Below are positions 1-64,000 of a stretch of 64,000 bases of DNA, in pieces (positions within the stretch are counted from its first letter, which is position 1; every line of letters begins with the position of its first letter). Position numbers and translations under genes: made by a program. The notes beneath the pieces are model-generated. The model had not been told where the DNA came from, did not search any database, and worked only from the letters and a program-made list of their open reading frames with translations. This DNA comes from Cellulomonas sp. KRMCY2. GTDB lineage: Bacteria; Actinomycetota; Actinomycetes; Actinomycetales; Cellulomonadaceae. The stretch spans positions 1,302,001 through 1,366,000 of the forward strand of contig NZ_JAGF01000001.1 in NCBI RefSeq assembly GCF_000526515.1. Reading direction: 5' to 3'.

Positions 1-304
1 CCTGCGGACCCGACCCGACCAACCGGACCGTCGTGGCGGCACTCAGGGCGACGGTGCGCCGGGCCGTCAGCCACCGGGCGCGCGCCACCGTCCCGGCGAC
101 CGGGTCGATCCACGCCCGCTGCGAAGCCAGCACAGCGATCGCGAGGAGGACCGCGGGGACGAGCGTGTAGGCGGCCCACCGGTTCTCCGGCTGCGTCACG
201 GCGAGGTAGACCACCACGGCCACCGTGACCACGGCAGTGCCGACGAGCCAGCGCCTCGCGGTGCGGTTGGCGAGGCCCGGGACGCGTACGGCGTCGTCAC
301 TCAT
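1..304 (-). CDS. Membrane protein, N-terminal part only
   Basis: Partial gene running off the left edge. The ATG at 304 is preceded by a good ribosome binding site (GGAGGG, about 4 bases away). The visible 101 residues begin MSDDAVRVPGL and hold two hydrophobic stretches, roughly residues 20-36 (VGTAVVTVAVVVYLAV) and 46-60 (LVPAVLLAIAVLAS), separated by a short QPENRW loop, then a basic stretch. This fits a small integral membrane protein. I do not recognise a family. It is divergent from tag. Confidence 0.6.
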   Translation of the reverse strand, partial: MSDDAVRVPGLANRTARRWLVGTAVVTVAVVVYLAVTQPENRWAAYTLVPAVLLAIAVLASQRAWIDPVAGTVARARWLTARRTVALSAATTVRLVGSGPQ

Positions 305-402
305 GTCACCCTCCGGCGGTCGCGCATCTGCCGTAGGTTACCGGCTGAGCCGATCGTGCCGGCCAGGTGGCGGGCTGACGTCGGCGGACGACGGGAGATC
401 GG

Positions 403-990
403 ATGGTCATGCCGGACGGTGTGGACGGCCGCTGCTTCGGGGACGGCGTCGCGATCTACGAGGAGTACCACGACGCCGAGTGGGGCCTCCCGGTGCGCGG
501 CGACCGTGAGCTGTACGAGCGCTTCTGCCTCGAGGCGTTCCAGTCCGGACTCGCCTGGATCACCATCCTGCGCAAGCGGCAGGGCTTCCGGGCGGCCTTC
601 GCCGACTTCGACCCGGAGGCGGTCGCGCGGTTCACCGAGGACGACGTCACGCGGCTGCTCGGGGACGCCGGCATCGTGCGGAACCGGGCCAAGATCGAGG
701 CGACGATCACGAACGCGCGCGCCGTGCTCGGGCTGTGGGACACCGACCGGACGCTGACCGACCTGGTGTGGACCCACGCCCCGGCCCGGCGGGTGCGCGT
801 GCCGCGCGCAGCCACCTTCGCGGACGTGCCGTCGCAGACCGCCGAGTCGCTCGCGCTGGCTCGCGAGCTCAGGTCGGTGGGCTTCCGCTTCGTCGGCCCG
901 ACGACCGCGTACGCAGCCATGCAGGCCTGCGGTCTCGTCGACGACCACCTCGCGACGTGCCCCGCCGTGGCCGCTGAGCACGGCAGCTGA
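403..990 (+). CDS. tag: DNA-3-methyladenine glycosylase I
   Basis: Removes 3-methyladenine from alkylated DNA in base excision repair; cytosolic. The 195-residue protein has the usual length and the Tag hallmarks: an N-terminal Cys (RCFGDG) and YHDAEWG, and near the C-terminus DDHLATC. The Cys, His and HxxxC residues match the zinc-binding set of Tag. The FQSGLAWITILRKR region is also typical. The ATG at 403 follows GGGAGATCGG; ATG 409 is an in-frame alternative. It is a single gene, with the diguanylate cyclase 66 bases downstream on the same strand. Confidence 0.93.
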   Translation: MVMPDGVDGRCFGDGVAIYEEYHDAEWGLPVRGDRELYERFCLEAFQSGLAWITILRKRQGFRAAFADFDPEAVARFTEDDVTRLLGDAGIVRNRAKIEATITNARAVLGLWDTDRTLTDLVWTHAPARRVRVPRAATFADVPSQTAESLALARELRSVGFRFVGPTTAYAAMQACGLVDDHLATCPAVAAEHGS

Positions 991-1056
991 CCTGCGGTCT
1001 CATCCTGCCGGCCGACCCCGTTGTGCGGGTCGTTCGGCAGGTGTCAGACTCGAACC

Positions 1057-3873
1057 ATGAGCAAGGCCCCGCGGGTCCCGGGGCCGGTTACGCACAGGGG
1101 GACGGCCGGCGTGGATCCGTTCCGTGTCCTTGCCGAGCACTCCATGGACATCACGTTCCACACGATCGGCGGGGTGCTCGAGTGGGTCTCACCGACCGTG
1201 GAGGAGACCCTCGGGTGGAAACCTGAGGAGCTGGTCGGCCGGACCACCGTGCACCTGTGGCATCCGGCGGACCGCGCGGGCGCGGTGGCGCTGCTCGATC
1301 AGGTGCACGCCGGTCGACCCGGACGTGCCGTGTTCCGGATCCGGGCCAAGAGCGGCCGCTACGTCGGGATCGAGACGTCGCTGCAGCCGTTCGTCGAGGC
1401 GGACGGCACGGTCGGTGCGGTCGGGTCGATGCGGGACATGACCGCGCAGATCGCGCTGGAGGCGGCCCGCGCGGAGGCCGAGGAGCGGTTCCGGCTCACG
1501 ATGGAGCACGCGCCGATCGGGCTGTGCCTCGTGTCCCCCGAGGGGCGCTTCCTGCTCGTGAACCCCGCCCTGTGCCAGATACTCGGCCGTGACACCCAGC
1601 GACTGCTGTCGTCGACCTGGCAGGAGCTGACGCACCCGGACGACCTGACGGTCGACGCCGGCCTGATCGACGACGTCGCCGCGGGCCGGGTCCAGTCCTA
1701 CCAGCTGCGCAAGCGCTACCTCAGGCCCGACGGGTCGGTCGTGTGGGGCGACCTGTCCGTGGCGTGCGTGCGCGACAACGACGGCGTCCCGCGGTACTTC
1801 ATCTCGCAGATCGTCAACGCGACCGAACGGGTTCGGGCCGAGCAGGCCCTCGCCCGCCGCGAAGCCGACCTGCGAGCGATGGCGGAGGGCTCGGCGGACA
1901 TCCTGGTCCGGACCGGCCCGGACCGGGAGATCAACTACGTCTCGTCCGCGGTCACCAGGGTCCTCGGCTGGGAACCTGCCGAGCTGCTGGGCGCGAGCTC
2001 GGCGACCCTGTGGCACCCGGAGGACGCGGCACCTGCCGAGGCGAACGTGGCGCTCGCCCGCTCCGGTGTGATCGCGCCGTTCCGCGCTCGGGCGCGCTGC
2101 AAGGACGGCACCTATCGGTGGATCGGGGCCCGTGTCACCCCGCTCGGCGGACCGGACCTGCCCTTCGGGTTCGTCTCGGTCCTGCGCGACGAGCACGAGC
2201 TCGTCCTGCACGAGCGGGCGCTGGCGGAGTCGGAGCAGCACCTGCGCTCGCTCGTGAGCGCATCTGCGGAGGCCCTGTTCGAGTCGGGTCCGGACCACCG
2301 GGTGACATGGGTGTCGCCCGCGGTGACGGCGATCCTCGGGTGGGCGCCGGGCGAGCTCGTCGGCACCGAGATGTCCGACCTCGTGCATCCCGACGACCGG
2401 GCGGAGGTCGAGACGCTGATCGCCGAGATGTACGCCGGCCTCGAGCCGCTCGAGCCCACCGGGCGACGCCTCACCGTGCGGATGCGCACCGAGGCGGGCT
2501 CCTACCGCTGGGTCTCCGCATGGGGCCAGCCGATGGTCGACGAGTCGGGTTCGTTGATCCGGGTCGTGGCCGGTCTGCAGGACATCGACGAGCTCGTCAC
2601 GACCCGGGAGCGGCTGCGGGCCACGTTGGACACGGAGTTCGACCCGCACGTGGTCCTGGCGGCGATCCGCGACGACGACGGACGCATCGTGGACTTCACC
2701 TACGTGGAGACGAACCCGGCGGCCTGCCAGTACAACGGCATCGCGCGCGACGACCTCCTCGGGGCTCGCCTGCTCGAGGTGCAGCCCGGGCACGCGAGCC
2801 CCGAGGTGATGGACCTGTACCGGCACGTCGTGGAGTCCGGTGAGCCGCTGAGGCTTGACGACATCGCCTACGAGCAGGAGCTCAAGGGCGGCCAGACGCG
2901 TCGCTACGACGTCCAGGCCGCGCGCATCGGCGACGGCCTGTCGTACACCTGGCGGGACGTCACCGAGCGGCATGCGACGACCGAGGCCCTCGCGGCCTCG
3001 GAGGAGATGCACCGGCTGCTCGCCGACAACCTGTCCGACGTCGTCGTGCACCTGCGCGACGGGGTCGTCCTGTGGGTCACGCCCTCGTTGACGACCACGA
3101 TGGGCTGGCCGCCGCAGGACTGGCTCGGCCACGCCGTCACCGAGTTCGCCCACCCGGACGACCGAGCGGACGCCGAGGCGGCCACGGCCGCCGTCGGCAC
3201 CGGAGAGGTCCAGCACCTCCGGCTCCGGCTCCAGGCCAAGAACCTCGACCACCACTGGGTCCAGGGCCATGCGAAGCCCTTCTACGACAGGTCCGGCAGC
3301 CAGGACGGCGTCGTCATCTCCTTCCGCGTCGCCGACGTGGAGGTCGCTGCCGAGGCCGCGCTCGAGAACCGGGCGCGGTCCGACGCCCTGACCGGCATGA
3401 TGAACCGCCACGAGGTGCTCGAACGCGTCGCGGCGATGACGAGCCACCCGCGCCGCACCGGGGACGAGGCCGCCGTGCTGTTCGGCGACATCGACGGGTT
3501 CAAGGAGGTCAACGACGAGTACGGCCACTCGGCCGGGGACGACGTCCTGCAGACCATGGCCGCACGCGTCGGCGCCTGCCTGCGCGCCGGGGACATCGCC
3601 GCACGGATCGGCGGCGACGAGCTGCTCGTGCTGCTCGACGGCGTGCACGACCTCGCCGACGCGGTCAGGATCGCCGATACGATCCGCCGAGCCGTCTCGG
3701 CACCGATCCCGACCGCCGAGCGGCAGCTCGTGGTGACGCTCAGCATCGGTGTGACCCTCGCCGTCCCGGGGGAGAGCGTCGACGCGATGATCGCCCGCGC
3801 GGACCAGGCGATGTACCGGGCCAAGCAGGCCGGCGGCGACCGCGTCATGTCGAAGGCGGCGGACGCCGTCTGA
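1057..3873 (+). CDS. Diguanylate cyclase with six PAS domains
   Basis: Predicted to make cyclic-di-GMP in response to several ligands or redox signals. The 938 residues contain six PAS-like units at about 19-128, 142-258, 268-378, 392-511, 517-638 and 649-763, several with the NPALCQ/WVSPAV and LGWxPxELxG pattern, then a GGDEF domain from about 772. The active-site signature is RIGGDEL (about 852-856). An RxxD inhibitory site (RAGD) lies exactly five residues before it, so product inhibition is expected. No EAL domain or membrane segment is seen, so a soluble enzyme is likely. ATG 1057 is chosen because the upstream extension is not protein-like. It may supply the ligand of the c-di-GMP riboswitch at 21.0 kb (inference). 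Confidence 0.9.
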   Translation: MSKAPRVPGPVTHRGTAGVDPFRVLAEHSMDITFHTIGGVLEWVSPTVEETLGWKPEELVGRTTVHLWHPADRAGAVALLDQVHAGRPGRAVFRIRAKSGRYVGIETSLQPFVEADGTVGAVGSMRDMTAQIALEAARAEAEERFRLTMEHAPIGLCLVSPEGRFLLVNPALCQILGRDTQRLLSSTWQELTHPDDLTVDAGLIDDVAAGRVQSYQLRKRYLRPDGSVVWGDLSVACVRDNDGVPRYFISQIVNATERVRAEQALARREADLRAMAEGSADILVRTGPDREINYVSSAVTRVLGWEPAELLGASSATLWHPEDAAPAEANVALARSGVIAPFRARARCKDGTYRWIGARVTPLGGPDLPFGFVSVLRDEHELVLHERALAESEQHLRSLVSASAEALFESGPDHRVTWVSPAVTAILGWAPGELVGTEMSDLVHPDDRAEVETLIAEMYAGLEPLEPTGRRLTVRMRTEAGSYRWVSAWGQPMVDESGSLIRVVAGLQDIDELVTTRERLRATLDTEFDPHVVLAAIRDDDGRIVDFTYVETNPAACQYNGIARDDLLGARLLEVQPGHASPEVMDLYRHVVESGEPLRLDDIAYEQELKGGQTRRYDVQAARIGDGLSYTWRDVTERHATTEALAASEEMHRLLADNLSDVVVHLRDGVVLWVTPSLTTTMGWPPQDWLGHAVTEFAHPDDRADAEAATAAVGTGEVQHLRLRLQAKNLDHHWVQGHAKPFYDRSGSQDGVVISFRVADVEVAAEAALENRARSDALTGMMNRHEVLERVAAMTSHPRRTGDEAAVLFGDIDGFKEVNDEYGHSAGDDVLQTMAARVGACLRAGDIAARIGGDELLVLLDGVHDLADAVRIADTIRRAVSAPIPTAERQLVVTLSIGVTLAVPGESVDAMIARADQAMYRAKQAGGDRVMSKAADAV

Positions 3874-3875
3874 CG

Positions 3876-4319
3876 TCAGGGCGACGGCTCGGGCTCGACG
3901 GCCTGTGCAGCGAGTGCGGCGACGATCGGCACGTCCGGATCGAGCCACGGCACGCTCAGCCAGTCCCCGACCGGCAACCAGCGCAGCTCGTCGTGCTCGA
4001 CCAGGGGCACCGGTGTGCCGCTGACGATCGTGGCCGGCCACAGCCGAAGGACATAGCGGTCGGAGATGCGCCAGGTCCCGGCATCCGGTCCGGCGAGCTC
4101 GGGACCGAGGGCGATCGTGACGCCCAGCTCCTCGCGGATCTCGCGGTGCAGGGCCTCGACGGGCGTCTCGCCCGGATCGACCTTGCCGCCCGGGAACTCC
4201 CACCGCCCGGCCAGGTCCACCGGCGTGTGCCGGCGGGCTGCGAGCAGCAGGTGCGGTGCGTGGAGGTCGTCGACGATCGCCGCAGCGACGACGAGGACAG
4301 GTGCGTCAGCGCGGGACAC
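3876..4319 (-). CDS. Nudix hydrolase, MutT-like
   Basis: 147 residues. The Nudix box [23 protein letters not shown] is complete (Gx5Ex7REUxEExGU), with the GRWEFPGGK lead-in typical of MutT and CTP/8-oxo-dGTP pyrophosphatases. Likely hydrolyses an oxidised or non-canonical NTP to NMP and pyrophosphate. The GTG start at 4319 has only a weak ribosome binding site. The stop is two bases from the stop of the convergent diguanylate cyclase gene. Exact substrate cannot be told from sequence. Confidence 0.88.
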
Positions 4320-4364
4320 GGGCGAGACGTCGTGCCGGCATCGGAGCGGTGCGGACCGGAGCGG

Positions 4365-4934
4365 TCATGAGGGCAGGTGCCAGGTGCCGCGAGCCACCTC
4401 GGCGACCTGCCGGGCGATCTCGGCCGGCGCCTCGCCGGGGCTCCGGCCGCTGAGCAGTGCCCGGACCCCGGACGGACCGGTGACCAGGAGGTAGAGGTCG
4501 ACGACGCGGCCGGCTCGGGCCTCGGCGACCACGAGCCGGTTGAGGCGGCAGCGCTCCTCGCGCCGGGAGAGCTGGCAGTCGCGCCGCGTGATGTGACCGA
4601 TGCCGTGGCGCGGGCCGAACGTGCGGGACAGGTTCCTGGAGGCACCGACGTACCGCACGACGCCCTGCTGGACCAGGGCGAAGACCCCTGGGGCTTCGGG
4701 CAGGGGGTGCTCCGTCTCGATCCGCCCGAAGGGCCCGAGGGCCCATGCGGGGTAACGCTGCTCGACTGCGGCCATGCCTGCGAGCGGGGAGTGGGTCAGG
4801 ACCTCGCCGTCCGCGTCGCGCTCGACGAACAGGCGGCCGGCGAAGTTCAGGACGTGGCGGGCCAGGACGACATGGTCCGGTGCCCAGTGCTCGTCGGGCG
4901 ACTGCCGCACGACCGGACGATCCACGCGCACCAC
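4365..4934 (-). CDS. GIY-YIG-like protein of unknown role
   Basis: 189 residues from a GTG at 4934. The central part (about residues 80-150) reads GVFALVQQGVVRYVGASRNLSRTFG, then an Arg/Cys-rich segment and a short hydrophobic DLYLLVT strand. It resembles a GIY-YIG fold in which the GIY and YIG motifs are GVF and YVG. Such domains cut DNA or are inactive relatives. The N-terminal 60 residues are not recognised. It lies 45 bases upstream of the Nudix gene on the same strand and may be cotranscribed with it. The family call is from motif reading only. Confidence 0.5.
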   Translation of the reverse strand: MVRVDRPVVRQSPDEHWAPDHVVLARHVLNFAGRLFVERDADGEVLTHSPLAGMAAVEQRYPAWALGPFGRIETEHPLPEAPGVFALVQQGVVRYVGASRNLSRTFGPRHGIGHITRRDCQLSRREERCRLNRLVVAEARAGRVVDLYLLVTGPSGVRALLSGRSPGEAPAEIARQVAEVARGTWHLPS

Positions 4935-5014
4935 CCTCGACCGGGGCCCGGAAGGGCCAGAGCATCAGTGCTCCGACACTACCGGCGGTTCGAGGTCGGA
5001 CCAGCCGCTGATCA

Positions 5015-5037
5015 CCCCGACAGCAGCACTGTCGGGG
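5015..5037 (-). terminator. Hairpin terminator after the LuxR-type gene
   Basis: Perfect inverted repeat: 9-bp arms CCCCGACAG (5015-5023) and CTGTCGGGG (5029-5037) around a 5-base loop. It starts 6 bases past the stop of the 5044-5286 gene. There is no T-run, which is usual for actinobacterial hairpin terminators. Confidence 0.7.
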
Positions 5038-5043
5038 CGGTGG

Positions 5044-5286
5044 TCAGGAGGCGCGCAGACCGTACTCACGGGCGAAGGCGACGGCGTCGGCACGGGTGGA
5101 GACACCGAGCTTCTTGTAGACGCTGCGAACCTGGGACTTGACCGTGTTGCGCGTGACGAACAGCTTCGTCGCGATCTCCTCGAGGGTGACGTCCTCGTCC
5201 AGGTTGGACAGGATGACGCGCTCGCGGCGGGTCAGGGGCTCGGCGTCGCGCTGGTTGGGGACGGCGCGCAGTTCCATGATCGTCAT
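5044..5286 (-). CDS. Single-domain LuxR-type HTH regulator
   Basis: 80 residues consisting almost only of a LuxR/GerE helix-turn-helix: LTRRERVILSNLDEDVT, then EEIATKLFVTRNTVKSQVRSVYKKLGV with the recognition helix TRNTVKSQVRSVYKKL. No receiver or ligand-binding domain precedes it. The ATG at 5286 is fixed by GGAGG 6 bases upstream; longer readings on this strand run back through gcvH and are not real. Such stand-alone domains bind DNA as dimers; target unknown. Its own upstream region has paired direct repeats and a palindrome, suggesting autoregulation. Confidence 0.85.
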   Translation of the reverse strand: MTIMELRAVPNQRDAEPLTRRERVILSNLDEDVTLEEIATKLFVTRNTVKSQVRSVYKKLGVSTRADAVAFAREYGLRAS

Positions 5287-5356
5287 GTCGACCTCCAGGG
5301 GGTCACGGTGCGGGGGAGCACCGCTGTAGCGGGTTACACCTGGAGAGAGTGCGGAC

Positions 5357-5389
5357 TTCACCCCCGATGACGCGGTTTTCACCCCCGAT
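5357..5389 (-). promoter_or_regulatory. Paired 12-bp direct repeats upstream of the LuxR-type gene
   Basis: TTCACCCCCGAT occurs at 5357-5368 and again at 5378-5389, exactly 21 bp (two helical turns) apart, about 70-100 bases upstream of the start at 5286. On the minus strand a weak promoter (GTGAAG, 17 bases, TGTAAC) would overlap the proximal repeat. This spacing suits a dimeric HTH protein. Confidence 0.5.
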
Positions 5390-5465
5390 TCGTGCGTCGT
5401 GCGCTTGCGAGGTCGGGCAGGGCGCGGTAGCGGGCCCGATTGTTGGCGTTCTCGCAGGTCAGCGC

Positions 5466-5480
5466 GTGACAAGCTGTCAC
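5466..5480. promoter_or_regulatory. Palindromic operator-like site
   Basis: Perfect palindrome GTGACA-AGC-TGTCAC between the gcvH terminator and the LuxR-type gene. It has the shape of a repressor or activator site. No bound protein can be named. Confidence 0.35.
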
Positions 5481-5483
5481 CAC

Positions 5484-5506
5484 AACGGGTGAACGCATCA
5501 CCCGTT
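5484..5506 (-). terminator. Terminator of the gcvPTH operon
   Basis: Perfect 9-bp inverted repeat AACGGGTGA / TCACCCGTT around ACGCA, 77 bases past the gcvH stop on the minus strand. No T-run. It separates gcvH from the LuxR-type gene. Confidence 0.6.
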
Positions 5507-5582
5507 CGGCCTAGCGCGATCCGGGGACCGAGGGCGTCGGCGGTCCGGGTCCGGCGTCCCCGAACCCCCGGGGAGTGCCCGC

Positions 5583-5951
5583 TCAGCCCTCGACGAGGTT
5601 GGCGTACTCCGCCGGGCTGAGCAGCGGGCCGGTCGCGACGACCGAGATCCGCAGCAACCACCCGCGGCCGTACGGGTCGGAGTTGACCAGGGCAGGGTCG
5701 TCGACCGCGTCCTGGTTGACCTCGACGATGCTCCCGGTCACCGGGGAGTAGATCTCCGAGACGGACTTGGTCGACTCCACCTCGCCGCACACCGCACCGG
5801 CGGTCACCTGGGTGCCGACCTCCGGCAGCTCGAGGTAGACGATGTCCCCGAGGGCCTCGGCCGCCGTCGCGGTGATGCCCACGGTCGCGGGGTCGCCCGC
5901 CGTCATCCACTCGTGCTCGGCGGTGTACTGCAGGTCGGTCGGGATGCTCAC
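5583..5951 (-). CDS. gcvH: Glycine cleavage system H protein
   Basis: 122-residue lipoyl carrier that shuttles the aminomethyl group between GcvP, GcvT and lipoamide dehydrogenase. The lipoylation site is Lys62 in EVESTKSVSEIYSPVTG, in the standard place. HEWM near the N-terminus and the C-terminal GRGWLLRI strand are also typical. It is the last gene of gcvPTH, 98 bases after gcvT. Lipoamide dehydrogenase is not in the window. Confidence 0.96.
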   Translation of the reverse strand: MSIPTDLQYTAEHEWMTAGDPATVGITATAAEALGDIVYLELPEVGTQVTAGAVCGEVESTKSVSEIYSPVTGSIVEVNQDAVDDPALVNSDPYGRGWLLRISVVATGPLLSPAEYANLVEG

Positions 5952-6049
5952 GACGGTCTCCTCGGCTGGTCATGCACGGGCGGGCTCGGGCTTGCTCACG
6001 GTCAGGCTCCTGGACGGTCACGGCGGCCGGCGGTCCGGCCGGCTCCCGC

Positions 6050-7263
6050 TCAGGTGGTCGTGGGACGACGGTAGAAGGGAAGTGGCACGACGCGCACCGG
6101 TTCGGGCCGGCCGCGGACGTCGACCGCGAGCTCGGTTCCCGCCCCGCAGACCTCCGGCGTGACGTAGGCCATCGCGATCGGGTGCCCGAGGGTCGGCGAC
6201 GGCGCACCGGAGGTCACGTACCCGACGACCGCCTCACCACCTTCCGTCAGGACCCGGTAGCCGTGCCGCGCGGCACGGCGCGTCAGGCCCTCGAGGCCGA
6301 CCAGCACGCGGGCGGGCTCCGAGCCGGCCCGGGCGGCCAGCGGGCCACGTCCGACGAACGGCAGCGGCGTACCGTCCGCGGTGACCTTGTCGAGCTTGAC
6401 GACGCGCCCGAGGCCGGCCTCGTACGGGGTCGTCGTGCGGTCCAGCTCGTTGCCGTACAACGGCATGCCGGCCTCGAGGCGGAGGCTGTCGCGGCAGGCC
6501 AGGCCGGCCGGGACCAGGCCGGCCGGTGCGCCCGCCGCGAGCACGGTCCGCCACAGCGCAGCGGCCTGCTCGGCCGGCACGAAGAGCTCGAAGCCGTCCT
6601 CGCCGGTGTACCCCGTCCGGGCCAGCATCGCCTCGACGGTCCCCCCGCGGGTGTCGTCCGGAGCGCCGGTGCCGTCCGACCTGACGTATGCCGTCGTGCA
6701 CGCGTAGTACCGGAGGCCGACGACGGCCTCCCGCTCGGCCGGGTCGGCGACCAGCCCCGCGACGATGCCCTGCGCGGCCGGCCCCTGCACGGCGACCAGC
6801 GCCGTGCCGACCGACTCGTCGGCCACGTCGACGTCCGGCCCGGTGCACCGCTCGTGCAGTGCGGCCAGGACGACGGCGACGTTGGCGGCGTTGGCGACGA
6901 CCAGGTAGTCCTGCTCGCCGGGCCGGTACACGACGAGGTCGTCGATGACACCGCCGTCCTCCTGGCAGATCATCGTGTACCGCGCCCGGCCGACCGCGAG
7001 CGCCGAGAGGTTGCCGACCAGGGCGCCGTCGAGGGCGGCACCGGCACGCGGACCGGTCAGCCGGATCTCGCCCATGTGGGACAGGTCGAACAGGCCGGCC
7101 GCCGTGCGCACCGCGTGGTGCTCGGCGAGGTCGGAGGTGTACCGCAGCGGCATCGACCAGCCTGCGAACGGCGTCATCGTCGCACCGAGGGCCAGGTGCT
7201 CCGCGTGCAACGGACCCGGCCGGCCGGCCTCGGCCTGGGCGGGCTCGACGGGCAGGTTCTCGG

Positions 7264-7267
<4 letters not shown>
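6050..7267 (-). CDS. gcvT: Glycine cleavage system T protein (aminomethyltransferase)
   Basis: 405 residues. Transfers the methylene carbon of glycine from lipoyl-GcvH to tetrahydrofolate and releases ammonia. The N-terminal half shows [20 protein letters not shown] and the [15 protein letters not shown] folate-site region; [11 protein letters not shown] and the C-terminal [21 protein letters not shown] are also typical. ATG 7267 follows CGAGGAG and overlaps the gcvP stop (ATGA), so the two are translationally coupled. A longer reading from 7297 would enter gcvP and is rejected. Confidence 0.95.
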
Positions 7268-10095
<2,828 letters not shown>

Positions 10096-10145
10096 GGGCG
10101 GCTCCGAGGACGGGCCCGGCGCGCGCCGGACGAGGACTGAGGCCT

Positions 10146-10366
10146 CCCCGTTCTGTCCTCAGGGGCGCGCGCCCCGACCTGAGAGTTTGGCCGGTCCGCC
10201 GTCGTCGGGACGAGAGCGGTCCGGCGTGCACCGTCGGTGGACCACCCGTGGGCGGTCGCTTTCCAGAATTGCCTTGCCGCGGCGGTACGGGGGCCTGAGA
10301 GATTCCCGGGGAGGGTTTGCTCCTTCGGCGCCCCGGTCATGACGACCGGGGGCTCTCCCGCCGCAG
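10146..10366 (-). ncRNA. Tandem glycine riboswitch upstream of gcvP
   Basis: Read on the minus strand, two glycine aptamers lie in a row. The first has GGGAGAG, GCCGAAGGAGCAA and the closing AATCTCTCAGG. The second has GGCAAGGCAA, TCTGGAAAGCG, ACCGACGG and the closing AAACTCTCAGG, followed by GACAGA and a G-rich tail. These are the conserved blocks of the glycine riboswitch. It ends about 50 bases before the gcvP start, so binding of glycine should turn on the degradation operon. Boundaries are approximate. Confidence 0.93.
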
Positions 10367-10462
10367 CTCGAGCAGCACGTGTTCGGTTGTGGGGTACGAC
10401 TACGGATCGAGCCGAGCATAGGGCCCCGCAGCGCCCGGCCCTTCGCAGTCTCGGTCCTCGGA

Positions 10463-10642
10463 TCAGGCCGTGGTCTCGTCGATGACGTCGGAACCGGCCG
10501 CGTCGGACTTGATCCGCTCGATCGCCTTGATCGCTGACGCCTTGGCGGAGTAGCCCTCGCTGGCTGCCAGGACATTGCCGTTGGTCGCCACGATGCGGAA
10601 GCGGAACTCCCCGGCCTTGTCCTTGTAGATCGTGAACTTCAT
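10463..10642 (-). CDS. YegP-like (DUF1508) small protein
   Basis: 59 residues starting MKFTIYKDKAGEFRFRIVATNGNVLAASEGYSAK, then a short helix ending in Asp/Ala. This is the single-repeat YegP/DUF1508 fold (beta strands with the RFRI-NGNVLAASEGY pattern). Function in the family is unknown; some members are linked to stress. ATG 10642 is preceded by AAGGGAG 6-10 bases away. It stands alone between the glycine riboswitch and the phosphatase gene. Confidence 0.85.
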   Translation of the reverse strand: MKFTIYKDKAGEFRFRIVATNGNVLAASEGYSAKASAIKAIERIKSDAAGSDVIDETTA

Positions 10643-10746
10643 GGCATCTCCCTTTCCGGCGCCGCCGCGCCGTCGCGGCGGTTGCTGCCAGTCTCGCGGT
10701 GCGGCCGGTGCGACGGAAGGGCCGGACGTGCGAACCTGCGCGCGGG

Positions 10747-11256
10747 TCAGTCCCGCTGCAGCACCGCGCGCACGTACCCGACGATCCCGTCGACGGCCGC
10801 CTCGATCTCGGCCAGGGTGGCCAGGAAGCCCGCCTCGTCGCCGTACCAGGGGTCGTCGACGTCGAGCAGGTGCTCGGGACCTTCGGTCGGCGCGGTCGGG
10901 TCGAAGCTGCGCAGCATCACGACCCGGGCGGCGAGAGCGGCGTCGCCGTGGGCCATCGCGCGCAACGCATGGGCGTGGTGCGCGGTCATCGCGAGCACGA
11001 GGTCACGCGCGGGCAGGTCGACCGGGGTCACCTGCCGGGCCCGGTGCACCGGGACGGGGTAGCCATGGGCGGCCAGCACCCGCTGCGCCCGTCGGTCGAT
11101 CGGCCGGCCGTGCTCCTCCCCGCTGATCCCGGTCGAGTCGACCAGGACGTCCGACAGGCCGGCCTGCGCGAACCGCGCCCGGAGCACGACCTCGGCCATC
11201 GGGGAGCGGCAGATGTTCCCCGTGCAGACGGTCATCACGCGATAGGGGGCGGTCAC
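10747..11256 (-). CDS. Low-molecular-weight protein-tyrosine phosphatase
   Basis: 169 residues with the P-loop VCTGNICRSPMAE (nucleophile Cys11, Arg17) at the N-terminus and the general-acid loop DVDDPWYGD near residue 133. Both are diagnostic. Removes phosphate from phosphotyrosine or small phosphoesters; some relatives act on protein-arginine phosphate. Single gene on the minus strand. Partner kinase not visible. Confidence 0.92.
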   Translation of the reverse strand: MTAPYRVMTVCTGNICRSPMAEVVLRARFAQAGLSDVLVDSTGISGEEHGRPIDRRAQRVLAAHGYPVPVHRARQVTPVDLPARDLVLAMTAHHAHALRAMAHGDAALAARVVMLRSFDPTAPTEGPEHLLDVDDPWYGDEAGFLATLAEIEAAVDGIVGYVRAVLQRD

Positions 11257-11377
11257 ACCGCCATTGTCGCCGGTCGGGCGCGGCGGCCCGGCGGCCGGGT
11301 GCGGTGACCGGCGCCCCGGTCACCGGCGTCGGGGTGACCGGCCTCGGGGTGACCGGCGTCGCCCTAGAGTTGCGCCC

Positions 11378-11824
11378 ATGATGGAGGACCCGGAGGTCAT
11401 GCGAGCCCCGCGCCGTGAGTGGGCGGTGAGCTTCGGCGTCCTGGGCGTCTTCGCGGGCTGCATCGTGACGGCCACGGTGTTCACGGCGCTGATCTTTCTG
11501 GCGCTGCTCACCGCACCGGCCGAGGAGCTGACCGCGGCGGGCATCGAGAGCTCACCCGGTCGGCTCGCGCTGCTCGTCGGCGGCTTCGCCGCGCTCGCGA
11601 TCCTGGTGGTCGGCCCGTCGGTCGCCTTCGGCGTCGGTTGGCTGCTCCGCTCGGTCCGGAACCAGTCCCTGCACGTCCTGGCGTTCGCACTGGCCGGTGC
11701 CGTCGTCGGTGGGCTGGTCGGCTACTGGGGTGGCGGACCGGTGATGGCGAACGTCCTGGCCGCCATGCTCGGCGCGTCGGCCGGCGTCGGCCGCCTTGCA
11801 CTCTCCCCGTTCGCCCGGGTCTGA
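11378..11824 (+). CDS. Small membrane protein, family not recognised
   Basis: 148 residues from ATG 11378 (MMEDPEVMRAPRREW). Hydrophobic segments at about residues 15-42, 58-85, 92-113 and a weaker one at 118-138 suggest four transmembrane helices; the GAVVGGLVGYWGGG segment is Gly-rich. No motif identifies a family. A short GGGGTGACCGGC direct repeat lies just upstream (11319-11360). Convergent with the sugar operon across a 337-base gap. Confidence 0.65.
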   Translation: MMEDPEVMRAPRREWAVSFGVLGVFAGCIVTATVFTALIFLALLTAPAEELTAAGIESSPGRLALLVGGFAALAILVVGPSVAFGVGWLLRSVRNQSLHVLAFALAGAVVGGLVGYWGGGPVMANVLAAMLGASAGVGRLALSPFARV

Positions 11825-11900
11825 GGACACCAGCGATCCGGGCGCGGGGTCCGGCACGTCACGTGCGGCGGGCTGGGCGCCAGGTGCGTCGGGCAGGGGA

Positions 11901-11967
11901 CAGCCCGTGGGCTACCGGTCGGACGACCGGCGCGCCGTGCTGGACGATGCACGGCTCCCACGGGCTG
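11901..11967. other. Nested inverted repeats in the convergent gap 11825-12161
   Basis: Outer 11-bp perfect arms CAGCCCGTGGG (11901-11911) and CCCACGGGCTG (11957-11967) enclose two further hairpins: CCGGTC/GACCGG (11915-11920, 11925-11930) and CCGTGC/GCACGG (11935-11940, 11949-11954). Folded as RNA this makes a three-way junction. It lies between two convergent genes, so a two-way terminator is the simplest reading. The rest of the gap shows no gene apart from a doubtful 12-codon ORF at 12040-12078 on the minus strand. Confidence 0.5.
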
Positions 11968-12161
11968 CGGTGACTGCCGGGGTCTCGCTGCCGCCACGCG
12001 GCTCGGGACCGGAACAATCCGTCCGATGCACTCGGGCGACTAGCTGGCAGTCACCTCACGCGTCCTGGAAGACATCATCTTCTTGGCCACCTCCTTTCCC
12101 GTGTCCGAAGAAAGTACGTCCGCGGCGGCGTCCTGCCAAGGGGTTTTCGTCACCTGTTCGG

Positions 12162-13163
12162 TCAGCCCTTGACGGCGCCGCCGAGGCCCGCGCCCCGCAG
12201 GAACGTGCGCTGGAAGACCAGGAAGATCACGATCGGGATGATCGTCGAGATCGCCAGCGCAGCCATCAGCACACCCATGTCGGTCGAGCCCTGGAGCGAC
12301 GGCAGCCGGACCGACAGCGGCTGCAGGTCAGGGTTCGGCAGCACGAGCAGCGGCCAGAGGAAGTCCTTCCACGACGCGATCACCGCGAAGACCGAGACCA
12401 CACCGAGGATGGGCTTGCTCATCGGCAGGACGATCGACCAGAAGAGCCGGAAGGGCCCGGCGCCGTCGACCCGGGCCGCCTCGAAGACCTCGCGCGGCAG
12501 CGAGTCGAAGAACCGCTGGACCAGCACGACGTTGAACGCGCTCGCGCCGGCGGGCAGCCACACCGCCCAGAAGGTGTTGAGCAGCGAGGAGCCGACGGGC
12601 GGGTCGAGGATCGTCAGGTAGAGCGGCACGAGGAGCACGACGGCCGGCACGAAGAGCGTGGCGAGCACCGCCCACTGGAGTCCCCTGGCGTAGCGGGGGC
12701 GCAGCACGGACAGCACGTACCCGCCGGTGGTCGCCACGACGATCTGGCTCACCCACGCACCGGCCGCCACGACCACCGTGTTGAGGAAGTAGTGGCTGAC
12801 CCGGACGTCGTTCCAGGCCTCGCCGAGGTTCTCCCAGGCGACGCCGTGCGGGAAGACCGCCAGCGGCGTGCGCAGGATGTCCTGGGTGGGGGTGATCGCG
12901 AACTTGGCCAGCAGGACGATCGGCCCGATCCCCCAGACGACCAGGAGCACGAGCAGCAGCGCGTGGGCGGTGCTCATGCTGCGGCGCACCAGGGGTCGGC
13001 GCCAGTCGGCCTCGGACATCATGCCGCGCTCGGCGCCGGCCTTCCCGCGACGTCGTCCCGCCCGGGTCGGCGCCTCGGACCCCGGGGTGGCCCGCGTGGC
13101 CGCTGCTCCGGGCGACGGGACGGCAGACCGCTGCCGGGCCGAGGTGGGGGTCGTCGTCGTCAC
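12162..13163 (-). CDS. Sugar ABC transporter permease, MalG/CUT1 type
   Basis: 333 residues. A basic N-terminal tail of about 60 residues, then six hydrophobic segments and the EAA loop EVFEAARVDGAGPFRLFWSIVLPMSKP, which contacts the ATPase. The C-terminus ends FLRGAGLGGAVKG, as in many CUT1 permeases. GTG 13163 overlaps the malF-like stop (GTGA) and is preceded by TGGAGC; readings that continue further upstream lie in the wrong frame of the neighbour. No ATPase gene is in the operon, so a shared MsiK-type ATPase is likely (family knowledge). Confidence 0.88.
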   Translation of the reverse strand: MTTTTPTSARQRSAVPSPGAAATRATPGSEAPTRAGRRRGKAGAERGMMSEADWRRPLVRRSMSTAHALLLVLLVVWGIGPIVLLAKFAITPTQDILRTPLAVFPHGVAWENLGEAWNDVRVSHYFLNTVVVAAGAWVSQIVVATTGGYVLSVLRPRYARGLQWAVLATLFVPAVVLLVPLYLTILDPPVGSSLLNTFWAVWLPAGASAFNVVLVQRFFDSLPREVFEAARVDGAGPFRLFWSIVLPMSKPILGVVSVFAVIASWKDFLWPLLVLPNPDLQPLSVRLPSLQGSTDMGVLMAALAISTIIPIVIFLVFQRTFLRGAGLGGAVKG

Positions 13164-14107
13164 GTCGTGCTCCAGCTGCGGGTGAGGCGGAAGTAGAGCA
13201 GGGACATCCCGGCCAGGAAGGCCGCGAGCAGCAGGCTCAGTGCGGTGGCCTGCCCGTAGTCGCTGCCGAGGCTCTGCCCGAAGGCGTACCGGTAGATCAG
13301 CAGCAGGATCGTCAGGGTGGCGTTCGCCGGTCCGCCGCTGGTGAACAGGTACGGCTCGAGGAACACCTGCGCGGTCCCGATGATCTGCAGGATGAAGGTG
13401 ATGAGCAGGACGCCGCGCAGCTGCGGCAGCGTCACGTGCCAGATCTTGCGCCAGATGGACGCGCCGTCGACCTCCGCGGCGTCGTACAGCTCGGCCGGCA
13501 CGCTGGTCAGCGCTGCGAGGTAGATGATCACCGTGCCGCCGGCCGCCGCCCAGGTGGCCTGCAGGACGAGGGACGGCATCGCCCAGGTCTGGTCCTGCAG
13601 CCACGGGAAGGGTCCGAGGCCGACCCAGCCCAGGATGCTGTTGAAGACGCCCTCGGGTCGCGGGTCGTAGAAGAACTTCCACAGCAGCACCGCGACGACC
13701 GGCGGGACGACGACGGGCAGGTAGGCCAGGGCGGAGAACAGGCCCTTCAGTCGCCGGACGTCGCTCATCAGCACGGCGGCCAGGAGCGGCAGCGGGTAGC
13801 CGAAGATCAGCGCGAGGAGCGCGAACCATGCGGTGTTGCGGATCGCCTGGGGCAGCAGGGGATCGGCGAAGACCGCCCGGAAGTTGTCCAGCCCGACCCA
13901 CGACGTGACGATCAGGTTGGTCTCCTGGAAGCTCATCACCACGGCACGGCCGATCGGCAGCCACGAGAACACGCCGAAGACCACGACCAGCGGCAGGGCG
14001 AACAGGAGCGCACTGAGCCCCCCTGAGCGGACCCAGGATGCCGGTGTGCCGCGGCCGGCCGGGCGTCTCGGCCGGTCCAGGGTGGTGACGGTCTCGTCGG
14101 TGATCAT
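13160..14107 (-). CDS. Sugar ABC transporter permease, MalF/CUT1 type
   Basis: 315 residues with six hydrophobic segments, the first at about 30-52 (SALLFALPLVVVFGVFSWLPIG), and the EAA loop ELYDAAEVDGASIWRKIWHVTLPQLRG. ATG 14107 (MITDETVTTLDRP) has AGAGG 8 bases upstream and is preferred to the longer reading from 14173. Works with the 12162 permease and the binding lipoprotein. Third of four genes in the glucosidase-binding protein-permease operon. Confidence 0.9.
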   Translation of the reverse strand: MITDETVTTLDRPRRPAGRGTPASWVRSGGLSALLFALPLVVVFGVFSWLPIGRAVVMSFQETNLIVTSWVGLDNFRAVFADPLLPQAIRNTAWFALLALIFGYPLPLLAAVLMSDVRRLKGLFSALAYLPVVVPPVVAVLLWKFFYDPRPEGVFNSILGWVGLGPFPWLQDQTWAMPSLVLQATWAAAGGTVIIYLAALTSVPAELYDAAEVDGASIWRKIWHVTLPQLRGVLLITFILQIIGTAQVFLEPYLFTSGGPANATLTILLLIYRYAFGQSLGSDYGQATALSLLLAAFLAGMSLLYFRLTRSWSTT

Positions 14108-14228
14108 GCGGGACCTCTCGTCGACGGGTGCGGTGGTCCGGGACTCGAACCAGGGGAGCAGGACCCTGACCACGGGCTGCGGTCAGGTGCCCGGCCGGCG
14201 GGGGTCACCGGCCGGGCACCGCGCAGGC

Positions 14229-15644
14229 TCAGCCCTCGTCGAGCAGAGCCTGGACCTGGGTGTTGCCGGCCGCGAGCAGGGCGTCGATGTCGGCGTTCTG
14301 GTCGGAGAGCACGGCCTGGACCATCAGGTCCAGCGCGCCGTAGGTCTCCTGCGTGGACCGGCTGGGCTCACCCACGACCGGCTGGTCGAACATCACACTC
14401 GTGTAGCCCTCCATCTGGGCGAGCGGGACGTTGACGTAGTCCGCGACCCACTCGAGCGAGAGCTCGTACTGGTCCCGGCTGAAGATCGGCAGCACGGGCG
14501 TGCCGACCGTCTGGTCGTTGTCGAACCGGACCGTCGCGTCGGCCACGGCCTGCTCCTGGTCGAGCAGCTTGCTCAGGTAGAAGAAGTCGATCCACTTGAC
14601 GGCCGCGTCCTTGGTGGCGTCGTCCGCCTTGACGTTGACGGCGGCGAGCGTGCCGCCGACCAGCACGCCCGAGTCGGCGCCGTCGGTCGGGATCGCGGTC
14701 AGGCCGTAGGCGCTCGCCGTGACGCCGTTGGTCTCGACGAGCGAGGTGTAGACGTCGGAGCCGGACGTGTACATGGCGGTCTGGCCACCGGCGAACGCCT
14801 GGTTGATCGTGCTCCAGTCGAGCGTCGTGTCGGCGAGGATCGAGTCGTCCTCCCAGCGCAGGGCCTTGAGGAACTCCAGGGCCTCGCGCGTGCCGTCGTT
14901 GTCCAGGGTCGCGGTGTAGGTGCCGTCGTCGTCGGCCTCCTGGACCCGGCCACCACGCGAGTAGGTGGCGGCGGTGAGCTGCCAGCCACCGGTGTTGTTG
15001 GCGGCCATGGTCGCGTACCCGGCCTGGCCCGTCGCGTCCTTGATCGTCTTCGCGTATTCGCGAACCTCGTCCCACGTCGTCGGCGGCTTGTCGGGGTCGA
15101 GCCCGGCGGCCGTGAACATGTCGCGGTTGTAGTGCAGGGCCACGCCGTAGATGGACTTGGCGGGGATGGCGTAGACCTTGCCGTCCTCGCCCATGCCGGC
15201 GTCCAGCAGGCTCTCGTTGAAGTCGCCCGCGTAGTCGAGGGCCTGGAACTGGGCGTCGATGTCGGCCAGCTGACCGTTCTCGATGAGGGTCTTGGCGTCG
15301 GTCAGGGGGATCTCGTAGACGTCCGGCAGGGTGCCGCCGGCGAGCTGGGCCGCGAACGTCGTCGCGCGCCACTCGTACTCCTGCGGCTCCACGGTGATGT
15401 TCGGGTAGAGCTCCTCGAACTGGGCGACGCGCTCGTCGAAGGCGTCGAAGGCCTCCTGCTCCGAGCCGGGGATGAGGCTGACCACGCTCAGCGTGATCTG
15501 CTCGGCCTCCTGCTGCGCGGCGTCGTCGGTGCCAGGATCCGCCCCGGCACCGCCGTCGTCGGGCGTCTGGCTGCAGGCGGCGAGCAGGCCGATCGACAGC
15601 ACGCCGGCGATCGCCAGCGTCGAGGTGATGCGTGTTGACCTCAT
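14229..15644 (-). CDS. Sugar-binding lipoprotein of an ABC transporter
   Basis: 471 residues. Signal peptide with lipobox GLLAAC, lipidated Cys24, then an Asp/Gly/Ala-rich linker and a family 1 extracellular solute-binding fold (FDERVAQFEELYPNITVEPQEY, LPDVYEIPLTDAKTLIENGQLADID, PTTWDEVREYAKTIKD). It should deliver an oligosaccharide to the two permeases downstream. ATG 15644 follows AAGGAG. It sits 41 bases after the GH13 gene, so imported sugar and hydrolysis are linked. The sugar cannot be named from sequence. Confidence 0.92.
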   Translation of the reverse strand: MRSTRITSTLAIAGVLSIGLLAACSQTPDDGGAGADPGTDDAAQQEAEQITLSVVSLIPGSEQEAFDAFDERVAQFEELYPNITVEPQEYEWRATTFAAQLAGGTLPDVYEIPLTDAKTLIENGQLADIDAQFQALDYAGDFNESLLDAGMGEDGKVYAIPAKSIYGVALHYNRDMFTAAGLDPDKPPTTWDEVREYAKTIKDATGQAGYATMAANNTGGWQLTAATYSRGGRVQEADDDGTYTATLDNDGTREALEFLKALRWEDDSILADTTLDWSTINQAFAGGQTAMYTSGSDVYTSLVETNGVTASAYGLTAIPTDGADSGVLVGGTLAAVNVKADDATKDAAVKWIDFFYLSKLLDQEQAVADATVRFDNDQTVGTPVLPIFSRDQYELSLEWVADYVNVPLAQMEGYTSVMFDQPVVGEPSRSTQETYGALDLMVQAVLSDQNADIDALLAAGNTQVQALLDEG

Positions 15645-15685
15645 TGTCACTCCTTCGGGACGGGACGGTGGTGCGGGGTGGTCGG

Positions 15686-17338
15686 TCAGCTGACCAGACG
15701 CAGCCAGGCGGCTGTGTCCGGGGGAAGGAGCCCGTCGGCCAGCGCGTCGCTGACCAGCAGGAGCTCGTCGTGGTCGGGGAGCGGCACGGGCGCCGCGCCG
15801 AGGTTGACGACGCAGGCGACGCCTGCGCCACGCTCGAAGGCGATGACCCCTGGTGCCGCGTCGAGCCAGCGCAGGTCGCCGTCGTGCAGGCCCTGCTCGC
15901 GCCGCCGCACGGCGAGCGCCGCGCGGTAGAGGCTGAGCGTCGACGTCGGGTCCGCGTCCTGCCGCTGCGCGGTGAGACCTGCCCAGTCCGCCGGCTGGGG
16001 AAGCCAGGGCGGGCACGCTGCGCCGTCGGGCGAGAAGCCGAACGGTGGCTGCTCGCCGGACCACGGGAGCGGGACACGGCAGCCGTCACGCCCCGGGTCG
16101 ACCCCGTCGGAGCGGAAGTGCATCGGGTCCTGGATGGCGTCCGACGGGAGGTCCTCGACCTCCGGCAGCCCGAGCTCGTCGCCCTGGTAGATGTAGAGCG
16201 ACCCGGGCAACGCCGCACTGAGCAGGGCGGCGGCCCGCGCGCGACGCCGTCCGGCGACCAGGTCGGTCGGCGTGCCGAAGCGCTTGGTGGCGAAGGCGAA
16301 CCCGCTCTGTGCACGGCCGTACCGGGTGACCGGCCGCGTCACGTCGTGGTTGGAGAGCACCCAGGTGGGCGGCGCACCGACCAGACGGTGGGCGTCGAGC
16401 GTCGTCTCGATCGACTGGCGCAGCTCCTTGGCGTCCCACGGCCGGGCCATGAAGTCGAAGTTGAACGCGGTGTGCATCTCGTCCGGCCGCAGGTACTGCG
16501 CGAACCGGTCCTGGTCCTCGAGCCAGACCTCGCCCACCAGCACACGTGCCGGTTCGTAGGACTCGGCGACGGCTCGCCACGACCGGTAGATGTCGTGCAG
16601 CTCGTCGCGGTCGACGTGCGGGTGCGCGCCCGGCCCGGGCGCCACCGGGACCTCGGGCAGCGCGGGGTCCTTGACCAGGAGCGCGGCGGAGTCGATCCGG
16701 ATGCCGGCGACGCCGCGATCGAACCAGAAGCGCAGGATCGCCTCGTGCTCGGCCCGGACGTCGGGGTGGTTCCAGTTCAGGTCGGGCTGCTGCGGGGTGA
16801 ACAGGTGCAGGTACCACTCACCCGGTTCGCCGTCGGCTCCGGTCGTGCGGGTCCAGGTCGGACCGGCGAAGCTCGACACCCAGCCCGTGGGGATCTGGTC
16901 GCAGCCCGATCCCCTGCCGGGGTGGAACCAGAAGCGCTCCCGCTCGGCGGAGCCCGGCCCGGCCGCGAGGGCCGCCTGGAACCACGGGTGCTGGTCGGAG
17001 ACGTGGTTCGGGACGATGTCGATGATGGTGCGGATGCCCATCGCGAGCGCCTCGCCGACCAGCTGCTCGGCCTCGGCCAGCGCGCCGAACGCCGGGTCGA
17101 TCGTGCGGTAGTCGGCGACGTCGTAGCCGCCGTCGGCCAACGGTGAGCGGTACCACGGTGTGAACCAGAGGGCGTCGACACCCAGGTCGCGCAGGTACGG
17201 CAGCCTCGAGCGGACGCCGGCGAGGTCACCCGTGCCGTCACCGTCGGCGTCGGCGAAGCTGCGCACGTAGACCTGGTAGATCACGGCCTCGCGCCACCAG
17301 GCCGCGTCGCCCTTCGCCGTCGTACCGAGCTGCGCCAC
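15686..17338 (-). CDS. GH13 alpha-glucosidase (oligo-1,6-glucosidase or sucrose/trehalose type)
   Basis: 550 residues, retaining GH13 (beta/alpha)8 enzyme. Seen in order: VYVRSFADADGDGTGDLAGV, calcium-site DIVPNHVSDQHPWF, nucleophile Asp216 in GIRIDSA, acid/base Glu270 in VGEVWLE and Asp332 in LSNHDVT. No signal peptide, so it acts in the cytosol on imported oligosaccharides. First gene of the operon controlled, by position, by the upstream LacI-type regulator. QPDLNWNHPDVR also fits the alpha-glucosidase subfamily; the linkage cut is not certain. Confidence 0.9.
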   Translation of the reverse strand: MAQLGTTAKGDAAWWREAVIYQVYVRSFADADGDGTGDLAGVRSRLPYLRDLGVDALWFTPWYRSPLADGGYDVADYRTIDPAFGALAEAEQLVGEALAMGIRTIIDIVPNHVSDQHPWFQAALAAGPGSAERERFWFHPGRGSGCDQIPTGWVSSFAGPTWTRTTGADGEPGEWYLHLFTPQQPDLNWNHPDVRAEHEAILRFWFDRGVAGIRIDSAALLVKDPALPEVPVAPGPGAHPHVDRDELHDIYRSWRAVAESYEPARVLVGEVWLEDQDRFAQYLRPDEMHTAFNFDFMARPWDAKELRQSIETTLDAHRLVGAPPTWVLSNHDVTRPVTRYGRAQSGFAFATKRFGTPTDLVAGRRRARAAALLSAALPGSLYIYQGDELGLPEVEDLPSDAIQDPMHFRSDGVDPGRDGCRVPLPWSGEQPPFGFSPDGAACPPWLPQPADWAGLTAQRQDADPTSTLSLYRAALAVRRREQGLHDGDLRWLDAAPGVIAFERGAGVACVVNLGAAPVPLPDHDELLLVSDALADGLLPPDTAAWLRLVS

Positions 17339-17480
17339 AGGCCGGTCGCCTCTCGCTCCGTGACAGGGCGGTCAGGCGGGGACCTGGCCGCGGACGACGG
17401 GCCGCCGGTGTTCGCGCGCTCCGTCTCTGACATGGACGCTAAAGGACTCGACAGTATCAACGCAAGAACTGGACAGGACC

Positions 17481-17496
17481 GTCACCGAAACGTGAC
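17481..17496. promoter_or_regulatory. Inverted repeat upstream of the glucosidase operon
   Basis: GTCAC-CGAAAC-GTGAC, about 143 bases upstream of the GH13 start on the minus strand. The centre contains CGAAACG, a half of the common actinobacterial LacI-type operator. It is the best operator candidate in the 17339-17677 gap. A promoter nearby is not clear: TTGCGT with a 17-base gap to TTAGCG on the minus strand is weak. Confidence 0.35.
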
Positions 17497-17562
17497 CTAG
17501 CCCAAGAGACGACCCGCGTGCGGGCACGAGTGCGGAGCCCGCGCGGAGTGCGGTTGCCCACC

Positions 17563-17640
17563 CGAGTGGAGCGTTCGACCCGCGACACGCCGGCGTGTCG
17601 CCTACGGAACGCACCACGCGACAGCGGGAGGCTCCACTCG
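17563..17640 (-). terminator. Nested inverted repeats after the lacI-type gene
   Basis: Outer 10-bp arms CGAGTGGAGC (17563-17572) and GCTCCACTCG (17631-17640) enclose a perfect 20-bp palindrome at 17582-17601 (GCGACACGCC and its complement). Begins 38 bases past the stop of the LacI-type gene, so a terminator is likely. The palindrome with no loop could also be a protein-binding site. Confidence 0.45.
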
Positions 17641-17677
17641 ACAGAGCGGGAGCTCGGGGCGATCGGGGTGATGGCCC

Positions 17678-18685
17678 TCAGGCGGGGGCCGGGCCGGTGG
17701 AACCGCGGACCACGAGCTCCGGTTCGAAGAGCAGCTCGTCGCTGGCGACCGTCGCCCCGTTGATCTGACTGACCAGCAGGTCGATCGCCGCGCGACCCAT
17801 CGGCTCGATCGGCTGTCGGACCGTGGTCAGCGGGGGATCGGTGCAGTTCATCAGCGCCGAGTCGTCGTACCCGATCACCGAGACGTCATCCGGCACGCGC
17901 AGCCCCGCCCTGCGCACGGCGCGGATCGCACCGAGGGCCAGGGGGTCGCTGGCGCAGATGATGCCGGTGACACCGGTGCGCAGCAGCCGGGTCGCTGCCG
18001 CCTGGCCGCTCTCCAGCGAGTAGGCACTGCGGACCACCCGATCGGCGCCCAGCTCGATGCCGAGCCGCGCGGCCATCGCGCGGGCCGCGCCGAGCTTGCG
18101 CTCCGACGGCACGTGGTCCTGCGGGCCGAGGACGAAGCCGATCCGCGAGTGGCCGAGCGAGACGAGGTGACCGAGCGACTGCTCGACCGCGACCTCGTCG
18201 TCGCAGGCCACCCGAGGGAAGGGCAGGTCCTCGATCGACGCGTTGATCAGGACGGCGGGCAGGTGTCGCTCGGTCAGCCGGGCGTAGTGCGCGTGCTCGG
18301 CATCCCGCTGGGCGTAGTTGCCGCCCGCGAAGACGATCCCGGAGACCTGCTGGGCCAGCAGCAGGTCGACGTAGTCGGACTCGGTGATCCCACCGGCAGT
18401 CTGGGTGCACAGCACGGGGGTGAAACCCTGCTGCGCGAGGGCGCCACCGACGACCTCGGCGAAGGCCGGGAAGATCGGGTTCTGCAGCTCGGGCAGCACC
18501 AGACCGACCAGTCGGGCCCGCTCACCGCGCAGCTTGGTCGGGCGCTCGTAGCCGAGCACGTCCAGCGCGGTCAGGACTGACGACCGGGTGGCGTCCGAGA
18601 CGCCGGGCTTGCCGTTCAGGACCCGACTCACGGTCGCCTCGCTCACCCCGACCTTGCGGGCCACCTCAGCAAGACGTCGCGACAT
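17678..18685 (-). CDS. LacI-family transcriptional regulator
   Basis: 335 residues. N-terminal HTH RLAEVARKVGVSEATVSRVLNGKPGVSDATRSSVLTALDVLGY with the hinge helix after it, then a periplasmic-binding-protein-like sugar domain (VGLVLPELQNPIFPAFAEVV, GIVFAGG, IICASDPLALGAIRAVRRAGLRVPDDVSVIGYDD). Likely represses the glucosidase/ABC operon just downstream until its sugar binds. ATG 18685 has no ribosome binding site; a TATGCT box ends only about 7 bases before it, so the mRNA may be leaderless. Two palindromes at the start suggest autorepression. Confidence 0.92.
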   Translation of the reverse strand: MSRRLAEVARKVGVSEATVSRVLNGKPGVSDATRSSVLTALDVLGYERPTKLRGERARLVGLVLPELQNPIFPAFAEVVGGALAQQGFTPVLCTQTAGGITESDYVDLLLAQQVSGIVFAGGNYAQRDAEHAHYARLTERHLPAVLINASIEDLPFPRVACDDEVAVEQSLGHLVSLGHSRIGFVLGPQDHVPSERKLGAARAMAARLGIELGADRVVRSAYSLESGQAAATRLLRTGVTGIICASDPLALGAIRAVRRAGLRVPDDVSVIGYDDSALMNCTDPPLTTVRQPIEPMGRAAIDLLVSQINGATVASDELLFEPELVVRGSTGPAPA

Positions 18686-18722
18686 TGCGCAAGCATATGA
18701 CTGATGCCGCAAGCCGCTTGCG
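18685..18722. promoter_or_regulatory. LacI-type operators at the regulator's own start
   Basis: Two palindromes overlap and precede the ATG of the LacI-type gene: TTGCGCAA (18685-18692) and CGCAAG-CCG-CTTGCG (18708-18722). The half-site CGCAAG is shared, and recurs once at 17461 upstream of the glucosidase operon. Shape and place fit autoregulation by the encoded repressor. Confidence 0.55.
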
Positions 18723-18879
18723 TGATCTGCGTCATCGCGCGGCGGTCTGCCCGCCGATCCGACAGCACATCTCGAGTGCGCCCCCAAGTGCCTCTCGAGT
18801 GCGCGCACCGGGCCACGCCCGTAGGGTCAGACACCGAACCGCCGGAGCCCTCCGCCCGGCGACGGCACGAAGGACACCT

Positions 18880-20811
18880 GTGACCCACCTCCCGGCGGCA
18901 GCCTCCGCGGTGCTCGCCGGTCTGTGCCTGGCCCTCGCCGCGGCCTGCACGCCGACCCCGCCCGAGGTGGAGCAGCCGACCGTCACGCCGACGGCGACGC
19001 CCACCCCGACGCCCGCGCCGGTGCACACCGCCGAGCTGAGGCTCCCGCCCGGTCCGACGACCGTGCTCGACCTGCCGGATGCCGTGAGCCGCGCTGCCGC
19101 GGCCAGCACGACCTTCTACTCCAGCGCCCCGGTCGCGGTCCTGGCACCCGCCGACGACGTCGCCGCGCAGGTCCGGGCGGCCGGCATCGCCGTCACGCTC
19201 GGCGCTCCCCTCCTGCTGACCTCACCGACGACCGCGCCCGCCGTCGAACCGACGGCCCCGGCAGTCGATCCGGCGGTCGATCCGGCGGTCGATCCAGCAG
19301 TCGACCCGGCAGCGACACCCGACACGGGCGCACCGGCAGACCCCACGAGCATCGAGCTGGACAGGCTCGGGGTGCTGGCGGTGGTGACGGTCGGCGACGT
19401 CGGCTCGGACCTGACGTCCGTCGTCGGCGACGCGGCAGTCGTCGCAGCGCCCCAGGACGACGCGGAGCTCGCCGCCGTGCTGCTGATCGATCCTGATCCG
19501 GCGCCCATGCCGGCGACGGGCACCGAGCAGGCCACCGTCGCCGCCCTCGACCGCGACGCCCCGACGGTGCCGAGCAGCGCGGCCGACGAGGGACCGGCCG
19601 TCCGGGCGGCGTCGGCCACGTCACCGGCCACACCCGCACCCACGGAGCCGCCGTCCGGCGCCGCGCCGTCGGGCGCCTCGACACCGTCCCGTTCACCGTC
19701 GCCCACCGCGTCGGCCACGCCCACGCCGTCCGCCACGCCGGGCCCGGCCGAGACCGCACTGCCGTTGACCGAGCTCGCCGAACCGCTCGACGGTGGGCTG
19801 CTGCTGACGACGGGCGACCCGATGGACCTGGCCGCCCTGGCGACCGCGCGCGCGGCCGGCGTCACCGTCCTGACGGTGCCGACCGGCGACCCGCGGGCCG
19901 ACAGCGCCACCGTGCGTGGTCTCGCCGACGCCGCCGCGACGAGCATCGTCGGGCTCGGCCCGGCCTTCGGCTCCGCGGAGACCCTGGCCTGGAAGTCGCA
20001 GACCGCGGCGACCGGGACCGAGCTGCCTGGCGGGGGTCAGCTCGTCTTCGCCGGGCGGCGCTTCGTCGCGCTGTACGGGACCCCGACCTTCCCGGCGCTC
20101 GGCGTCCTCGGGGAGCAGGATCCCGCGGCCAGCGTCGTGCGCGCCCAGGGGCTCGCCGCGCAGTACCAGGCGCTGACGTCGGACCTCGTCGTCCCCGCCT
20201 TCGAGATCATCGTGACGATCGCGTCGTCGGGAGCCGGGGCGGACGGCAACTACTCCAACGAGCTACCGGCCGAGAGCTTCATCCCGTGGATCGAGGCGGC
20301 GCGCGACGCGGGGGTCTACGTGGTGCTGGACCTGCAGCCGGGACGCACGGACTTCCTCACCCAGGCCAAGGCGTACGAGTCGCTGCTGCTCTACCCGAAC
20401 GTCGGGCTGGCGCTCGACCCGGAGTGGCGACTGGCTCCCGACCAGGTGCACCTGCGCCAGATCGGCTCGGTGCACGTCGACGAGGTCAACGCCGTCGCGG
20501 CCTACCTCGCGGAGCTGACCCGGACCAACCACCTGCCGCAGAAGGTGCTCGTCCTGCACCAGTTCGTGCAGCGCATGATCCAGGGTCGCGAACTGGTCGA
20601 CACCTCCCACGAGGAGGTGGCCGTGCTCATCCACGCGGACGGCCAGGGCAGCCAGGGCGCGAAGGCCGGGACCTGGGCCGCCCTGCACGAGGGCGCCCCC
20701 GCCGGTGTCCGCTGGGGCTGGAAGAACTTCCTGGACGAGGACGTCCCGGTGCTCGACCCGACGCAGACCTACCAGGTGGTGCCCACGCCGGAGTTCGTCA
20801 GCTACCAGTGA
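18880..20811 (+). CDS. Large secreted lipoprotein of unknown function
   Basis: 643 residues from GTG 18880 (AAGGA just upstream). Signal peptide with lipobox LAAAC, Cys23, then a Thr/Pro-rich linker (TPTATPTPTPAP). The next region (about 45-105) resembles a cell-wall-binding repeat 2 half-domain (VAVLAPADDVAAQVRAAGIAVTLGAPLLLT). Then come a 12-bp DNA repeat coding AVDP four times (19261-19308) and a long Pro/Ser/Thr/Ala linker. The C-terminal 330 residues are better conserved in style (FEIIVTIASSGAGADGNYS, YVVLDLQPGRTDFL, LYPNVGLALDPEWRL, VLVLHQFVQRM) and look like a beta/alpha-barrel hydrolase with Asp and Glu at strand ends. Family not certain. No signal links it to the flagellar genes. Confidence 0.75.
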   Translation: MTHLPAAASAVLAGLCLALAAACTPTPPEVEQPTVTPTATPTPTPAPVHTAELRLPPGPTTVLDLPDAVSRAAAASTTFYSSAPVAVLAPADDVAAQVRAAGIAVTLGAPLLLTSPTTAPAVEPTAPAVDPAVDPAVDPAVDPAATPDTGAPADPTSIELDRLGVLAVVTVGDVGSDLTSVVGDAAVVAAPQDDAELAAVLLIDPDPAPMPATGTEQATVAALDRDAPTVPSSAADEGPAVRAASATSPATPAPTEPPSGAAPSGASTPSRSPSPTASATPTPSATPGPAETALPLTELAEPLDGGLLLTTGDPMDLAALATARAAGVTVLTVPTGDPRADSATVRGLADAAATSIVGLGPAFGSAETLAWKSQTAATGTELPGGGQLVFAGRRFVALYGTPTFPALGVLGEQDPAASVVRAQGLAAQYQALTSDLVVPAFEIIVTIASSGAGADGNYSNELPAESFIPWIEAARDAGVYVVLDLQPGRTDFLTQAKAYESLLLYPNVGLALDPEWRLAPDQVHLRQIGSVHVDEVNAVAAYLAELTRTNHLPQKVLVLHQFVQRMIQGRELVDTSHEEVAVLIHADGQGSQGAKAGTWAALHEGAPAGVRWGWKNFLDEDVPVLDPTQTYQVVPTPEFVSYQ

Positions 20812-20823
20812 CGAACGGGTCGG

Positions 20824-21000
20824 TCAGACCTTCGCGGACTGGCTGGGCAGGACGGCGAAGTAGGCGCGTGAGCTGGCGAGGGCGGCCCAGCGAGCCAGCA
20901 CCTGCGGCGGGACCTCGAAGTCGCCGTTCGAGCCTGCGCTCGCACCGTCCACGGAGGACGAGGACGGGGACGGGGAGCTGGTGACTGCGTGATCGCCCAT
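20824..21000 (-). CDS. 58-residue orphan protein under a c-di-GMP riboswitch
   Basis: Reads MGDHAVTSSPSPSSSSVDG, then GASAGSNGDFEVPPQVLARW and AALASSRAYFAVLPSQSAKV. A Ser/Pro-rich flexible N-terminus is followed by a possible amphipathic helix (PPQVLARWAALASSRAYF). No signal peptide, membrane segment or known family is seen. ATG 21000 has AGAGAAG 8 bases upstream, right after the GEMM-I aptamer ends. It is the only gene on this strand that the riboswitch could control, because the next gene is convergent. Coding status rests on the riboswitch, start and site; without them an ORF this short would be doubtful. Confidence 0.55.
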   Translation of the reverse strand: MGDHAVTSSPSPSSSSVDGASAGSNGDFEVPPQVLARWAALASSRAYFAVLPSQSAKV

Positions 21001-21011
21001 GACGCGCTTCT

Positions 21012-21092
21012 CTCGTTCGGTGGCCCGGCTGACCTCGAGGGTCCCGTGGCTTTGCGTCCCCACCTCGCGGCGGGTTTGCCCTTGTCGCTGAC
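21012..21092 (-). ncRNA. GEMM-I cyclic-di-GMP riboswitch
   Basis: On the minus strand the conserved GEMM-I blocks appear in order and with normal spacing: CAGCGACAAGGGCAAACC, a short stem CGCCGCGAGGTG, GGGACGCAAAGCC, a second stem with loop (ACGGGACCC to GGTCAGCCGGG), and the closing CCACCGAACG. The GGGACGCAAAGCC and GGCAAACC strings are diagnostic. It ends 12 bases before the start codon of the 58-residue ORF, with AGAGAAG in between, so control of translation start is plausible. Whether c-di-GMP turns the gene on or off cannot be read. Confidence 0.9.
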
Positions 21093-21190
21093 TCAACCAG
21101 GCTACGTGCGACACGCCGACGATGCACCCCTCGCCACCCGTTCGGCTCAGCCTTTTCACCCGCGCACGATCACTCCGGCCGCCCCAGTCC

Positions 21191-21217
21191 TCATCGCGGC
21201 CGGCACCCGGCCGATCA
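21191..21217 (+). promoter_or_regulatory. FliA-type promoter of the M15 peptidase gene
   Basis: TCAT at 21191-21194, 15 bases, GCCGATCA at 21210-21217. This is the same box, with the same spacing, as before fliC, flbD and cheA in this window. It lies 36 bases before the GTG of the peptidase gene. Confidence 0.75.
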
Positions 21218-21253
21218 GAGAGGTGCCAGCATCCGATCTGGAGGGACCCGCGC

Positions 21254-21901
21254 GTGGAGGCAGTCGCCAGCATCAACGACCGGATCATGCAGATCCAGGC
21301 GCGGATCGCCCAGCTCGACGCGCCGCGACCTCGGGCCCAGGTGGGCCAGACGACCCCGATGGGCTCGATCGGCTCGGTCGGCTCGCTGACGACCGGCGCG
21401 CCGACATCGGCGACCGCCTTCGACCTGATCATGGACCAGGCGCTCGCGCAGACCGCGCCGGCCAGTGACGTCGTGGGTTCCGGCAAGGACAAGGTCAACG
21501 GCGACGGGATCCCCGTCGAGCTCCTCGGATACGGCAACGGCCGCATCCCCGGGAACGCGCTGAGCACCATCGCCGGTACCGGTCACTCCCTCTGGAGCCC
21601 GGCCGCACGGTCGTTCGAGGCCATGCGGGACGCGGCCGCGCGCGACGGTGTGACGATCGGGATCACCGACTCCTACCGCACCTACGAGAGCCAGGTCGAC
21701 CTCGCCGAGCGCAAGGGGCTCTACTCCCAGGGTGGCCTTGCCGCCCGGCCCGGCACGAGCGACCACGGCTGGGGGGTCGCCATGGATCTCCGCCTCGACT
21801 CGACCGCGCAGTCGTGGATCCGGGCCAACGGCGCCACGTACGGGTTCACCGAGGACGTCCCGCGCGAGCCCTGGCACTGGGCGTACCGCCCGACCCACTG
21901 A
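21254..21901 (+). CDS. M15B (VanY-like) D,D-carboxypeptidase/peptidoglycan hydrolase, flagellar regulon
   Basis: 215 residues. N-terminal part begins with a short coiled helix (SINDRIMQIQARIAQL) and a low-complexity Gly/Ser linker. The catalytic domain (about 75-215) has the LAS-type zinc site: SDHGWGVAMD (His171, Asp178) and PWHWAY (His208); TDSYRTYESQ precedes it, as in VanY/M15 enzymes. No signal peptide is seen. GTG 21254 has GGAGGG 8 bases upstream. The FliA-type promoter suggests export by the flagellar apparatus or a role in making a gap in the wall for the rod. No FlgJ is seen in the window (inference). Confidence 0.85.
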   Translation: MEAVASINDRIMQIQARIAQLDAPRPRAQVGQTTPMGSIGSVGSLTTGAPTSATAFDLIMDQALAQTAPASDVVGSGKDKVNGDGIPVELLGYGNGRIPGNALSTIAGTGHSLWSPAARSFEAMRDAAARDGVTIGITDSYRTYESQVDLAERKGLYSQGGLAARPGTSDHGWGVAMDLRLDSTAQSWIRANGATYGFTEDVPREPWHWAYRPTH

Positions 21902-21940
21902 TCCGGCCCGATCCGGCCCGATCCGGCCCGGTCCGCCCTG
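21901..21940. repeat. 10-bp tandem repeat between convergent genes
   Basis: ATCCGGCCCG three times in a row (21901-21930), then a decayed copy. It begins at the stop codon of the peptidase gene, in the 160-base convergent gap before the cheX-like stop. No clear hairpin. Confidence 0.8.
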
Positions 21941-22061
21941 ACGTGGCTCAGTCCGGCCTGACGCGACACAGTCCTGACCCGGCGCGGCGGCCCTCATGCG
22001 TCACGTGCTCCGCGCAGCCGCACAGCCCGGCCGAGACCGAGCCGCAGGCCAGACCCGACCC

Positions 22062-22559
22062 TCAGATGACCAGGACGGACACCCGTCCGGCGCCGTAGCC
22101 GGCGATGTCGACCTCCATGTCGAGCCGGCTCACGTACGCCAGCACCCACTTGGCGATGTCCGGCGGCAGCATCTCGCGCGGCGCGTACGCCTCGTACAGC
22201 CGGACGTGCGGGGCGCCGTCGGCGTTGAACAGCGACGCCGCGACATTGAGGACTTCCGCGGTGTTGTCGTAGAGGGCGGGGGTCAGGAGCTCCTGCTCGA
22301 CAGCGGCGCGTGCCCCGGCCGGCGGGAGCAGCGCGATGGCTGCCCCGACCTGCGCGGCGAGCGCCAGGTCCATCACGATCAGCGCCCGGAGCTTGAGCAC
22401 GTCGTCGACGTACGCGCCGACGACAGCGCCGGGGTGCAGGTGCGGCTCGACGGCGCCCGTCCCGAGGACGGCGTCGACGTCCCGCCCGAGCAGCCCTTCG
22501 AAGAGCTCGCGGACCTCGAGGGCTGCCGGCAACGGCGTGGGCCTGGTCGCGGCGCTCAT
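22062..22559 (-). CDS. Divergent CheC/CheX-like CheY-phosphatase
   Basis: 165 residues. The region DNTAEVLNVAASLFNADG matches the CheC/CheX active-site pattern D/S-x3-E-x2-N, and a proline follows about 21 residues later (YEAYAP). The flanking RALIVMDLALAAQVGAAIALL and VRLYEAY strands fit the same fold. If active, it would remove phosphate from CheY-P. It is the last gene of the chemotaxis run and overlaps the cheY stop by four bases (ATGA). The rest is quite unlike the 22989 CheX, so an inactive or retargeted relative is possible. Confidence 0.6.
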   Translation of the reverse strand: MSAATRPTPLPAALEVRELFEGLLGRDVDAVLGTGAVEPHLHPGAVVGAYVDDVLKLRALIVMDLALAAQVGAAIALLPPAGARAAVEQELLTPALYDNTAEVLNVAASLFNADGAPHVRLYEAYAPREMLPPDIAKWVLAYVSRLDMEVDIAGYGAGRVSVLVI

Positions 22560-22918
22560 GCGAGGAAGGGGTCGATGGTGTCCCGGAACACCTCTGCGGT
22601 GAACGGTTTCGCGATCAGGAAGAGGGCGCCGGCGGTCTCGGCCTGCTCGCGCATCTCGGTCGAGCCCTCCGACGTCACGAACGCGAACGGGGTGTCGATG
22701 CCCTGCGCGCGCATGGCTCGCAACAGATCGATCCCGGAGAGCTCAGGCATGTTCCAGTCCGAGAGCACGAAGTCCGGCTCTTCGGCCTTGACGGTCTCGA
22801 GGGCCGCGGCGCCGTCCGGGGCCTCGATGATCTCCCACCAGTCGTAGCCGGCCTGGCGGAGCGTACGGATGACGATCTGCCGCATCACTCGGCTGTCGTC
22901 GGCTATTAGGACTCTCAT
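22556..22918 (-). CDS. cheY: CheY-type response regulator
   Basis: 120 residues, receiver domain only: acidic pair DD at 7-8, phospho-acceptor Asp54 in LSDWNMPE, Thr/Ser switch FVTSEGS and Lys in LIAKPF. ATG 22918 has AGGTGG 7 bases upstream; GTG 22927 is a poorer option. Overlaps the CheX-like gene. One of two CheY proteins in this run; which one binds the motor switch cannot be told from sequence. Confidence 0.9.
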   Translation of the reverse strand: MRVLIADDSRVMRQIVIRTLRQAGYDWWEIIEAPDGAAALETVKAEEPDFVLSDWNMPELSGIDLLRAMRAQGIDTPFAFVTSEGSTEMREQAETAGALFLIAKPFTAEVFRDTIDPFLA

Positions 22919-22988
22919 CGGTACCACCTCGCTCGTGCGTCGTCACTCGTGTTCTTCGGGCTCATGGGGGCCCGTCCTGCGCGCCCGC

Positions 22989-23459
22989 TCATGGCAGCTG
23001 CCACAGGCTGATGATCAGGGGCCGTCCGCGCCAGTCGAGGACCAACCGGTGCAGCAGCGCGTCCGGGTCGGTCGCCGGCCGCTCGTGGGTGACCTGCGGC
23101 AGGGTCAGGGCGCCCGGGTCCGGCACCAGCGCCTTGACGTTGCCGCCCACGACGTTGGCCACCTCCCCGAGCGCGTCCACGATGTCACTGTCGTCGACCG
23201 GCTCGTCCGGCGCCATCGCCAGCAACGCGCGGGTGACCGCCAGCGCGGTCGAGCGCTCGGTGGTCAGCAGGACCCGGCCGGAGATCGGGCCGTGCACGTC
23301 GACCCAGGCGTGGATCTCGTCGACCAGAGCCGACTCGATGCCGTCCCAGACCCGCAGCAAGCCGGGCTCGCCGTCGATCATCGCGGCGAAGACCTCCGAG
23401 GCGATGTCGTAGATCGGGTCCGTGCCGGCGAACTGCTCCATGTCGATCTCGATGCTCAT
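22989..23459 (-). CDS. cheX: CheX-like CheY-P phosphatase
   Basis: 156 residues. DSDIVDALGEVANVVGGNVKALVP carries the CheC/CheX motif D-x3-E-x2-N followed by GGN, the hallmark of CheX. Predicted to dephosphorylate CheY-P and reset the motor signal; CheZ is absent from the window. ATG 23459 overlaps the stop of the second cheY gene (ATGA). A 70-base gap follows before the next cheY. Confidence 0.82.
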   Translation of the reverse strand: MSIEIDMEQFAGTDPIYDIASEVFAAMIDGEPGLLRVWDGIESALVDEIHAWVDVHGPISGRVLLTTERSTALAVTRALLAMAPDEPVDDSDIVDALGEVANVVGGNVKALVPDPGALTLPQVTHERPATDPDALLHRLVLDWRGRPLIISLWQLP

Positions 23460-23839
23460 GCGGACTCCTGGAACTCGACCAGCCCGAGGAGCTGGAGCTT
23501 GTCCCGGATCGCGTCCGGGGTGAAGGGTTTGATCAGGTACTCATGGGCGCCGGCGGCCAGCGCCCGGACGATCTGGTCGTGCTCGGACTCCGTGGTGACC
23601 ATCATGAGCGTCACGTCCCGCCAGCCGCGGTTCTCGCGGACGGCCACGACGAACTCGAGCCCGTTCATGACCGGCATGTTCCAGTCGATGCAGGCGAGGT
23701 CGACCTCGGTCCCGGACTCCAGGACATCGAGCGCCTCGCGGCCGTCGGCCGCCTCGACCGTCTCGAACCCGAGGGTGTGCAGCACCGCGGCGATGATCCT
23801 GCGCATCGTCCGCGAGTCGTCGATCACGAGCGCTCTCAT
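23456..23839 (-). CDS. cheY: CheY-type response regulator (second copy)
   Basis: 127 residues: DD at 7-8, phospho-acceptor Asp52 in CIDWNMPVMNG, MVTTESE and Lys in YLIKPF, all canonical. ATG 23839 follows GGAGGG and overlaps the cheR stop. About 45 percent like the 22556 copy by eye, so the two are not a recent duplication. It could be the motor-binding CheY or a phosphate sink. Confidence 0.9.
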   Translation of the reverse strand: MRALVIDDSRTMRRIIAAVLHTLGFETVEAADGREALDVLESGTEVDLACIDWNMPVMNGLEFVVAVRENRGWRDVTLMMVTTESEHDQIVRALAAGAHEYLIKPFTPDAIRDKLQLLGLVEFQESA

Positions 23840-24666
23840 GCTGCCCTCCGAGCTGTGAGGCGATAGACCGAGCCCCGACCGACAGGCACCCGCTCCCAGC
23901 CCTCGTCGATGCCGATGGTGGTCTCGGCCGCACCGAGGAGGAGGAAGGCTCCGGGTCGCAGGACCTTCTGGACCCGCCGCAGCACCTCCCGCTTGGTCGC
24001 CAGGTCGAAGTAGATGAGCACGTTGCGCAGGAACACGATGTCGAACGGGCCGCCCGCCGGTGGCGAGTCGAGCAGGTTGTGCTGGACGAAGCTGACCGCC
24101 GAGCGCAGGTGCGAGGCGATCTCCCACTCGTGCCCGACCCGGGTGAAGTGCTTGACGAGCATCGGTGCCGGCAGGCCGCGGTTGACCTCGAGCTGGCTGT
24201 AGCGGCCGGCCCTGCCGCGGGCGAGCATCTTCTCCGAGAGGTCCGTCGCGACGATCTTCAGCTGCGATGCGGGCACGAGGTTGGCCAGGGCCATCGCGAT
24301 CGAGTAGGGCTCCTGACCGCTCGAGCAGGCGGCGGACCACACGCGCAGCGGCTGCGCCCCGATGGTCGACCGGACGCCGAGCACCTCCGGGACCACGTGC
24401 TCGACGAGCGCGGCGAACGGCTGGGCGTCCCGGAACCAGGACGTCTCGTTGGTGGTCAGAGCCTCGACGACGACCTCGAGGGCACCGGGCGACGGCGCGG
24501 TGCGGACGCCCCGGACGTAGGCGTCCACGTCGACGTGACCGGCGGCGCGGGCCAGCGGGAGCAGCCGGCTCTCGACGAGGTACTCCTTGCCGGGATCGAG
24601 CTGGATGGCGCTGCGTCGCCGGACGAGGTCGGCGACGAAGGAGAAGGTGTCCACTGTCAGGCTCAT
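23836..24666 (-). CDS. cheR: Chemotaxis methyltransferase CheR
   Basis: 276 residues. N-terminal four-helix region, then the S-adenosylmethionine domain: TTNETSWFRD, RVWSAACSSGQEPYSIAM, VATDLSEKMLARGRAGRYS, and FDIVFLRNVLIYFD. Adds methyl groups to glutamates of the chemoreceptors. ATG 24666 overlaps the cheB stop by four bases. None of the four local receptors ends in a CheR-docking pentapeptide, so docking must be by another route. Confidence 0.95.
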   Translation of the reverse strand: MSLTVDTFSFVADLVRRRSAIQLDPGKEYLVESRLLPLARAAGHVDVDAYVRGVRTAPSPGALEVVVEALTTNETSWFRDAQPFAALVEHVVPEVLGVRSTIGAQPLRVWSAACSSGQEPYSIAMALANLVPASQLKIVATDLSEKMLARGRAGRYSQLEVNRGLPAPMLVKHFTRVGHEWEIASHLRSAVSFVQHNLLDSPPAGGPFDIVFLRNVLIYFDLATKREVLRRVQKVLRPGAFLLLGAAETTIGIDEGWERVPVGRGSVYRLTARRAA

Positions 24667-25796
24667 GCGCCGGCTCCGCCCACGTGGGCGACCTGCGACG
24701 TCGCTCGGGTGATCGCAGCCGCGACCTCGTCGACCGGAAGGATCACGTGCGCGAGCCCCGCCGTGGCGACCGCACCGGGCATCCCCCACACCACGCTGGA
24801 CTCCTCGTCCTGCACGATGGTGACGCCCCCGGCAGCCACGACGCCCTCGCAGCCGACGCGGCCGTCCGCGCCCATCCCGGTCAGGACCACGGCGAGCAGG
24901 TCACCGCCGTAGACGTCGACGGCCGAGCGGAACATCACGTCGACCGACGGTCGGCAGAAGTTGACCGGCGGGCCCTGGTTGAGGGTGATCCGGGCACCGG
25001 CCGCCGTCCGCATCAGTCCGAGGTGGTAGTCGCCGGGCGCGATGTAGACGGTCCCCGGTGCGAGGTCCTCGCCGCCGGCGGCCTCGACCACGGTGCTGGG
25101 CCCGAGGCGGTCGAGCCGGGTCGCGAGCTGTCGGGTGAAGACCGGTGGCATGTGCTGGACGATCACCACGGGTACCGGCAGCGGTGACGTGAGGTTGCGC
25201 AGCACCCGGGACAGCGCCTCCGGACCGCCGGTCGACGAGCCGATGAGCACCGCACGGATCGGGCGGGGCGGGCCGTCCGGCCTCGGCCGCGGCCGGGTGG
25301 CACGCGGTGCCCCGAGCGGCGGTCGCGCCGCTGCTCCACCGGTGGCCACCGCGCCGGCGCTCGCCCGGAGGGCCGCCAGACCGCCCGGCCGCGGCACGAG
25401 GGCCTTGATCCGCGGGATGAGCTGGTCGGCGACCTGCGCGAGCGACTGCTGGACGCTGCCGACGTTGCTCGGCTTGGTCACGTAGTCGGTGGCCCCGGCG
25501 GCCAGGGCGTCGAGCGTCGCGGACGCCCCGCGCTCGGTCAGGGTCGAGAACATGATGATCGGCACCCGGTTGCCGGCGCGGCGAAGCGCGCGCACCGCGT
25601 CGATGCCGTCCATGATCGGCATCTCGATGTCCATCGTGATGATGTCCGGGGCGTGCTGCTCGACCTTGTTGAGCGCGATCTGGCCGTTCGCCGCGACCCC
25701 GACGACCTCGATCGCCGGGTCGGACGAGAGCGCGTCGGTCACGAGTCGGCGGACGACGACCGAGTCGTCGACCACCAGGACTCTGATCCGTGCCAC
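24663..25796 (-). CDS. cheB: Chemotaxis methylesterase CheB
   Basis: 377 residues. Receiver domain (about 1-115) with DD at 10-11, Asp56 in MDIEMPIMDG and Lys in YVTKPS; Pro/Arg-rich linker; CheB catalytic domain with the Ser-His-Asp triad in IGSSTGGPEAL, VIVQHMPP and GMGADG. Removes methyl groups (and deamidates glutamine) on receptors when phosphorylated by CheA. GTG 25796 has GGAGG 6 bases upstream; longer readings are not protein-like. Confidence 0.95.
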   Translation of the reverse strand: MARIRVLVVDDSVVVRRLVTDALSSDPAIEVVGVAANGQIALNKVEQHAPDIITMDIEMPIMDGIDAVRALRRAGNRVPIIMFSTLTERGASATLDALAAGATDYVTKPSNVGSVQQSLAQVADQLIPRIKALVPRPGGLAALRASAGAVATGGAAARPPLGAPRATRPRPRPDGPPRPIRAVLIGSSTGGPEALSRVLRNLTSPLPVPVVIVQHMPPVFTRQLATRLDRLGPSTVVEAAGGEDLAPGTVYIAPGDYHLGLMRTAAGARITLNQGPPVNFCRPSVDVMFRSAVDVYGGDLLAVVLTGMGADGRVGCEGVVAAGGVTIVQDEESSVVWGMPGAVATAGLAHVILPVDEVAAAITRATSQVAHVGGAGA

Positions 25797-25899
25797 CGAG
25801 CCTCCAACGTTGTCCGCGCGGAAGTCCGCGACACCTGTCAGATCGACCGGGTGGCCGACCTTGTGAGCCGAACGATCCGCTCGCGGGGGTGAAGCCGTG

Positions 25900-25986
25900 A
25901 CCTGGCCGGCGCAAGAGCCCGGCCGGCGCGAGGGCTCAGGCGGCGCGCGGGCTCGGCCGGCGCGAGAGCCCGGCCGCCGCGCGGGC
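25900..25986. repeat. GC-rich short repeats before the first receptor stop
   Basis: Alternating GCCGGCGCGAGGGCTC / GGCGCGAGAGCCCGGCC blocks (25903-25985), nearly self-complementary in places. It separates the receptor gene at 25987 from cheB and could form several hairpins that weaken read-through into cheB. Confidence 0.6.
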
Positions 25987-27807
25987 TCAGAAGGTGAATC
26001 GGCCGACCGACTCCTCGAGCTCGGCGGACATCCGTGCGACGTCCTCCACGCGCAGCCCCATCCGGACGCTGATCTCGCTCGAGGAGCGCGCGGTCTCCGC
26101 GATCCCCGCGAGGTTGCCGGCGATCTCGCTCGAGCTCGACGCGGCGTCGACGATCGAGCGCGACATCTCGTTGGTCGTCGCCGTCTGCTCCTCCACGGCC
26201 GAGGCGATCGTCTGCTGGTAGTCGTTGATCGACGTGATGACCTGCGACACCTCGCTGATCGCCGCGACGGCGGATGCCGCCTGGCCGCTGTTGGCCGCGA
26301 TCCGCTTGGCGATGTCCTCGGCCGCCTGGCCCGACTCGCGAGCGAGCTCCTTGACCTCACCGGCGACGACGGCGAAGCCTCGACCGGCCTCCCCGGCGCG
26401 TGCCGCCTCGATGGTCGCGTTGAGCGCCAGGAGGTTCGTCTGCGCGGCGATCGACGTGATGACCTTGACCACGTCGCCGATCTCCGCGGCGCTCGCGCCG
26501 AGCTCGGTGACGCTCACCGCCGCACGCTCCGACAGGGCCACCGCCCTGGTCGCGACCATCGCCGCCTCGTGCGCGTTGTGCGAGATCTCGCGGATCGAGG
26601 CACCCATCTGCTCGGCGCCGGTCGCGACGCTCTGCACGTTGCTGCTCACCTGCTGCGCCGCTGCGGCGACCACCACCGTCGTCGTGCTGGACTCCTCGGC
26701 ACCGTCCCGGACCTGCTGGGCCGCGGCCGACATCTCGTGCGCGGCGTTCGCCATCGCCAGGGCATGGCGGACGACGCCGGCCAGGGTCGCGCGCAACGCC
26801 TCCTGCGCGGTGGCCAGCGCGGCGGCCATCTGACCCAGCTCGTTGCGCCCGACGACGCGGGCCGGGACCGTCAGGTCGCCGCCGGCCATCGCCTCGAGGG
26901 AGTGCTGCACGGCGGCCACCGACCGCCGGATGGAGCCCGCCGTGGCGAGACCGAACGCGACCAGGCCGGCGACGGCGACGAGCATGCCGATGAGGACGAC
27001 CCGCAGCGCCTGGTCCGACGCGGCCGCCGCGGCGTCCTTGCCGAGCTCCAGGCGGCTCGTGACGTCGGCGAGGACGAGGTCGAGCTCGCGCTGGTACGTG
27101 AGCGCGAGCGGCTCGGCGCTGGTGCCCAGGACGCGGACGTACTCGGCGCCGTCCTCCGACTGCGCGGCCGGCACGAGCTGCTCGTCGCGGACGGTCTGCC
27201 ACTGCGCGTAGGCGTCGACGAAGGCGGTCCAGCCCTCGAGATCCGACCCTCCGGCCGCCTCGACCATCGCCATGTCGGTTGTCACCTGGCCGTCGTTGGT
27301 CCCCTGGCGCGCAAGCCACGGCTGCTGCAGGCCCGGCTGCCGGACGGCGGCGATCTGGGCCACGATGGCGCTCGCCTCGGCCAGGTTCTCGCGGATCCGG
27401 TAGACCGGTGCAGCGATCTCCTGCTGGCTCCGGACGATCTCCGCGGTGTCCTGCGCGACCTGGCGCATCGCTTCGACGGTGCTGAGCGTGAGCAGTCCGC
27501 CGACGACCGCGAAGGCCGCGACGAGCGCGACGATCCGGGTTCGCACCGACGCATCGGCGAGCCTGGGCAAGCGGCGTCCGGTGCGCGTCGGCGGGTCGCC
27601 CGGGACCGATCGGCCAACCGGCTCGACGGCCTGGTCGGCGGGCTCGAGGGCCTCGTCGGTCGGGGCCGGCGCGCTGTCCGACGCGGCCCTCAGGTCACTG
27701 GTCGGACGGACCCGCGCCACGATCGGTGCGATCAGCCGACGCCCGATGGTGCGCGCGGATGGCCGGGTGGTGATCTGCGGCGTCCGTGCCGCTACTGGTG
27801 CCGTCAT
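25987..27807 (-). CDS. Methyl-accepting chemotaxis protein (receptor 1)
   Basis: 606 residues. Long basic/Pro N-tail (about 1-85), first membrane helix about 88-110 ([24 protein letters not shown]), extracytoplasmic four-helix-bundle type sensor with [11 protein letters not shown], second membrane helix about 267-290, HAMP, then the signalling hairpin with tip [33 protein letters not shown]. The start ATG has AAGGAG upstream. It has no FliA-type box of its own and lies 62 bases after receptor 2, so the two are probably cotranscribed. Its hairpin region is the most diverged of the four receptors. Confidence 0.94.
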
Positions 27808-27869
27808 GGCTCCCTGCTCCTTGCGGTGGTGCGGTCCTGGGACCGGAACTTCCTCGGGTGCTCCGTCGC

Positions 27870-29090
27870 CTAGAGCGCGAAGGAGTCGATCTGGGTGCGG
27901 AGGTTGGCGGACATCTGGGCGAGCTCGGCGACCGAGTCCTGCATCTGGGCCAGGACCTCGGTCGAGGACGCCGCCGCGGTGGCGACCCCGGTGATGTTGA
28001 CCGCGATCTCCCCCGACCCGGTCGCCGCCTCGGTCACCCCACGAGACATCTCGTTGGTCGTGGCCGTCTGCTCCTCCACAGCACTGGCGATCGTCAGCTG
28101 GTAGTCGTTGATCTGCGCGATGATCGCCGAGATCTCACCGATCGCCGCCACCGCACCAGTGGTATCGGCCTGGATCGCCTCGACCCGCCGAGCGATGTCC
28201 TCAGTGGCCCGCGCCGTCTCCTGAGCCAGCTCCTTGACCTCACCGGCCACCACCGCGAACCCCTTGCCCGCCTCACCGGCCCGCGCCGCCTCGATCGTGG
28301 CATTGAGCGCCAACAAGTTCGTCTGCTCGGCGATCGAGGTGATCACCTTGACCACGTTGCCGATCTCCTGGCTCGAGGTCCCCAGCTTGGCCACCGACTC
28401 GTTGGTCGAAGCCGCCACATCCGTGGCCCGCGCCGCGACCTTCGCCGCCTCGTTCGCGTTCTGCGCGATCTCCCGGATCGAAGCACCCATCTGCTCAGCA
28501 CCCGCCGCCACCGCCTGAACGTTGCGCGAGACCTGCTCAGCAGCCGCAGCCACCACACCCGCCTGCACACTCGTCTCGTCCGCAGCGGACGCCGCCTCCG
28601 AGCCGCTCGAGGCGACCCCGCCGAGGCCCGAGGCGAGGGACTGCGCCGCCTGCGACATCTCGGCCAGCGTGGTGTGCATCCGGGCGGCAGCGGTGTCGAT
28701 CGCCGCGGCGGCCTGACCGACCTCGTCGCGCCGGTCGACACCACTGACGCGGGTCAGGTCACCGGTGGCGATCCCCTCGGCGACGTAGCAGACCCGGGCC
28801 AACGAGCCGCCGATGCGGCGGGCCGTCCACCCCCCGGCCGCGATCGTGAAGACGGTGCCGACGGTGGCCAGCACGGCGACCGGAGCCAGCAGCTCCTGGG
28901 CGCCGGCGTCCCGCCGCGCGCCGAGCAGGACGATCACGACGATGCCGACCAGCGAGAGCAGGAAGCCGCTGAAGGCGACGGAGAACTTGGTCAGGAACGG
29001 CAGGTCCCCCAGCCAACCGGCCAGACCGCGGTGGTGCCCGCCCAGGTAGGAGGGCTGAGACGGGACCGCGATGACGGTGGCGGTGGCCAT
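27870..29090 (-). CDS. Methyl-accepting chemotaxis protein without a large sensor (receptor 2)
   Basis: 406 residues. Two membrane helices close together (about 33-55 and 70-92) with almost no external domain, then a HAMP-like region ([26 protein letters not shown]) and a full signalling hairpin. It probably senses a cytosolic, membrane or energy state instead of an external ligand. The last 687 bases of shared hairpin are identical to receptor 4. Ends DSFAL, with no docking pentapeptide. Confidence 0.93.
27891..28577 (-). repeat. 687-bp segment identical to 31108-31794
   Basis: The segment coding the signalling hairpin of receptor 2 matches receptor 4 base for base by eye with a constant offset of 3217 and no gap, while both flanks diverge at once. 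This is a sign of recent gene conversion or partial duplication. Confidence 0.9.
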
Positions 29091-29128
29091 GAGTGACTCC
29101 GGGTCGATGGGCGTTGTAGGCGCTCACC

Positions 29129-29155
29129 CCATCGGCCGGCGCAGTCGTCGGATGA
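29129..29155 (-). promoter_or_regulatory. FliA-type promoter of receptor 2
   Basis: Minus strand: TCAT (29155-29152), 15 bases, GCCGATGG (29136-29129), 38 bases before the ATG at 29090. The -10 box lies inside the stem of the preceding terminator hairpin. Confidence 0.65.
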
Positions 29156-29176
29156 GACGAAGCGCGCCGGCCGATG
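29130..29176 (-). terminator. Terminator hairpin after receptor 3
   Basis: Perfect 13-bp arms CATCGGCCGGCGC (29130-29142) and GCGCCGGCCGATG (29164-29176), 21-base loop, starting 12 bases past the receptor 3 stop. No T-run. Confidence 0.7.
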
Positions 29177-29187
29177 CGAGTGGCGGA

Positions 29188-30840
29188 TCAGTAGGTGAAG
29201 GCCTCGACGCGGTTGCGCAGTTCGGCTGCCATCCGGGCCAGCTCGTCGGTCGAGCTGCCCATCTGGGCCAGGACCTCGCTGGAGGACGAGGCCGCCGTGG
29301 CCACCCCGGTGATGTTGGCCGCGATCTCCCCCGACCCGGTCGCCGCCTCGGTCACCCCACGGGACATCTCGTTGGTCGTGGCCGTCTGCTCCTCCACAGC
29401 ACTGGCGATCGTCAGCTGGTAGTCGTTGATCTGCGCGATGATCGTGGCGATCTCGCCGATCGCGGTGACCGCCGAGGCCGTCTGGGTCTGGTTCGCCGAG
29501 ATCCGGGTGGCGATGTCCTCGGCCGCCCGGGCCGACTCCTGAGCCAGCTCCTTGACCTCACCGGCCACCACCGCGAACCCCTTGCCCGCCTCACCGGCCC
29601 GCGCCGCCTCGATCGTGGCATTGAGCGCCAACAGGTTCGTCTGCTCGGCGATCGAGGTGATCACCTTGACCACGTTGCCGATCTCCTTCGCGCTGGCCCC
29701 CAGCTCACTGACCGTCGTGGCCGTGTTCTCGGAGAACTGCACCGCCTGCGCCGCGACCTTCGCCGCCTCGTTGGCGTTCTGCGCGATCTCCCGGATCGAG
29801 GCACCCATCTGCTCGGCACCCGCCGCCACCGCCTGAACGTTGCGCGAGACCTGCTCAGCAGCCGCAGCCACCACACCCGCCTGGGCACTGGTCTCCTCCG
29901 AGCCGGCCGCCACCTGCGTGTTGGCCGCCGACAGCTCCTCAGCCGCCGCAGCGACCATGCCCGCGGAGTCGACGACGCCGCTCACCAGAGCCTGCAGGGC
30001 CTCCTGGGCGGCGATCAGGCCCCGAGCCATCTGACCGATCTCGTCCTCGGTGAAGACCTCCGGGCGGACCGTCAGGTCCCCGGTGGCCATCGCGTCGACG
30101 GACACCTTCACGGCGAGGACGGAGCGGCGCATCGCGTTGGCGATCACGACGCCCAGGAGACCCGTCAGGATCACGCCGACGAGGACGACGACGATCGAGG
30201 TCGTGATCGCTGCCTGCGCCTCGGTCTCCGCACGGGCCGCGATCTCAGCCATCGTGGTGCCGACCTCGGCCTCGACGTCCGTGAGGTTGCCGATCATCGC
30301 CGCGCCCAGGTCCGCAGCGCCGCCGTCGCGGAGCCTGACCCACTCCTCGCGGTCGTCGGCCATCGCCGCGGCCATGAGGTCGCCGTCGACCATCTCGCGG
30401 TACGAGGTCAGCGAGGTGGTGAACTCGTCCCACTGCTCCGGGGCGTCGCCTTGCACCGCGACGAACTTCGCGACGAAGGTCTCCGCGGCGGTGTCGAGCT
30501 TCGCGTACGCGTCCTGCAGCTTGTCGAACTGGACCTGCTTGCCCGCGCCCTGGTAGGCGGGGACCGCCGTGATCGTCAGCCGCACGCCCCACATCGCGTC
30601 CTTGAGGCCTGCGAGCGACGCGCTCACGGTGGCCTGGGTCTCGGCCAGCTCCTTGGCGTCGTTCTTGATCGTCGTCATCGAGATGCTGGTGAAGACCCCG
30701 AGACCTGCGGTGAACACCGCGAACACGCCGACGAGGGCGAGGATCTTGGTCCGGACCGAGCCCTGGCGCAGCAGGCGCGGACCACGGGGCGCCGACGACG
30801 ACGCTGAGGTCTGGGGGGGACGGACGGGGTTGGTGCTCAC
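29188..30840 (-). CDS. Methyl-accepting chemotaxis protein (receptor 3)
   Basis: 550 residues. Membrane helix about 30-52 ([21 protein letters not shown]), extracytoplasmic helical sensor of about 150 residues ([34 protein letters not shown]), second helix about 205-228 ([21 protein letters not shown]), HAMP and signalling hairpin. GTG 30840 has GGGAGC upstream; a longer reading from 30921 would cover the promoter. Has its own FliA-type promoter and a terminator, so it is a single-gene unit. Ends EAFTY. Confidence 0.94.
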
Positions 30841-30875
30841 GGCGGGCTCCCGGTGTCGATGCTCGGTCGCCGAAC

Positions 30876-30902
30876 AGATCGGCAGCCACGGCAGATCGGT
30901 GA
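30876..30902 (-). promoter_or_regulatory. FliA-type promoter of receptor 3
   Basis: Minus strand: TCAC (30902-30899), exactly 15 bases, GCCGATCT (30883-30876), 35 bases before the GTG at 30840. Confidence 0.8.
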
Positions 30903-30946
30903 CGCGTGGCCGTTGTGACATGTGTCACTCGGGGGTCCGGTGCGGT

Positions 30947-30990
30947 GCAGCTCGGGTGCAGCTCGGGTGCAGCTCGGGTGCAGCTCGGGT
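30947..30990. repeat. 11-bp tandem repeat
   Basis: GCAGCTCGGGT four times head to tail between receptor 3 and receptor 4. A further near-repeat of about 18 bp, GTCAGGAGCC followed by a GGCTCG block, occurs twice at 31051-31090, ending at the receptor 4 stop. Confidence 0.85.
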
Positions 30991-31086
30991 CACGACGGAC
31001 AGCAGGACGCCGGCAGCACCGCAAGGTGCCACCGGCGTCCGGTCGTGCTGGGTCAGGAGCCTGGCTCGGTCAGGAGCCGGGCTCGG

Positions 31087-32805
31087 TCAGAAGGTGAAGG
31101 CTGCCACCTGGGTGCGGAGGTTGGCGGACATCTGGGCGAGCTCGGCGACCGAGTCCTGCATCTGGGCCAGGACCTCGGTCGAGGACGCCGCCGCGGTGGC
31201 GACCCCGGTGATGTTGACCGCGATCTCCCCCGACCCGGTCGCCGCCTCGGTCACCCCACGAGACATCTCGTTGGTCGTGGCCGTCTGCTCCTCCACAGCA
31301 CTGGCGATCGTCAGCTGGTAGTCGTTGATCTGCGCGATGATCGCCGAGATCTCACCGATCGCCGCCACCGCACCAGTGGTATCGGCCTGGATCGCCTCGA
31401 CCCGCCGAGCGATGTCCTCAGTGGCCCGCGCCGTCTCCTGAGCCAGCTCCTTGACCTCACCGGCCACCACCGCGAACCCCTTGCCCGCCTCACCGGCCCG
31501 CGCCGCCTCGATCGTGGCATTGAGCGCCAACAAGTTCGTCTGCTCGGCGATCGAGGTGATCACCTTGACCACGTTGCCGATCTCCTGGCTCGAGGTCCCC
31601 AGCTTGGCCACCGACTCGTTGGTCGAAGCCGCCACATCCGTGGCCCGCGCCGCGACCTTCGCCGCCTCGTTCGCGTTCTGCGCGATCTCCCGGATCGAAG
31701 CACCCATCTGCTCAGCACCCGCCGCCACCGCCTGAACGTTGCGCGAGACCTGCTCAGCAGCCGCAGCCACCACACCCGCCTGCACACTCGTCTCCTCCGA
31801 GCCGGCCGCCACCTGCGCACCGGCGGCGGACATCTCCTCGCTCGCCGCCGCGATCGTGCCGGTCGCCTCGAGCACCTCGCCGAAGGTCGCCCGAAGGGCC
31901 GCCTGCGCGGTCCGCATCGAGGCTGCCATCTGCCCGATCTCGTCGGTGCTGCTGACGTCGGCCTCGACCGTGAGGTCACCGGCCGCCATGGCGTCGAGCG
32001 AGGTCCTGACCTTGTTCAGGGCTGTGCGGATGGCCTTCGCGACGTACAGGCCCAGCAGGCCGGTCACGAGAAGGCCGGCGACGAGAACGCCGATCATGAG
32101 CCGGGTGCGGGACTGCTCCTCGGCCGCCGACTCCGCGGCCACGCTCCCGGTGTAGGCGACGATCTCGGCCGCTGTCGCGTCGAGGGCGTCGACGTACACA
32201 CCCTTCACCGGCTCGGCCACGTCCAACAGGATCTGCTCGAACTCGACCCGGTCGTCCGCGAGGGCTGCCGGCAGCAGCTGGGTGTCGCGGATCGACGTCC
32301 ACTCGGCCCAGCCGGCGACGAAGACCGGCCAGGACTGGCTCTGCCCGGTCCCGATCGCCGCCTCGAAGGCCGCCATCGCACCCGCGACCTCGGCGTCGTT
32401 GCTCTCCTGGTCGGCCAGCCAGGCTTCCTTGTCGGCGTCCGAGGTCGCCGCGGCGATCTGGGCAATGATCATCCGCGCCTTGAGCTGGCCCTGGTGGACG
32501 GTCTGCAATGGTGCGGAGACGGTGGCCTGGATCATCGCGAGGGTCTCGGTGTTGTCAGCGAGGTCGGCCATGCCGGTCAGCGCCACCGTCCCGCTGACGG
32601 CCGAGGCCGTCGCGAAGAGGGCGACGAGGCCGATGATCTTGATTCGCACGGACAGGTTGGCGAACCATCCGGCGCCGCGCTGCGGCGCAGGCGCCGACGT
32701 ACCGGCCGCGGGGCGACCCGTGGGGGCCGAGCTGCCGGTGCTGCCGGACCGTTGGACCGGCACGACGTGCTCACGGACGGGGGCGAGGGTGGGGGTGGAG
32801 GACAT
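31087..32805 (-). CDS. Methyl-accepting chemotaxis protein (receptor 4)
   Basis: 572 residues. Basic N-tail, membrane helix about 55-78 ([24 protein letters not shown]), extracytoplasmic helical sensor with [25 protein letters not shown], second helix about 230-252 ([24 protein letters not shown]), HAMP, signalling hairpin. The sensor resembles that of receptor 1 (the IAQIAA...W...SND/TND pattern), whereas the hairpin is copied from receptor 2, so the gene is a mosaic. The ATG at 32805 follows AAGGAG. Ends AAFTF. Confidence 0.94.
31108..31794 (-). repeat. 687-bp segment identical to 27891-28577
   Basis: Second copy of the hairpin-coding segment. Right after it, receptor 4 continues with a block (CTCCGAGCCGGCCGCCACCTGCG) that matches receptor 3 at 29896, so at least two donors contributed. 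Confidence 0.9.
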
Positions 32806-32851
32806 CGTGGCTCCTTCGGGACTGCCCGGAGGGGGCCGGGCAATGGTCGTC

Positions 32852-32878
32852 CCATCGGCTGGGACGCGGGGATGGTCA
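32852..32878 (-). promoter_or_regulatory. FliA-type promoter of receptor 4
   Basis: Minus strand: TGAC (32878-32875), 15 bases, GCCGATGG (32859-32852), 46 bases before the ATG at 32805. The -35 differs at one base from the TCAC of the others. Confidence 0.6.
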
Positions 32879-32888
32879 GTGGGCGCTG

Positions 32889-33308
32889 CTACGCCGAGGT
32901 CGCGCGGTCGACGTCGAGAGCGAGCAGGAGGCCGCGCTCGAGCTTGTAGGCGCCGAGGATCACGTCGCGCAGCGCGGCGGGCAGGGTGTCCGGTGGGGTC
33001 TCGAACTGGGAGTCGTCGACGTCGATCACGTCGCCGATCTCGTCGACCAACAGGCTGACGGGTTCGCCGTCCACCTGGACGACGACCATCATCGGCTCGG
33101 CGTCGGCCGCAAGGGGTGGCAGGCCGAGGCGGACCCGGAGGTCGACCGTCAGGACGACCTGACCGCGCAGGTTCACGAGCCCGGCGATCCCGGGCGGGGC
33201 GAGCGGTACGGGGGTCCTGGCCTGGAACCGGAGGGCCTCCTGCACGTGCAGGACGTCGACGCCGTAGTGCGCGCCGTCCAGCACGAAGGTCGCCAGCTGC
33301 TGACTCAT
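32889..33308 (-). CDS. cheW: Chemotaxis coupling protein CheW
   Basis: 139 residues of a single CheW SH3-like domain: [64 protein letters not shown]. It links receptors to CheA. ATG 33308 follows GTGGAGG and is one base past the cheA stop, so the two are coupled. The longer reading from 33407 lies in cheA. Confidence 0.95.
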
Positions 33309-33309
33309 C

Positions 33310-35931
33310 TCACACCTCCACGAGCTCGCGACGGCCGAGCCGGCCGGCGTCGTCGGACTCGGCAACGTCGGTGGACCCCGCGAGGTCGTCGTCGTCCGGG
33401 CCGACACTGAAGAAGAACGGATCGGCCTCGGCGACGGCTGCCCGCACGTCGAGCAGCTCGGTCACCCGCTCCTTGAGGACCGTCGAGCCGACCAGGCCGT
33501 GGTCACCCACGTCGCTGTGCCGGGCGGCGTCGTCGTCCACGATGTCGACGATCTCGTCGACCACGATCGCGACGCTTCGCCCGCCGTGCGAGTACACCAC
33601 CACGGTGAGCTCGTCCTGGGCGTCGAACGAGCTCATGCTGCCGAGGATGCGGTCCAGCCGGACGACCGGCGTGATCGCACCGCGGTACTGCACGACCTCG
33701 CGGCCACCGACATGCTCCACGACGCCGGCCGGCAGCTTCTCCAGCCGGGTCACGGCCGAGAGCGGGATCGCCACCCGGCGGCCGTCGCCGATCCCGGCGA
33801 CGAGCACCTGGACGGTCTCCCGGACGACGACGTCGGCTGCGGCGCCTGTCGCGCCGTCCGCGTCGGCCAGCTCGCCGATCATCGCCCTGCGGCCGATGGC
33901 CTGGACGTCGAGGATGAGCGAGACCCGCCCGTCCCCCATCAGCGTGGCGCCGGCGTACAGGCCGATCGCCTTGAGCCGGCCGGAGAGCGGCTTGACCACG
34001 ATCTCCTCGGTGTTGAGCACGCGGTCGACAACCAGGCCGAAGCGCTGGGTGTCGGCCTGCAGGACGGCGATCACGGTGCCGCCGCTCTCCGGGCGGGCCG
34101 GGGCCGCGAAGACCTCACGGAGGTCCACCAACGGCAGCAGCTCGCCGCGCAGGCGATAGACGGGTGCGGAGCGCACGTACTCGATCGCGCCGGAGGTCTG
34201 GGCGTCGAGTGCCACCAGCTCGAGCAGGCTGACCTGCGGGATCGCGTAGAGCTGGCGGTCGCACTCGATCGTGAGCGCGGGCATGATCGCGAGCGTCAAC
34301 GGGATCCGCAGCCGCCACGTCGTGCCGCGGCCGACGACGGACTCCACGTCTACCGTGCCACCGATCGCCTCGATCCGGGTCTTGACCACGTCCATCCCCA
34401 CGCCACGCCCGGAGACGTTCGTGACCGCTGCGGCCATCGAGAAGCCGGGCAGGAAGAGCAGGTGGAGGAGCTCGGCATTCGCCATCGCGGCGACCTGCTC
34501 GGTGGTCCGCAGACCGCGCTCGACGGCCTTGGCCGCCACCCGCTCGGGGTCGATGCCCTTGCCGTCGTCGGTGACCTCGACGACCACCTGTCCACCCGCG
34601 TGGTAGGCGCGCAGGGTCAGCAGGCCCTGCGCGGCCTTGCCCGCCGCGAGGCGGTCGTCCGGGGCCTCGAGGCCATGGTCGACCGCGTTGCGGATGAGGT
34701 GCGTCAGGGGGTCCTTGACGGCCTCGAGCAGGGTGCGGTCGAGCTCGGTGTCGCCGCCGACCATCTCGAGGCGCACCTGCCGCTCGCAGGCCGCGGCGAG
34801 GTCGCGGACCATCCGCGGCACCTTGGACCAGACGTGCTCGATGGGCTGCATGCGCGTCTTCATGACGCCCTCCTGCAGCTCGGAGGCGATCAGGCTCAGG
34901 CGCTGGGACGCCCGCACCAGGTCCATGTCGACGTTGCCGTCAGCCAGGCGTGTGATCGCGTTGCGGGCGAGCACCAGCTCGCCGACCTGGCGCATCAGGG
35001 CGTCGAGCAGGTCGACGTCCACCCGGATCGAGCCTTCGGACGCGCTGCGCGACGTCGTGGCGTCGGCGGGTGCCGCTTCCGGTGCGGGCGGTGGGGTCAG
35101 GACGGGCTCGGCCACGGCAGCCTCCGAGGAGTGGACGGGGTGGTGCTGGGAGGGCACCTCAGTGATGCGGGCGTGCACCGACGACGTGTCGGCGACCTGC
35201 GCTGCGGCGACCTTCTCCGGGGTCCTCCGCCGGGCGACGATCTTCCGGCCGGTGGTCTTCGGGGTCGCGGCCGTCGGCGCAACGGGCGCCGCGGGCTCGA
35301 CGGGCGCGGGGGTCTCCGCGAGCGCCACGGGTGCAGCGGCCGCCACGGGTGCAGCGGGCCGCGCGTCGTCGACCGTTGCGACGATCTGAGTCGGCGCGAC
35401 GGCGTCGGGCACGGCAGGCGCGTCGGGCACGGCAGGCGCGTCGGGCACGGCAGGCACGACGGGCACGGCAGGCACGACGGGCGGGGCCACGACGTCGTCG
35501 GCCGGGGCAACCACCTCGGCGGGCGCGTCGTCGGCGACCGGCATCCTGGCCTCGAGGACCGTGCGGATCCGGGCGACGATCGGGGCGACGTCGAGCCCGC
35601 CCTCGGTGCCGTCGGCCTCGATCGAGCCGAGGATCAGGCGCACGGTGTCCACCATCGCGAGCAGCACGTCCGTCGTCGGCAGGTCCATCGATCGGCGGCC
35701 GTCGCGCAGCTCGACCAGGAGGTTCTCGCCGGCGTGGGTCACCGCCTCGAGCGTGTTGAACGCCAGGAAGCCGCTCGTGCCCTTGATCGTGTGGATCGTC
35801 CGGAAGATGCTGCTGAGCAGCTCGCGTGAGTCAGGGGTCCGCTCGAGCGCCACCAGGTCGGAGTCCAGCTGGTCGAGGTTCTCATGGCTCTCGACCAGGA
35901 ACTCATGGACGATCTCATCGAGGTCCTCCAA
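33310..35931 (-). CDS. cheA: Chemotaxis histidine kinase CheA
   Basis: 873 residues from TTG 35931. P1 HPt domain with His47 (RTIHTIKGTSGFLAF); a long Pro/Ala linker (about 135-295) with an 18-bp DNA repeat coding AVPDAP (35402-35473); dimerisation P3 (VDLLDALMRQVGELVLARN); ATPase P4 with N box HLIRNAVDHGLE and G boxes TDDGKGID and GRGVGMDVV; then P5 and a second CheW-like domain to the end. The TTG start is chosen because GGAGGGTACG precedes it and the FliA-type promoter (35983-36009) lies inside any longer reading. No CheY-binding P2 domain is clear. Phosphorylates CheY and CheB. Confidence 0.93.
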   Translation of the reverse strand: MEDLDEIVHEFLVESHENLDQLDSDLVALERTPDSRELLSSIFRTIHTIKGTSGFLAFNTLEAVTHAGENLLVELRDGRRSMDLPTTDVLLAMVDTVRLILGSIEADGTEGGLDVAPIVARIRTVLEARMPVADDAPAEVVAPADDVVAPPVVPAVPVVPAVPDAPAVPDAPAVPDAVAPTQIVATVDDARPAAPVAAAAPVALAETPAPVEPAAPVAPTAATPKTTGRKIVARRRTPEKVAAAQVADTSSVHARITEVPSQHHPVHSSEAAVAEPVLTPPPAPEAAPADATTSRSASEGSIRVDVDLLDALMRQVGELVLARNAITRLADGNVDMDLVRASQRLSLIASELQEGVMKTRMQPIEHVWSKVPRMVRDLAAACERQVRLEMVGGDTELDRTLLEAVKDPLTHLIRNAVDHGLEAPDDRLAAGKAAQGLLTLRAYHAGGQVVVEVTDDGKGIDPERVAAKAVERGLRTTEQVAAMANAELLHLLFLPGFSMAAAVTNVSGRGVGMDVVKTRIEAIGGTVDVESVVGRGTTWRLRIPLTLAIMPALTIECDRQLYAIPQVSLLELVALDAQTSGAIEYVRSAPVYRLRGELLPLVDLREVFAAPARPESGGTVIAVLQADTQRFGLVVDRVLNTEEIVVKPLSGRLKAIGLYAGATLMGDGRVSLILDVQAIGRRAMIGELADADGATGAAADVVVRETVQVLVAGIGDGRRVAIPLSAVTRLEKLPAGVVEHVGGREVVQYRGAITPVVRLDRILGSMSSFDAQDELTVVVYSHGGRSVAIVVDEIVDIVDDDAARHSDVGDHGLVGSTVLKERVTELLDVRAAVAEADPFFFSVGPDDDDLAGSTDVAESDDAGRLGRRELVEV

Positions 35932-35982
35932 CGTACCCTCCGTGCTCGCGGCGACGGAATCAGTTCCGCCGCACCGACTCTG

Positions 35983-36009
35983 GGATCGGCCGAAGCCCGT
36001 CACCTGTGA
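35983..36009 (-). promoter_or_regulatory. FliA-type promoter of cheA-cheW
   Basis: Minus strand: TCAC (36009-36006), 15 bases, GCCGATCC (35990-35983), 51 bases before the TTG. Gives the chemotaxis block a start separate from the flhA-csrA run upstream. Confidence 0.8.
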
Positions 36010-36080
36010 GTCCTTTGCCGCGGCGGACCCGGGTGAAAGCTGCGCCGAGCGGGTCGGCCGACGACGGCCGTGACTGTCGC

Positions 36081-36164
36081 GCGCAGGTCGGCCGCGCAGG
36101 TCGGTCGCGCAGGTCGGCCGCGCAGGTCGGTCGCGCAGGTCGGTCGCGCAGGTCAGCCGCGCAG
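36081..36164. repeat. 13-bp tandem repeat between csrA and cheA
   Basis: Unit GCGCAGGTCGGYC, six copies in a row with C/T change at position 12 and one A change, then a 6-base partial copy. It sits between the csrA stop (36194) and the cheA promoter. Confidence 0.9.
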
Positions 36165-36193
36165 TCGACGGAGAGGCGTTCGTCCTGGGGAGC

Positions 36194-36436
36194 TCAGACG
36201 TCGGGCGTGGCCGGGCGCAGTGCTCGCAGGGCGTCGACCGCGGCATCGTCAGCGGGTGCCGTCGCCTCGAGGTTCGCGCGCTGCACGGCCTCGAGCACCT
36301 CGGCGCGGTTGACCCGGATGTCACGAGGGGCGTCGATCCCGATCCGTACGCCGTCACTGCGCACGTCGATGACCGTGATGACGATGTCGTCACCGATCAT
36401 CAGGCGTTCGCCGACACGTCGGCTCAGGACGAGCAT
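36194..36436 (-). CDS. csrA: Carbon storage/translation regulator CsrA
   Basis: 80 residues: MLVLSRRVGERLMIGDDIVITVIDVRSDGVRIGIDAPRDIRVNRAEVLEAV, the complete CsrA core with the RNA-binding Leu4 and Arg44-like residues, plus a 20-residue Ala-rich tail. Binds GGA in hairpin loops near ribosome binding sites; in flagellated Gram-positives it represses flagellin translation and is opposed by FliW. FliW is not in the window. Position downstream of flhA/flhF-like fits a flagellar role, and hairpins with GGA loops lie before fliC, flbD, flgB and fliM. Confidence 0.95.
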   Translation of the reverse strand: MLVLSRRVGERLMIGDDIVITVIDVRSDGVRIGIDAPRDIRVNRAEVLEAVQRANLEATAPADDAAVDALRALRPATPDV

Positions 36437-36504
36437 CTGGCGAGACTATCCGCTCCGGACGTCCTTCCTCGCCCGAAGGGCCGAGAAATCGCCGCGGCGG
36501 CGGC

Positions 36505-37809
36505 TCAGTCCCACCGTGCGTCGTCGGCCAGTCGTTCGCTGAGGACCGCCGCCCAGACGACCGGCGATGCCGGCAGGCCGTCCACCCAGCCGACCGGGAC
36601 ACCCAGGTTCAGGACCGTTCCGGGGGCCTGCGCGTCGAAGGTCGAGATCGCCGCGACGGCGTCGAACGGCCGACGCGCACCGACGGCACGCAGCCAGCGC
36701 CGCAGGTCGACACCCTTGCGCCGGGCATCGAGCACCGCCCAGGCGTGGTCCGGGTCGAGGGCCGCGAGCAGCTCGGCTGCGTCGTCCCAGGTGTCCCGTG
36801 CGCCGCTGGTACCGATCACGACGATGGCCGGGACGTCCCGTGAGGCGCGGCTGCGGTACCTGCTGACCGCCGCCGCGCTCTGCAGCCGGCGGCCGTGACC
36901 CGCGACCGGCTCGATGTCGCCGGCGAGCACGATCTCGTGCGGGTCGATGCTCGCGCGGTGCGCCATCTGCGTCGCGGTCCGCAGCGCGTCGGCGGCCTCG
37001 CCGACAACGGCGACCACCTTCCCGGGCGCGAGCCAGACGGTCGGCGGTGGGTCGAAGCGACGGACCAGGACGGACAGCGGAACCGCGGTGAGCAGGTCGG
37101 AGAAGCCGGCCAGCAGCCGGGTCGGGATCCCGAGCTCGAGCAGGGCCGTGACGTTCGAGCCGGCGCGCGGTGGCTGCTGCTCGGGCGCGGCCGGCGCGGG
37201 TGCGGGAACGGGCTCGGCGACGGGTGCCGGCACCGGTACGGGAGCGGGTACGGGAGCGGGTACGGGAGCGGGTACGGGAGCGGCCACGGGGATGGGCACG
37301 GGTACCGGCACCGGGACCGGCACGGGCGCCGGCAGGGCCGGCATGACGGACCCGGCGGTCCCCGACGTGCGCGACGGACCGACCATCTGTCGCATCGACT
37401 CGAGCATCTCGGCGAAGGTCTCGCTCGCGGTCGACACCTGGGCGGCGGCCGGCTCGGCGGCCGGCTCGGCGGCGGGCTCCGCCCGATCCGCGACAGCAGG
37501 CCCGGCCGCCGCGTCCTGGCCGCCGTCGGCCTCGTCGAGCTCGACGGCATCGGCGGCTGCGAGCAGGGCGTCGAGCCCGCTGAGACCACCCGCCGGCAGG
37601 GCCGGTGCGGGCCGACGACCCCGTCCGAGCCGCGGCCGTTCGGGGACCTCGACGGTCAGCTCGTAGTGCTCCCGGGCGAAGAAGCCCGCGACACCACCGG
37701 TACGGATGCGCTCGGCCTTGACGATCCGCGCATCCGGCCCCATCTCGTCGCGGACGCGGAGCATGAGGGTGCGCAGGTCGTCACCATCAAGCAGCAAGCG
37801 CGTGGGCAT
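36505..37809 (-). CDS. Degenerate FlhF-like protein
   Basis: 434 residues. The N-terminus (ARIVKAERIRTGGVAGFFAREHYELTVEVPE) is the FlhF B-domain signature. A long Pro/Val/Ala linker follows (12-bp DNA repeat GGTACGGGAGCG four times, 37235-37282). The C-terminal part looks like an SRP-type NG domain (VPLSVLVRRF, VVAVVGEAADALRTATQMAHR, EIVLAGDIE, FDAVAAISTFD), but the Walker A glycine-lysine loop is gone: the VVAVVGEAADAL position has no GK[ST], and the DTAG motif is not seen. GTP hydrolysis is unlikely. Overlaps the flhA stop region by 23 bases. May still act as a scaffold for FlhA placement (inference). Confidence 0.7.
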   Translation of the reverse strand: MPTRLLLDGDDLRTLMLRVRDEMGPDARIVKAERIRTGGVAGFFAREHYELTVEVPERPRLGRGRRPAPALPAGGLSGLDALLAAADAVELDEADGGQDAAAGPAVADRAEPAAEPAAEPAAAQVSTASETFAEMLESMRQMVGPSRTSGTAGSVMPALPAPVPVPVPVPVPIPVAAPVPAPVPAPVPAPVPVPAPVAEPVPAPAPAAPEQQPPRAGSNVTALLELGIPTRLLAGFSDLLTAVPLSVLVRRFDPPPTVWLAPGKVVAVVGEAADALRTATQMAHRASIDPHEIVLAGDIEPVAGHGRRLQSAAAVSRYRSRASRDVPAIVVIGTSGARDTWDDAAELLAALDPDHAWAVLDARRKGVDLRRWLRAVGARRPFDAVAAISTFDAQAPGTVLNLGVPVGWVDGLPASPVVWAAVLSERLADDARWD

Positions 37810-39853
37810 CGCTGACCACCCCTACGGTCTCGATCTGGAGACCGGAACCGGTCACCTCGCTGTAGGAGAGCACGGGGAGGCGGGGGATGGCCAGCACCAC
37901 CGTGCGCCGCAGCGCGGGTCGCAGCGCCGGGGCGCACACCAGGACGGCCTCGCGGCCGCTCGCCTCACCCTCGGCGACGGTCCGGCGCAGCGACGTCAGG
38001 ATCCGGTCGGCACGGGCCGGGTCCAGCAGCAGCTGCGAGCCACCCTCGGCCGGCCGCACCGCCTCGAGCAGCGCCTGCTCGAGCACCGGGTCGAGCGTGA
38101 CGACCCGCAGCACGCCGTCGGTCGCATAGGGCGCGGCGAGGGCCGGGCCGAGGCTCGCCCGGGCCGCCTCCACGAGGCCCTCGGGCTCCGAGCTGACCTT
38201 GGCACGCAGCGTCAGGCCCTCGTAGATGCGTCCGAGGTCGCGCACCGGGACGCGCTCGGTCAGCAGGCCCTGCAGCACGCGCTGGACCTCGCCGAGGGCC
38301 AGCAGACCCGGGATCAGCTCCTCGACGACCGACGGGTTGACCTGCTTGACGCCCTCGGTCAGCACCCGCACGTCCTCACGGGACAGCAGCCGCGGTGCGT
38401 TCGCGTCGATGATCGCGCCGAGGTGCGTGATCAGCACCGAGACCCGGTCGACGACCGTCGCACCGACCATCTCCGCCGCGTGCCGCAGCTCGGTGGGGAT
38501 CCACTTGCCGGGGAGCCCGAAGACGGGCTCGACCACCGGTGTGCCGCCCAGCCCCTCGAGGTTGTCCCCGAGGGCGAGCAGCCGACCGCTCGGCGCCTCG
38601 CCGCGGCCGACCTCGACCCCGGCGATCCGCACGACGTACGTCGAGCGCGGCAGGTCGACCGAGTCCCGGGTTCGTACCGGCGGTACGACGATGCCGAGCT
38701 CCATCGCGATCTTGCGCCGCAGCCCGCGGACCCGGGCCAGCAGGTCCTGGTCCGACCCGGTGCCGACCATGTCCACCAGGTCGGGCGCGAGCAGGATCTC
38801 CAGGGCGTGCACCCGCATCTGCTCGATCAGCGCCTCCGGGGTGTCCGACGACGTGACGCCGCCCGAGCTGCCGGTCTGCGAGGCCGCCACGAGGGCGGTC
38901 GAGGCCGCTGCCTTCTCGGTCACGCCGAGCCGCCAGGCGGTGACGATGAGCATCAGGCCGACCATGACGAACGGCACCTTGGGCAGGCCGGGGATCAGTG
39001 CGAGCGCGATCGCCGCCGCACCGGCGATCTGCAGCGCCGTCCGGCTCTGGGTGAGCTGTTCGCTCGCCGCCGTGCCCATGTCCGACGAGGCGGTGGACCG
39101 GGTCACGATCAGGCCGGTGGACACCGACATCAGCAGCGCGGGGATCTGCGTGACCAGGCCGTCGCCGATGGTCAGCAGGCTGAACCGCTCGAGGGACTCC
39201 CCGGCGGACATGCCCATCTGCATCATGCCGATCGCGAAGCCGCCGAGCAGGTTGATGACGGTGATGATGATGCCGGCGATCGCGTCGCCCTTGACGAACT
39301 TCGAGCCACCGTCCATGGCGCCGTAGAAGTCGGCCTCCGCGGCGATGTCGGCGCGCCGCGTGCGGGCCGTGTCCTCGTCGATCAGCCCGGCGTTGAGGTC
39401 CGCGTCGATCGCCATCTGCTTGCCGGGCATCGCGTCGAGGGTGAAGCGGGCGCCGACCTCGGCCACCCGCCCGGCACCGTTGGTGATCACGACGAACTGG
39501 ATGACGACCAGGATCAGGAAGATCACCAGGCCGATGACGAGCGAGCCGCCGACGACGAAGTGCCCGAACGCGTCGATCACCGCACCGGCGTAGCCGTCCC
39601 GCAGCACCAGGCGGGTCGAGGCGACGTTCAGGCCGAGCCGGAACAGGGTCAGGATCAGCAGCAGCGACGGGAAGACCGAGAAGTCGAGCGGCCGCTTGAT
39701 GTACATGCTGGTCAGCAGCACGACGAGCGACAGCGTGATGTTCATGACGATGAGCAGGTCGAGCAGAGCCGCCGGCAGGGGGACGACCAGGAGCAGGACG
39801 ACGCCGACGACGCCGACCGGGACCGCGAGCTGGACGAGCTGCTTACCCTTCAT
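37787..39853 (-). CDS. flhA: Flagellar export gate protein FlhA
   Basis: 688 residues. N-terminal half with about eight membrane helices (VPVGVVGVVLLLVVPLPAALLDLLIVMNITLSLVVLL), FHIPEP-like FTLDAMPGKQMAIDADLNAGLID, KFVKGDAIAGI; C-terminal cytosolic chaperone-docking domain (IPTELRHAAEMVGATVVDRVSVLITHL). Part of the type III export gate. ATG 39853 follows AGGAGGAC and is preferred to 39910. A GGGGTG-GAT-CACCCC hairpin lies 46-60 bases upstream. Confidence 0.96.
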   Translation of the reverse strand: MKGKQLVQLAVPVGVVGVVLLLVVPLPAALLDLLIVMNITLSLVVLLTSMYIKRPLDFSVFPSLLLILTLFRLGLNVASTRLVLRDGYAGAVIDAFGHFVVGGSLVIGLVIFLILVVIQFVVITNGAGRVAEVGARFTLDAMPGKQMAIDADLNAGLIDEDTARTRRADIAAEADFYGAMDGGSKFVKGDAIAGIIITVINLLGGFAIGMMQMGMSAGESLERFSLLTIGDGLVTQIPALLMSVSTGLIVTRSTASSDMGTAASEQLTQSRTALQIAGAAAIALALIPGLPKVPFVMVGLMLIVTAWRLGVTEKAAASTALVAASQTGSSGGVTSSDTPEALIEQMRVHALEILLAPDLVDMVGTGSDQDLLARVRGLRRKIAMELGIVVPPVRTRDSVDLPRSTYVVRIAGVEVGRGEAPSGRLLALGDNLEGLGGTPVVEPVFGLPGKWIPTELRHAAEMVGATVVDRVSVLITHLGAIIDANAPRLLSREDVRVLTEGVKQVNPSVVEELIPGLLALGEVQRVLQGLLTERVPVRDLGRIYEGLTLRAKVSSEPEGLVEAARASLGPALAAPYATDGVLRVVTLDPVLEQALLEAVRPAEGGSQLLLDPARADRILTSLRRTVAEGEASGREAVLVCAPALRPALRRTVVLAIPRLPVLSYSEVTGSGLQIETVGVVSDAHALAA

Positions 39854-39961
39854 CGAAGGTCCTCCTGAGGTGACGGGCGGGGATCGAGCGAGGTTCTGGG
39901 GGTGATCCACCCCGTGGACCTCGCCCGATCGGGACGGGGGTCGCGGGGCGCGGGGTGGGGG

Positions 39962-41068
39962 TCATGCGGCCTCCAGACGGGTGGGCCCGCCGGGCGGGCG
40001 GTGGGTGCCGGCCGAGGCGCCGCGACGCCGCAGGGCCATCACGAACGCGAGGATGCGGGCGACGGCCATGTAGAGGTCGGCCGGGATCTCCTGGCCGAGC
40101 CCGCACGCCGCGTGCAGCGCGCGCGCCAGCGGGATGTCCTCGACCATCGGCACCCGCTTCTCGGCGGCGATCGCCCGGATCCGCGCGGCGATGTGCCCGG
40201 CGCCCTTGGCCACGACCCGCGGCGCGCCGGTGCCCGGCTCGTAGCGCAGGGCCACGGCCACGTGCGTGGGGTTGATCAGGACGACGTCGGCAGTGGTGAC
40301 CTCGGCCAGCATCCGGTTGCGGCTCATCGCGATCTGCTTGGAGCGGATCGCGCCCTTGAGCATGGGGTCGCCCTCGGACTGCTTGTTCTCGTCCTTGATC
40401 TCCTTCTTGCTCATCCGCGTCTTCTTGCGGTTGCGCTTGGCGAGCACCGCGACGTCGGCCGCCGCGAGCACGAGGCCGGCGATGACCGCTGTCCGGATCA
40501 GGCTGTTGACGCCCTCGCCCGCGGCCCCGAGGATCTGCGTGAGCGCATGCGTGCCGGAGCCCAGCATCATCGGGACCAGGCCCTGGACGACGGTGTAGAG
40601 CACCATGCCGATCACCGCGGTCTTGAGCGTCGCCTTGATGCCCTGCCACAGGGCCTGCATCCCGAAGGTCTGCTTGATCCCGTTGGCGAGGTTGAACTGC
40701 TTGAAGGTCGGCTTGAGCTTCTTCGTCGAGACGTGGATGCCACCCTGGACCGCCTTGGCGACGACCGCCGCGATCACCACGACACCGAACAGCGGGGCGA
40801 GCGTCAGGATGATCGTCCCGAGGCCCTGGCCGAGGGCAGCCGTCGCGAGCTGCGGGTCGGGGTTCGCGATCACGTCGCGCACCGTGGTCATCTGGTTGCG
40901 AGCCGCGACCGAGGCGTTCTGCAGCACGATCGGGAGCATCAGGGCGCCCGTCCCGATGCCCAGCCAGGCCGAGAGGTCCTGGGAACGCTGCAGCGAGCCG
41001 TCCCGGCGGACCTCCTTCATCCGCTTGGGCGTCGCCTTCTCGGTCCGTTCCTGCCCGTCGTCGCTCAC
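39962..41068 (-). CDS. flhB: Flagellar export switch protein FlhB
   Basis: 368 residues. Starts GQERTEKATPKRMKEVRRDG, the usual FlhB opening, has four membrane helices and the autocleavage site NPTH (VLINPTHVAVALRYEPG) that controls the rod-hook to filament substrate switch. Start overlaps the fliR stop (ATGA). A 108-base gap separates it from flhA. Confidence 0.96.
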   Translation of the reverse strand: MSDDGQERTEKATPKRMKEVRRDGSLQRSQDLSAWLGIGTGALMLPIVLQNASVAARNQMTTVRDVIANPDPQLATAALGQGLGTIILTLAPLFGVVVIAAVVAKAVQGGIHVSTKKLKPTFKQFNLANGIKQTFGMQALWQGIKATLKTAVIGMVLYTVVQGLVPMMLGSGTHALTQILGAAGEGVNSLIRTAVIAGLVLAAADVAVLAKRNRKKTRMSKKEIKDENKQSEGDPMLKGAIRSKQIAMSRNRMLAEVTTADVVLINPTHVAVALRYEPGTGAPRVVAKGAGHIAARIRAIAAEKRVPMVEDIPLARALHAACGLGQEIPADLYMAVARILAFVMALRRRGASAGTHRPPGGPTRLEAA

Positions 41069-41847
41069 TGCGTCACCCCCAGCATCGTGCCGACGGCGGT
41101 GTCCGTCAGGGTGCTGACGATCTGCGGCAGTGCGAGGTACGCGGTGACCCCGAGGGACAGGGTCAGCAGGATCTTGAGCGGGAAGCCGAGCGCGAAGGCG
41201 TTGAGCGCCGGGGCGACCCGGGTGAGCAGGCCGAGGCCCACGTCGGCGAGGAACAGGACGACGATGAGCGGTCCGGCGACCTGGAGCGCGGCGAGGAAGA
41301 GGTTCGTCAGACCCTCGGTCGCGGCGTGACCGAGCGCGGCGAGGTTGAGCGGGGTGCCCAGCGGCAGGGCGTCGAAGCTGCGGACCAGGCCCGCGATGAC
41401 GAGCTGGTAGCCGTCGGAGGCGAAGAGCAGCACGATCGCCGTCATCTGGTAGAGCCGGGAGAACTGCGCGCCGTTGGTCTGGCTCATCGGGTCGAAGGCC
41501 TGGGAGAGCTGGAAGCCGCCGAACAGGTCGATCAGGTTGCCGGCGGACTGCACGGCGGCGAAGACCATCGCCACCAGGAAGCCGAGGGCGGTGCCGATCA
41601 GTACCTGCAGCAGCATGTCGCCGACGAAGGTCGCCGTGCCGGAGGCGATCGAGGTGCCGACCGTCGGGCCCGCGGCAGCGGCAGCACGCGGGGCGGCGGC
41701 CAGTCCGAGGCCCATCGCGAGCATCGCCTTGACCGTCCCGGGGATCCCACGGTGCGAGAACGGCGGCGCGATGACCAGGAAGGCCGCGATCCGGACCGCG
41801 GCGAGCATGACGACCTCGAGGGTGGCCAGCGGGATCGTCAGGCCCAT
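41065..41847 (-). CDS. fliR: Flagellar export protein FliR
   Basis: 260 residues with six hydrophobic segments; FLVIAPPFSHRGIPGTVKAMLAMGLGLA and LFGGFQLSQAFDPMSQTNGAQFSRLYQMTAIVLLF are typical. Part of the FliPQR export channel. Lies three bases after fliQ and overlaps flhB. Confidence 0.95.
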   Translation of the reverse strand: MGLTIPLATLEVVMLAAVRIAAFLVIAPPFSHRGIPGTVKAMLAMGLGLAAAPRAAAAAGPTVGTSIASGTATFVGDMLLQVLIGTALGFLVAMVFAAVQSAGNLIDLFGGFQLSQAFDPMSQTNGAQFSRLYQMTAIVLLFASDGYQLVIAGLVRSFDALPLGTPLNLAALGHAATEGLTNLFLAALQVAGPLIVVLFLADVGLGLLTRVAPALNAFALGFPLKILLTLSLGVTAYLALPQIVSTLTDTAVGTMLGVTQ

Positions 41848-41850
41848 GTC

Positions 41851-42123
41851 TCAGCCGCCCAGCAACGACGGGATGCGCCCGAACATCTCGTTGGTGAAGG
41901 CGACGGACTCCGAGATCATCCAGTGCCCGCCGATCAGCAGCGCCACGGCCACCGCGATGGCCTTGGGCACGAAGCTGAGGGTGACCTCCTGGATCTGGGT
42001 GATCGACTGCAGCAGCGAGATGGCGAAGCCGACGACGAGCGCGGTGATCAGGACCGGTGCGGACAGCTTGGCGGCGAGGATCAGCGCCTGCAGCCCGATG
42101 TCCAGGACGGCGTTGGTGTCCAT
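41851..42123 (-). CDS. fliQ: Flagellar export protein FliQ
   Basis: 90 residues, two membrane helices with VGFAISLLQSITQIQEVTLSFVPK between them, as in all FliQ proteins. Start overlaps the fliP stop. Confidence 0.95.
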   Translation of the reverse strand: MDTNAVLDIGLQALILAAKLSAPVLITALVVGFAISLLQSITQIQEVTLSFVPKAIAVAVALLIGGHWMISESVAFTNEMFGRIPSLLGG

Positions 42124-42992
42124 CAGGCGTAGCTCCCCACCAGAGCGGTGATGATCAGGCCCCAGCCGTCCACCAGGACGAAGAGCAGGAGCTTGAACGG
42201 CAGCGAGACCATCACCGGCGGCAGCATCATCATGCCCATCGACATCAGCGATGCCGCGACCACGAGGTCGATGACCAGGAACGGCACGAAGATGACGAAC
42301 CCGATGATGAAGGCGGACCGCAGCTCGGAGAGCATGAAGGCCGGGATCAGGGTCACCATGTCGACCTCGTCGGCCGAGGCGGGGTTCGACTGGTCGGCTG
42401 CCCGGGTGACCAGCGCGAGGTCGGCCTCGCGGGTCTGGCCGAGCATGAACTCACGCAGCGGCGCGGTGCCCGAGTCGACGGCCTCGTCGAAGGTCATCGA
42501 ACCGGCGAGGTACGGCTGGGCCGCGACGTCGTTGACCTCGCTGATCACCGGCGCCATGACGAACAGGCTCAGGAAGAGCGCAAGCCCGGCCAGGACCTGG
42601 TTCGGCGGCACCCCGCTGAGCCCCAGCGCGTTCCGGGTCAGGGCGAGGACCACGAAGATCTTGGTGAAGCTGGTCATCATGAGCAGCAGCGAGGGCGCCA
42701 CCGACAGCAGCGTGATGGTCAGCAGCACCACGATCGGGCTGCTCGGGCCGCCGTTGATCCCGTTGATGTCGATCTGCACGGTCGGGTCGTCGGTCCCGGG
42801 CTCGGCCGGGGCGGTCGGCGCCGGCGGGTCGACCGGAGGGGTCGGCGCGGCGCTCGCACCGCCGGCGCTCAGGAGCAGGACGCCGAGTGCGAGCACGAGC
42901 GTGAGCAGGACGAGCCCGAGCCGCACGCGCAGCGCACGGGGGTGACTCGCCGGACCCCGGTCCACCTGCACCGGGAGGGTCAGGACAGTCAA
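42123..42992 (-). CDS. fliP: Flagellar export protein FliP
   Basis: 289 residues. A cleavable-looking signal segment (LGLVLLTLVLALGVLLLSAGGASA), Pro-rich linker, then IVVLLTITLLSVAPSLLLMMTSFTKIFVVLALTRNALGL and the C-terminal FKLLLFVLVDGWGLI, all standard FliP. TTG 42992 is chosen because it overlaps the fliO stop (TTGA); a ribosome binding site is not obvious, and GTG codons a little inside are alternatives. Core of the export channel. Confidence 0.92.
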   Translation of the reverse strand: MTVLTLPVQVDRGPASHPRALRVRLGLVLLTLVLALGVLLLSAGGASAAPTPPVDPPAPTAPAEPGTDDPTVQIDINGINGGPSSPIVVLLTITLLSVAPSLLLMMTSFTKIFVVLALTRNALGLSGVPPNQVLAGLALFLSLFVMAPVISEVNDVAAQPYLAGSMTFDEAVDSGTAPLREFMLGQTREADLALVTRAADQSNPASADEVDMVTLIPAFMLSELRSAFIIGFVIFVPFLVIDLVVAASLMSMGMMMLPPVMVSLPFKLLLFVLVDGWGLIITALVGSYA

Positions 42993-43516
42993 TGCCGGAT
43001 GGTCCGTTCCTGCACCGCAACCACCGCCTGGCGCCACATGGTGGCGTCCAGGATCGATCCCTCGAGAGGGTTGCGAGGCTTGGGGACCGCAGGCTTCCGT
43101 GCCGCGGGGGTGGACAGGGTCGGTACCGCCGGGACTGCTGAGAGTGCTGGCTGTGTGACGTGCGTCGGCACCAGCGAGAGGCCGGACGCCGTGGGCAGGA
43201 CCTGCTCGAGGTCCTGCGGGTCGAGCTCCGTGCGGACCTCGGTCGACTCCTCGACCGACGCCTCGACGGCGATCTCGGTGAGCAGGTTCACGCCGCGCTC
43301 GCTGATGCCGAGCAGCAGGCGACGCCCGCCGACCTCGACCAGGGCGAGACCGGTCTTGCCACCGAGGGACTGACGACCGACGACCGACATCGCCTCGGCG
43401 CGGCGTCGCCGCACGTGGCCGGAGCCGGTCAGGCGCCGACCGAGGAACCACATCAGCCCGAGCACGCAGGCAAGGGCCAGCAGCACCCGAAGGCCGAGGA
43501 TGAGGTCGCCGTCCAT
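42989..43516 (-). CDS. fliO: Flagellar assembly protein FliO
   Basis: 175 residues: one membrane helix (about 5-22, LILGLRVLLALACVLGLMWFL), then the FliO/FliZ beta domain RAEAMSVVGRQSLGGKTGLALVEVGGRRLLLGISERGVNLLTEI, and a low-complexity Pro-rich tail. Helps FliP assemble. ATG 43516 is 10 bases after the fliN stop; longer readings run into fliN. Confidence 0.85.
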   Translation of the reverse strand: MDGDLILGLRVLLALACVLGLMWFLGRRLTGSGHVRRRRAEAMSVVGRQSLGGKTGLALVEVGGRRLLLGISERGVNLLTEIAVEASVEESTEVRTELDPQDLEQVLPTASGLSLVPTHVTQPALSAVPAVPTLSTPAARKPAVPKPRNPLEGSILDATMWRQAVVAVQERTIRH

Positions 43517-43526
43517 GTCAGGGGTC

Positions 43527-44288
43527 TCAGGCGTTCTCGCCGGCGACGATCTCGGTGATCCGGATGCCGTAGTCCTCGTCGACGACGACGACCTCACCGC
43601 GGGCGACGAGCCGTCCGTTGACCATCACGTCCGCCGGCGACCCGGCTGCGCGGTCGAGCTCGAGCACGGTGCCGGGAACGAGCTCGAGCACCTGACGGAC
43701 CGGCAGACGGGTCCGCCCGATCTCCGCGGTCAGGGTCATCTCGACGTCGTGCAGCAGACGCAGACCCGAACCGTCCTGGTGGATCGCGGCGGAGCGGTCG
43801 GCGGCACCGGCGCGCTGGTGGGGGACGGCCTCGGGCCCGCGGCGGAAGTGGATGCCGAACCAGGCCTGCGGGGTCGCGTCCTTGCCCGCGGAGGTGAGCG
43901 CGAAGGCCACCACGTCGTCGTCGCGCAGCCCGCCGGCCAGCGGACCGGCCACGGCGGTGTCGAGCACCCCGGCGCCGAGCGTCGCGGTGGCCGCCTCGAG
44001 GGCGGGGCGCAGCGCGTCCGCGAGCGAGATCGCCGCCTCGGAGCCGGCGAGCGCCTCGGCGACCGCGGCGTCGGCGACGACGAGGAGCTCGGCGCTGGTG
44101 GCGCCGACGAAGGACGCCCGCACGGCGACCGCATCGGGGGCCGGTCCGGCGGCCGGCTCGAACGCGGCCACGACCAGCGGGGTCGCGGACGGGAGCAGCC
44201 TCGCCAGCTCGGACGCGGCAGCCTTGGCGATCGCCAGGACGTCCTGGTCGTGGACGGTCGTGGTCGTGGGGGCAGGCAGCGGACTCAT
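43527..44288 (-). CDS. fliN: Flagellar motor switch protein FliN/FliY type
   Basis: 253 residues. The last 85 are a normal SpoA (FliN) domain (LLHDVEMTLTAEIGRTRLPVRQVLELVPGTVLELDRAAGSPADVMVNGRLVARGEVVVVDEDYGIRI). The first 165 residues form an extra Ala-rich domain placed as the CheC-like part of FliY, but the D-x3-E-x2-N motif is not intact (ALRPALEAATATLG). So it is FliY-shaped with a probably inactive phosphatase part. Start overlaps the fliM stop. Confidence 0.9.
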   Translation of the reverse strand: MSPLPAPTTTTVHDQDVLAIAKAAASELARLLPSATPLVVAAFEPAAGPAPDAVAVRASFVGATSAELLVVADAAVAEALAGSEAAISLADALRPALEAATATLGAGVLDTAVAGPLAGGLRDDDVVAFALTSAGKDATPQAWFGIHFRRGPEAVPHQRAGAADRSAAIHQDGSGLRLLHDVEMTLTAEIGRTRLPVRQVLELVPGTVLELDRAAGSPADVMVNGRLVARGEVVVVDEDYGIRITEIVAGENA

Positions 44289-45220
44289 CAGGACTTCTCC
44301 TCGGAGGTGACGACCAGGCAGGCCAGGCGGGAGCCGTTGCTCCCGAGCGCGGCACGGGCGAGCACGACGTCGCCGACGACGACGTCGAGGGGCTTGTCGA
44401 CCGGGTGGTGCAGGGAGACGAGGTCGCCGACCTCGAGCTGGTTGATGTCCAGGGCGCTGACCGTCAGCGGGCTGAACCGCACCGAGACGCTCACCGGGAC
44501 CTCCTGGACCTGGTCGGCGATCCGCTCGAGGGCCTCGCGGTGCTCACGGACCTCCTCGACCGACCGGTTGTCGAGCTGCTCACCCGCGCGCAGCGTGGCG
44601 AGCAGGACGTCGGCCGAGACCATCAGGGTCGCCGTGCTGGTGCGCTCCGCGACGTTGAGCTCGAAGGTCGCGACGATGACCGGCTCGGAGGCCGCGGCCG
44701 CCTGGACGAACTGGGGGTTGTACTGGACCGAGCGGGCCGTGACGTCGAGCGGGCAGACGGCGGCGAAGGCGTAGGTGAGGTCGCCGAGGGCCTGCTGGAG
44801 CAGGTCGCGCACCAGGTGCCACTCGATCTCGGTGAACTCGCGCTCGGGCTGGCCGGCGACGAGGCCCGGGCCGCCGAGCAGGTAGTCCACCCAGATCATC
44901 GTCGCGTCGACGGGCAGCTGCATGACAGCTGTCGAGCGGGCCTGCTCGACGGAGCACAGGACCATCACCGTCAGGTCCGGCAGCCCTCGGACGTACTCGT
45001 CGTAGGACCGCATCTCGACCGACTCGAGCGTGACGTGGGTGACGACCCGCAACCGCGAGGTCAGCAGGGTGCCCCACTGACGCGCGTAGGTCTCGAACGC
45101 CATCTCCAGGACGCGGCCGTGCTCGCGCGCCAGGGTCATCGGCCGCCGGAAGTCGTAGAGCTCCGGGGTGGTCGAACGCTTGCGCCGCGCTGGCGCCGCC
45201 GTCGTGTCCTGGACCGTCAC
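44288..45220 (-). CDS. fliM: Flagellar motor switch protein FliM
   Basis: 310 residues from GTG 45220. YDFRRPMTLAREHGRVLEMAFETYARQWGTLLTSRLR and PVDATMIWVDYLLGGPG are FliM middle-domain hallmarks, followed by a C-terminal SpoA domain. Start is uncertain: no ribosome binding site precedes GTG 45220, ATG 45274 or ATG 45349. A FliA-like box (45228-45254) would make 45220 a leaderless start. None of the starts gives the N-terminal EIDALL-type CheY-P docking peptide. Forms the C-ring with FliG and FliN. Confidence 0.88.
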   Translation of the reverse strand: MTVQDTTAAPARRKRSTTPELYDFRRPMTLAREHGRVLEMAFETYARQWGTLLTSRLRVVTHVTLESVEMRSYDEYVRGLPDLTVMVLCSVEQARSTAVMQLPVDATMIWVDYLLGGPGLVAGQPEREFTEIEWHLVRDLLQQALGDLTYAFAAVCPLDVTARSVQYNPQFVQAAAASEPVIVATFELNVAERTSTATLMVSADVLLATLRAGEQLDNRSVEEVREHREALERIADQVQEVPVSVSVRFSPLTVSALDINQLEVGDLVSLHHPVDKPLDVVVGDVVLARAALGSNGSRLACLVVTSEEKS

Positions 45221-45227
45221 GGGATGC

Positions 45228-45254
45228 ACATCGGCCGGGCGCCGTCGGGCATGA
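45228..45254 (-). promoter_or_regulatory. Possible FliA-type promoter inside the fliM leader
   Basis: Minus strand: TCAT (45254-45251), 15 bases, GCCGATGT (45235-45228). Same spacing as the other boxes, but it lies in a possible coding region and 8 bases from the chosen start, so it may be chance. Confidence 0.35.
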
Positions 45255-45337
45255 GAGATTCCGGCGTCGGACATGGTCGGTCGTTCGACCGGCCGTCCGA
45301 CAGGCACTGCTCCTCGAGGTGGTCCTCGAGGCGGGGT

Positions 45338-45380
45338 GGCGCCCTCCATGGCACCGTGAACGCACCGGCATCCGTGCCGG
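45338..45380 (-). promoter_or_regulatory. Two GGA-loop hairpins between fliL and fliM (possible CsrA sites)
   Basis: Minus-strand RNA: GGUGCC-AUGGAG-GGCGCC (45355-45338, one G-U pair) and CCGGCA-CGGA-UGCCGG (45380-45365). Both put GGA in the loop. They lie in the fliL-fliM gap, about 120-160 bases before the chosen fliM start. Confidence 0.5.
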
Positions 45381-45429
45381 ATCGAGCGTGTCGGGACTGT
45401 GTCAGTGGCTGTCAGTCGCTGTCAGGCGC

Positions 45430-45978
45430 TCACTGCGTGACGTAGTCCGTGAGGTAGACGGCCATCACCTCGCCCTCGTACGCCTCGGTCACCTGGAGCT
45501 CGAGCTCGACGCGCAGCGCCTCGCGGCCCTCGGTGGTGGAGACCTCCTCGACCGTCCGACCCGAGAACAGGTCGATGGCCAGGTTCAGGGCGGCTGCGGG
45601 ATCCGGCGCCTCGGCCGCCTCGGCCGTCAGCTGGAGCGCGAGGCCGAGGCGCAGGTAGTGACCGCTCGCGAGGTTCAGGCTGATCGCCGGGACTGTCACG
45701 ACCTCGCCAGGCACGGGCGCCGGCTCCTCGACCGGGGCAGCCTCGGCCCCGGGGGCCGCGGCGCCCGGACCCATCAGGAACCAGTAGCCGCCGCCACCAC
45801 CGAGGACCAGCACCGCTGCCGCGACGATGATCAGCAGCTTCTTCTTCTTGCCCTTCGGCTTGGCGTCCGCGCCGCCGGCCGGCGGGTCGGACGAGGCTCC
45901 GGCCGACGTCGGCCGTGCACCGATCTTGGGCTTGGTCGCGATGACCCGTTGCTCTGTTCCGATGGCCATCTGGCTCAC
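45430..45978 (-). CDS. fliL: Flagellar basal body protein FliL
   Basis: 182 residues. Lys-rich segment PKGKKKK then one membrane helix (about 47-68, LLIIVAAAVLVLGGGGGYWFLM), Pro/Ala linker, and the extracytoplasmic FliL domain (VVTVPAISLNLASGHYLRLGLALQL ... ELQVTEAYEGEVMAVYLTDYV). Associates with the stator. GTG 45978 overlaps the motB stop (GTGA). Three TGTCAG copies 10 bases apart lie just past its stop. Confidence 0.9.
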   Translation of the reverse strand: MSQMAIGTEQRVIATKPKIGARPTSAGASSDPPAGGADAKPKGKKKKLLIIVAAAVLVLGGGGGYWFLMGPGAAAPGAEAAPVEEPAPVPGEVVTVPAISLNLASGHYLRLGLALQLTAEAAEAPDPAAALNLAIDLFSGRTVEEVSTTEGREALRVELELQVTEAYEGEVMAVYLTDYVTQ

Positions 45979-46889
45979 CCCTGTTCTGCTGCTGCGAGGG
46001 ACGGGAGTAGACCGCGGACGCTCTCCGGCGCCGCGCTGAGGATCACGAGGTCGACGCGTCGGTTGGCCTCGAGCGCAGTGACGCCGCCGGCCTCCTCGAG
46101 CGGCCGGGCGTCACCGAAGCCGACGGCTCCGACGCGTCCCGGTGCGACGCCGCCGACCTCCACCAGACGCCGCAGCACCTGGGTCGCACGGTCTGCGGAG
46201 AGCTCCCAGTTGGTCTCGTACCGACCCGAGACCGGGAGCACGTTGGCATGGCCCTCGACCGAGACCTCCTCGGGGAGGCCGGCCAGCACCGGAGCGACGG
46301 TGTCGATCACCCGCTGTGCGGTCTCGGTGAGGTCGGCGCTCTCGGCACTGAAGAAGACGTCGTCCGCCACCATGCCGATGATCAGGCCACGCTCGGTGAC
46401 CCGGAAGCGCACCCGGTCGGTGAGCGACTGACCCGCGAGCGCCGCGGAGATCTGCGTCGCGATCCCCTCGAGCCGGTCGAGCTCGACGATCGCGGCCTGC
46501 AGGTCGCGCTCCGCCGGCGTCAGGGTCTCGACCTCGCCCTCCGTCGCCAGCGGCGGCTCCTCGAAGCCCGGACCCGTGACGAGCTCCGGCGGGAGCTCGG
46601 CGGGGAGCTCGGGGGTGATGGGCGTGGCCACCTCGCCGACCATCGCACCGTCGGTCCCGACCATCACGGCCGGGGCGCTCGTGCCGAACCCCGCCGCGAG
46701 CGACTGCCGCAGCGCCTCGAACTTGACCTGGTCCACCTGGCTCATCGAGTAGAGCACGATGAACAGGCCGACCAGGACGGTCATCATGTCCGCGTAGCTG
46801 ACCGCCCAGCGCTCGTGGTTCTCGTGCTCCTCCTCGGGCACCTTCTTCGCCTTGCGGCCATGGTTGCCGGAGCCGTGGCCGGCGCTCAT
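45975..46889 (-). CDS. motB: Flagellar stator protein MotB
   Basis: 304 residues. Basic N-terminus, plug and membrane helix WAVSYADMMTVLVGLFIVLYSMSQV with the proton-binding Asp in SYADMMTVL, then an OmpA-like peptidoglycan-binding domain (SVEGHANVLPVSGRYETNWELSADRATQVLRRLVEVGGV ... RVDLVIL). Anchors the stator to the wall. ATG 46889 overlaps the motA stop. Confidence 0.95.
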   Translation of the reverse strand: MSAGHGSGNHGRKAKKVPEEEHENHERWAVSYADMMTVLVGLFIVLYSMSQVDQVKFEALRQSLAAGFGTSAPAVMVGTDGAMVGEVATPITPELPAELPPELVTGPGFEEPPLATEGEVETLTPAERDLQAAIVELDRLEGIATQISAALAGQSLTDRVRFRVTERGLIIGMVADDVFFSAESADLTETAQRVIDTVAPVLAGLPEEVSVEGHANVLPVSGRYETNWELSADRATQVLRRLVEVGGVAPGRVGAVGFGDARPLEEAGGVTALEANRRVDLVILSAAPESVRGLLPSLAAAEQG

Positions 46890-47683
46890 GCCGCTTCCTT
46901 CTTGGCGGTGTCCTTCTTTGCGGAGTCCTTCTTCACGGCGTCCGGCGGCATGAGGCTTCGCAGCCGCTGGCCGACGAGCCGCGGGTTGGCGCCGGACTGG
47001 ATCGCCAGCAGACCCTCGACCGCCATCTCCATGTGCGCGCACTCGAGCTCGGACGCCCGGGTGATGCGGCTGCCGAGCGGCAGCCAGACGAGGTTGGCCG
47101 AGAGCAGGCCCCACAGGGTCGCGACGAAGGCCGCGGCGATCAACTCGCCCAGCTGTGCCGGCTCGGCCAGGTTCTCGAGCACGTGCACGAGCGAGACCAC
47201 CGTGCCGATGATTCCGATGGTCGGTGCGTAGCCGCCCATGGCGGTGAAGTACTTGGCGCTGGTCTTGTCCGCGGCGCGCTTGCTCGCGATGCGGTCCTCG
47301 AGCATGTCGCGGAGGTCGTCGGGGTCGGTGCCGTCGATCGCCGCCTGAAGGCCTGCCTGCAGGAACGGGTTCTCGACGCTCCGGGCGGCGTCCTCGAGGG
47401 ACAGCAGTCCCTCACGCCTGGCACGGTCGGCCAGGCCGACGACGACATCGACGGTGCCGTCCAGGTCCGGCTGCTTGAAGGTGATCCAGCCACCGAGGGT
47501 CTTGAACGCGCGGATCGAGTCACGCAGGGTGCCGCTGGCCAGGCCGGCGCCGAGCGTGCCGCCGATGACCAGGAGCATGGGGGCCGGGAGGATGACCGAC
47601 ATCGGGCTCGAGCCCTCGAGGATGATCGAGAGCAGGACGGCCCCGAAGGCAAGGCCGATGCCGGCGAGGGTTGCCGGATCCAT
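46886..47683 (-). CDS. motA: Flagellar stator protein MotA
   Basis: 265 residues with four membrane helices: ATLAGIGLAFGAVLLSII, MLLVIGGTLGAGLASG, and the pair around GGYAPTIGIIGTVVSLVHVLENL and LIAAAFVATLWGLLSANLVWLPLG. PTIGIIGTV-SLVHVLENL is the MotA/TolQ signature. Forms the ion channel with MotB. The C-terminal tail is Lys/Ala-rich (KKDSAKKDTAKKEAA). Start touches the flbD stop by one base. Confidence 0.95.
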   Translation of the reverse strand: MDPATLAGIGLAFGAVLLSIILEGSSPMSVILPAPMLLVIGGTLGAGLASGTLRDSIRAFKTLGGWITFKQPDLDGTVDVVVGLADRARREGLLSLEDAARSVENPFLQAGLQAAIDGTDPDDLRDMLEDRIASKRAADKTSAKYFTAMGGYAPTIGIIGTVVSLVHVLENLAEPAQLGELIAAAFVATLWGLLSANLVWLPLGSRITRASELECAHMEMAVEGLLAIQSGANPRLVGQRLRSLMPPDAVKKDSAKKDTAKKEAA

Positions 47684-47973
47684 CAGTCGACCTCCGGCAC
47701 CGACGCCAGCCCACGGGCAGACGACGGTCTGAGCTCGGTCACGGCGGCGATGGTCGCGTCCGGGTACCCCTCACCGGTGAGCGCGATGGTCGCTGCGACG
47801 ACCCGCGCCCGGTACTCGACGACCAGGGCGGTGACCTCGTCCATCGACTCGGCGACGATGTACTTGGTGCCGTCGATGAGGCTCAGGATCGTGTCGGGCG
47901 TGCTCTCGATGCGCTGGAGCAGGTCAGGATTGACCGCGAACTTGGGTCCGTTGAGGCGCGACACGACGATCAT
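47683..47973 (-). CDS. flbD: FlbD/SwrD family flagellar protein
   Basis: 96 residues: MIVVSRLNGPKFAVNPDLLQRIESTPDTILSLIDGTKYIVAESMDEVTALVVEYR, the whole FlbD/SwrD domain, plus a short tail. In Bacillus the relative SwrD raises stator torque, which fits its place as first gene before motA-motB. Leader of about 50 bases carries a GGA-loop hairpin, and a second AUGGAC lies just before the ATG. Confidence 0.92.
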   Translation of the reverse strand: MIVVSRLNGPKFAVNPDLLQRIESTPDTILSLIDGTKYIVAESMDEVTALVVEYRARVVAATIALTGEGYPDATIAAVTELRPSSARGLASVPEVD

Positions 47974-47999
47974 GGCTTGTCCATCCCTGGTGATCCTTC

Positions 48000-48017
48000 G
48001 GGCCCGTCCATGGGCCC
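48000..48017 (-). promoter_or_regulatory. GGA-loop hairpin in the flbD leader (possible CsrA site)
   Basis: Minus-strand RNA: GGGCCC-AUGGAC-GGGCCC, six perfect pairs with GGA in a six-base loop, 27 bases before the flbD ATG. A second AUGGAC overlaps the ribosome binding region at about 47979-47984. Paired sites like this are typical of CsrA targets. Confidence 0.7.
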
Positions 48018-48027
48018 TGCATCTGTT

Positions 48028-48054
48028 TGATCGGCCGGTGCGCCGACCCTGTGA
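48028..48054 (-). promoter_or_regulatory. FliA-type promoter of the flbD-motAB-fliL operon
   Basis: Minus strand: TCAC (48054-48051), 15 bases, GCCGATCA (48035-48028), 55 bases before the ATG at 47973. The outer bases CCTCACAG are shared with the fliC promoter. Confidence 0.85.
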
Positions 48055-48106
48055 GGAGTTCGACGGCAGTCCGCGTCCCGCGTCCGGGGCCGCCGGGCGC
48101 GCACGT

Positions 48107-48149
48107 GAGCGTGCGACCAGGCACCGCAGTGGTGCCCGGTCGCACGCTC
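48107..48149 (-). terminator. Terminator of the flgB-flgE operon
   Basis: 12-bp arms GAGCGTGCGACC (48107-48118) and GGTCGCACGCTC (48138-48149), then one mismatch and a further six pairs (GGCACC/GGTGCC) around GCAGT. Starts 20 bases past the flgE stop. Confidence 0.85.
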
Positions 48150-48168
48150 GGTGCGGGTCGGGAGGGCG

Positions 48169-49368
48169 TCAGCGCTTGAGGTTGACGAGCTCCTGGAGCA
48201 GCTCGTCGGACGTCGTGATGACCCGCGAGTTCGCCTGGAAGCCGCGCTGGGCGATGATCAGGTTGGTGAACTCGGCCGAGAGGTCGACGTTCGACATCTC
48301 GAGCGCGCCGCCGGTCAGGTCGCCCCGCCCGCCGGTGCCGGCAGCACCGACCTGGGCGTCACCCGAGTTGACGGTGGTCCGGTACAGCGAGCCGCCCGCC
48401 TTCTCCAGACCGGCCGGGTTGGTGAACGTCGCGAGCGACACCCGCCCGAGGGCCTGCTTGAGGCCGTTGCTGAACGAACCCTGCAGCGTCCCGTCGGCGT
48501 TGATGGTGAACGACTGCAGCGTGCCCGCGGCGCGGCCGTTCGGCAGCGTCGCCTCGACCGTGGTCAGGCCCGCGTAGCCGGTCACGTCCGCCAGGTCGAC
48601 GGTCAGCGCCGACATGCCGGTCGCGGCGTTCGCCGGGAAGGCCACCGGGTCGGTGACGGTGACCGCACCGTTCGCGTCCACCGCGAGCGTGCCGGTCTCG
48701 GCCTGCCCCGCGACTGTCGCGTTGATCGCCCAGCCGGTGGCGGTGCGGGTGTACGCCATCGCGAGCGTGTGCACCGTGCCGTCCGCCGCGTAGACGTCGA
48801 CGTCCCGGTCCAGCGTCGTGCCGACGGCCGCGTCCGAGGGCAGGTTGCCCTCGAAGGTCGCCGTCGTCGTCGCAGCCGCGCCCATCAGTGTCGCGATCGG
48901 CAGCCGCAGGTCGGCGAGCGGCCCGTTGACGTCGATCGTCCCGTCGGCAGCCGCCGCCCAGCCCTGCACGAGGCCGCCGTCCGGCGTGACGAGCTGACCG
49001 CTCGCGTCGAAGTCGAAGGCACCGGCGCGCGAGTAGAACTGCTCCTCGCCCTTGCGCACGACGAAGAAGCCGTCGCCGGAGATCATCATGTCCGTCGACC
49101 GGTTGGTCAGCTGGGCAGCACCCTGCTGGAAGTTGGTCGTGATGCCGGCCACGCGGACACCGAGTCCCACCTGGGCCGGGTTGGTCCCACCGACACCGTC
49201 CTGGGCGCCACCGGCATTGGTCAGCACCTGGGAGAGCGTGTCCTGGAACTGCGTCTGGGAGGCCTTGTAGCCCGTCGTGTTGACGTTGGCGATGTTGTTG
49301 CCGGTCACGTCGAGCATGGTCTGGTGTGCCCGGAGACCGCTGATCCCTGAGAAGAGCGAGCGAAGCAT
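48169..49368 (-). CDS. flgE: Flagellar hook protein FlgE
   Basis: 399 residues. N-terminal MLRSLFSGISGLRAHQTMLDVTGNNIANVNTTGYKASQTQFQDTLS and C-terminal ALEMSNVDLSAEFTNLIIAQRGFQANSRVITTSDELLQELVNL are the axial-protein coils; the large middle gives the hook surface. Last gene of the flgB operon, ended by a strong hairpin. No separate flgF or flgG is seen in the window. Confidence 0.95.
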   Translation of the reverse strand: MLRSLFSGISGLRAHQTMLDVTGNNIANVNTTGYKASQTQFQDTLSQVLTNAGGAQDGVGGTNPAQVGLGVRVAGITTNFQQGAAQLTNRSTDMMISGDGFFVVRKGEEQFYSRAGAFDFDASGQLVTPDGGLVQGWAAAADGTIDVNGPLADLRLPIATLMGAAATTTATFEGNLPSDAAVGTTLDRDVDVYAADGTVHTLAMAYTRTATGWAINATVAGQAETGTLAVDANGAVTVTDPVAFPANAATGMSALTVDLADVTGYAGLTTVEATLPNGRAAGTLQSFTINADGTLQGSFSNGLKQALGRVSLATFTNPAGLEKAGGSLYRTTVNSGDAQVGAAGTGGRGDLTGGALEMSNVDLSAEFTNLIIAQRGFQANSRVITTSDELLQELVNLKR

Positions 49369-49401
49369 GGGAGTTTCCCTTCGAGTGGTGTGGCGGCCTG
49401 G

Positions 49402-49914
49402 TCAGGCAGTAGAGCCGGTGGTGTCGGTGGTGGTGTCCGTGGTGGTGCCGGTGGCGTCCGTCGACGGATCGGTCGTGGTCCCGGTCGTGGCCGCCGCGGC
49501 GACCTCGATCGCCGAGACCGCGTCGAGCGGGACGGTGTGCTCGCCGACGGTCACGGTGGGCACCGCGGCGGCGAAGGAGACGGACGACGCGACACCGGTG
49601 CGCGTGACACCGTCGGCGTCGGTGAAGCTGACCTGCCGACCGACGAGGCCACTGGCCGCGATCCGCATCTGCAGGGCGAAGGACTCGCGGGAGGTGTCGG
49701 CGAGCCCGGTCAGCTGCTCCATCGAGGCGAGCTGGGTCGACTGGGCCATCATCTCGTTGGTGTCCATCGGCGAGGTGGGGTCCTGGTTGCGCAGCTGGGC
49801 GACCAGGAGGGTCAGGAAGACCTCCTTGTCCATCTCCTTCTTCGCCGTGGTGGCCGGTGCGTTCGTCGTGTAGAGACTCGTCGCCTGCGGGGCGGCTGTC
49901 GGGGCGATCGTCAT
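49402..49914 (-). CDS. flgD: Hook-capping protein FlgD
   Basis: 170 residues. KKEMDKEVFLTLLVAQLRNQDPTSPMDTNEMMAQSTQLASMEQLTGL is the FlgD N-terminal signature; a single short beta domain follows (GRQVSFTDADGVTRTGVASSV). Ends in a Thr/Asp-only tail (about 145-170) coded by simple GGTGGTGTC-type repeats. Shorter than FlgD with the full Tudor/FnIII pair. Confidence 0.93.
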   Translation of the reverse strand: MTIAPTAAPQATSLYTTNAPATTAKKEMDKEVFLTLLVAQLRNQDPTSPMDTNEMMAQSTQLASMEQLTGLADTSRESFALQMRIAASGLVGRQVSFTDADGVTRTGVASSVSFAAAVPTVTVGEHTVPLDAVSAIEVAAAATTGTTTDPSTDATGTTTDTTTDTTGSTA

Positions 49915-49923
49915 GGATTCCTC

Positions 49924-51335
<1,412 letters not shown>

Positions 51336-51339
<4 letters not shown>

Positions 51340-51833
51340 CGCTCCTCCTCGGTGGGTGACGCGGTCGTGGTGCCCTGCTGGGCGTCGTCGACCGCCAGGT
51401 CGGTGGTCGTGGTCGCGGCGGCCCGGTGGCCGCGGGCTGCCGCCTCGTCGAGGACGGCCTGCTCGGCCCGGTCCTCCTCCGCGTGCACCTCGAGGCCGTG
51501 CCGTTCCTCGAGCTTGGTCAGGGTCGTGGCTCGCGTCCTGGCCGCCGACCACTCGTCGGTCGCCGCCTGCACCCGGGCGTTGATCGCGGCGACCGTCGCG
51601 GTGGCCTCGCCGACCAGTCCGGTCAGCGCCGCCCGACCCGCGATCGCGGCCTGCCAGGTGAGCTCGTCCCCGTGCCGCGGGAGCGTCGTACCGGCCAGCA
51701 TCTCGGCCGTGTCGTCGCGACGCTTCTCGGCCGCGCGGCGCTGGGCATGCGTCCGGGCGAGCTCGGCCGCTGCCTCGTCCTCCTGCAGGCGGCGCAGGCG
51801 CAGCAGCCCGGCGAGCCGGAACGGGTGGGCCAT
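51336..51833 (-). CDS. fliJ: Flagellar export protein FliJ
   Basis: 165 residues, almost all helix with heptad-like Ala/Arg/Glu content (FRLAGLLRLRRLQEDEAAAELARTHAQRRAAEKRRDD). Called by its FliJ-type start and its place between fliI and fliK. It is the stalk of the export ATPase. Overlaps both neighbours. Confidence 0.85.
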
Positions 51834-53206
51834 CAGCGACCGCCCATCGTGGTGACGAGGCGGTCGAGGTGCTCCCAGGCTGCTGCCGCCGGGACGACCA
51901 GGTCCATCGGCTGACGCAGGAAGGCATCGATCGCGTCGGCATGCGTGACAGCCGCGTCCACCGCGGGGTTGCTCCCCACGGCGTAGGCGCCGACGTCGAG
52001 CAGGTCCTGGGCCCGACGCCGGGCCGCCAGCACCTGGCGCAGCCGGGTCGCCGACGCGCGCTGCTCCGGGGTGGTCACGCGCGGTGCGACACGCGAGATG
52101 GAGGAGAGCACGTCGATGCTCGGGAAGTGACCCGCGACCGCGAGGTCACGGGTCAGGACCACGTGCCCGTCGAGGATGGACCGGGCGGCGTCGGCGATCG
52201 GCTCGTTGTGGTCGTCGCCGTCCACCAGCACGGTGTAGATGCCGGTGACCGAACCGCGCTCGGCCGTCCCGGCCCGCTCGAGCAGCTGGGCGAGCAGCGA
52301 GAACGTCGACGGCGGGTAGCCACGCGTCGCAGGCGGTTCGCCGACCGAGAGCCCGATCTCGCGCTGGGCCATCGCGACCCGGGTCAGCGAGTCCATCATG
52401 AGCACGACGTCGCTGCCGTGGGACCGGAAGGCCTCGGCGATCCGGGTCGCGACGAATGCCGCGCGCAGGCGGACCAGCGGCGGCTCGTCGGACGTCGCGA
52501 CGACCACGACGCTGCGGGCCAGACCCTCGGGGCCGAGATCGTCCTCGATGAACTCGCGCACCTCGCGGCCGCGCTCGCCGACGAGCGCGATCACGGAGAC
52601 CTCCGCCTCGGTGCCGCGCGCGATCATCGACAGCAGGCTCGACTTGCCGACACCCGAGCCGGCGAACAGCCCGATCCGCTGGCCACGCCCGACGGTGGCC
52701 ATCGTGTCGAGCGCACGGACGCCGAGCGAGAGCGGGACGGCGACCCGTGAGCGGCCCATGGCCGACGGCGCGCTGCCGCTGACCGGTACGCGGTGCGTGC
52801 CCCGCAGCGGACCCTTGCCGTCGACCGGGCGACCGAGGCCGTCGACCACGCGGCCGAGCAGCCCGGCGCCGACCGGCGCGGTCAGCGGGCGACCGGTGCC
52901 GCGCGCCGGCATGCCGACCCGCAGACCGTGCACGACACCCAGGGGCATGCACCGCAGGACGCGCGACGTCGCGGCGACGACCTCGGCGGCGATCTGACCG
53001 GGACCCGGTCCGTCCGGGTTCGCCAGGTCGCCCTCGTGGGCCGACTCGCCGAGCACGACGAGGTCGCCGACGGCGCCGACGAGACCGGCGACGTCGATGG
53101 ACAGGCCGACGACGGCGCTGACCGTACCGACCCGCTCGGGGGCGGCGGCGGCGAGCGCACGTCGCAGGGCGTCGTCGGCGACCGGCGGTGCGAGGGCGGC
53201 CCTCAT
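51833..53206 (-). CDS. fliI: Flagellum-specific export ATPase FliI
   Basis: 457 residues, F1-beta-like. Walker A GLFAGSGVGKSSLL (about 178-191), Walker B VVLMMDSLTR, and the FliI-type ERGREVREFIEDDLG and PPATRGYPPSTFSLLAQLLERAG. Start overlaps fliH. Powers or primes export of flagellar parts. Confidence 0.97.
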   Translation of the reverse strand: MRAALAPPVADDALRRALAAAAPERVGTVSAVVGLSIDVAGLVGAVGDLVVLGESAHEGDLANPDGPGPGQIAAEVVAATSRVLRCMPLGVVHGLRVGMPARGTGRPLTAPVGAGLLGRVVDGLGRPVDGKGPLRGTHRVPVSGSAPSAMGRSRVAVPLSLGVRALDTMATVGRGQRIGLFAGSGVGKSSLLSMIARGTEAEVSVIALVGERGREVREFIEDDLGPEGLARSVVVVATSDEPPLVRLRAAFVATRIAEAFRSHGSDVVLMMDSLTRVAMAQREIGLSVGEPPATRGYPPSTFSLLAQLLERAGTAERGSVTGIYTVLVDGDDHNEPIADAARSILDGHVVLTRDLAVAGHFPSIDVLSSISRVAPRVTTPEQRASATRLRQVLAARRRAQDLLDVGAYAVGSNPAVDAAVTHADAIDAFLRQPMDLVVPAAAAWEHLDRLVTTMGGR

Positions 53207-53847
53207 GCGATGTCCTCGACCTGGTCCTCGAGCAGCGCGGCACGGGCCCGCGCCAGCGCGGAGCCGATCTGTCCGTCGAGGTACCCGGCGGAGTGCTCGC
53301 TGATGGCGTCGCCGGGCGAGAGCCGTGGGTCCGCGACGAGCTCGACGCCGGCCGGCAGCGTCACGGAGCCGGCCGTGAGCAGCGTGGTGACCTGCGCCAG
53401 GTCGCGCGGGTTGAGCCGGACGGTGTGGACCCCGACCTCGACGGGCAGGGCCAGGGCGCGCTCGAGCAGGGACCTGGCCGAGGCCGGTCCGGGGACGAGC
53501 TCGCGCTGCAGCACGGCGGCGGCGAGCTCGAGCGCCCCCTCGTGCACCGCACGCCGGGCCTGGGCGACCGCCGGTGCGCTGCGGGCGGACGCCGCAGCCA
53601 CAGCAGCCTCGAGCACGGCGAGCGCGTCGATCAGTGCCGCATCCCGCTCCGCCTGGGCGCGCGCGCTCTGCTCGGCGAGGAACCGCTGCTGCTCGGCGCC
53701 GGCCTCTGCCGCCGCCCTGGCCCCGGCGGTCCAGCCCGCGGCGTAGCCGGCAGCGCGTGCCCTGCTGTCGACGCCCTTGGTCGAGCTGACGTCGAGTGCT
53801 GCCGGGTGGAACGCCCGGACCGTCCCGGTGGAGGTCTCAGGAGACAT
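53203..53847 (-). CDS. fliH: Flagellar export regulator FliH
   Basis: 214 residues. Ala/Arg/Glu-rich helix (about 30-90) then a conserved end (LPVEVGVHTVRLNPRDLAQVTTLL ... GVELVADPRLSPGDAISEHSAGYLDGQIGSAL) typical of the FliH/YscL stator. Overlaps fliG by 11 bases. Holds FliI. Confidence 0.88.
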   Translation of the reverse strand: MSPETSTGTVRAFHPAALDVSSTKGVDSRARAAGYAAGWTAGARAAAEAGAEQQRFLAEQSARAQAERDAALIDALAVLEAAVAAASARSAPAVAQARRAVHEGALELAAAVLQRELVPGPASARSLLERALALPVEVGVHTVRLNPRDLAQVTTLLTAGSVTLPAGVELVADPRLSPGDAISEHSAGYLDGQIGSALARARAALLEDQVEDIA

Positions 53848-54847
53848 ACTCGTCCTCGCCCTCGCGGCGGATGACGATCTCGCCGCCCTCCTCGAGCCGG
53901 CGGATGACCTGCACCACTGCCGCGCGGGCGTCCTCGACCATCGACAGGCGGACGGGCCCGAGCAGCTCGACCTCCTCGACGAGGTTCTCCCGGGCGCGCT
54001 CGGACAGGTTGCGCAGGATCTTGTCGCTGACCGGCTCCGTCGCGCCCTTGAGGGCGGTGGCGAGGGACGACATCTCGACCCCGCGCAGCACGAGCTGGAT
54101 GGCCCGGTCCTCGAGCAGCACGATGTCGGCGAAGACGAACATCCGGCTGCGGACCTCCTCGGCGAGCGACTGGTCGCGCGCCTCGAGGCCTTCGAGGATG
54201 AGCTTCTCGGTCGTCGGGTCGGCCCGGTTGATGATCTCGACCAGCGGCTGCACGCCGCCGACCGCCGACATCTCCTGGGGGGTCAGGACGGCTGTCGCCT
54301 TGCGCTGGAGGTTCTCGGCGACGACCGCGACGACGTCGGGCGAGGCGCGTTCCATCAGGGCGATGCGGTGCGCCACCTCGGCCTGCGTCGCGGGCGGGAG
54401 CCCGGTCATGATGGCCGACGCGTGGTCGGGCCGCAGGTGGGCCAGGACCAGGGCGATCGTCTGCGGGTGCTCACCGCTGAGCAGCGAGACGACCTGGCGC
54501 GCGTCGGCGTACTGCAGGAACTCGAAGGGCTGACCCTGCAGCGACGTCGCGAGCCGCTCGAGCATCCCGGCGGCACGCTCGCGGCCGACCGACGCCTCGA
54601 GCAGGTGCTGGGCGAAGCCGAGGCCGCCGCGTCCGTTGAAGCCGTTGCCTGCGAGCGAGACCTCGTAGAACTCCTCGAGCACGCCGTCGGCCACCTTCTG
54701 GTCGACCCGCTCGAGCCGGGCGATCTCGGTGGTGAGCTCCTCGATCTCCGACTCGTCGAACAGGGACATCACGCGCGCGGCCTGCTCGCGGCCGATCTGG
54801 ATGAGCAGGAGCGCGGCCTTCTGGGTGCCGGTCAGCAGGGTGCTCAT
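53837..54847 (-). CDS. fliG: Flagellar motor switch protein FliG
   Basis: 336 residues. Three ARM-like units: LLTGTQKAALLLIQIGREQAARVMSLF; the EHPQTIALVLAHLRPDHASAIMTGLP motif; and the torque domain MFVFADIVLLEDRAIQLVLRGVEMSSLATALKGATEPVSDKILRNLSERARENLVEEVELLGP with the charged residues that meet MotA. Confidence 0.97.
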   Translation of the reverse strand: MSTLLTGTQKAALLLIQIGREQAARVMSLFDESEIEELTTEIARLERVDQKVADGVLEEFYEVSLAGNGFNGRGGLGFAQHLLEASVGRERAAGMLERLATSLQGQPFEFLQYADARQVVSLLSGEHPQTIALVLAHLRPDHASAIMTGLPPATQAEVAHRIALMERASPDVVAVVAENLQRKATAVLTPQEMSAVGGVQPLVEIINRADPTTEKLILEGLEARDQSLAEEVRSRMFVFADIVLLEDRAIQLVLRGVEMSSLATALKGATEPVSDKILRNLSERARENLVEEVELLGPVRLSMVEDARAAVVQVIRRLEEGGEIVIRREGEDEYVS

Positions 54848-56430
54848 CAGCGTCGTCCACCGACGAGCCAGCCACGCAGCATCTCGGCCACCTCGGCCGG
54901 CTGCTCGGCGGCCAGCGCCATGACGTCCTCACGCTTGGCGGCCATGTCGTCCGCCACCCGCGGCGCCGCGGCGGCGAGGGCGAGCTGCGGGTCGGCGGCC
55001 TCGATGAGCTCGACCCGTCGGCTCTCGACGAGCTCGAGGGCACCCAGGTCGATCGCCTCGCGCCGGGCCTTGCGACCGCGCCGCTGGGCGGTGACGAGCA
55101 TGACGATCAGGGCCAGCAGGATGACGGCGCCGATCGCGCCGTTCTTGATCAGGTCGGTGGTCGCCGCGGCCTTGGCCTCGACCTCGGCGGCGGCGAGCGC
55201 TGCCTGGGCGGTCTCGGCCGAGGACGTGTCGAAGTTCATCCGCGACACCGACACGATGTCGCCGCGGTCCGGGTCGATGCCCGCTGCGGCCACGACGGCC
55301 GCCTCGAGGTCGGCCAGGTCCAGGTCCGCACCGGCTGCCTCGGAGATCACGACGGACACCGACTGGCGGCGCACGCTGCCGGGGGTCGTGGTCAGCTCCT
55401 CGGTGACCCGGTTGAGCGGGTTGTTCACCGTCTCGCTCTCCTTGCGGTACGCGCCGGCGCCGGCGCCGTCCGTCGCGACCGGCACCTCGATGCCGTCCGG
55501 GCCGAGGACCCCGCCCACGGCGTCCTGGCTGCCCGAGTACTCCTCGAGCGTCGTCGCCGACGACACCGGCGGGAGCGCCTCACCGGCGGTGAAGGTCTCG
55601 GTCGTGCGGGCCGTCTGGTCGTAGTCGAGGTCCGCTGTGACACTGACCACCGCGTTGCCGATCCCGACGACCTTGTCGAGCATCTGCTGCACGTTGGCCG
55701 CGATGCGCGACTCGTACTCACCGGTCTGGCTGCCCTGCAGGCCGCTGCTGCCGGTCCCGCCGACGGCCGAGAGCACGTGCCCGTCGGCGTCGATCACGGC
55801 GACGTCGGTCGGGGCCATGCCCTCGATGCCGGCCGAGACCAGGTGCACGATCGACTGGACCTTGTCGGCGCTGAGGCTGACGCCCGGGCTCGTCTTGACG
55901 AAGACGGACGCCGTCGGGTCGGCCTTGTCGTCGACGAAGACCGTCTCCTCCGGAAGGGCCAGCCGGACGGTTGCGGCCTCGACGCCGTTGATCGCGCCGA
56001 TCGTCCGGGCCAGCTCGCCCTCGAGGGCCCGCTGGTAGGTGACCTGCTGCTGGAACTCCGAGGAGGTCATGCCCATGTCGTCGAGCAGCGAGTAGCCCGC
56101 GCCGTCGGACGCGGCGGGCAGGCCGGCCGCGGCGACGGCGAGCCGCATCGGGTACACCTTCTCGGCCGGGACCATGATCGTCGAGCCGCCGTCGGTCAGC
56201 TCGTAGGCGACACCCTCGGCGTCGAGCTGGTCGACGATGGCGCTGGCGTCGGTCGCGGACAGGTTCGCGAACAGGGGGCTCATGCTGGGCTTGGTCAGCC
56301 AGGCGGACAGCGCGACCCCGCCGAGCAGGAGCACCGCGACACCGATGACGGCGAGCGTGCGCTGGGCGAGGTTGAACTGGCCGAGGGTCCTCTGCAGACG
56401 ACCGAGCAGGCCGGTCAGCTGGGCGGGCAT
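54847..56430 (-). CDS. fliF: Flagellar MS-ring protein FliF
   Basis: 527 residues. First membrane helix about 24-45 (TLAVIGVAVLLLGGVALSAWL), two ring-building domains (PLFANLSATDASAIVDQLDAEGVAYELTDGG; YQRALEGELARTIGAINGVEAATVRLALPE), long linker, second helix about 437-458 (LIKNGAIGAVILLALIVMLVTA), cytosolic FliG-binding tail. Touches fliG by one base. Confidence 0.96.
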   Translation of the reverse strand: MPAQLTGLLGRLQRTLGQFNLAQRTLAVIGVAVLLLGGVALSAWLTKPSMSPLFANLSATDASAIVDQLDAEGVAYELTDGGSTIMVPAEKVYPMRLAVAAAGLPAASDGAGYSLLDDMGMTSSEFQQQVTYQRALEGELARTIGAINGVEAATVRLALPEETVFVDDKADPTASVFVKTSPGVSLSADKVQSIVHLVSAGIEGMAPTDVAVIDADGHVLSAVGGTGSSGLQGSQTGEYESRIAANVQQMLDKVVGIGNAVVSVTADLDYDQTARTTETFTAGEALPPVSSATTLEEYSGSQDAVGGVLGPDGIEVPVATDGAGAGAYRKESETVNNPLNRVTEELTTTPGSVRRQSVSVVISEAAGADLDLADLEAAVVAAAGIDPDRGDIVSVSRMNFDTSSAETAQAALAAAEVEAKAAATTDLIKNGAIGAVILLALIVMLVTAQRRGRKARREAIDLGALELVESRRVELIEAADPQLALAAAAPRVADDMAAKREDVMALAAEQPAEVAEMLRGWLVGGRR

Positions 56431-56762
56431 CAGGCCTGCATCCGCATGATCTCGGAGAACGCCTCGACGGCCTTGTTGCGCAGCGCGACGGTCAGCTCGA
56501 GCGCGACGCTCGCCTGGGTCGAGGCGATCGTGTAGTCGTGGATGTCGTCGAGGTCACCGGTGACGGCCTTGACCGCGAGTGCGTCCGAGGTGGACTGCAT
56601 CGCCTGCAACGAGTCGATCGACCCGGTGAGGCTGGTGCCGAACAGGGCGCCGGACGCCGCTGTCGAACCGGTCGTCGCCGTCGCCGCCGTCGGCGCCGCG
56701 GCGCCGCTCAGACCTGCGAGGAACGTGGCCGGCGTGACGCCGCCGACGGAGGTGATGCTCAT
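56430..56762 (-). CDS. fliE: Hook-basal body adaptor FliE
   Basis: 110 residues. The C-terminal half ([49 protein letters not shown]) is the FliE signature. The N-terminal 55 are Ala/Thr-rich. Overlaps fliF and flgC by one base each. Confidence 0.95.
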
Positions 56763-57163
56763 CAGCTGCGTCCGATCTGAAGGGCGGCCTGGTAGGTCTC
56801 CTTGGCGCGGTCGACCACGGCCGCGTTCGCCTGGTAGCCACGCTGAGCCATGATCAGTTGGGTCATCTGGCTGGACATGTCGATGTCCGGGTAGCGCACG
56901 TTGCCGTCGGCATCGGCCAGCGGGTGGTTCGGCTCGTAGACGACGCGGCCCTCGGCGCTGCCGAAGGCGACCCCCGCGACCTCGACGCCGCCCTCCTGGC
57001 CGTAGTCGGCGGCCTGGGCGATCACGTAGCGGGCCTGGAAGGCCGCCTTGTCGGTGCTCGTGACGGTGCTCATGTTCGCGAGGTTGTCGCTCAAGGCGTC
57101 CAGCCAGGTGCGGTAGACGGTCATCCCGCTGCCCGCGATGCCGATCGCGTCGAAGCCGCCCAT
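56762..57163 (-). CDS. flgC: Proximal rod protein FlgC
   Basis: 133 residues. [24 protein letters not shown] at the start and [35 protein letters not shown] at the end are the FlgC axial coils; [22 protein letters not shown] is also typical. Confidence 0.95.
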
Positions 57164-57504
57164 CAGTTCGTCCGCATCGCGGTGCGCATCTTGGCGAACG
57201 TGCCGTCGATGGCCTGGGTGGCGAGCTGGTACCGCAGGTTCGTCTCGATGTTCAGGAGCGTCTCGGTGTCGAGGTTGACGTTGTTGCCGTCCTCGCGCGT
57301 CGGGTCGAGCGACCGTCCGACGCTCGGGCTCACCGCACCGGAGCCGTCGGCGACGGCGGTGGCGAGGGACTCCTCGAACGAGACCCGGCCGGCCAGGAAC
57401 CCGGGGGTCTGGATGTTCGCGACGTTGTCCGCGATGACGCGCTGCCGCAGGGCGAGCCCGTCCAGCGCACTGCTGATCGCGACGAAGGACACGGAGTCGA
57501 ACAC
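57163..57504 (-). CDS. flgB: Proximal rod protein FlgB
   Basis: 113 residues. [38 protein letters not shown] and [25 protein letters not shown] are the FlgB ends. GTG 57504 has GAGGTGG 8 bases upstream; longer readings cover the promoter. First gene of an eleven-gene operon down to flgE. Confidence 0.93.
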
Positions 57505-57541
57505 GGCCGGAACCACCTCAACCAGTCGAGGTCCTGCGGTC

Positions 57542-57556
57542 GGCCGGTCCATGGCC
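57542..57556 (-). promoter_or_regulatory. GGA-loop hairpin in the flgB leader (possible CsrA site)
   Basis: Minus-strand RNA: GGCC-AUGGACC-GGCC, four pairs, GGA in the loop, 38 bases before the flgB start. The stem is shorter than in the flbD and fliC leaders, but the loop core AUGGAC is the same. Confidence 0.5.
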
Positions 57557-57586
57557 TTCGGGGTGAGCGATCCCTGCTCGGCGTGC

Positions 57587-57613
57587 CCATCGGCCGTCGG
57601 CGGGCACCCGTGA
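57587..57613 (-). promoter_or_regulatory. FliA-type promoter of the flgB operon
   Basis: Minus strand: TCAC (57613-57610), 15 bases, GCCGATGG (57594-57587), 83 bases before the flgB GTG. Means the rod-hook operon, usually an early class, is read by the same sigma factor here. Confidence 0.8.
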
Positions 57614-57686
57614 GGGATTCGGCCGGGCAGTTCTCGGGTGTCACCCGGATGGGTGACGGCACGGGCCCTGCGAGCGCTCGCAGGTG

Positions 57687-58040
57687 CTACGCGGGGGTGT
57701 CGAGGTAGACCGGCACCGCGGGTGGCGCGGCGCGCAGGGCCTGGACGGCGCGGCTGTGCCGGCGGCTCAGGTCGGCCGCCTCGGCCAGCCGTCGACCGGT
57801 CTCGATCTGGCGCTCCAGCAGCGCGCGTGCCCGGTCGGCGAGAGTGGCCGGCAACGGGCCGAGGCCCACCGGCGGTGCCCACGGGTCGCGCGGCGGGTTG
57901 TCGGCGATGTGATCGAGGCTGAGCATCTGCTCAGCGAGACCGAGGTCGAGCTCGAGCGCCGTCAGGGCGGCCTCCCAGGCCACGTCCCAGCTGACCGACG
58001 GCGCGAGCGCCGACGAGGTCCCGCCGCCGCCGGTGCTCAT
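57687..58040 (-). CDS. Small protein in the fliT position
   Basis: 117 residues. Helical middle (WDVAWEAALTALELDLGLAEQMLSL ... LADRARALLERQIETGRRLAEAADLSRRHSRAVQALRA) with a Pro/Gly insert. No sequence motif names it, but size, helical make-up and place directly after fliS suggest a FliT-like chaperone or a secretion partner of FliS/FliD. Start overlaps the fliS stop. Confidence 0.6.
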   Translation of the reverse strand: MSTGGGGTSSALAPSVSWDVAWEAALTALELDLGLAEQMLSLDHIADNPPRDPWAPPVGLGPLPATLADRARALLERQIETGRRLAEAADLSRRHSRAVQALRAAPPAVPVYLDTPA

Positions 58041-58489
58041 CCGACGCCCAGCTCGCCGAACCCGCCGCTGCCCGCCATGACGGGCAGCGAGCCGATCGGC
58101 TCGAGGGTCGAGGTCACCGTGACCTCCTGCGCAGCCTGGTGCCAGGCGTCGCGCAGCGGTTCGACGAGCTCGCGGCAGGCCGCGGTGCGCTCAGGGTCGC
58201 CGGCGACGTTCGCGCCGATGAGCTCGGTGAGCAGGAAGGTGTAGACGGACATCAGCTGCCGCGCGCCGTCCCAGGCCGACACGTCGAGGGTCGACATGAG
58301 CTCGCTGAGGATGTCCTGCGCATGGGTCAGGTGCGGTCCTGCCGCGCCCCGGTCCCCGGCGCGCTGCTCGGTCTCCGCACGCGTCAGGTCGAGCACGAGA
58401 CGGTCGTAGAGCATCGTCAGGAGCTTGGCCGGGCTCGCGGTCGCGACGGTGTCGTCGAGGTATCGGGTGCGGACGGCGGTGTAGTTCAT
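58037..58489 (-). CDS. fliS: Flagellin chaperone FliS
   Basis: 150 residues. YTAVRTRYLDDTVATASPAKLLTMLYDRLVLDLTRAETEQRAGDRGAAGPHLTHAQDILSELMSTLD is a normal FliS four-helix start; the last 25 residues are an extra Gly/Val-rich tail. Binds the flagellin C-terminus before export. 19 bases after fliD. Confidence 0.94.
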   Translation of the reverse strand: MNYTAVRTRYLDDTVATASPAKLLTMLYDRLVLDLTRAETEQRAGDRGAAGPHLTHAQDILSELMSTLDVSAWDGARQLMSVYTFLLTELIGANVAGDPERTAACRELVEPLRDAWHQAAQEVTVTSTLEPIGSLPVMAGSGGFGELGVG

Positions 58490-58508
58490 CGGGACCCCAG
58501 GTTCGCCG

Positions 58509-59879
58509 TCACGAGTAGGTGGGCAGGTTCGCGAGCTGGCTGGTCAGCCAGCTCGACTGCGCTTGGAGGCTCTGCATGCTGACCTCGAGCGCCGAGTAGG
58601 TCCGCTGCAGGCCCTCGCGGCGCAGCTCGAGGCGGCGGTCCCAGCTCTCGATCTGGGTCCCCATGTCCTTGACCAGGCTCTCCTGGCCGGTGATCTTCAG
58701 GGTCAGCGTGCCTTCGTACTTGTCCGAGACACTGGTGGCGGCCTCGGCGACGCGGGCGGCGATCTGCGTGACGATCGACTGCACCTTCGCCGGGTCGGCG
58801 GCGAGCGCCGCAGCGAAGACCACCTCGTCGAAGGTGAACGAGCCGTCCCGGCCGAGCTCGATCCCGACCGCGTACGGCGAGTCGTCGCCGACCGGCGCCG
58901 ATGCTGCGGTGAGCAGCAGCTCGTTGGCCGCCCGGACCGCGCTGTCACCCGTGAAGAGGCCCCCGGTGACGGTCGTCGTGCCGTCGGCGTTCGCCTTCGT
59001 CGTGATCGCCGTGCGCGAGGCGATCTCGGAGAAGACGACACCGAGCGCACCGACCAGCCCGGAGGTGAGCTTCTTCAGCGCCGAGTCGTCCCGGACCACG
59101 GAGATGGTCACCGGGTCCTCGGTCGCCCCGGTGACCTTGGAGACGGTGACGTCGACGCCGGTCATCAGGCCGACGAAGGTGTTGGCGGACTGGTTGAGGA
59201 CCAGCTCGCTCGCCGAACCCTTCCAGAGCGTCAGCTCGGCGTTGGTGGCCGCGGTGACCTGGCTGGTGTCGAGCCGGAGCCCGCTCGCGTCGGTGCCGCG
59301 GTACACCTCGAAGGTCTTGTCGGTACCTGTGCTCGATCCGGTGAGCTGGAGCTTGTACTGCGGGGTCGCACCGCCGACGACCTGGACCACGGTGGCCTTG
59401 ACACCGGTGGTGGCGTCGTCGTTGATCGCCTTCGCGATGTCGGCGAGGCTGCCGGTGGTCGGGTTGACGGTGACGAGGGTGCCGTCGAACTTCTTGATGG
59501 TCAGGGCCGGCGGGATGGCCGGCAGCATGGTGTTGTCGTCCAGGAACGCATCGGTGAGGCTGACCTGCGCGGTGGCGACGGCATCGATGCTGAAGCTGAT
59601 CGACCCGGCCTGCGCGGACGACCCCGCGACCACCGTGGCGGACGATGCCGAGCTGGCGGCCTTCCAGGTGGACCAGGACTCCACCTTGGCGGTCGTCGCG
59701 GCAACCTCGGCGAGCGACGCGATCTTGGTGTTCAGCGCCTGCAGCCCGCTGACGAGGCTCTGGGTCTGGCTGGACTTCACCTTGAGCAGGGTCTGCGGCA
59801 TCGCCTCGACCTGCATGAGCTGGTTGATCAGGGCCGTGGTGTCGAGACCACTGGCGAGACCGTCGATCCCCATCGCCAT
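58509..59879 (-). CDS. fliD: Filament cap protein FliD
   Basis: 456 residues. MAMGIDGLASGLDTTALINQLMQVEAMP is the FliD N-terminal signature; the C-terminal coil (LVKDMGTQIESWDRRLELRREGLQRTYSALEVSMQSLQAQSSWLTSQLANLP) is equally typical. ATG 59879 has GGAG 8 bases upstream; 59912 is rejected. No FliA-type box lies before it, so read-through from fliC past the 59927-59973 hairpin is likely. Confidence 0.95.
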   Translation of the reverse strand: MAMGIDGLASGLDTTALINQLMQVEAMPQTLLKVKSSQTQSLVSGLQALNTKIASLAEVAATTAKVESWSTWKAASSASSATVVAGSSAQAGSISFSIDAVATAQVSLTDAFLDDNTMLPAIPPALTIKKFDGTLVTVNPTTGSLADIAKAINDDATTGVKATVVQVVGGATPQYKLQLTGSSTGTDKTFEVYRGTDASGLRLDTSQVTAATNAELTLWKGSASELVLNQSANTFVGLMTGVDVTVSKVTGATEDPVTISVVRDDSALKKLTSGLVGALGVVFSEIASRTAITTKANADGTTTVTGGLFTGDSAVRAANELLLTAASAPVGDDSPYAVGIELGRDGSFTFDEVVFAAALAADPAKVQSIVTQIAARVAEAATSVSDKYEGTLTLKITGQESLVKDMGTQIESWDRRLELRREGLQRTYSALEVSMQSLQAQSSWLTSQLANLPTYS

Positions 59880-59926
59880 CGGTTCACTCCGTTCCTGATC
59901 AGGTTCGTGCACTGGCGGATACAGCT

Positions 59927-59973
59927 CCGGCCGGCGGCGGGGTGACGGTCCAGGTCATCCCGCCGCCGGCCGG
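59927..59973 (-). terminator. Terminator hairpin after fliC
   Basis: Perfect 15-bp arms CCGGCCGGCGGCGGG (59927-59941) and CCCGCCGCCGGCCGG (59959-59973), 17-base loop, 46 bases past the fliC stop. Would stop most fliC transcripts and make fliC far more abundant than fliD. Confidence 0.85.
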
Positions 59974-60019
59974 TCTCTAGCTGGCTACTACGTACTGCTG
60001 GGTCGTGCTACCGGTCAGA

Positions 60020-61129
60020 TCAGCGCAGGAGCGAGAGGACGCCCTGGGGGATCTGGTTGGCCTGGGCGAGCATCGCGGTGCCGGCCTGGGACAGGATCTG
60101 CGCCCTGGTGAACGAGACCATCTCGCTCGCCATGTCGGTGTCGCGGATGCGGCTCTCCGACGCGGACAGGTTCTCGACGGACACGTTGATGTTCTTGATC
60201 GTGTGCTCGAACCGGTTCTGCATGGCACCGAGGCCGGCACGAGCGGTCGAGATGCTGGCGATCTGCGTGTCGATCGTGTTGATGGCGGCCTGGGCCCCCG
60301 CGTGGGTGGAGAAGTCCAGCGCACCGGCAGCACCGGTACCCGCAGCCGTACCCGTGCCAGCAGCCGTCACGGCGCTGGACGAGCTCTTCGAGGTGACGAC
60401 GAGCTCACCGTCGGAGTTCACGGCCGCCTTGAAGTTGGCCGCGAAGCCGGAGTCGGCGTTGAGGGTCGTGGCGACCTCGCCCGAGGTCCGGCCGGCGTCG
60501 ACAGCACCCATGGCGACAGTGACGTCGACACCACCCTGGCTGAAGACGATGTCACCGGTGACGGTGGCGCTGTCCACGGCGCCGGTGAGGGCGTAGCGGC
60601 CGTTGGTCAGCGCGTCGGACACAGCCGACACGTCGGCGGCGGAGAGGTCGACCGTGATGGCGCTGTCGGCGTCACCGTTGGCACCGACCTGGAAGGTCAG
60701 GCTGCCCGCACCGTTGAGGAGCTTGGTGCCGTTGAAGTTCGTCGACTCCGAGATGCGCGCCAGCTCCGAGACGAGCTCGGATGCCTCAGTGTCGATGTTG
60801 GCGCGGGCTGCGGAGTTGTTCGAGTCGTTGGCTGCCTGGACACCCAGGTCACGAACGCGCTGCAGGATCGCGTGGACCTCGGTCAGGGCGCCTTCTGCGG
60901 TCTGCACGACCGAGATGCCGTCCTGGGCGTTGCGGGCCGCGACCTTCAGGCCGCCGACCTGCGAGCGCAGGCCCTCGGAGATGGCGAGACCGGCTGCGTC
61001 GTCCGCTGCCCGGTTGATCCGGAAACCGCTGGACAGCTTCTCCAGCGACTTGGCCAGGTCGTTCTGCGTGTTGGACAGGTTGCGGTAGCTGTTGACTGCC
61101 GCGATGTTCTGGTTGATTGAGAGACCCAT
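60020..61129 (-). CDS. fliC: Flagellin
   Basis: 369 residues. N-terminal MGLSINQNIAAVNSYRNLSNTQNDLAKSLEKLSSGFRINRAADDAAGLAISEGLRSQVGGLKVAARNAQDGISVVQTAEGALTEVHAILQRVRDLGVQAAND and C-terminal IDTQIASISTARAGLGAMQNRFEHTIKNINVSVENLSASESRIRDTDMASEMVSFTRAQILSQAGTAMLAQANQIPQGVLSLLR are complete D0/D1 coils. The variable middle is Ala/Thr/Gly-rich. ATG 61129 follows GGAGGA. Only flagellin gene in the window. Confidence 0.98.
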   Translation of the reverse strand: MGLSINQNIAAVNSYRNLSNTQNDLAKSLEKLSSGFRINRAADDAAGLAISEGLRSQVGGLKVAARNAQDGISVVQTAEGALTEVHAILQRVRDLGVQAANDSNNSAARANIDTEASELVSELARISESTNFNGTKLLNGAGSLTFQVGANGDADSAITVDLSAADVSAVSDALTNGRYALTGAVDSATVTGDIVFSQGGVDVTVAMGAVDAGRTSGEVATTLNADSGFAANFKAAVNSDGELVVTSKSSSSAVTAAGTGTAAGTGAAGALDFSTHAGAQAAINTIDTQIASISTARAGLGAMQNRFEHTIKNINVSVENLSASESRIRDTDMASEMVSFTRAQILSQAGTAMLAQANQIPQGVLSLLR

Positions 61130-61163
61130 GATGAAGCTCCTCCTTGATTCGGGTCGAGACCGC

Positions 61164-61179
61164 CGCCCATCCATGGGCG
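61164..61179 (-). promoter_or_regulatory. GGA-loop hairpin in the fliC leader (possible CsrA site)
   Basis: Minus-strand RNA: CGCCC-AUGGAU-GGGCG, five perfect pairs with GGA in the six-base loop, 34-50 bases before the ATG. The ribosome binding site itself (AAGGAGGAG) gives a second GGA. Same two-site layout as CsrA on the Bacillus hag leader (known from that system). Confidence 0.75.
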
Positions 61180-61189
61180 AGCAACTGAC

Positions 61190-61216
61190 TGATCGGCGCG
61201 TTGCTCGGGGCTGTGA
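61190..61216 (-). promoter_or_regulatory. FliA-type promoter of fliC
   Basis: Minus strand: TCAC (61216-61213), 15 bases, GCCGATCA (61197-61190), 61 bases before the ATG. The best model for the motif, since flagellin is the classical FliA target. Confidence 0.9.
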
Positions 61217-61265
61217 GGTTTTCTCGGAGATCTTTTTGCGGCCGGGACGCCCCGGCCGACGACGG

Positions 61266-62147
61266 TCAGCCCACGGCCCACTCGAGCGAGGCCGACCGGT
61301 CTGCGTCGATGCCGGCACCGAGGTGCGGGTTCGGCACGCTGGCGAGGGTCGAGGCCTGCGCGCTGTGCGCCGCCCTGGCCGCGACCTCGGCGAAGTACGC
61401 CCGCCGGCGACGCTCGGCCACACCGTCCGGTCGCTCCGCCACCGGCACGAGCTCGGGGTCGAGGCTGGCGTTCAGGCCGTCCTTGAGGAGTGCGAGGGCC
61501 TCGGTGCGCAGCTGGCTGATCCGCGACTGCGTGACGCCCAGCTCGTCGGCGAGGTCGACCACCGGACGGTCGTGGAAGAAGAGCTGCTCGACGACGTACC
61601 GGAGGCGCTCGGGCAGGCTCGCGACGCCCGCACGGAGGAACTGCAGCCGCTCGGACACCAGCAGGCTCTCCTCCGGGCCGATCCCGGTGGCCACGACGGT
61701 CTCGGCGATCGAGCCGTCGAAGCCCTCCATGCTCAGCACCCGGACGTCGGCGTCGCCGCGGGCGACGTCGATCTCCTCGACGGAGGAGCCCATCGCCTCG
61801 GCGAGCTCGTTGCGCGAGGGGGTACGGCCGATGGAGGCGGTCAGCTGGTCGGCGACCTCCGTGACCTCACGGGCGCGGCGACGCGCACCACGGGAGACCC
61901 AGTCCATGCCGCGCAGCTCGTCGATGAGCGCGCCCTTGATCCGCAGCGACGCGTACCGGGCGAACGGGACCCCGGTCGACTCGTCGAAGCCGCGCGCTGC
62001 CCGGACCAGGGCGAACGCGCCGGCCGATGCGAGGTCCGCCCGCGACACATAAGCAGGGACGCGGGCCAGCATCGAGTTGACGTGGTAGCCGACGAGCGCC
62101 ATGTGCTCGACGACCAACGTGTTGGTGGGGTGCTCGGCTGGTGTCAC
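61266..62147 (-). CDS. fliA: Flagellar sigma factor FliA/WhiG type (sigma-28)
   Basis: 293 residues. Region 2 (VEHMALVGYHVNSMLARVPAYVSRADLASAGAFALVRAARGFDESTGVPFARYASLRIKGALIDELRGMDWVSR), region 3 and region 4 (LRYVVEQLFFHDRPVVDLADELGVTQSRISQLRTEALALLK) match FliA. It should read the TCAC-N15-GCCGAT promoters found in this window. A C-terminal tail of about 60 residues is extra. The GTG at 62147 has a weak ribosome binding site. A Crp-like palindrome lies about 160 bases upstream. Confidence 0.95.
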   Translation of the reverse strand: MTPAEHPTNTLVVEHMALVGYHVNSMLARVPAYVSRADLASAGAFALVRAARGFDESTGVPFARYASLRIKGALIDELRGMDWVSRGARRRAREVTEVADQLTASIGRTPSRNELAEAMGSSVEEIDVARGDADVRVLSMEGFDGSIAETVVATGIGPEESLLVSERLQFLRAGVASLPERLRYVVEQLFFHDRPVVDLADELGVTQSRISQLRTEALALLKDGLNASLDPELVPVAERPDGVAERRRRAYFAEVAARAAHSAQASTLASVPNPHLGAGIDADRSASLEWAVG

Positions 62148-62301
62148 GAGCGTTGTTTCGGTGGGCGCCGGAGGGAACTTGAGGGTGATATCCGGGCCGG
62201 CCCCGGCGACCCTTCACCTGGCTGTGGGAGGGTTGCCGCACCTTGTCCCGGATGCGCCCCTTTTCGGCATCTGGACCGTCTGACAGATACGCGACATCGC
62301 C

Positions 62302-62317
62302 AGTGATCTAAGTCACA
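62302..62317. promoter_or_regulatory. Crp/Fnr-like palindrome between fliA and flgN
   Basis: AGTGA-TCTAAG-TCACA, one base from the consensus TGTGA-N6-TCACA when read on the minus strand (TGTGA-CTTAGA-TCACT). Lies in the divergent 320-base gap, upstream of fliA and about 70 bases above the flgN promoter. No clear -35/-10 pair for fliA could be fixed; TATCTG at 62289-62284 (minus) is a weak -10. Confidence 0.5.
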
Positions 62318-62387
62318 GTGGCAGTCCGGGTCCGTGCGTAACCCGTTCGGGTGACGGGGTGTTCATCGGTCGGCCGGCGTGAAACCG

Positions 62388-62414
62388 TCACAATGCTTCA
62401 GACCCGGCCGATGG
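62388..62414 (+). promoter_or_regulatory. FliA-type promoter of flgN-flgK
   Basis: TCAC (62388-62391), 15 bases, GCCGATGG (62407-62414), 54 bases before the flgN ATG. Confidence 0.85.
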
Positions 62415-62467
62415 GCGGGTTGTGACGAGTGCCGGAGCGGGTACCCGCGAGTCGAGGAGATGCTGAG

Positions 62468-62947
62468 ATGGGCCTGAACGCGCTGTCCGGGGTGCTCTGG
62501 CGTGAGCGCCAGCTCCTCGAGCTCCTGCTGTTCAAGCTGGAGGAGGAGCAGCTGATCCTCACCAGCGGTCGCACGCAGTGGCTCGGCCACGCGACCCGTG
62601 AGGTCGAGACCGTCCTCGAGCAGATCCGCACCGCGGAGCTCGGCCGGTCGGTCGAGGCCGACGTCGCCGCCCGCGAGGTCGGCGTCGCGGAGGGGAGCAG
62701 CCTCCTGGTCCTCGCGCAGAAGGCTCCTGCCCCCTGGGACGAGCTCTTCGCGGACCACCACGCGGCCTTCGTGTCGCTGACCGACCAGATCAGCACCCTG
62801 GCCGAGAGCAACCGGGACCTGCTCGCGACGTCGCACCGGGCCGCCCAAGAGACGATCATGAACCTGCAGCAGAGCGTGCGGACCTACAGCCCGCACGGTG
62901 CGTCGATGGCAGCGGGCAGCGTCCAGCTGCTCGACGAGGCTCTGTGA
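62468..62947 (+). CDS. flgN: Flagellar chaperone FlgN
   Basis: 159 residues, helical: NALSGVLWRERQLLELLLFKLEEEQLILTSGRTQWLGHATREVETVLEQIRTAE, the usual FlgN opening in actinobacteria, with a C-terminal helix (LLATSHRAAQETIMNLQQSVRTYSPHG). Chaperone for FlgK and FlgL. ATG 62468 follows GAGGAG. flgK starts 8 bases past its stop. Confidence 0.88.
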   Translation: MGLNALSGVLWRERQLLELLLFKLEEEQLILTSGRTQWLGHATREVETVLEQIRTAELGRSVEADVAAREVGVAEGSSLLVLAQKAPAPWDELFADHHAAFVSLTDQISTLAESNRDLLATSHRAAQETIMNLQQSVRTYSPHGASMAAGSVQLLDEAL

Positions 62948-62954
62948 GCACCGG

Positions 62955-64000
62955 GTGAGCACCTTCTCCGGCATCTCCACCGCACTCTCCTCGCTCATCG
63001 CGCAGCGGCAGGCGCTCGAGGTCGCCGGCCAGAACATCGCCAACTCCAACACCGTGGGCTACACCCGGCAGCGAGCCGACCTCACATCGGTGCAGGCCTT
63101 GTCCGCCCCGTCGATGTTCTCCTCGCAGAGCGACGCCGGCAACGGCGTCAAGGTCACCGGCATCACCCGTATGGGAGACGTCTTCCTCGACGCACGCCTC
63201 CGCGCGGAGACCTCCGGAGCGTCGTTCCAGCAGGCGCAGGCGCTGTCGCTGAGCCGCCTCGAGTCGACGATCACCGAACCGGCCGGCACCGGCGTCTCCG
63301 CCGACCTGCAGAAGTTCTGGGCCGGCTGGCAGGGTGTCGCCAACCACCCGCAGGACGCCGCGGCCCGCAAGGTGCTCCTCGGGGACGGCAAGGCTCTGGT
63401 CAGCCAGATCTCCGGCGGGTACCGCGCCGTCGAGACCCAGTGGGCGCAGACCCGCACCGAGGCCGAGACCATGGTCACCGAGGTCAACACGACAGCGGCG
63501 GCGGTCGCGCACCTCAACGAGCAGATCCGCTCGATCCGCGTCTCGGGCGGCGCGGCGAACGAGCTCGTCGACCAGCGCGACGTGCTGGTCACGAAGCTGG
63601 CCGGCCTGGTGGGTGCCAGTGCGCGCGAGCGCGAGGACGGCACCGTCGACGTCATGGTGGGCGGCAACGCCCTGGTGCGTGGCGTCGTGGCCAAGGAGGT
63701 GGCGATCTCCGGCTCGTTCACGATGGCCGGCGCCATCGCCGAGCCCCCGGCGACCCCTGACCCGGTCGCGCTGACCTGGGCCGGCAGCGGCACCGCAGTG
63801 ACGCTCGAGGGCGGGCGACTCGCGAGCCACCTCGCCAACCTCGCACCGGACGGCCTGCTGGTCGCCACCGCCGGGGCCTGGAACGACGTCGCCGTCGCGC
63901 TGCGCGACTCGGTCAACACCGCCCACGTCGGTGGGTTCGGCTTCGACGGGGTCGGCAACCGGGCCTTCTTCGCCGCCGGTTCCGGACCGGCCGCGACCGG
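62955..64000 (+). CDS. flgK: Hook-filament junction protein FlgK (N-terminal part)
   Basis: Open to the right edge; 348 residues visible from GTG 62955. STFSGISTALSSLIAQRQALEVAGQNIANSNTVGYTRQRADLTSV and DVFLDARLRAETSGASFQQAQALSLSRLESTITEPAGTGVSADLQKFWAGWQGVANHPQDAAARKVLL are FlgK signatures. First adapter between hook and filament. flgL would be expected next, outside the window. Confidence 0.95.
   Translation, partial: MSTFSGISTALSSLIAQRQALEVAGQNIANSNTVGYTRQRADLTSVQALSAPSMFSSQSDAGNGVKVTGITRMGDVFLDARLRAETSGASFQQAQALSLSRLESTITEPAGTGVSADLQKFWAGWQGVANHPQDAAARKVLLGDGKALVSQISGGYRAVETQWAQTRTEAETMVTEVNTTAAAVAHLNEQIRSIRVSGGAANELVDQRDVLVTKLAGLVGASAREREDGTVDVMVGGNALVRGVVAKEVAISGSFTMAGAIAEPPATPDPVALTWAGSGTAVTLEGGRLASHLANLAPDGLLVATAGAWNDVAVALRDSVNTAHVGGFGFDGVGNRAFFAAGSGPAAT

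Follow-up and report, generated by a model that had tools for sequence, protein, structure and literature searches.

What does a c-di-GMP riboswitch control when the gene placed directly under it encodes a peptide of 58 residues without a known family? The question is raised by a locus in a 64,000-nt stretch of the genome of Cellulomonas sp. KRMCY2 (contig NZ_JAGF01000001.1, positions 1,302,001 to 1,366,000; hereafter, the window). The answer that we consider probable, judging from sequence comparison, is that c-di-GMP gates, via the aptamer, translation of a one-helix, partner-binding peptide that belongs to a regulon containing BldC and a GGDEF protein.

A cmscan of the whole window found a single GEMM-type match, at 21015..21089 on the minus strand (read 21089-21015), where a preliminary description of the locus had placed a GEMM-I aptamer of family RF01051. 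The aptamer is borne out, and its score against RF01051 is well above the cut-off (59.6 vs 35 bits, genome search), but the top Rfam model is RF03167, "c-di-GMP-I-GGC" (64.9 bits, cut-off 59, E 4.8e-13). Genome-wide, nine GEMM-I aptamers are present. An alignment of the aptamers of 19 small-ORF loci and the eight other own-genome aptamers (27 rows, 26 distinct) reveals covariation. Specifically, pairing is present in 95.4% of cells over 21 stated pairs, falling to 23-44% once partners are slid, and both sides have changed at 6/21 pairs; none of 500 shuffles reached either value. The window aptamer shares with the c-di-GMP-I riboswitches of RF01051/RF03167 their architecture, contact bases, and position in a 5′ leader; it differs from the known ones in preceding an unclassified peptide of ~50 residues and in abutting the Shine-Dalgarno sequence, with no visible separate expression platform. 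The riboswitch belongs to a known kind, and the protein family downstream is unclassified. Two other structured RNAs were matched in the window, on the minus strand: a glycine riboswitch (RF00504, 66.8 bits, 10273-10370) and an Ms_IGR-5 sRNA (RF02471, 72.5 bits, 11895-12104).

The accessible parts of two papers give G20, A47, and C92 as ligand contacts in the Vc2 aptamer (PMC4744006, PMC3764141). By our own mapping, G20 falls on the leading G of GGCAAA, A47 on the first A after GACGC, and C92 on the leading C of CCGA. The window aptamer has GGCAAA, GACGCAAA, and ACCGA, with canonical bases at all three positions. Across the 19 small-ORF aptamers, GGCAAA and GACGCAAA are each present in 19/19 and the C92 position is C in 18/19, the exception having U (G006). 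In the RF03167 consensus, the A47 position, after GACGC, is G, which the A of the window aptamer does not match; we read the "GGC" of the model name as the bases at the G20/A47/C92 positions, and the accessible parts of papers on the model only name it (PMC9943018, PMC12452182). Because the window has G20, A47, and C92, whereas G follows GACGC in the RF03167 consensus, the aptamer is, by its contact bases, of the canonical c-di-GMP type, though a variant model scores best, and c-di-GMP is the expected ligand, as had been proposed.

That the best Rfam model is named as a variant could instead suggest a variant class, responding to a ligand other than c-di-GMP. We consider this very improbable, since, besides the A in place of the G of RF03167, several observations argue against it. 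First, retention of G20 speaks against the c-AMP-GMP variant. Second, the J2/3 triplet was tabulated for 120 aptamers from 35 of 99 related genomes (AAA, 109; AGA, 4; ACA, CAA, CAC, and GCA, one each; unreadable, 3), and GAA is found in none of the 117 readable ones. Third, such aptamers precede a GGDEF gene in the own genome and, in three relatives (G007, G009, G012), genes judged by eye to be of EAL type.

The aptamer probably lies at the start of its transcript. Specifically, a -10-like hexamer, TAGCCT (21099..21104, minus strand), ends 6 nt before GTCAGCGA, and TAnnnT is found inside a 13-nt interval at this site in 15/19 orthologous loci, which together point to transcription starting at or near GTCAGCGA. 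Further upstream, at 21134..21144 on the minus strand, is a box, CGAACGGGTGG, that is a candidate activator site. The own genome contains 25 copies of the pattern CGAACGGGTGR vs 2 of the reversed pattern, and a looser pattern, xGxxxGGGTG, is present 30-110 nt upstream of 19/19 small-ORF aptamers, a raw count with varying distance. The places of CGAACGGGTGR include one upstream of the small-protein aptamer and one upstream of a bldC aptamer (3019397).

A Shine-Dalgarno-like sequence, GAGAGAAG, is positioned directly past the aptamer (21007..21014, minus strand), and purine-rich stretches are present at this position in relatives. The preliminary description had the aptamer ending 12 bases before a ribosome binding site and ATG; the order of elements stands, but the distance from the aptamer end to the ATG (at 21000) is 14 nt, with the Shine-Dalgarno sequence inside this gap. 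A consensus scan of 20700-21300 for sigma-70 promoters and terminators found nothing. Since no terminator was found and the Shine-Dalgarno sequence is within a few bases of the aptamer, translational control of the small ORF is most likely. As to its direction, we lean slightly towards repression of translation by c-di-GMP, because P1 is within a few bases of the Shine-Dalgarno sequence. Folding of 18 loci with and without the isolated aptamer domain revealed no consistent switch in Shine-Dalgarno accessibility (mean unpaired 0.52 vs 0.50).

The ORF under the aptamer (20824..21000, minus strand) comprises 58 codons and a stop, with an ATG start. With the 58 residues as query, a search of 99 related genomes identified the ORF in 16/19 genomes of the same genus, own genome included, and a diverged small ORF is present under the aptamer in the remaining three (G010, G014, G016), for a total of 19/19. 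The frame and start are thus kept in relatives that keep the aptamer: the aptamer-to-ATG distance is 11-16 nt across the 19 loci, and the products have 47-58 residues. (For G010, the ATG at +14, not that at +5, was used in alignments.) Codon-level analysis reveals purifying selection in the helix core, a segment of 13 codons, with pN/pS of 0.36 (18 sequences) and third-position diversity of 0.41 vs 0.20 and 0.08 (19 sequences; 0/20,000 permutations as extreme). Taken over 45 aligned codon columns, the ratio is 0.86 (18 sequences), indicating weak selection outside the helix and a fast-evolving N-terminal part. By these sequence measures, the ORF encodes a real, conserved protein.

The protein family extends beyond the genus. 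Seven further small ORFs are present under aptamers in three related genera (g13, g16, g20), and profile comparison assigns them to the same family (P 9.8e-7, 0/300 shuffles). A profile built from aptamer-linked ORFs, comprising 21 of the 26 members, was searched against 297 genomes of the order and gave 35 matches with E no higher than 0.01. These matches fall into two sets: eight places at E below 1e-5, all eight directly under an aptamer, and 27 weaker places (E 8e-4 or weaker), none of which adjoins an aptamer by coordinates. Five of the eight strong places were already in the profile, and three are new (G210, G301, G337). In 394 genomes of the class, the search returned, besides the own gene, only two places that look like chance, both in one genome (G639), which were rejected as members, their 3-kb stretches being without the aptamer core motif. 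The 58-residue query had also given weak matches among the 99 related genomes, in G040, in G073, and at a second place in G006; the first two were rejected, since neither genome gave a hit in an aptamer search. No member was recovered from some of the bacterial family's genomes that carry aptamers, including G019, G043, and G270. In these samples, members of the protein family occur within a single bacterial family and in association with the aptamer.

The aptamer-ORF pair occupies the same locus in 19/19 genomes of the genus. In the window, it is located between a converging gene (18685..20811, plus strand) that has no Pfam match and a diverging gene for a VanY-type carboxypeptidase (21122..21901, plus strand; Pfam VanY, E 4.5e-13), both kept in relatives; the listed starts of both ORFs are mechanical, that of the VanY-type ORF probably being too far upstream. 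A homologue of one or both neighbours is present at 19/19 loci of the genus, and both are present at 16. The close approach of the converging gene raises the alternative that the peptide is dispensable and that the c-di-GMP-controlled transcript acts as an antisense RNA into the 3′ end of that gene: the ORF stop (20824) and the end of the converging gene (20811) are twelve bases apart, and a consensus scan finds no terminator between them. Selection on the ORF at the codon level argues against this alternative, as do the relatives in other genera, located where no homologue of the converging gene was found, and we regard it as improbable compared with control of a functional peptide.

The preliminary description had also pointed to the flagellar neighbourhood and to a diguanylate cyclase in the window, and had proposed a flagellar or cell-wall component as the partner of the peptide. 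The first two points hold: a chemotaxis/flagellar cluster adjoins the locus (about 22062-62147, gene identities by eye), and a GGDEL-type ORF is present at 1021-3873. The proposed partner is unsupported. In particular, six neighbour proteins of the window have no homologue in the 8-kb stretches around the seven members from other genera, which likewise have an aptamer of this type upstream, and, by eye, the ORFs around nine other-genus aptamers have none in common with the window. The flagellar link is therefore local to this genus.

The peptide is without a known family, as had been stated: scans of 18 members against Pfam and NCBIfam assigned none. Two candidates were rejected, each matching 1/18 members: Lsr2 (weak match, E 0.2) and the LPFR motif small protein NF040918 (NCBIfam, E 0.069, not a match), which has small size in common with the window peptide. 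When PDB sequences were searched with a profile, at an E limit of 10, the hits were unrelated enzymes, the best at E 0.74. Across the family, the peptide comprises a fast-evolving Ser- and acid-rich start, a helix with P-x-x-L-A-R-W-A-x-x-A, and a tail with [LVI]P-x-Q. An AlphaFold2 model from 13 sequences contains one helix, residues 32-49 (PQVLARWAALASSRAYFA; codons at 20854..20907, minus strand), and no other element; its overall confidence is low (mean pLDDT 64, pTM 0.33), with a mean pLDDT of 88 for residues 31-40. The model is consistent with the single helix first described. The peptide probably lacks an independent fold. We infer that it is cytoplasmic and that it acts, most plausibly, through binding a partner protein.

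The genes following the 120 aptamers were assigned by motif: 41 are BldC-like, 3 are degenerate BldC-like, 19 + 7 encode the small protein, and 50 are other genes; inspection by eye places EAL-type, signal-peptide, and response-regulator proteins among these. Aptamer-linked bldC is present in 29 genomes, including 25/25 of those having the small protein, a co-occurrence for which shared ancestry could suffice. BldC is a more constant company of the small protein than are the flagellar genes. The own genome has five BldC-like places, four of them under an aptamer (G000:C1:1200626, 3692344, 3019472, and 1537443), one of these four being degenerate. The degenerate genes under an aptamer (G005:C22:26207, G018:C22:139704, and G000:C1:1537443) keep the aptamer, some of the recognition-helix region, and a [LV]PTQVR end, and have lost the wing motif. 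Another own-genome aptamer (L023, G000:C1:3710819), in which J2/3 starts with C rather than A, precedes the gene for a GGDEF-motif protein, raising the possibility of feedback on c-di-GMP synthesis.

Other aptamer-linked genes were observed alongside these. At L019 (G000:C1:666956) and at comparable loci of several same-genus genomes, proteins of ~132-142 aa that look secreted are encoded ~190-250 nt past the aptamer, and in three such loci viewed a short ORF of 28-40 codons directly follows the aptamer. Two small aptamer-linked ORFs (G047:C12:33078 and G023:C45:31550) end in FVPAQVR or FVPAQIR, are without the conserved helix motif, and perhaps represent another class of short ORFs linked to aptamers. 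In the open-licence literature, we found no paper linking BldC to a c-di-GMP riboswitch and none on Actinotalea with c-di-GMP; in the accessible part of one paper that mentions BldC and a riboswitch, BldC is merely a neighbouring gene (PMC11678152).

The company of bldC leads to the question of whether the peptide is itself a BldC derivative. BldC is a 68-residue MerR-like wHTH protein of Streptomyces. It and the window peptide are alike in being very small, in having the same aptamer family upstream in this group, and in resembling each other, weakly and locally, at the recognition helix and tail. They are unlike in that the peptide is without HTH domain, wing, or Pfam match, and its membership in BldC is unsupported: a Pfam HTH (HTH_17/MerR) is found in none of the 18 small-protein members, whereas the three intact own-genome BldC-like proteins scanned match HTH_17 at E 1.8e-11 to 8.8e-13. 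In BldC, according to the accessible part of PMC5859096, Phe21, Val23, and Trp31 pack on the adjacent subunit; the phosphate-holding residues are Thr27, Thr29, and Lys33; Arg30 is the base-reading residue; and the contacts of the wing involve His46, Arg47, and Arg48. By alignment of peptide FEVPPQVLARWAALA with BldC FRVDPKTVTRWAKAG, the peptide would keep residues 21 (own sequence), 23, 30, and 31, would have V, A, and A in place of 27, 29, and 33, and would be without the wing.

The origin of such a peptide could be a copied riboswitch-bldC cassette, its frame cut to the recognition-helix region and the C-terminal tail. In support, comparison of the genus family with a BldC profile gives a 16-column local match, VPPQVLARWAA with FRVDPKTVTRWA (P 0.0027), that 0/700 column shuffles equal, in a comparison chosen after the resemblance was seen; the peptide tail, LPxQ, resembles the BldC tail, VPxQ; and such an origin fits both the existence of degenerate BldC-like genes linked to this type of aptamer and the co-occurrence with aptamer-linked bldC. 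However, the probability of the profile match is just 11%, the match weakens when the seven other-genus members are added (5/300 shuffles reach it) or taken alone (8/200), the PDB-sequence search does not recover BldC, no member has a Pfam HTH, and the co-occurrence is confounded by ancestry. On this balance, and given the post hoc choice of comparison, BldC origin is suggestive, and we hold it as a tentative possibility. A function built on it is less probable still: retaining the Val23/Trp31 head-to-tail face without the wing, the peptide would modulate BldC oligomers on DNA as c-di-GMP changes. In its full form, in which a c-di-GMP-controlled wingless mini-BldC binds the riboswitch-controlled BldC paralogues via the Trp/Val face and caps or loosens head-to-tail DNA arrays, we consider it unlikely. 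If it were true, copies of a single aptamer would let one second messenger set a regulator together with its antagonist.

In the reading that we prefer, c-di-GMP-gated translation of a partner-binding peptide, the promoter would make a short mRNA begin with the GEMM-I aptamer; c-di-GMP binding would stabilise the short P1 stem abutting the ribosome-binding site; P1 stabilisation would alter translation of the cytoplasmic peptide; and the peptide, binding a partner protein, would serve a c-di-GMP regulon with BldC paralogues and a GGDEF protein. For the protein family, this means that a candidate input signal is gained ahead of a function, which makes a direct test possible. In the organism, a dense set of c-di-GMP-type riboswitches, nine aptamers in one genome, extends to BldC. 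In Streptomyces, according to the accessible part of PMC6428758, c-di-GMP acts through BldD, and BldC activates the cyclase gene cdgE. In the present organism, BldC would itself come under c-di-GMP control, which might close a loop.
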